DNA from: Candidatus Iainarchaeum sp.
Lineage (GTDB): Archaea; Iainarchaeota; Iainarchaeia; JAGGVJ01
Reading direction: 5' to 3'
Assembly (NCBI GenBank): GCA_021158055.1
Contig: JAGGVJ010000020.1
Coordinates: 1-20,165 of the forward strand
DNA length: 20,165 bases
This document shows, piece after piece, positions 1 to 20,165 of this stretch. Position numbers and translations under genes: made by a program. The notes below the pieces were generated by a model. It was not told the DNA's origin, searched no databases, and saw only the letters and a program-made list of their open reading frames with translations. Within the stretch, counting starts at the first letter, position 1, and the number at the start of each line of letters is the position of its first letter.

Positions 1-1646
1 CGGTTGTAGATGTGGACTTCATCGATCTGGCCGTTGAAATAATTTATAGCGCCTGGTCTATTACCTATTAACCCAACTGCTTCGGTAGTGGATAATGTTT
101 TAACACTACTTACATCGAAAACACCATTTACATATATGGTTACCGTCGTGCCATCATAACTTACTGCAAGGTGAGTCCAATCAGTAGTTATGGGTAAAAC
201 CCCAGCAAGGTCGTTGTAGAATCCTACAAAATAAGATTTTCCATTAGAAATTCCAATTGCAAAAGAAGCGGAAGTTGCTCCACTTCCTAACCCAACCGCC
301 ATTGTCATAGGAATTACATCGTTAGATTTCACCCATGCAGATATTGTTCTTGGATTCGAACCGCTAATACCCATATTAGAAACTGTTTGTACATAATCCC
401 CGCTCCCGTCAAAACTCAATGCCTGGTCGTATCTGCCGTCGACGTAATGAGTGTCGCCCTGCAGAGTTCCTGCGTTGCTGTTTCCACTTGAATCATGAGC
501 TATGGTCCCCGAACCTTCATCAAAATGCCAGCTGCCGACCAGACCTGTCTCGTCATAAACAGGGTTGTCAACCTTCACCTGATAACCAGCCAAAGCAGAA
601 CCTCCGGTATTGTCAATCTCTATCGCTTTCCTGAAAGAAAAAGTCCTGTCCGACTGCTCAGAACTAACATAAATTGTCGGTTCGGGGGAAGTGTATTTGC
701 GGGCGCGAATGTTATCCCATCTACTTGGATAACTACTACAGTTCCCCGCCGAAGCACTTGTGTATAACCTTAAATCATTTGATGCCGTTAATCCTGATGC
801 TGTCTGTTGGGTTTTTTGAACCCCATCAACATAAAATGTCCACGTATCACCTAACCTAGTAACTTTATGACGGTGCAATCCGGCAGTCACTGTATTTGAA
901 CCAGAATCATAACCTATTGCCGGAGAAGTACCGGATGTGGAAAAAGTATATCCACAATAGCCCCCTGATCCTGCCTTATTGCCATTATCAACATAAATAA
1001 ACGTAACAGATCCCTGCTGTAAAGAATTACCATACGCGTCCTTTCCCTGAATATAATAATCCCACTCCCAACACCCGTCTTCTGCTAAATTTTGGCTCTT
1101 GCGGATCCCACACCCGCAAACACTGCTTTTCATTCTTTTACTTGTTACCCCGTCTAAGCTTTCTTCTGCAACAACATAATTAGCATTGTCATTCCAGTCA
1201 GAAATATCTCCATCTTCAAAATCATCAAAAAAATCAAAAACTGCACTGCCATCACTCGCGCTCACAGCACCCGGATTGCCGTAATACATGTGAATATCAA
1301 CTGAAGAGTTTGCAGGAACACTTGGAACATTCACCCAAACCTTTGTATTTGTGGTGCCGCAACCCGACTCAACCCAGTAACTCAACTCCTGTGCTCCGGA
1401 ACTGTCAGCAAACCTCAAATCACTGCAATCACTGTTCATACTCCCGGCAGAAATCAGGGATTGAAAATCAAACTCAACCAAGACCTGAAAATCAGCCAGA
1501 TCAGAACCGCTGGTGTCAGTAACAGTAATTACTTTCCTGTACTCCCAGCTTGAATCCCACCAGGCGCCGGCTGAAAGGACAGGGGACAAAAAAAGAACAA
1601 CGATTAAAAAAACAAATGATTTAGTCAACGCATTCAAAAACAACAC
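1..1646 (-). CDS. Secreted DUF2341 / LamG-type surface protein (3' end outside window)
   Basis: Reading the minus strand from a GTG at 1646 gives 548 uninterrupted codons that run off the left edge, so the C-terminus is missing. Residues 1-27 form a signal peptide (hydrophobic core ending LSPVLSAGA). Residues 28-140 resemble DUF2341: WEYRKVITV near 34, then YYGNPGAVSASDG and VFDFFDDFEDG. A concanavalin-like stretch follows, with TWTFYVDGV and a close at RWDNIRARKYTSPEPT. A second strand, FSFRKAIEIDN, leads into a LamG/Laminin_G_3 domain with GLVGSWHFDEGSGT, DGSGDYV and the hallmark FNGQIDEVHIYN at the edge. Such proteins bind carbohydrate or protein at the cell surface in archaea and bacteria; the ligand here is unknown. 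An in-frame TGA lies nine codons before the GTG, so the start must be this GTG or the TTG at 1643 or 1637. Confidence 0.85.
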   Translation of the reverse strand, partial: MLFLNALTKSFVFLIVVLFLSPVLSAGAWWDSSWEYRKVITVTDTSGSDLADFQVLVEFDFQSLISAGSMNSDCSDLRFADSSGAQELSYWVESGCGTTNTKVWVNVPSVPANSSVDIHMYYGNPGAVSASDGSAVFDFFDDFEDGDISDWNDNANYVVAEESLDGVTSKRMKSSVCGCGIRKSQNLAEDGCWEWDYYIQGKDAYGNSLQQGSVTFIYVDNGNKAGSGGYCGYTFSTSGTSPAIGYDSGSNTVTAGLHRHKVTRLGDTWTFYVDGVQKTQQTASGLTASNDLRLYTSASAGNCSSYPSRWDNIRARKYTSPEPTIYVSSEQSDRTFSFRKAIEIDNTGGSALAGYQVKVDNPVYDETGLVGSWHFDEGSGTIAHDSSGNSNAGTLQGDTHYVDGRYDQALSFDGSGDYVQTVSNMGISGSNPRTISAWVKSNDVIPMTMAVGLGSGATSASFAIGISNGKSYFVGFYNDLAGVLPITTDWTHLAVSYDGTTVTIYVNGVFDVSSVKTLSTTEAVGLIGNRPGAINYFNGQIDEVHIYN

Positions 1647-1922
1647 CTTGTTTTCATTTTTTCTCTTTCAACAAAAAAACTCAGTGAATCTGTACAGTAA
1701 AACACAAACAAAGTAACTAAAAAGGCATACTAAAAAGTATCGCTGAAACAAAAAATGCAGTGTCGATAATCAAAGAATACCGGCAAAAAATAATAACCTG
1801 GAGAGTCAATAATAATACACTTATAATCAAAAACACAATATCAAAATACAATCATAATAACACGATCATAATTAAACAAACTTAAACAGATAATTAAACA
1901 AACTCATGAACAAAGTGATTTC
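1647..1922. other. A+T-rich divergent intergenic region
   Basis: The 276 bases between the divergent surface-protein and nuclease genes are strongly A+T-rich, with several ATAAT/AATAAT runs between 1795 and 1900. They presumably carry both promoters. ACTTATAATC near 1818 is TATA-like, but it lies about 100 bases before the nuclease start. No hairpin with a T-run, no RNA gene and no conserved small ORF was seen. A GTGAT motif at 1915-1919 sits just before the TTG start of the nuclease and resembles the archaeal GGTGAT ribosome-binding site. Confidence 0.4.
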
Positions 1923-3407
1923 TTGGAAAAAACAAAAACAAACGAAAGCGGATTTACAGAAACTGCGCAAAAGGCAGCTGACTGGATAGCTGAACGCGAC
2001 GACTTTCACGTAATCGGGCACTTTGATGCTGACGGCCTGACTTCAATCGGGATAATCGGGCAGACCTTGTTTCGTCTCGGGAAAAAGTTTGAGTCAAAAG
2101 CAATCAAGCAGCTTTACGCTGACGAGCTTGACGGGATTGAAAAACAAAACATAATTTTTCTTGACCTCGGCTCAGGGCAGATAAACACAATCAGGGAAAA
2201 ACTGAAGGGAAAAAACATCCTGATCCTTGACCACCACACCCCGGAAGAAACCGGCAGTGCGAAAACAGGCAACAGTGAATCCGGATCAAGCAAAGACGAA
2301 TCTGAATCAATCAAAAGCGAACCTGAATCAGAGATCCTTGAATTCAACCCGCACATGTTCGGCATTGACGGGGGGACAGAAATTTCCGGGGCCGGGATGT
2401 CTTTTTTTGTGGCAAGCCGGTTCGGGTTCAATGACTTGTCAGCGCTTGCAATAGTGGGCGCCGCAGGAGACATGCAGGACTACAGCCATGCAAGGCTTGT
2501 GGGAAAAAACCGCGAAATTCTTGACATTGCAAAAAAAGAGAAAGTGCTTGAATACAAAAACGACCTGCGTTTGTACGGCAGAATGAGCAGGCCGATTCTT
2601 CAAATGCTTGTGTATTCAACTGACCCCGTGCTTCCGAACCTCACTGCAGACGAAAAAAACAGTTTGTATTTTCTTGAAAAACTATGCATTCCCCTGAAAA
2701 CGCGCGACGGGGAATGGCGCACTTACTCCGGACTGGAACCAAGTGAAAAAAAGGCGCTTGTTTCAGCGCTCATCAACCATTGCATTGCAAACAACCTTTC
2801 AAGGTACAAAATGAAATTCCTGATAGGGGAAGTGTATGAACTGCTGCTTGAAGAACCCGGCTCTCCCTTGCGCGACGCAAAAGAATTCGCAACCATTTTG
2901 AACTCGTGCGGAAGGAACAACAAGCCCGACATTGGAATCCGCCTTTGCATGGGTGAACGCGACCAGGCATACAAAGAAGCGCTTTTGATGTGGGCAAAGC
3001 ACAAAACAGCACTTCGAACCGGAATCGAATTCATTCAGGCGACCGGGATTCAGGAAAAAAAAAACTATCTTCTGATTGACGGAAAAGACCGGATAAGCGA
3101 AAGCATAATCGGGATAATCGCGGGAATGCTTTACAGTTCAAACAACATCCCCCACAACAAGCCCATCTTTGCGCTTGCATGCGACGGAAGCGAAAAACTG
3201 AAAATTTCAGCCAGGGGAAACCGCGACCTTGTCTTCAAAGGACTTGACCTGAGCGCGGCCATGAAAACAGCGTGTGAAAAAGTAGACGGGGAAGGCGGGG
3301 GGCACAAAATAGCTGCCGGGGCAAAAATAAACGCTGCAAAAAAAGACGAGTTTTTCAAAGTAATAGACGAGGTTATGAAACAGCAGATGACTGCTCAAGG
3401 CAAGTGA
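1923..3407 (+). CDS. DHH/DHHA1 single-strand nuclease, archaeal RecJ/GAN-like
   Basis: This 494-residue protein has the motifs of the DHH phosphoesterase superfamily in order: HFDADG (33-38), LDLGSG (80-85), DHH (103-105), GAAGDMQD (179-186) and a C-terminal DHHA1 motif GEGGGHKIAAG (456-466). DGGTEISGAG (149-158) is typical of archaeal RecJ homologues, of which GAN associates with GINS at the replication fork. The expected activity is metal-dependent exonucleolysis of single-stranded DNA or RNA with Asp and His ligands. Residues 109-138 are a Ser/Glu/Lys-rich low-complexity linker inserted directly after the DHH motif, which is unusual. The start is a TTG preceded by GTGAT; no in-frame ATG lies upstream. 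The gene converges on the 3442-4902 gene with a 34-base gap. Substrate choice, and whether it is the replisome partner or a c-di-nucleotide/nanoRNA-type enzyme, cannot be read from sequence alone. Confidence 0.9.
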   Translation: MEKTKTNESGFTETAQKAADWIAERDDFHVIGHFDADGLTSIGIIGQTLFRLGKKFESKAIKQLYADELDGIEKQNIIFLDLGSGQINTIREKLKGKNILILDHHTPEETGSAKTGNSESGSSKDESESIKSEPESEILEFNPHMFGIDGGTEISGAGMSFFVASRFGFNDLSALAIVGAAGDMQDYSHARLVGKNREILDIAKKEKVLEYKNDLRLYGRMSRPILQMLVYSTDPVLPNLTADEKNSLYFLEKLCIPLKTRDGEWRTYSGLEPSEKKALVSALINHCIANNLSRYKMKFLIGEVYELLLEEPGSPLRDAKEFATILNSCGRNNKPDIGIRLCMGERDQAYKEALLMWAKHKTALRTGIEFIQATGIQEKKNYLLIDGKDRISESIIGIIAGMLYSSNNIPHNKPIFALACDGSEKLKISARGNRDLVFKGLDLSAAMKTACEKVDGEGGGHKIAAGAKINAAKKDEFFKVIDEVMKQQMTAQGK

Positions 3408-3441
3408 CTGTTCAGATAAAACCTCCGCAGGCAGGCATTGT

Positions 3442-4902
3442 TCAAATAAGGTCTGTGCGGCGAACCACCACAATTGCAACTGTAATCAGGACTATTATGA
3501 GAACTGCGAAAAGAACCATATTGAAACTGGAACCTGCATCTCCGGAACCGACGAAACCATCAAAAACCCCTGATATGTTCTTGTCTTCTTTTGCCTGGTC
3601 TTCAAGCAGTTTTTCAGCCATCAAAATTGAGTCTTTCTTATTCACATTCACTTCTTTTGTAACGGAAGACTCGGCTCCAAGATTGTCAACCACTGTCAGC
3701 TTAACTGAAAACACACCGTCTTTAAGGAAAGTGTGCTGCACAATTTTTCCTGAAGCGCTTTTCCCGTCCCCGAAATCAAATGTGTACTTCACTATTTCAC
3801 CGTCGTCTGAAGAGCCTGACGCGTCAAAACTTGCCTGCTTGCCGGCCACTACAGACCCGGGAACTGAAAAAACAGGCACCGGAGAATCATTTTTTGGTTC
3901 CGGTTGCTGCGGGTTCAGCGCCTTGACATAGCCGGAGTACGCAACTGAATAAAACAAAACATTGTCAAATGACTGCACTGAATCGCTGATCCCTGAAATG
4001 CAGTTCATGTTCTGGGTGAGTTCAGGTGAAGAGATCCCGCTTCCAAGCCTGCTCAAGTCGAAAACCGCGAAAGCTGTTTCCTCAATTGTCATCCCGGTAA
4101 GATTCGGCGACCAGCCCCCGTCAAAGGACTGGTTTGAAAGGATGAATGATTTTGCCGCTTCCCTGTCAAACGATGCGCTTGTGTGAGTCAGGGCATAAAG
4201 CACGGAAAGAGTGGATGTCAGGTTTGCCTTTGACAACAGGTCCGGCGTCCTTGACCAGCCCCCCTCGTCATCAAAAACAGAATCCGGGGAGTCGTGCTTG
4301 AACTGCATGGCTTCAAGCTCTGAAAACAAAACTTCTGCCCCCGGGTCCCCGGCGGCTTCAAGCGCCATTGCAGCAAAGGCCTTGTTGCAGATTTCGTCAA
4401 CGCAGACATACTCGATGCCGTAAGCGTCGTTCATCAATGCTTTTGAATAATCCTGCTTTTTCAGGTACGCGACTGCATCTTCTATCGGCTGCCCTTTGAC
4501 ACCGAAACTGTCAAGCCCTTTGACAATCATTGACGTTGTCCTCGGGTTGTTTGCCCAGCTGCCGTTCGGGGTCTGGCTGTCCAGTGCCCAGTCAATCATT
4601 TTTTGAACCCCGCCCTGGAAAGTCCCGGCATCTGATTTGACTGTCCACACCGTGTCCTTTGAATAGCCGACATCAGAAAAGACAAGCAAAGCATATGCGG
4701 TCGCAACAGAAGAGTTTTTCATGCTGCCGTTTTCCGCCTGGCTGTTCTTAAAGCCGTCGATTGCGTAATCGTAAGGGGTTGCCGCAAAAGCAGAAAACAG
4801 CATGAATGAAACAAAAAGCAACACAAAAATGAATCTAAAATAAAAAGGAATAACAGCACCCTTAAAGGGACTTTGTGTTGTGTGCATGCATGAAACACTC
4901 AT
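3442..4902 (-). CDS. Secreted alpha/alpha-toroid (terpenoid-cyclase-like) plus PKD membrane-anchored protein
   Basis: The 486-residue product begins with a long signal peptide or anchor (hydrophobic 17-40, ending LFSAFAA). Residues 42-330 carry repeated motifs of the alpha/alpha-toroid fold shared by prenyltransferase and terpenoid-cyclase-like domains: NSQAENGSM (53), DSQTPNGSW (108), DDEGGWS (211) and NQSFDGGWSP (257). A PKD domain spans about 341-422, with the typical FDASGSSDDGEI and YTFDFGDG. A short linker leads to a C-terminal membrane segment (461-480) and RR stop-transfer. In archaeal secreted proteins this toroid is probably a binding scaffold rather than an enzyme, because no cyclase DXDD motif is visible. 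The ATG is supported by AGGTAAG just upstream. A likely role is cell-surface recognition or envelope structure; the ligand is unknown. Confidence 0.85.
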   Translation of the reverse strand: MSVSCMHTTQSPFKGAVIPFYFRFIFVLLFVSFMLFSAFAATPYDYAIDGFKNSQAENGSMKNSSVATAYALLVFSDVGYSKDTVWTVKSDAGTFQGGVQKMIDWALDSQTPNGSWANNPRTTSMIVKGLDSFGVKGQPIEDAVAYLKKQDYSKALMNDAYGIEYVCVDEICNKAFAAMALEAAGDPGAEVLFSELEAMQFKHDSPDSVFDDEGGWSRTPDLLSKANLTSTLSVLYALTHTSASFDREAAKSFILSNQSFDGGWSPNLTGMTIEETAFAVFDLSRLGSGISSPELTQNMNCISGISDSVQSFDNVLFYSVAYSGYVKALNPQQPEPKNDSPVPVFSVPGSVVAGKQASFDASGSSDDGEIVKYTFDFGDGKSASGKIVQHTFLKDGVFSVKLTVVDNLGAESSVTKEVNVNKKDSILMAEKLLEDQAKEDKNISGVFDGFVGSGDAGSSFNMVLFAVLIIVLITVAIVVVRRTDLI

Positions 4903-4980
4903 AAGCTTACCTTTTTGTTTTATTTTTCAAAATTCCGGCAACTTTCAAAATCTTTGACAAGTCACAAAATAACTATTCCT

Positions 4981-4996
4981 TTATAACTTATAAATC
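4981..4996 (-). promoter_or_regulatory. Probable TATA box of the toroid/PKD gene
   Basis: Read on the minus strand, ATTTATAAGTTATAAAGG contains two overlapping box-A-like elements. A start site about 26 bases downstream would leave a leader of roughly 60 bases before the ATG at 4902, long enough to hold the AGGTAAG ribosome-binding site. This rests on motif and spacing only. Confidence 0.4.
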
Positions 4997-5049
4997 TTCT
5001 TAAACAAAACTCAAAACCGCAACCGGTTAACTCAAGCCAGGGCAAAACA

Positions 5050-5865
5050 TCAATATCGAGTCCACTCAATTGAAAGCTTTTCAAGTGCCTGTTCAATGGT
5101 TTTTCTTTCTGTCGAGCGCAGGCCCTTGCTGTCAAAAGCCGCAAACTCTACTTTTTGCCTGGTTTTTTCAACTGCCTGTTTCACCATTTCAAAATCAACG
5201 TCTTGTGCAGCCCACTTTGGAACTATGTGGGAAAGCGCAAATTCTTCCTCCATTTCTTTGCGCGCAAGCAAAGGGCAGTAATGGGGGCCGCCAAAACCCA
5301 GCGCAACAGGGAACTTTGAAATGGCGTTTGATTCAAAGTCGTCAACGCTTTCGCTAATCACCCCTGCAACCATTGCCCCGCCGTCAATGCGTTTCCAGTC
5401 ATGTTCGGTGCTCCCGAGTTCAACAAAAACGCATGGTTTTTTCAGCGCGGTGGGGCCGTGGTGAGTGGCTTCAAGAGCCACTTCAAAATCTTTCTGGTCA
5501 AGCGAAAGCAGTTTTGAAAACGCATGCCTTTGAAAAAGAGCGTCTGAAAACGCAAGTTCTTTGTCGCGTCCCCCGAACTTTGCCTCCCCGAAATTTCCCG
5601 GCGCATGAACGCAAAAAGACGGCCTTCCTGATTCGCTTGCGTGCCTTGAGGCAAAAACAAAAAGGTCGGGATCAAAAAAATCATTCAAGTGGTCGGCGAA
5701 AACCTGGCTTTCCTTTAAAAACACCATCTTTGACTTGTTTCTTTGAAACACCTTGAAACCCTCAAAATACTCACCTGAGTCCTCAAACCCGTGGTTTTCA
5801 ATCAAATGGGCTGCTATGTTTTTTCCTGCCAGGTCAGTGTCTGAAACAACAATTACTGTGCTCAT
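5050..5865 (-). CDS. dtdA: D-aminoacyl-tRNA deacylase, archaeal/plant DTD2 type
   Basis: The 271-residue protein matches the archaeal DtdA/DTD2 family across its length: VSDTDLAGKNIA at the N-terminus, FASRHASESG (71-80), VHAPGN (86-91), EATHHGPT (132-139), FVELGSTE (147-154) and GFGGPHYCP (190-198). The enzyme hydrolyses D-amino acids, and N-ethyl adducts in plants, from mischarged tRNA, protecting protein synthesis. The family is known to bind zinc, and the conserved His-rich motifs fit this. The length is normal for the family. The ATG has only a weak ribosome-binding site. A terminator-like hairpin separates it from the upstream gene on the same strand, so it probably has its own promoter in the 70-base gap. 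Confidence 0.95.
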   Translation of the reverse strand: MSTVIVVSDTDLAGKNIAAHLIENHGFEDSGEYFEGFKVFQRNKSKMVFLKESQVFADHLNDFFDPDLFVFASRHASESGRPSFCVHAPGNFGEAKFGGRDKELAFSDALFQRHAFSKLLSLDQKDFEVALEATHHGPTALKKPCVFVELGSTEHDWKRIDGGAMVAGVISESVDDFESNAISKFPVALGFGGPHYCPLLARKEMEEEFALSHIVPKWAAQDVDFEMVKQAVEKTRQKVEFAAFDSKGLRSTERKTIEQALEKLSIEWTRY

Positions 5866-5890
5866 AACAAAAATAAGGGTGACCGTAAAT

Positions 5891-5917
5891 AAAAAAGCCG
5901 GGTTTTCTCAAGAACCC
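5891..5917 (-). terminator. Hairpin with T-run after the 5935-7038 gene
   Basis: On the minus strand GGGTT (5917-5913) pairs with AACCC (5904-5900), followed by TTTTTT (5896-5891). It starts 18 bases past the stop codon of the upstream minus gene and before the dtdA ATG. A second possible pairing joins AAGAAC and GTTCTT nearby. Archaeal termination depends chiefly on the T-run, which is present. Confidence 0.45.
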
Positions 5918-5934
5918 TTGTTTTTTTGAGTTCT

Positions 5935-7038
5935 TCAAAACCCCAGATAATTTGTGTAAAACACTGGTTCGCTGCCAACGCTCACTTCAAGTGATTTGCC
6001 CACAACACACTCGAAAAACCCCACATTCACTTTGTCGCCGTCAAACAAATCCACTGACTTTGCCCGAATCCACGGGTTTGCGTGCTTTCCGTCAACAACG
6101 AATTCAAAAGACGAAGCTTTAACTTGGCCAGAACCCGAAAACTCAAACAGGAAGCTTTCAGTTGAACTGCAACTGGTCGGAGCGTCAGTTAAAGACAACC
6201 TGCCATCAAGGGGTTTAACAGGTACTGAAACAACTGAATCATTCATAACATTAACTTGCGGAACAAAACTTTTTTCCTGGTGCAAAAATTCCTCTTCAAC
6301 AGGGAAATCGCCCGAATCAGAACCGAACACACCCGGTAAAGAAAACCCCTTACCAAAAACCCCCTCTGAAATACCTGAAAAATCAATGGCGGTTGCTGAA
6401 AAAAATAAAAATGCACTTAAAAGCACAATGACCACCGGAAACAAAACACCGCGTTTGTTTACTTTCCGCGCCGGATTGCCCGGGCCGCTTGAAGGATCAA
6501 GGGGGGTTTTTGATTTTGCTTTCCGGATAAAATCCTTTTTCCCGGATTTTTTCTGCCCCGCAACAACAGGCACTGCATACACTGGCCTGACAAGCAAAAC
6601 ACTGCCGGCAACAGCTTTCGCAAAAGAAGACATTGAAGACAACAGAAAAACCGCTGCTTTGTCTGAAAAAAACACTGTTTTTTTGAGGATGCCTGAAACA
6701 AAATAAACCGGAAAAAGCAAAAAGTTAACCAAAGAAGACCTTGACGGCAACAGGAATTTAAGTAAGCCAAGCCACTTCTTTGCTTTCAGCGTCTTTGCAT
6801 TTGCAGAATCGCGTTTTGTCCGCCCCGGCACAGACAAAGCAGCTTCTTTAATCAATTTTCTTCCAGTGTTAAACCTGGATCTTTGTGAATAAGAGTCCAT
6901 GTGCAACGACACTTCCTGAACATCTTCAATCGTAAAACCTGCTGAGTAAAGCAACTCCCGCGTGCCCGAGTCAGACTCGCCCTGTCCTCTGAGTTTTGCA
7001 ATCAAACCTGCAATTTCTTCTTTTTCTTTATCATTCAT
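5935..7038 (-). CDS. Membrane protein of unknown function with an N-terminal helical domain and outer C-terminal domain
   Basis: I do not recognise this 367-residue protein. The start chosen is the ATG at 7038, because a perfect GGTGAG lies 4 bases upstream; an in-frame start at 7074 would add 12 residues without such a site. Residues 1-48 (KEKEEIAGLIAKLRGQG...) look like a small soluble helical domain. A basic stretch follows, then hydrophobic segments near 102-120 and 127-151. A Lys-rich loop precedes a strong membrane segment at about 197-218 (VLFPVVIVLLSAFLFFSA). The last 150 residues are polar and beta-rich, with two cysteines (SCSS and FFECVVG), probably outside the cell. It could be an envelope or secretion-related protein. 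No catalytic motif was seen. Confidence 0.75.
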   Translation of the reverse strand: MNDKEKEEIAGLIAKLRGQGESDSGTRELLYSAGFTIEDVQEVSLHMDSYSQRSRFNTGRKLIKEAALSVPGRTKRDSANAKTLKAKKWLGLLKFLLPSRSSLVNFLLFPVYFVSGILKKTVFFSDKAAVFLLSSMSSFAKAVAGSVLLVRPVYAVPVVAGQKKSGKKDFIRKAKSKTPLDPSSGPGNPARKVNKRGVLFPVVIVLLSAFLFFSATAIDFSGISEGVFGKGFSLPGVFGSDSGDFPVEEEFLHQEKSFVPQVNVMNDSVVSVPVKPLDGRLSLTDAPTSCSSTESFLFEFSGSGQVKASSFEFVVDGKHANPWIRAKSVDLFDGDKVNVGFFECVVGKSLEVSVGSEPVFYTNYLGF

Positions 7039-7130
7039 AATCTCACCTTCTGCAAGCCAAGGAATATAATCCAAAAATACTATGTAAAAGTCAAAACATC
7101 TGATAAGCGTACATTATACCCGCAACAATG

Positions 7131-7140
7131 ATATTTAAAT
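7131..7140 (-). promoter_or_regulatory. Possible TATA box for the 5935-7038 gene
   Basis: ATTTAAATAT on the minus strand lies about 95 bases before the ATG at 7038. A second TATAAT (near 7113-7119) would give a shorter leader. Either could serve; the call is by motif only. Confidence 0.3.
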
Positions 7141-7158
7141 CTTTGCAAAAAAAATACA

Positions 7159-7305
7159 TTAATCAGTGATGCCACAGATCCGGCAGCCGCCTGCCACATA
7201 AATGACTATCACTAACACAATTGCAAAATACACGCCAATCAGACCATTAAACTGCCAGATCGTTTGACTGTAAGACTGGGTCAGCTCGCCTAAAATTTGA
7301 AGAAT
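7159..7305 (-). CDS. Possible 48-residue single-span membrane peptide
   Basis: Between the flanking genes, the minus strand holds an open frame of 48 codons ending in TAA at 7159. It reads as a well-formed small membrane protein: polar ELTQSYSQTIWQFNG, then about 20 hydrophobic residues (LIGVYFAIVLVIVIYVAGG), then a CRICGITD tail with a Cys-x2-Cys pair. No ATG, GTG or TTG precedes the hydrophobic part; an in-frame TAG closes the frame at 7311. Translation would have to begin at ATT (7305) or CTG (7284), or at a GTG inside the membrane segment. A TATAAAA box (7324-7330) lies about 22 bases before the ATT, near leaderless spacing. It may be a real gene with a rare start, a 5'-damaged gene or chance. 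Confidence 0.3.
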   Translation of the reverse strand: MLQILGELTQSYSQTIWQFNGLIGVYFAIVLVIVIYVAGGCRICGITD

Positions 7306-7506
7306 ATCCTAAGATAAACCTGGTATAAAAACTTTGAGTATGTGATCCAAAAAATTAAGCGGCATAAAAACCGGTTCTGAAAAAGTACAAAAAAGAAAAA
7401 CTTTTTATCCGAAACCACTTTATTCATATAGTGTTCTTTGTTCAAAATTGTTCAAAAAACCAGTAAATAAGCTGCAAAAAAATCCAAAGACAAACTGGTG
7501 CCGTAA

Positions 7507-7998
7507 ATGCCGAAAACAAACCTGCCGGAAGCGCAATACATCGAAAAAACCATCACGATTAGGGAAATGAGGCTCCCACCCGAAGTGGAAATGACAAAAA
7601 AGTCACTTGTAAGGTGGTTTGCCCTGTCAATAGGGCTGATTTCAGAAGACGAAAGCAGGCAAACTGTGCTTGACGTGCTTGATGCATTCCTGCACTACCA
7701 GTTCAGGGAAGGAATAGACCCCACAACAAACGACATATTTGACCACATGAAGAAAAAAAATAAAGCCTATTCAAAAAGATCCCCGCAGTCCACAGAAAAA
7801 CTCATAAGGTACCACTTAAACCACCTTTCCTCGCTCAACATAGCCAAAAGAAAGGGCAGGACTTACACGCTGATAAAGCACCCGACATCTTCAGACATAA
7901 CAGACTCCATACAGCACTCGCTTGACTCAAACGTGTCAAACGCCTTTGACCACATAACAAAAGGGTTCGTAAAACTCTCGGACATGTACAAGCATTAA
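7507..7998 (+). CDS. Winged-helix-like DNA-binding protein of unknown target
   Basis: This 163-residue soluble protein starts IREMRLPPEVEM after a short polar leader. A helical middle (VLDVLDAFLHYQF..., 55-68) follows, then a segment typical of a winged helix: a helix-turn-helix-like STEKLIRYHLNHLSSLNIAKR (about 95-115) and a wing GRTYTLI. The C-terminal 40 residues look helical and may dimerise. GGTG ends 6 bases before the ATG. I believe a conserved, unnamed archaeal family has this REMRLPPEVE opening, but I cannot name it. It is most likely a transcription regulator. It stands 49 bases ahead of the 8048 gene in the same direction, so the two may be co-transcribed. Confidence 0.75.
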   Translation: MPKTNLPEAQYIEKTITIREMRLPPEVEMTKKSLVRWFALSIGLISEDESRQTVLDVLDAFLHYQFREGIDPTTNDIFDHMKKKNKAYSKRSPQSTEKLIRYHLNHLSSLNIAKRKGRTYTLIKHPTSSDITDSIQHSLDSNVSNAFDHITKGFVKLSDMYKH

Positions 7999-8047
7999 CC
8001 CCAATGAATTTATTTCCCTTAACCAATATTTATACAGGTGATTTTTC

Positions 8048-8410
8048 ATGGCAAACAAATTTGCAGTCAAAACAAGTTTTCATCCCTACCGCATGGTCAT
8101 TAAAAGAAAAGAAAAAGTGGAAATGCGCGTGGAAATAACAAACACAAGCGAAGAAGAGAAAATGACTTCGCTCACAGTGGAAACCCCAAAAGGCCTCAGC
8201 CTCAACGAAACCTTAAACATTACCTCGCTTGAAAAAAGACTGGGAATCCTGAAACCAAAACAAACCGCGCGCATTTTTTTCAACATCCACCCGCGTTTCG
8301 ACACACCGCCCGGGCCGAAAGAAATCAGTTTAAGCCTCATAGAACACCACAAAAGCTACGACTTTGTATCTGACCAGTTTGACAGCAAAATAACCCTTAA
8401 AACAGAATAA
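8048..8410 (+). CDS. Small cytoplasmic beta-sandwich protein, unknown function
   Basis: The 120-residue protein has no signal peptide or membrane segment. The alternating pattern (VEMRVEITNTSEEEKM, SLTVETPKGL, ARIFFNIHPRF, KEISLSLIEHH) is that of an immunoglobulin-like or arrestin-like beta-sandwich, close to CARDB-type or NEW3-like domains that are normally outside the cell. The start is well supported by GGTGAT (8037-8042), 5 bases before the ATG. Its stop codon lies within the first unit of a 33-bp tandem repeat, so the last residues (KTE) are copied downstream. Function unknown. Confidence 0.7.
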   Translation: MANKFAVKTSFHPYRMVIKRKEKVEMRVEITNTSEEEKMTSLTVETPKGLSLNETLNITSLEKRLGILKPKQTARIFFNIHPRFDTPPGPKEISLSLIEHHKSYDFVSDQFDSKITLKTE

Positions 8411-8488
8411 CTGCTGAAATCATATTTCTTTCAAACAGAATAACTGCTGAAATCATATTTCTTTCAAACAGAATGACTGCTGAAATCA
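8400..8488 (+). repeat. 33-bp tandem repeat, about 2.7 copies, copying a stop codon
   Basis: Two exact 33-base units (8400-8432 and 8433-8465) are followed by a 23-base partial unit (8466-8488) with one change (AATAAC to AATGAC). The unit starts AAACAGAATAACTGCTG. The first unit overlaps the last three codons of the 8048 gene, so unit 1 holds its true stop (8408-8410). The rest of the gap to 8588 holds a promoter and nothing else visible. Confidence 0.95.
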
Positions 8489-8556
8489 AACAAAAAACTG
8501 CGTTTTTGCCCACTTGGTTTCGGCAATCACCAACAAAACAAAAAAACCTTAACAAA

Positions 8557-8567
8557 TCTTTTAAATC
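8557..8567 (+). promoter_or_regulatory. TATA box for a leaderless lipoprotein transcript
   Basis: TCTTTTAAATC is centred about 26 bases before the ATG at 8588, the standard archaeal TATA-to-start distance. There is no GGTGA motif before the ATG. Together these suggest that transcription starts at or next to the start codon. Confidence 0.5.
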
Positions 8568-8587
8568 ACAAACACATTAAGTCTTAT

Positions 8588-9163
8588 ATGATGGCAAATA
8601 TGGCTACAAAACTAACAGCTATTTTTATGGTTTTCGTGCTGGCACTGTCAGGATGCATATATCCCACGGCAGACACCGGCGATGAAATACCCGAAGGGTT
8701 TGTTAAGGTGCCCGGCACGGCAGACTGCCAAAAACTCACCGGAAACAATGAAGAATGCTACTACAAAGCAGCGCTGTGGGAAAACAACCCTGAAAGCTGC
8801 GGCAAGGCAGGTCCATTAAAAGACCGGTGCTTCAGGGAACTTGCCCTGATGGAATTTGACAGCGAATTATGCAAACTGGCCGGAACCCAGGAAGGCCAAT
8901 GCATGTACGAGTTTGCAATGCTTGAAATTGACGAAACCTTGTGCGAAAAAGCAAAAGACCAAAAAGCCCTGTGCTACCACCAGCTTGCACTCCTTACACT
9001 AAATCCTGAATTATGCAAAAAAACAGACACGCAGTTTCAGAAAAACCTGTGCACAGAAGAAGTTGAATTTGAAATCTACTTAAAGGAAAAAAAACTTCTG
9101 GAAAAACAAGAACTGGATGAAGAACTCGAAAAACTCCTTGGAGAAAGTGAAACAACAGAATAA
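8588..9163 (+). CDS. Lipoprotein with 24-residue cysteine repeats
   Basis: The 191-residue protein has a lipoprotein signal, a hydrophobic core followed by LALSGC with Cys23 as the lipid site. After a short linker, cysteines fall at 47, 57, 71, 81, 95, 105, 119, 129, 143 and 155, an alternating spacing of 10 and 14 (24-residue period) that slips only at the last. Each unit reads roughly C-[YFM]-x-x-x-A-[LM]-x5-[ES]-x-C-x-K, for example CYYKAALWENNPESC and CFRELALMEFDSELC, so it is probably a disulfide-braced helical hairpin like a small TPR/Sel1 unit. The last 35 residues are a Glu/Lys-rich coiled-coil-like tail. It should be anchored outside the cell as a binding or scaffold protein; the partner is unknown. 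Two other in-frame ATGs (8591, 8600) could also serve. Confidence 0.85.
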   Translation: MMANMATKLTAIFMVFVLALSGCIYPTADTGDEIPEGFVKVPGTADCQKLTGNNEECYYKAALWENNPESCGKAGPLKDRCFRELALMEFDSELCKLAGTQEGQCMYEFAMLEIDETLCEKAKDQKALCYHQLALLTLNPELCKKTDTQFQKNLCTEEVEFEIYLKEKKLLEKQELDEELEKLLGESETTE

Positions 9164-9235
9164 AACAAGACAAACAGCCCCCCCAGAGCATTCAAATCAA
9201 GGCAAAAACAAGCCGACAAACAGGAAAGTGAAAAA

Positions 9236-9769
9236 ATGAAAGAAATACGAATACACGGCCGCGGAGGCCAGGGCGCGGTAACCGCAGCCGAACTTCTTGC
9301 GGTTGCGGCATTTCTTGAAGGAAAATGGTGCCAGGCATTCCCCCACTTCGGAGTGGAACGAAGGGGAGCACCAGTAGCCGCATTCACAAGAATAGACAGC
9401 GAGCAAATCAGGTTGCACCAGCAGGTCTACAACCCCGACTACGTCATTGTCCTGGACGCAAGCCTCACCAAATCAGTCAATGTTGCAGAAGGGCTCAAGG
9501 AAAACGGGCTGATCATCATCAACTCTTCAAAAACCCCGAAACAACTCGGGCTTGAAAACAATACCGTCACAGTCGACGCAACAAAAATCGCGGTAAAAGA
9601 AATAGGCAAGCCCATAACAAACACCACCATGCTCGGGGCGTTTGCAGGCGCAACAAAAGAAATTGACGTGGAAAGCCTTGTTTCCGCAATAAAAGAACGG
9701 TTCCCTGAAAAACTCGCCAAGGCAAACGAAGCAGCGATAAGAGCCGCGTTCAGCGAGGTGAGCAAATGA
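9236..9769 (+). CDS. porC: Pyruvate (2-oxoacid):ferredoxin oxidoreductase, gamma subunit
   Basis: The 177-residue product opens with [19 protein letters not shown] (residues 4-22), the signature of the gamma subunit of 2-oxoacid:ferredoxin oxidoreductases. [19 protein letters not shown] (29-47) follows; this region contributes to CoA and substrate handling in the complex. The length is normal. AAGTGA lies just before the ATG. This is the first gene of porC-D-A-B, the order seen in Pyrococcus and Thermotoga, and it overlaps porD by ATGA. The upstream gap to the lipoprotein gene is 72 bases with no clear TATA box, so the promoter is unplaced. The substrate could be pyruvate or another 2-oxoacid; pyruvate is the best guess from overall resemblance. 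Confidence 0.95.
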
Positions 9770-10029
9770 AAGTAAGCATTGCGGGAATAATCAGCGAACC
9801 CGGAAACTCAACCGAAAACAAGACCGGGGACTGGAGGACATTCAGACCCGTCGTGGACCTGAAAAAATGCAAAAAATGCGGAATATGCGCAAAATTCTGC
9901 CCTGACTCGGCCATAACCGTCTCAAAAGAAAAAGGCGCGGAAATTGACTACGATTACTGCAAAGGGTGCATGATATGCATGCACGAATGCCCGTTCAACG
10001 CAATAACACAGGAAGACGAGGAAAAATAA
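9766..10029 (+). CDS. porD: Pyruvate:ferredoxin oxidoreductase, delta (ferredoxin-like) subunit
   Basis: The 87-residue protein has two [4Fe-4S] motifs: C35-x2-C38-x2-C41-x3-C45-P and C65-x2-C68-x2-C71-x3-C75-P. The N-terminal lead [15 protein letters not shown] is typical of PorD. It carries electrons from the beta-subunit cluster to external ferredoxin. The ATG overlaps the porC stop (ATGA, 9766-9769), so translation is probably coupled. Cys codons and length are intact. Confidence 0.96.
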
Positions 10030-10114
10030 CCCCTTGCGCGCAAAAAGCAGGCAGATAATACAGGGCAGAAAAGAACAGAAAAAAATTTCAGATTTAGAAA
10101 GGAGAAGTGGTTTT

Positions 10115-11284
10115 TTGAAAAAAATAATCAACGGTTCAAAAGCAGTCGCAGAAGCCGTTAAATTGTGCAGGCCAAAAGTGCTGCCAATGTACCCTGTCAC
10201 CCCCTCAACCCACATACCCGAAGCCCTCACCCAAATGAAGGCAGACGGAGAGCTTGAAGGGACACCCATAACCGTTGAAAGCGAATTCTCGGCTATTTCA
10301 GCATGCATCGGCGCAAGCGCAACCGGGGTCCGGACATTTACCGCTACGTCATCCCAGGGGCTTGCCCTCATGCACGAGGTTTTGCACACAACATCAGGGA
10401 TGCGCCTCCCGGTAGTGATCGCTGTTGCCAACAGGGCATTAAGCGCACCCATAAACATCTGGAACGACTGGCAGGACTCGATCTCGCAACGGGACACCGG
10501 GTGGATCCAGCTTTACTGCGAAAGCAACCAGGAAGCACTTGACACAATGATCCAGGCATACAAAATCGCAGAAGACAAACGCGTGCTTCTCCCGGTCATG
10601 GTCTGCATGGACGGGTTTTACATCACTCACGCAACAGAACCGGTTGACATACCTGAACAGGAAACAGTTGACTCTTTCCTGCCCGAGTACAAACCGGAAC
10701 ACGCCTACCTTGACACAGAAAAACCGATTACTCAGGGCCCGTTCAGCGGGCCTGACTCTTTCATCCAGATAAAATTCGAGCAAAGCACTGCAACAGACCG
10801 CTCGCTTGAAGTGATAAAAGAAGTCGCAAAAGAATTCGGGGAAAAATTCGGCAGGCACTACCCTGTTGTTGAAACCTACAAGACAAAAGACGCAGACAAA
10901 GTGATCCTGACAATGGGAACGCTTGCCGGAACCGCAAAAGACGCGGTTGACGAAATGCGGGAAGAAGGAAAAAAAGTCGGGCTTGTGAAACTCAAGGCAT
11001 TCAGGCCGCTTGCAAAAAAAGAACTGATTGAAGCTTTGTCAAACGCAAGCGAAGTAAGCGTCATTGAAAAAAACATTTCTTTGGGGACAAACTCTGGAGC
11101 GGTCTTCACAGAGCTCAGGAGCCTGCTTTACGGGACAGACCCCATCCCGAAAACCGTCAACTACATTGTCGGAATCGGGGGCAGGGATGTTCCGAAAATC
11201 GACCTGAAAGCCGCTGTAAAAAACACTTCGGGCTGCGGTGACGGGGAAATTTTCTGGGTCGGGGTTGAAGAGGTGGTCAGATGA
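10115..11284 (+). CDS. porA: Pyruvate:ferredoxin oxidoreductase, alpha subunit
   Basis: The TTG at 10115 (after GGAGAAGTGG) gives a 389-residue protein beginning LKKIINGSKAVAEAVKL, which matches the usual PorA N-terminus. An in-frame TTG at 10034 would add 27 basic residues that do not resemble the family. Motifs are YPVTPSTHIPEAL (near 26), VESEFSAISACIGASATGVR, TATSSQGLALMHE, and VANRALSAPINIWNDWQDS with QRDTGWIQLYCESNQEA (about 130-165); the last two form part of the thiamine-diphosphate and substrate site region of the alpha chain. The C-terminal domain III includes VGLVKLKAFRPL. It overlaps porB by ATGA (11281-11284). A 35-base piece of this gene recurs at 13736-13770. Confidence 0.95.
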   Translation: MKKIINGSKAVAEAVKLCRPKVLPMYPVTPSTHIPEALTQMKADGELEGTPITVESEFSAISACIGASATGVRTFTATSSQGLALMHEVLHTTSGMRLPVVIAVANRALSAPINIWNDWQDSISQRDTGWIQLYCESNQEALDTMIQAYKIAEDKRVLLPVMVCMDGFYITHATEPVDIPEQETVDSFLPEYKPEHAYLDTEKPITQGPFSGPDSFIQIKFEQSTATDRSLEVIKEVAKEFGEKFGRHYPVVETYKTKDADKVILTMGTLAGTAKDAVDEMREEGKKVGLVKLKAFRPLAKKELIEALSNASEVSVIEKNISLGTNSGAVFTELRSLLYGTDPIPKTVNYIVGIGGRDVPKIDLKAAVKNTSGCGDGEIFWVGVEEVVR

Positions 11285-12171
11285 AGGAATTTTACGCGCC
11301 GGGACACAGGACTTGCGCGGGATGCGGGCCGGCTGTCGCAGTCAGGCACATTTTGGACGCTTTCGGCAAAAACACGATAATAACCAATTCAACAGGGTGC
11401 ATTGAAGTCACGGGCTCGCCTTACCCGCAGACATCCTGGAGACTGCCCTACCTTCACGCAAACTTCGAGAACGCTCCAAGCATTGCCTGCGGCGTGGTTG
11501 AAGCCCTCAGGCAGCAGGGAAAAGAAGACGTCAAAGTATTGTCTCTGGGTGGAGACGGAGGAACCGTGGACATAGGCTTTGGTGCATTGAGCGGTGCGTT
11601 TGAAAGGCGGCACAACTTCACTTACATCTGCTACGACAACGAATCCTATGCAAACACAGGAGTTCAATGCTCGGGCTCAACTCCTTTTGCGGCGTGGAGC
11701 AGCACTTCCCCTGTCGGAAAAGTCAAGCAGGGAAAAGACCGCTGGAAAAAAAACACGGCGTTCATCATGGCCATGCACGGCGCAGACTACGTCGCCACCG
11801 CTTCCATTGCAGACCCTGACGACCTGAAAAAAAAGATCAAAAAAGGCCTTGAATACGACGGCTCGAAATACATTCACGTGCTCACCCCCTGCCCGATCGG
11901 CTGGAAATTTGACTCGCAAAAGACCATTGAATACGCGCGACTGGCAGTAAACAGCGGCATGTGGGCCTTGTTTGAAATAGACCAGGGTGAATTCCGAATA
12001 ACTGAAAAGCCAAAAGATTTGGGTAACATAGGGGAATACATAAAAGGACAGGGCAGGTTCAAACACGTCACTGCATCGCAGTTAAAGGAAATGCAGTCTC
12101 ACGTGAAAAAATCGTGGAAAGAGCTTGAAAAACTTGAAAAATCAGGACTCAACCTCAAGACAATGCTTTGA
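11281..12171 (+). CDS. porB: Pyruvate:ferredoxin oxidoreductase, beta (TPP-binding) subunit
   Basis: The 296-residue subunit binds thiamine diphosphate and the proximal [4Fe-4S] cluster. Cluster ligands are visible as C12-x2-C15, C40 (STGCIEV) and C204 (LTPCPIGW). The thiamine-diphosphate/Mg motif is GGDGGTVDIGFGALSGAFER (90-109), followed by CYDNESYANTGVQCSG (117-132), typical of PorB. It is the last gene of the operon and is intact. No clear terminator follows; the inverted repeats at 12244-12292 belong better to the next gene's promoter. The last nine codons (GLNLKTML, stop) have a diverged copy at 13772-13798. Confidence 0.96.
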   Translation: MKEFYAPGHRTCAGCGPAVAVRHILDAFGKNTIITNSTGCIEVTGSPYPQTSWRLPYLHANFENAPSIACGVVEALRQQGKEDVKVLSLGGDGGTVDIGFGALSGAFERRHNFTYICYDNESYANTGVQCSGSTPFAAWSSTSPVGKVKQGKDRWKKNTAFIMAMHGADYVATASIADPDDLKKKIKKGLEYDGSKYIHVLTPCPIGWKFDSQKTIEYARLAVNSGMWALFEIDQGEFRITEKPKDLGNIGEYIKGQGRFKHVTASQLKEMQSHVKKSWKELEKLEKSGLNLKTML

Positions 12172-12243
12172 TTCGTTAACAATATCAAAACATTTAGAAG
12201 CACTGTCAACAAAAATACCAAAAACTCACCTCAATTATCTTAA

Positions 12244-12292
12244 TTACGAAAATCCGTAAGGATTTATGCCATTTTCTTACGGAAAAAGGTAA
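12244..12292 (+). promoter_or_regulatory. Paired palindromic operators upstream of ATPase 1
   Basis: Two 16-base imperfect palindromes lie exactly 33 bases apart: TTACG-N6-CGTAA (12244-12259) and TTACG-N6-GGTAA (12277-12292). The second ends 2 bases before the TATA box. CCGTAAG (12254-12260) and CTTACGG (12276-12282) also form a longer inverted repeat. Three helical turns of spacing and closeness to the TATA box suggest cooperative binding of a repressor, perhaps the ATPase itself. Regulation is inferred. Confidence 0.55.
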
Positions 12293-12294
12293 AG

Positions 12295-12302
12295 TTTATA
12301 TA
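12295..12302 (+). promoter_or_regulatory. TATA box of ATPase 1, leaderless type
   Basis: TTTATATA is centred about 26 bases before the ATG at 12325, and no GGTGA-type site precedes the ATG. This fits a leaderless transcript. Confidence 0.6.
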
Positions 12303-12324
12303 TTCACATCAACACTGAAGAGTT

Positions 12325-13614
12325 ATGATTGAAAAAAACATTAAAAAAACCATACTTAAATATAAGGAATTAATCCCTGAAAACATTTTTCAGAGGGATT
12401 TAAAATTGCATGAAGTCAAATTTGACAAAGCTAATGTAATTGTCGGACCGAGGAGATCAGGAAAAACTTTTTTTTTATATAATCTGGCAAAAAAACAAAA
12501 AAATCCTGTATTGATTAATTTTGAGGATAATCTACTGGGTGAATTGAAAAGCTCTGATCTTAATAAAATATTGGATTGCTCTAAAGAACTATTTGAAAAA
12601 GAATCGTTATGTTTTTTTTTGGATGAAATACAAAATGTAAACGGTTGGGAAAAATTTGTCGTATCTTTGTTAAATGAACATTATCCTGTCTACATAACTG
12701 GTTCAAATTCAAAATTATTAAGCAGGGAAATAGCCACTTCATTAAGGGGAAAAGCATTGCCGTACCTGATGCTGCCATTATCTTTTAAGGAACATTTACG
12801 ATTCAAGGGCATTGTGCTCCAAAAAAATTATGAATATACTGATCAGGCATTTGTACTCAAACAACAGTTTAAAGACTATTTTAAATATGGCAGTTTTCCT
12901 GAGGTTTTGTTGTCTGATTCTTTATATCTAAAAAATAAGCTGTTGAATACTTATTTTGATTCAATTGTATACAAAGACCTGGTAGACCGGCTTAATCTAA
13001 AAAATATACGTCTGGTGGAAATAACCATAAAATATCTGCTTAATATTTATGGCAATATGTTTTCCATCTCTGTTTTTGAGAAATACCTAAAATCAAATAA
13101 GATCCCATATAGCCTGGAAGACATATACAATATCCTTAAAGCTTTACAGGATGTTTTCATGGTAAACTATGTCAAGGAATATTCAAAATCCTTCAAAAAA
13201 AGTGAAATATCCCGTTCTAAAGTTTATCTGTTTGATACAGGATACATTCATTTCTTATCCGGCGAACATGAGGATTACGGGCGAATCTTAGAAAATATTG
13301 TATTCATAGAATTATTCAGAAGACAAGACAATATTGAAAATAAAAATATTTTTTATTATAAATCAAAAAACAATAAAGAATGCGATTTTGTAATAACCAA
13401 TAGAGACAAGGTCTATGAAGCAATACAAGTCACATATGACTTTAATGAACTAAACCGTGAAAGAGAAATCAATGGCCTCTTAAGTGCAGTCCGTTTCTTC
13501 AATTTAAAAAAGGGATTAATCTTAACTTATGATCAGGACGATGAATTTCAGGCAAACGGTGTAGCGATAAAAGTGATGCCTGTTTGGAAATGGTCAATAA
13601 AATATACTTGTTAG
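12325..13614 (+). CDS. AAA_14 / DUF4143 ATPase 1 (COG1373-like)
   Basis: The 429-residue protein has Walker A GPRRSGKT (41-48), Walker B FFLDEIQ (97-103) and the sensor-like YITGSNSKLLSREIATSLRGK (123-143) that marks the AAA_14 family. A middle helical part (KYGSFPEVLL near 187) leads to a DUF4143 C-terminal domain with a PD-(D/E)XK-nuclease-like pattern: ENIVFIEL (323-330), ECDFVI (352-357) and AIQVT (366-370). Gln in place of Lys in the last motif is common in the family and may mean no cleavage. The gene is visibly more A+T-rich than the por operon, suggesting transfer. These ATPases occur in many variable copies in archaea; their role is not established. No ribosome-binding site is seen; see the TATA box and operators. 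Confidence 0.9.
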   Translation: MIEKNIKKTILKYKELIPENIFQRDLKLHEVKFDKANVIVGPRRSGKTFFLYNLAKKQKNPVLINFEDNLLGELKSSDLNKILDCSKELFEKESLCFFLDEIQNVNGWEKFVVSLLNEHYPVYITGSNSKLLSREIATSLRGKALPYLMLPLSFKEHLRFKGIVLQKNYEYTDQAFVLKQQFKDYFKYGSFPEVLLSDSLYLKNKLLNTYFDSIVYKDLVDRLNLKNIRLVEITIKYLLNIYGNMFSISVFEKYLKSNKIPYSLEDIYNILKALQDVFMVNYVKEYSKSFKKSEISRSKVYLFDTGYIHFLSGEHEDYGRILENIVFIELFRRQDNIENKNIFYYKSKNNKECDFVITNRDKVYEAIQVTYDFNELNREREINGLLSAVRFFNLKKGLILTYDQDDEFQANGVAIKVMPVWKWSIKYTC

Positions 13615-13735
13615 ATCTTTATCATAAAGACCTTCAATAGTCCTTGTTTTTGCATTTTTTTAATACGGTTGTATGTTTTGCGCCATACTCCACATCACTT
13701 CGTTCCTTGCCACGCTGCGCTTTCCTTTTATTCAC

Positions 13736-13798
13736 CTGGAACGACTGGCAGGACTCGATTTCGCAACGGGGGGAATCAATATAAAAACAATGCTTTGA
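13736..13798 (+). pseudogene. Scar of a por operon: porA piece joined to porB 3' end
   Basis: Bases 13736-13770 match porA 10459-10493 at 34 of 35 positions, reading WNDWQDSISQR; the one change (ATC to ATT) is silent. Directly after it, 13772-13798 matches the last codons of porB (12145-12171) at 22 of 27 positions, reading GINIKTML and stop against GLNLKTML and stop. The two pieces are in different frames, with about 1.65 kb of intervening operon sequence missing. This fits the remains of a diverged por homologue from which the middle was deleted. Confidence 0.75.
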
Positions 13799-13809
13799 CT
13801 CAACCCTAA

Positions 13810-13905
13810 AACACCGCTTACCAAAGTGAAAAAGCAAACGAACCGGGTAAAAATCCTGCTGAAGAAATGGAATTTGATGACTTTATTGACGGGATGAAAA
13901 AATGA
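13810..13905 (+). pseudogene. Possible C-terminal remnant of an unknown protein
   Basis: After an in-frame TAA (13807-13809), 31 codons read as a natural acidic tail (KANEPGKNPAEE then MEFDDFIDGMKK) and end in TGA at 13903-13905. There is no start codon before the Met near the end. It looks like the end of a lost gene, but so short a piece may be chance. Confidence 0.25.
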
Positions 13906-13960
13906 CAGGCGTAATTGCAGAAAACCAAGGCAAACATGCCGCCTAAATGCATATATGAAT

Positions 13961-14041
13961 TTATCGTTTATAATCGACAGAAATATCAAAACTTATCGTT
14001 TATAATCGACAGAAACATCAAAACTTATCGTTTATAATCGA
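13961..14041 (-). repeat. Orphan 32-bp tandem operator-like array with relict start codon
   Basis: Units at 13961-13992 and 13993-14024 differ at one base, and a 17-base partial unit follows (14025-14041). Each holds the imperfect palindrome TCG-N8-CGA (core TCGTTTATAATCGA). Read on the minus strand, the unit contains GTTTTGATAT and AAACGATAA, which align with GTTTTGATAT and AAACGAAAG in the operator repeat of ATPase 2. After the last unit comes AATTCATATATG (ATG at 13952), placed like the TTTATATG start of ATPase 2. The frame after this ATG closes after about 40 codons and is unlike an ATPase. It is read as the promoter of a lost third cassette. The units are too alike and have no distinct spacers, so this is not a CRISPR. 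Confidence 0.7.
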
Positions 14042-14225
14042 TGAACTGGGAAAATTTATCTATCATATCAGAAGGGGTTTTCAATACCTTTTCGTTGACG
14101 GCGCAGCCTTTCTCATCAAATTGCCTGTCAGCTTCCCCTGACGGGTGGGCCTTGAAACCCATTGCTTCGTGGTTTCGTATGGGTGCTGACACACACCCGT
14201 ACAGCTTATGTGGGTGATTATTCAA
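14025..14225 (-). CDS. Small 66-codon ORF downstream of ATPase 2, doubtful
   Basis: A TTG-initiated frame begins inside the last codons of ATPase 2 (8-base overlap) and ends in the operator-like array, reading KTPSDMIDKFSQFIDYKR at its end. The middle (GFKAHPSGEADRQFDEKGC) is not a family I recognise, and base composition is richer in G+C than the ATPase gene. The same stretch folds into several hairpins, so it may be a structured element rather than a gene. No ribosome-binding site is seen. Confidence 0.25.
   Translation of the reverse strand: MNNHPHKLYGCVSAPIRNHEAMGFKAHPSGEADRQFDEKGCAVNEKVLKTPSDMIDKFSQFIDYKR
14123..14216. other. Cluster of nested hairpins beside the ATPase 2 stop
   Basis: Within 94 bases several stems can form: CCTGTCAG/CTGACGGG (14124-14131 with 14138-14145, one G-U pair), GAAACC/GGTTTC (14154-14159 with 14171-14176), GGGTG/CACCC (14181-14185 with 14194-14198) and a competing CACCC/GGGTG (14194-14198 with 14212-14216). 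It could be a 3' end structure for ATPase 2, a small RNA or a REP-like repeat. There is no T-run. Confidence 0.4.
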
Positions 14226-15513
14226 GCGCCCATAACCAAATGGGTTTCAATTCAATTGTCTTGCCATTGATTCTGATTATGTCTTCCTGATCCCCTGTGA
14301 GTATGAGTCCCGAGTCAAGCCCGTAAGCATCCATTGCATTCAGGAGCCCTTGAAACTCCCGTTTTTCATTTTTATGTTCTAATTCTTTTGTCACCTGTAT
14401 CGCAGAAATTATCGTGTTCTTGTCTTTTATCACAAAATCACATTCATTTTTTTCTAAATGATAGTATGTTTCTTTTCCGCGTCTGCAAAGTTCTATAAAA
14501 ACCATATTTTCAAGAAGCCTGCCTGAATTTTTTGAAAAACTGAAACCCACCGCCGTTGCAAGACCGGTATCTATGCAATATATCTTTTTTGAGCCCAACA
14601 TCTGCTTCTTTAATGAATATGAATATCTGCTCAACCCAAAAAACATGAAACTATTCTCAAAATAATCAAGATAATTTTTAATACTGCTTATGCTTTTTAT
14701 TCCGCTTATGTCTTTTAATGTATTATATGAATGAATCTTGCTTATATTGGATGCCAGAAAATTGCTGATTTTTTTCATTTCATTGACTTTTGTTATGGAA
14801 TGTCTTGCAATTATGTCCCTGTAAAATATGTCATTGTAATAATCTTTAAGCAACTCTTTATTTTTTTCTTTCAGGACTTGCGGGAATCCCCCCAAGGCGA
14901 TATACTCATTGAACCTGCGTTTAATTTTTGTTTTTTTTATTGTTGTAAGTTTTGAGATTTCAAATGTTTCATTGTTTAGTTTAAGATACTCCTTAAAGCT
15001 GAATGGGAACAATTCAAGAACCACATTTCTTCCCGTAAGTGATGTCGCAATTTCAGAACTGAGCAGGGTTGCATTAGATCCGGTAACAAATATCTTTATT
15101 CCTTTTTCATACATCCTGTTCAGGAATTTTTCCCAGCCAAAAGCATTTTGTATCTCATCAAAGAAAAAGACAATCTTATTTTGTTCGGGGTTGAATTCCT
15201 CAAGGAATATTGAAAAGATGTTATTGAAATCATCTGCGCTTAAATCTATGAATCGTTCATCATCAAAATTAAGGTATAATATATTATTTTTATCTGTTTT
15301 TTTAAGGATTTCATCTTTTATGATATACATTAATGATGATTTTCCGCACCGCCTTATTCCCGTGATGACAACAATCTGTTGCGTGTTTATGTATTTCTTA
15401 AGGCCTATATCTCTCTGCATCAATTCTTTTTTCTCAAAAAAAGATTCTCTTTGATCAAGCATTATTTCTTTTAGCCTGCTTTTTAACATAATTATATCTG
15501 GTTGATGTGACAT
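14218..15513 (-). CDS. AAA_14 / DUF4143 ATPase 2 (COG1373-like)
   Basis: The 431-residue protein has Walker A GIRRCGKS (52-59), Walker B FFFDEIQ (116-122) and the family signature FVTGSNATLLSSEIATSLTG (142-161). FKEYLKLN and ALGGFPQVLKE follow. The C-terminal DUF4143 region carries LLENMVFIEL, NECDFVI and AIQVTKE, a PD-(D/E)XK-like set again with Gln in the last motif. It is a distant paralogue of ATPase 1: shared motifs, different elsewhere, so not a recent duplicate. The two genes converge with about 600 bases of debris between them. Codon use is A+T-rich. ATPase activity is expected; biological role (defence, stress or selfish maintenance) is unknown. Confidence 0.9.
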   Translation of the reverse strand: MSHQPDIIMLKSRLKEIMLDQRESFFEKKELMQRDIGLKKYINTQQIVVITGIRRCGKSSLMYIIKDEILKKTDKNNILYLNFDDERFIDLSADDFNNIFSIFLEEFNPEQNKIVFFFDEIQNAFGWEKFLNRMYEKGIKIFVTGSNATLLSSEIATSLTGRNVVLELFPFSFKEYLKLNNETFEISKLTTIKKTKIKRRFNEYIALGGFPQVLKEKNKELLKDYYNDIFYRDIIARHSITKVNEMKKISNFLASNISKIHSYNTLKDISGIKSISSIKNYLDYFENSFMFFGLSRYSYSLKKQMLGSKKIYCIDTGLATAVGFSFSKNSGRLLENMVFIELCRRGKETYYHLEKNECDFVIKDKNTIISAIQVTKELEHKNEKREFQGLLNAMDAYGLDSGLILTGDQEDIIRINGKTIELKPIWLWALE

Positions 15514-15515
15514 AT

Positions 15516-15571
15516 AAACCTTTCGTTTGAAAAGAACGTTTTATATCAAAACCTTTCGTTTGAAAAGAACG
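15516..15571 (-). promoter_or_regulatory. Paired 23-bp direct repeats flanking the TATA box of ATPase 2
   Basis: An identical 23-base sequence occurs at 15516-15538 and 15549-15571, 33 bases apart. Each contains a palindrome, on the minus strand CGTT-N7-AACG (CGTTCTTTTCAAACG). One copy lies upstream of the TATA box and the other covers the expected transcription start and the bases next to the ATG. Binding at either copy should block the promoter. The likely binder is unknown; autoregulation is inferred from the arrangement. Confidence 0.75.
15539..15547 (-). promoter_or_regulatory. TATA box of ATPase 2
   Basis: GATATAAAA on the minus strand sits between the two operator repeats, centred about 30 bases before the ATG at 15513. 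The predicted start site is within a few bases of the ATG, so the transcript is leaderless or nearly so. Confidence 0.6.
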
Positions 15572-15668
15572 AAAACCTGATTTTTTTTCTCCGGAACATC
15601 AATATCTGAACCGCATCAATATCCGGACAGGTCTCAAGCCACACCATGCCCTCACGCACCGTAGAAAC

Positions 15669-15731
15669 AAAAAAAGACCAAACCCTGCTTTTGTCCCGCA
15701 AAAGCAAGGTTGCTGATTTTCTGCGGTTTGG
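15669..15731 (-). terminator. Two-tier hairpin terminator of the giant surface-protein gene
   Basis: On the minus strand, 15 bases after the stop, CCAAACC (15731-15725) pairs with GGTTTGG (15684-15678). Inside this lies a perfect 8-bp hairpin, TGCTTTTG/CAAAAGCA (15706-15699 with 15693-15686, loop of 5). A run of seven T (15675-15669) follows the outer stem. It separates the giant gene from the ATPase 2 promoter. Confidence 0.75.
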
Positions 15732-15746
15732 CAATCTGCCCAACAA

Positions 15747-18700
15747 CTATTTCTTCTTTGAATGCTTGTGGACAATGGGTTTGTGCGGGTTTGATTTTTT
15801 GTGCTTTTCCTCTTTTCTCTTGAGCTTATTGTAGTTGTAATCAAACATCAGGTCATTCCAGAAGTCACGAACGAGTTTTCTTTTCACATATGCAACCAGT
15901 AAAACTACAATCAACAAAAGGCCACCCATTAAAATCAGGCCTGTCTGCAGTTGGTCTGCCGGCGGAACAATTTCTTCCGGTTCCTTGTCTTCCGAACCGG
16001 TTTCTTCATCATCGTCCGGAGGCAGGATTTCAGAGTCATCAACGTCAATGACTATCGTGCATTCATTGTTCTGGCAGACCTGGTTTTGCCAGTCGCAATC
16101 GCAGTCAGTGCAGCAGTTTGCAGAATTTTCCGTGTCCTGGCAAACCCCGTCGCCGCACACTGCCTGTTGCTCCGGCTCTTCTTCAGGCATCCCTTCAAAC
16201 TCAATCGCGGGGTCAGTGAACAGCCCTGAAGCTGTTTCAACCTGAAGGATCTCATAGCCGACTTCAACTTCCTGTCCCGGCAAGAGCGAGTCGATTATCC
16301 ATTCAATCACAGGGTCTTCCTCAATCACAATGTAGTTTCCGTTGAAAATAGCTTTCGGAATGTCTTTCCTGGTCTTCCTGTCAAAAACAGTCTCGTTTAC
16401 ATTGCTTAAAACTGATTTTGGAATCGTTTCCCTTACGCGCACATTTCTCATTGTTTCCCCGGTCGGGTTCCTGACCCTCAAGGTAATGGTTGATTTCGGG
16501 TAGTCGTAAAGATCTGTCCTCAGCCCGGTCGTTTCCTCTTCATACCTTTTCTGGTGTTTTATCTCACGGGTTATGACTGGCATTTGTTTTTCAGCTTTTG
16601 ATTCCGAAACAACCAGCGTCATTGTTCTTAAATCCGCGGGATCATCGCGGAACGTGACAACAGCGGTTATTTTGTAAGAGCCTGTGTCAAGCTCTTTTAA
16701 GGCAGTTGCATATACCGTCATGTCCACCGGTTCGTAAATCAAGAACTTTTCAGGGATTGTCGGGTTTGTGAATGAAAAACAATCACTGCAATCCGACTCA
16801 AATTCAATTTTCACATCTTCCCCGTAAATCAAGAACCCGGAAACGTTTGCCAGGCCAAGCTCAAGTTTTGTTCTTTCTCCTTTCTCCCCGTTAATGTGAG
16901 TTAAAATCGGGTAATTGAGAATTTCAATGCAACTGACGCCCTCTGTAGTTGAACCGCCTGAAGTCCCCCCGCCGCCAGTGCCTCCGCCAAGGCGTGTAAC
17001 GGTGATTGTATCAGACTGCACGCTTTCGTTTCCTGCAAGGTCAACTGCCGTGACAAAAATTGCGTTGTCGCCCGCTGCAAGCCCGACTGAAGACGCCGAA
17101 TAGCTTCCGGAAGTCGCTGTGACTGATTTTGAAAGCGATCCCTTGACATACACATTGACTGTGGCATCTGACTCTGCGCCTCCCGCAACAGTTGTTGTTG
17201 AAGTCACCAGCATTTCGTTGTCTGCAGGGGAAGTTATTGTCGGCTTTGCCGGCGGTGTCGTGTCTGTGTACGCTCCTCCTGCCAGAGACAGGTCCGTAAC
17301 CGGATTGCCTGCCAGATCGCTTGCAGTAACCGTCACGTCTTCTGCAACAGTTCCGACTGCTGCCACGTCAACTGCAATTGTCCTTGTGAACATGTAGACA
17401 TTTCCTGAAACAAGTGTCATTGTTTGTGAAGACACATCGTTTGCAGTGCCTTCCGCCTCCACAGAGTAAGTGGGTGCTGCCTGAAGGGCCTCGTTTGCTT
17501 CAACTTTTACATAATACGTGCCTGCTTTCAGGTGAACCGGCGGTGACGGCGCAATCAAAAGACCTGCGTCAAGGTAATAAGTCATCGTAAACGTCGGCGG
17601 CACTGAATCTGTTACCTGTGTGAAATTAAAATCAGCCGTTGGAACGCTTGAGTTTCCCGCGGCGTCTGTCGCAGTCAAAGTCACTGCTTTGGGAGTTGAA
17701 TAGTCAGTCGCTGAAACAATTCCCGCAGTTTCAAGGTTTGCGTTTGAAAAGTTAAAATCACCGCTTCCGTCAGCTGAAATGCTTACATTTGAATCGGCAC
17801 CGTCAACGAAAAGCTTCACTGTTGAATTTGGCTCTGCTGTCCCGCTCAAAGTCACAGTCGGCTTGGTCACCTGGGTTATCTCATACGGGTTTGTTGCCGG
17901 AACACTAATGACCGGAACTGCCGGAGTGTTTGCGTCAATCGTCTTGTTGACATCTGTCCCGTTTACTGCCGCACTTATGTTTCCTGCAGGATCAGTCAAG
18001 GTAACATTAACCAACTGCAACGGAGCCAACTGATCAGCCTGGCCCTCAACAACAGCATAAGTCGCAGTATAAGTCACACCGCCGTCACCGGTACTCCAAG
18101 CCAAAGCCCCGCCATTGTAACTGGCAGGAAGAACAGTCAAACCGGTTTCAGCAACAAGCGGGGAAACCGTAAACGTAATTGACTCACCGACCTTCAACAC
18201 ACCGGCACCAGTCGCGTCAGAAGTAACCAAGGAAACAGTAGGCGAATTCGCATCAACAGCCAGAGTATTGGCATCAACTGAAGTAAACACTGGATTCAAA
18301 TTTCCCGCAACATCGCTCAAAACAACACTCGCAGTCATTGCACCGGACAAGACATCTGAATCGCCTTCCGAAACAACATAATCAACCGAATACACTCCCC
18401 CGCCCAAATCCTGGAAATTAGAGGAAGCCACATCAACACCATTCACAACAACCGCATCCGCAGAATAACCTGCCTCATCAGCAGTAATTGTCAGTACAAC
18501 AGTATCACTCACTCTTGCAGTCCCGGAACCCGGAGAAACCGCAAGAGCACTCACGACAGGCGAATTCGCGTCAATCGTTTTATTTACATCTGTTCCGTCT
18601 TTTGAAGTGCTTATATTGCCTGCAGGATCAGTCAAAGTAACATTTGTTAACTGCAAAGGAGTTGACTGATCAGCCTGGCCCTCAACAACAATATAAGTCG

Positions 18701-20165
18701 CGGTATAATCCGAACCATCAACAGTCGACCAACTCAAAGCCCCACCATTGTAAACGGCCGGAAGAACAGTCAAACCAGTTTCAGTAACTGTTGGAGTGAC
18801 TGTGAAAACAATCTCATTATCAACCTTCAGTACACCTGAAGCAGTTGCATCTGAAACAACCGAAACGATTGCCGGTGTATTCGCATCAATTGTCTTATTG
18901 ACATCACTCCCATCTGCTGGGGTGCTTGTGTTTCCCGCGGCGTCAGTAATCGTAACACCTGTTATCTGAAGAGGGCTTGTTTGGTCGTTTTCGCCTTCAT
19001 TTATTGTGTAAGTTCCGGTATAAGTCACACCGCTATTATCAGTGCTCCAGCTCAAAACCTCGCTGTTATACGAACCTGAAACACTTGCGCCTAATTCAGT
19101 GGTGCTTGGGGTTAAAGTAAAAGTAATTGAATTCGCGACCTTCAACACACCAGAAGCAGTTGCATCTGAAGTTATTGAAGTTATTGTCGGGGCAATCGTA
19201 TCCTGAACATAATTATATGCTGTTGAAACAACTGACTCGTTTCCTGCCGCGTCTGTTGCAGTCAAAGTCACTGCTTTCGGGGTTGAATAATCTGTCCCTG
19301 AAACAATTCCGGCTGTGGTTAAATTTTCGTTTGAAAAAGAATAACTTCCACTTGTTGCAGTGGTACTCAACCCACTGTCAACCGAATCAACATAAAGCTT
19401 CACTGTTGAATCTGCTTCCGCACTTCCAGCAATTACCTGCGCTGACTTGTTTGCAATGTTAATTACAACAGTTGTTGTGCCTGGGCTTACCACCACAGGT
19501 GCATTTGGCGCAACAGTGTCAATTACAAACGAACCGGTTGTATCAACATCCATTGTGTTTCCAGCTTTGTCTGTTGAACCGCCCACTGACAAAGTAGCTG
19601 TTCCATTGTTATGGCCTGGAAGAACCGTTGCTGTCCCAGTCCATTGATTTGCAGCATAAGTGCTTTTTGTGACTGTTACTGCTGCTCCGCCTGACGGCGT
19701 AAATTCAACTGTCGGGCTTAAAGTGTAATCCAGACCGCTTCCGGTTTCAGTGTACTTGACTGTTACATTGATTGTTCCTGCTTTTGCAGGATCAGGGGTG
19801 ATCTCTGTGCTTGCGACAACCGGTTTTGTCACGTCATACTGAATGTTATCTGCACTGTAACTTGTTGTTATTTTGCCTGACGCATCCTGGCATTCAAGCT
19901 TGATGCAATAATAGTTCCCGTCTGTTCCCGTGAAGGAAATTCCGCTTGAAGTGTTCCAAGGGGTTGAAATAGTATAAGAGAGAGTGCCGTCACAAGTTGC
20001 TATTGGAGACGCGCTTCCATCTGAATACGAAACCTGATAAGGGGTTGTTGCGTGCATTCCGTAATTAACTGTTCCCGCGGTGTCTGTGCAGGTTCCCGCT
20101 GACGCAATATCAACAGTTGTTGCTGTGTTGTCGTAAGAAAGAGTCGAGGGGTTGACTCCTGTTGC
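15747..20165 (-). CDS. Giant Ig-repeat cell-surface protein with membrane anchor (5' end outside window)
   Basis: The frame is open to the right edge, so 1472 visible residues are the C-terminal part; the ATG at 20057 is internal and is used for numbering here. Residues 75-1020 are a tandem array of bacterial-Ig-like domains of about 105 residues, each ending near TLTDPAGN or TATDAAGN. A Gly/Ser hinge (1024-1036) leads to two further beta domains (to about 1290). A Cys-rich module follows, CGDGVCQ at 1301 with CCTDCDCDW and CQNNEC, then an Asp/Glu-rich spacer, one membrane segment (1372-1391) and a 45-residue cytoplasmic tail ending in Lys/His-rich sequence. This is a stalk-like surface protein, plausibly for adhesion or envelope structure. 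The stop is followed by a strong terminator. No enzyme motif is visible. Confidence 0.9.
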   Translation of the reverse strand, partial: ATGVNPSTLSYDNTATTVDIASAGTCTDTAGTVNYGMHATTPYQVSYSDGSASPIATCDGTLSYTISTPWNTSSGISFTGTDGNYYCIKLECQDASGKITTSYSADNIQYDVTKPVVASTEITPDPAKAGTINVTVKYTETGSGLDYTLSPTVEFTPSGGAAVTVTKSTYAANQWTGTATVLPGHNNGTATLSVGGSTDKAGNTMDVDTTGSFVIDTVAPNAPVVVSPGTTTVVINIANKSAQVIAGSAEADSTVKLYVDSVDSGLSTTATSGSYSFSNENLTTAGIVSGTDYSTPKAVTLTATDAAGNESVVSTAYNYVQDTIAPTITSITSDATASGVLKVANSITFTLTPSTTELGASVSGSYNSEVLSWSTDNSGVTYTGTYTINEGENDQTSPLQITGVTITDAAGNTSTPADGSDVNKTIDANTPAIVSVVSDATASGVLKVDNEIVFTVTPTVTETGLTVLPAVYNGGALSWSTVDGSDYTATYIVVEGQADQSTPLQLTNVTLTDPAGNISTSKDGTDVNKTIDANSPVVSALAVSPGSGTARVSDTVVLTITADEAGYSADAVVVNGVDVASSNFQDLGGGVYSVDYVVSEGDSDVLSGAMTASVVLSDVAGNLNPVFTSVDANTLAVDANSPTVSLVTSDATGAGVLKVGESITFTVSPLVAETGLTVLPASYNGGALAWSTGDGGVTYTATYAVVEGQADQLAPLQLVNVTLTDPAGNISAAVNGTDVNKTIDANTPAVPVISVPATNPYEITQVTKPTVTLSGTAEPNSTVKLFVDGADSNVSISADGSGDFNFSNANLETAGIVSATDYSTPKAVTLTATDAAGNSSVPTADFNFTQVTDSVPPTFTMTYYLDAGLLIAPSPPVHLKAGTYYVKVEANEALQAAPTYSVEAEGTANDVSSQTMTLVSGNVYMFTRTIAVDVAAVGTVAEDVTVTASDLAGNPVTDLSLAGGAYTDTTPPAKPTITSPADNEMLVTSTTTVAGGAESDATVNVYVKGSLSKSVTATSGSYSASSVGLAAGDNAIFVTAVDLAGNESVQSDTITVTRLGGGTGGGGTSGGSTTEGVSCIEILNYPILTHINGEKGERTKLELGLANVSGFLIYGEDVKIEFESDCSDCFSFTNPTIPEKFLIYEPVDMTVYATALKELDTGSYKITAVVTFRDDPADLRTMTLVVSESKAEKQMPVITREIKHQKRYEEETTGLRTDLYDYPKSTITLRVRNPTGETMRNVRVRETIPKSVLSNVNETVFDRKTRKDIPKAIFNGNYIVIEEDPVIEWIIDSLLPGQEVEVGYEILQVETASGLFTDPAIEFEGMPEEEPEQQAVCGDGVCQDTENSANCCTDCDCDWQNQVCQNNECTIVIDVDDSEILPPDDDEETGSEDKEPEEIVPPADQLQTGLILMGGLLLIVVLLVAYVKRKLVRDFWNDLMFDYNYNKLKRKEEKHKKSNPHKPIVHKHSKKK
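17907..19169 (-). repeat. Four tandem Ig-like units of about 105 residues in the giant protein
   Basis: Units begin at residues 297, 402, about 507 and 613 (counted from 20057), that is at bases 19169, 18854, 18539 and 18221. Units 1, 2 and 4 start SDAT(A/G)xGVLKV and end DVNKTIDAN; unit 3 is divergent. Units 2 and 4 are the most alike (VEGQADQ, LTDPAGNIS) and share long near-identical DNA stretches, so they duplicated recently. A separate pair at residues 217-280 and 745-808 (STVKL(Y/F)VD, DYSTPKAVTLTATDAAGN) is 528 residues apart, five times the same period. Confidence 0.85.

What the first reader, a model, noticed from the sequence alone, without database searches (positions are those of the whole stretch)
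12244..15571. Private, paired operators 33 bp apart on each DUF4143 ATPase gene
Both AAA_14/DUF4143 ATPases have leaderless-type promoters built the same way: a TATA box set among two copies of a short imperfect palindrome spaced exactly 33 bp. The palindrome differs between genes (TTACG-N6-CGTAA for ATPase 1; CGTT-N7-AACG for ATPase 2), while spacing and placement are kept. This suggests each ATPase, or a factor specific to it, binds its own operator at three-turn spacing, so that many family members can coexist in one genome without cross-talk. The ATPase family is known; I am not aware of a described operator rule for it.
Basis: partly seen in the sequence, partly recalled or inferred. Interest (0 to 1): 0.72.

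Follow-up and report, generated by a model that had tools for sequence, protein, structure and literature searches.

The report
Private self-operators of a STAND-like ATPase family
Genes for a very common but poorly understood family of DNA-associated ATPases carry, in archaea and bacteria alike, their own gene-specific pair of palindromic control sites 23 or 33 base pairs apart on the promoter, which suggests that each ATPase switches its own gene off without disturbing its many sister genes.

Summary
ATPase 2 has an exact 23-nt repeat 33 bp apart. ATPase 1 has two imperfect dyads 33 bp apart, weak alone but repeated in its two closest relatives. The TATA box follows the proximal copy rather than lying between copies. 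In 117 homologues of the same archaeal class and 78 named ones from other archaea and bacteria, promoter palindromes are strongly enriched (45% of genes at p<=0.02 against 3% of control promoters). Tandem copies sit at 32-34 or 23 bp, a spacing almost absent from controls. Operators differ between paralogues. They are fixed on the promoter: 12 bp upstream of TATA in archaea, centred on -35 where that box is recognisable in bacteria. The 23-bp class is one protein clade spanning both domains; all its members lack about 10 residues of the AAA+ lid. Operator sequence tracks the N-terminus of the ATPase's winged-helix recognition helix, with moderate statistics. Best explanation: each AAA_14-DUF4143 (PADLOC PDC-S01) ATPase is a STAND-like autorepressor that reads its own private tandem operator. 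DNA binding is untested. I found no description of this rule in the open-access library searched.

The parts
12244..12259 (+). ATPase 1 distal operator copy TTACGAAAATCCGTAA (centre -43.5 from TATA start)
   Evidence: sequence; 33.0 bp from the proximal copy
12277..12292 (+). ATPase 1 proximal operator copy TTACGGAAAAAGGTAA (centre -10.5)
   Evidence: same position and half-site in L092/L093
12295..12302 (+). TATA box TTTATATA of ATPase 1
   Evidence: scan; start codon 30 nt downstream fits a leaderless transcript
12325..13614 (+). ATPase 1: AAA_14 + wHTH + DUF4143 (PDC-S01), 429 aa
13961..13977 (+). orphan operator-like array, copy 1 (TTATCGTTTATAATCGA; dyad TCGnTTATAAnCGA)
   Evidence: unique in genome with up to 2 mismatches
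13993..14009 (+). orphan operator-like array, copy 2 (32 bp on)
14025..14041 (+). orphan operator-like array, copy 3 (32 bp on)
14218..15489 (-). ATPase 2: AAA_14 + wHTH + DUF4143 (PDC-S01), 423 aa from the likely start at 15489
15511..15518 (-). TATA box TTTATATG of ATPase 2
15519..15539 (-). ATPase 2 proximal operator ACGTTCTTTTCAAACGAAAGG (centre -11)
15552..15572 (-). ATPase 2 distal operator TCGTTCTTTTCAAACGAAAGG (centre -44)

Best explanation
Each AAA_14-DUF4143 (PDC-S01) gene is controlled by its own product. The protein is a STAND-like ATPase: a nucleotide-binding domain, a winged helix, then a PD-(D/E)XK-like domain. Its winged helix (ATPase 2 residues about 235-288) would read one palindrome of about 19-21 bp as a dimer. 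Neighbouring dimers would sit on copies exactly 33 bp apart, or 23 bp in one clade, which is three or two helical turns at nearly the same rotational phase. The lid region of the AAA+ part may act as the ruler. In archaea the main copy covers the BRE just upstream of TATA, with the partner at -45, +21 or (23-bp clade) -36; in bacteria with a recognisable TTGACA the copy is centred on that box. Bound ATPase should therefore keep TBP/TFB or sigma factor off: autorepression, possibly relieved when the ATPase is recruited elsewhere or changes nucleotide state. Because the recognition helix and the operator change together, about ten paralogues can coexist in one 1.15-Mb genome without cross-regulation. 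Shown here by computation: the repeats, their spacing, phasing and privacy, their link to the protein clade, and covariation with the recognition helix. Inferred: direct binding, repression, the inducing signal, and what the protein does when released.
For: Palindrome enrichment at -45..+40 of TATA: 109 ATPase promoters, mean z 2.20, 45% with p<=0.02, against 61 ordinary promoters of the same genomes, 0.13 and 3%; Mann-Whitney p=2e-12. Unsupervised self-repeat lag: 46 of 90 deduplicated genes significant, 33 of these 46 at 32-34 bp and 5 at 23. Other archaea 13/28 significant, 12 at 23 or 32-34; bacteria 33/46, 29 at 23 or 32-34; archaeal controls 11/88 with scattered lags; bacterial controls 2/41, none at these lags. 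Phasing: 51 of 75 archaeal promoters have a centre at -12 (+-2.5); in six bacterial promoters the centre falls on TTGACA; the Bacteroidota TAnnTTTG lies about 18-21 bp downstream in most. The 23-bp class is one clade of 10 archaeal and 13 bacterial genes, support 100/100, 1 change against a shuffled mean of 20; the same with labels from the unsupervised test. All 26 genes of the 23-bp class lack about 10 residues (180-189) of the lid that the 33-bp class has. Covariation: of 306 variable columns the two most informative about half-site positions 4-9 are 267 and 268, the start of the recognition helix; identity-matched contrasts top out at 256, 266, 281, 254, 251, 267, region 250-278 p=0.0016; 51 independent pairs, columns 264-271 p=0.027, AAA p=0.31, nuclease p=0.96. 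Model pLDDT 94 with a clear wHTH. Privacy.
Against: No binding or expression data on operators of any family member were found. Promoter and gene are linked, so a conserved spacing would follow the gene tree even if another factor read it; transfer between domains with different transcription machinery argues against this but does not exclude it. The residue-operator covariation is moderate (p 0.0016 and 0.027) and rests on automatic operator calls with some wrong registers. About half of the archaeal homologues and a quarter of the bacterial ones show no significant tandem repeat. The lid deletion is a single evolutionary event, so its link to spacing could be chance. The one expression result found, the Thermus homologue TT_P0211 up 6.6-fold with a plasmid and only when Argonaute is present (PMC4406477), comes from a list with many genes near CRISPR loci and is only suggestive.
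Confidence: 0.77

Rival explanations
1. A separate host transcription factor, not the ATPase, reads the sites, and the operators simply travel with the gene.
For: Linkage alone would make spacing follow the gene tree; binding by the ATPase was not tested.
Against: ATPase 2's operator has no other near match in its genome, so a dedicated extra factor would be needed for each paralogue. Spacing classes persist across archaea and bacteria. Operator bases covary with the ATPase's own recognition helix. In the window no separate regulator gene was recognised directly beside the ATPases.
Confidence: 0.12
2. The repeats are target or maintenance sites of a mobile element or replication initiator (iteron-like), with promoter control secondary.
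For: The family is present on 262 plasmid records and in phage records, sometimes beside integrases. The fold search also hits Orc1/Cdc6. An orphan array without an intact gene lies at 13961-14041. Part of the upstream porA-like gene is duplicated beside ATPase 1.
Against: Copies are few (usually 2-3) and tightly phased to TATA, -35 or the Bacteroidota -7 element, as expected of operators. Terminal repeats and target-site duplications were not specifically looked for.
Confidence: 0.08
3. The repeats are chance low-complexity structure of AT-rich promoters.
For: Promoters are AT-rich; the ATPase 1 pair is not significant alone.
Against: Dinucleotide shuffles and matched control promoters exclude this for the family; exact 23-nt repeats and a single spacing peak cannot come from composition.
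Confidence: 0.02

Closest known systems
PDC-S01, phage-defence candidate family of PADLOC (AAA_14-DUF4143 ATPases)
   Same: Both window proteins match PDC-S01 models at E 1e-95 and 1e-119; ATPase fused to a PD-(D/E)XK-like domain and moved between domains, as described in PMC12988326.
   Different: No promoter or autoregulation is described in the passages found (the word promoter does not occur in that paper); experimental validation is reported as pending for most PDC families.
Archaeal STAND-type ATPases SSO1545 (2fna) and PAB2304 (2qen); NLR/CED-4/Avs proteins
   Same: Best structural matches over nucleotide-binding and winged-helix domains (2fna Z 15.4, rmsd 4.2, 264 residues; CED-4 and resistosomes Z about 14-15).
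   Different: From general knowledge, in NLRs and CED-4 the winged helix is a regulatory hinge; here it is proposed to read DNA. No operator rule was found described for 2fna/2qen.
Autoregulated DNA-binding proteins with private operators (plasmid RepA autorepressors of repABC, PMC4492784; antitoxins such as AbiEi with inverted repeats, PMC7319586; R-M control proteins)
   Same: Gene product binds repeated palindromes over its own promoter; specificity differs between coexisting relatives (titles and abstracts; R-M from general knowledge).
   Different: Those are dedicated regulators or initiators. Here the proposed reader is a STAND-like ATPase itself, with a 23/33-bp spacing code kept in both domains of life.
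Orc1/Cdc6 and DnaA initiators
   Same: AAA+ plus DNA-binding domain; some act as regulators (Orc1-2, PMC9738581, listed); 2qby is a Foldseek hit.
   Different: From general knowledge they use shared boxes at origins and many promoters; these operators are private to one promoter.
PF01637 ATPase_2 family in the same genomes
   Same: Related AAA+ fold; several genes have a small palindrome near the transcription start.
   Different: No 23- or 33-bp tandem rule: 2 of 11 significant, both at lag 16.

Membership tests
PDC-S01 / AAA_14-DUF4143 ATPase family | Profile match over the full length | tested here: met
   Pfam AAA_14 and DUF4143 over cut-off; PDC-S01 model spans 21-425 and 22-423
PDC-S01 / AAA_14-DUF4143 ATPase family | Walker A and B motifs | tested here: met
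   Invariant G44, G49, K50, D111, E112 in 40 sequences
PDC-S01 / AAA_14-DUF4143 ATPase family | Antiphage activity | not testable with these tools
   Reported as pending for most PDC systems (PMC12988326)
STAND-type NTPase | Nucleotide-binding domain followed by a winged helix in one fold | tested here: met
   Model pLDDT 94; 2fna Z 15.4, 2qen 15.2, CED-4 14.6 over residues of about 11-320
STAND-type NTPase | Signal-dependent oligomerisation | not testable with these tools
   No oligomer modelled
PD-(D/E)XK nuclease | Catalytic acidic residues and lysine | tested here: inconclusive
   E327, E349 and D351 are invariant, but the last motif reads IQV in the consensus, so the usual E/D-x-K lysine is not evident
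Autoregulated DNA-binding protein with own operator | Palindromic or tandem sites overlapping the gene's own core promoter | tested here: met
Autoregulated DNA-binding protein with own operator | Operator specificity covaries with the DNA-reading residues | tested here: met
   moderate significance (p 0.0016, 0.027)
Autoregulated DNA-binding protein with own operator | Direct binding and repression | not testable with these tools
   needs purified protein or reporter strains

The most novel reading that the evidence does not exclude
A whole STAND-like ATPase family, among the commonest defence candidates in prokaryotes, uses its NLR-type winged helix as a sequence-specific DNA reader of its own promoter, with a transferable code: the recognition helix sets the palindrome, and a stretch of about 10 residues in the AAA+ lid sets the spacing (33 bp with it, 23 bp without it, one helical turn). 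Release from the operator couples sensing of foreign DNA or another signal to its own expression.
Probability: 0.33. Interest if true: 0.86.

Novelty: new variant of a known kind. Interest (0 to 1): 0.76.

Why it matters
PDC-S01 is reported as the fourth most common defence candidate in prokaryotes (PMC12988326), yet its behaviour is unknown. A family-wide operator rule gives, for thousands of genes at once, a predicted DNA ligand, a predicted regulatory behaviour (autorepression at BRE/TATA or -35), and a direct test of specificity by swapping recognition helices. It shows how many copies can coexist in a very small archaeal genome, and it links an NLR-like domain architecture to DNA reading. 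The 23/33-bp split with a matching lid deletion makes a molecular-ruler hypothesis testable.

Tried and rejected
Whole-family alignment A1 was too diverse for the search for related loci; a closer subset, A2, worked. Literature searches for DUF4143 with palindromes, AAA_14 with autoregulation, and MJ/PH/SSO-type ATPases gave nothing on operators; the library lacks most subscription papers, so older descriptions may exist. The first mutual-information run gave undefined values from invariant columns and was redone. The phylum search added few new genomes. Operator pairs at the single-residue/single-base level were dominated by noise after average-product correction, so no residue-base recognition code is claimed. 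PF01637 ATPases were tested as a possible second family under the same rule and did not follow it. The chance explanation was rejected with shuffles and control promoters. NCBIfam gave no model match.
Full report
The window is contig C8 of a 1.15-Mb genome. A contig of one same-class relative has the same length (839,632 bp) as the Candidatus Forterrea multitransposorum chromosome CP045477.1, and the two loci share their promoter sequence, so I place the class among the Diapherotrites (inference). Both genes of the finding encode AAA_14 + DUF4143 proteins, matching PADLOC's phage-defence candidate PDC-S01 at E 1e-95 and 1e-119. The genome holds 11 such genes, and 36 of the 55 genomes have at least one match over the family cut-off.

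Observation. ATPase 2 has an exact 23-nt repeat at 33 bp; ATPase 1 has two imperfect dyads whose centres are 33.0 bp apart. The TATA boxes lie just downstream of the proximal copies. The ATPase 1 pair is not significant alone, but its closest relatives L092 and L093 carry the same half-site and spacing at the same place.

Generality. I extracted promoters of 117 homologues from the same class and 78 named homologues elsewhere. Palindromes near TATA are strongly enriched: mean z 2.20 against 0.13 in ordinary promoters of the same genomes, 45% against 3% at p<=0.02, Mann-Whitney p=2e-12. The best self-repeat lag, chosen without any prior on spacing, was significant in 46 of 90 deduplicated genes; 19 were at 33, 9 at 32, 5 at 34 and 5 at 23 bp. 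Outside the class the same two spacings dominate: other archaea 13 of 28 significant with 10 at 32-34 and 2 at 23; bacteria 33 of 46 with 15 at 32-34 and 14 at 23. Controls: 11 of 88 archaeal promoters with scattered lags, and 2 of 41 bacterial promoters with none at 23 or 33. A related family, PF01637, did not follow the rule.

Placement. In archaea 51 of 75 promoters have an operator centre at -12 (+-2.5) from the TATA start, with partners at -45, +21 or, in the 23-bp class, -36. In six bacterial promoters with TTGACA, an operator is centred on that box (offset -0.5 bp); in Bacteroidota the TAnnTTTG element lies about 18-21 bp downstream of an operator centre in most cases. Occupancy should therefore block TFB/TBP or sigma factor. 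This step is inference.

Privacy. ATPase 2's operator (up to 3 mismatches), another paralogue's operator (3) and the orphan array (2) each occur only at their own place in the genome. The dyads of the own-genome paralogues differ by eye; not every one was searched genome-wide.

Who reads the operator? First, spacing class maps to the protein tree: 23 genes with 23-bp spacing, 10 archaeal and 13 bacterial, form one clade (100/100), one change against a shuffled mean of 20; labels from the unsupervised lag test give the same. Since gene and promoter are linked, co-inheritance is expected in part. But the same spacing on TATA and on sigma promoters means the constraint travels with the gene. Second, operator half-site similarity follows wHTH columns. 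By mean information over half-site positions 4-9 the top two of 306 variable columns are 267 and 268; by identity-matched contrast the top ones are 256, 266, 281, 254, 251 and 267, with region 250-278 above the rest at p=0.0016. In 51 independent pairs only the recognition-helix N-terminus (264-271, p=0.027) and the wider 250-271 stretch (p=0.048) pass 0.05, while the AAA (p=0.31) and nuclease (p=0.96) parts do not. In the model (pLDDT 94) the recognition helix is 267-279. Third, all 26 genes of the 23-bp class lack residues of about 180-189, which the 33-bp class has. A deletion of about 10 residues beside a loss of one helical turn suggests a ruler, but it is one evolutionary event.

Fold. 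The model's best matches are the archaeal ATPases 2fna (Z 15.4) and 2qen (15.2), then plant resistosomes and CED-4 (14-15); Foldseek also lists Orc1/Cdc6 and Avs4. This is a STAND-like architecture whose winged helix would here contact DNA.

Literature. One paper reports the Thermus homologue TT_P0211 rising 6.6-fold with a plasmid, only when Argonaute is present (PMC4406477). The only gene of that region annotated as an ATP-binding protein, which I take to be TT_P0211, has a perfect dyad TGAATGACTATCATTCA beside its start, and an Enterococcus faecalis plasmid copy has a 32-nt palindrome upstream. PMC12988326 ranks PDC-S01 fourth among prokaryotic defence systems, with validation pending for most PDC families. 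Nothing on operators was found in the open-access library.

Conclusion. The most likely reading is negative autoregulation by a STAND-like ATPase through private, spaced operators. It is a new variant of a known kind (autoregulated DNA-binding proteins), striking for its breadth, its spacing code and the protein class that carries it. Direct binding, repression and the inducing signal remain to be shown.

Noticed in passing
window 13951-14046: Three 32-bp repeats with the dyad TCGnTTATAAnCGA, unique in the genome, follow the same grammar but have no intact ATPase gene beside them in the expected orientation; perhaps the promoter of a lost copy.
   Followed up: partly
window 13733-13770 and 10456-10493: A 38-bp fragment of the upstream ferredoxin-oxidoreductase-like gene is duplicated (94.7%) just downstream of ATPase 1, a sign of rearrangement or insertion there.
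   Followed up: no
window 12304-12313 and 15501-15510: Both ATPase promoters share TCACATCAAC directly after the TATA box, although their operators differ.
   Followed up: no
window 8397-8488: Another 33-bp tandem repeat, not obviously palindromic, starting at the end of the ORF that closes at 8410.
   Followed up: no
L231-L247 (PF01637 ATPases): Related ATPase_2 genes also carry small palindromes near the transcription start (e.g. TATGCAACGTTGCATA in L236), in a different arrangement.
   Followed up: partly
L038: Several different palindromes in one promoter region (CTTTCTATTGCCAATAGAAAG, CTTTTGCC-N-GGCAAAAG, GTTTTCATTAGTAATGAAAAC), perhaps inputs from paralogues.
   Followed up: no
plasmid and phage collections: 262 plasmid records, 174 of them Acinetobacter, and 21 phage records encode relatives; the role there is unknown.
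   Followed up: no
window 15747-20057: A 1436-aa open frame on the minus strand with several internal DNA repeats lies next to ATPase 2; it looks like a large repetitive surface protein.
   Followed up: no
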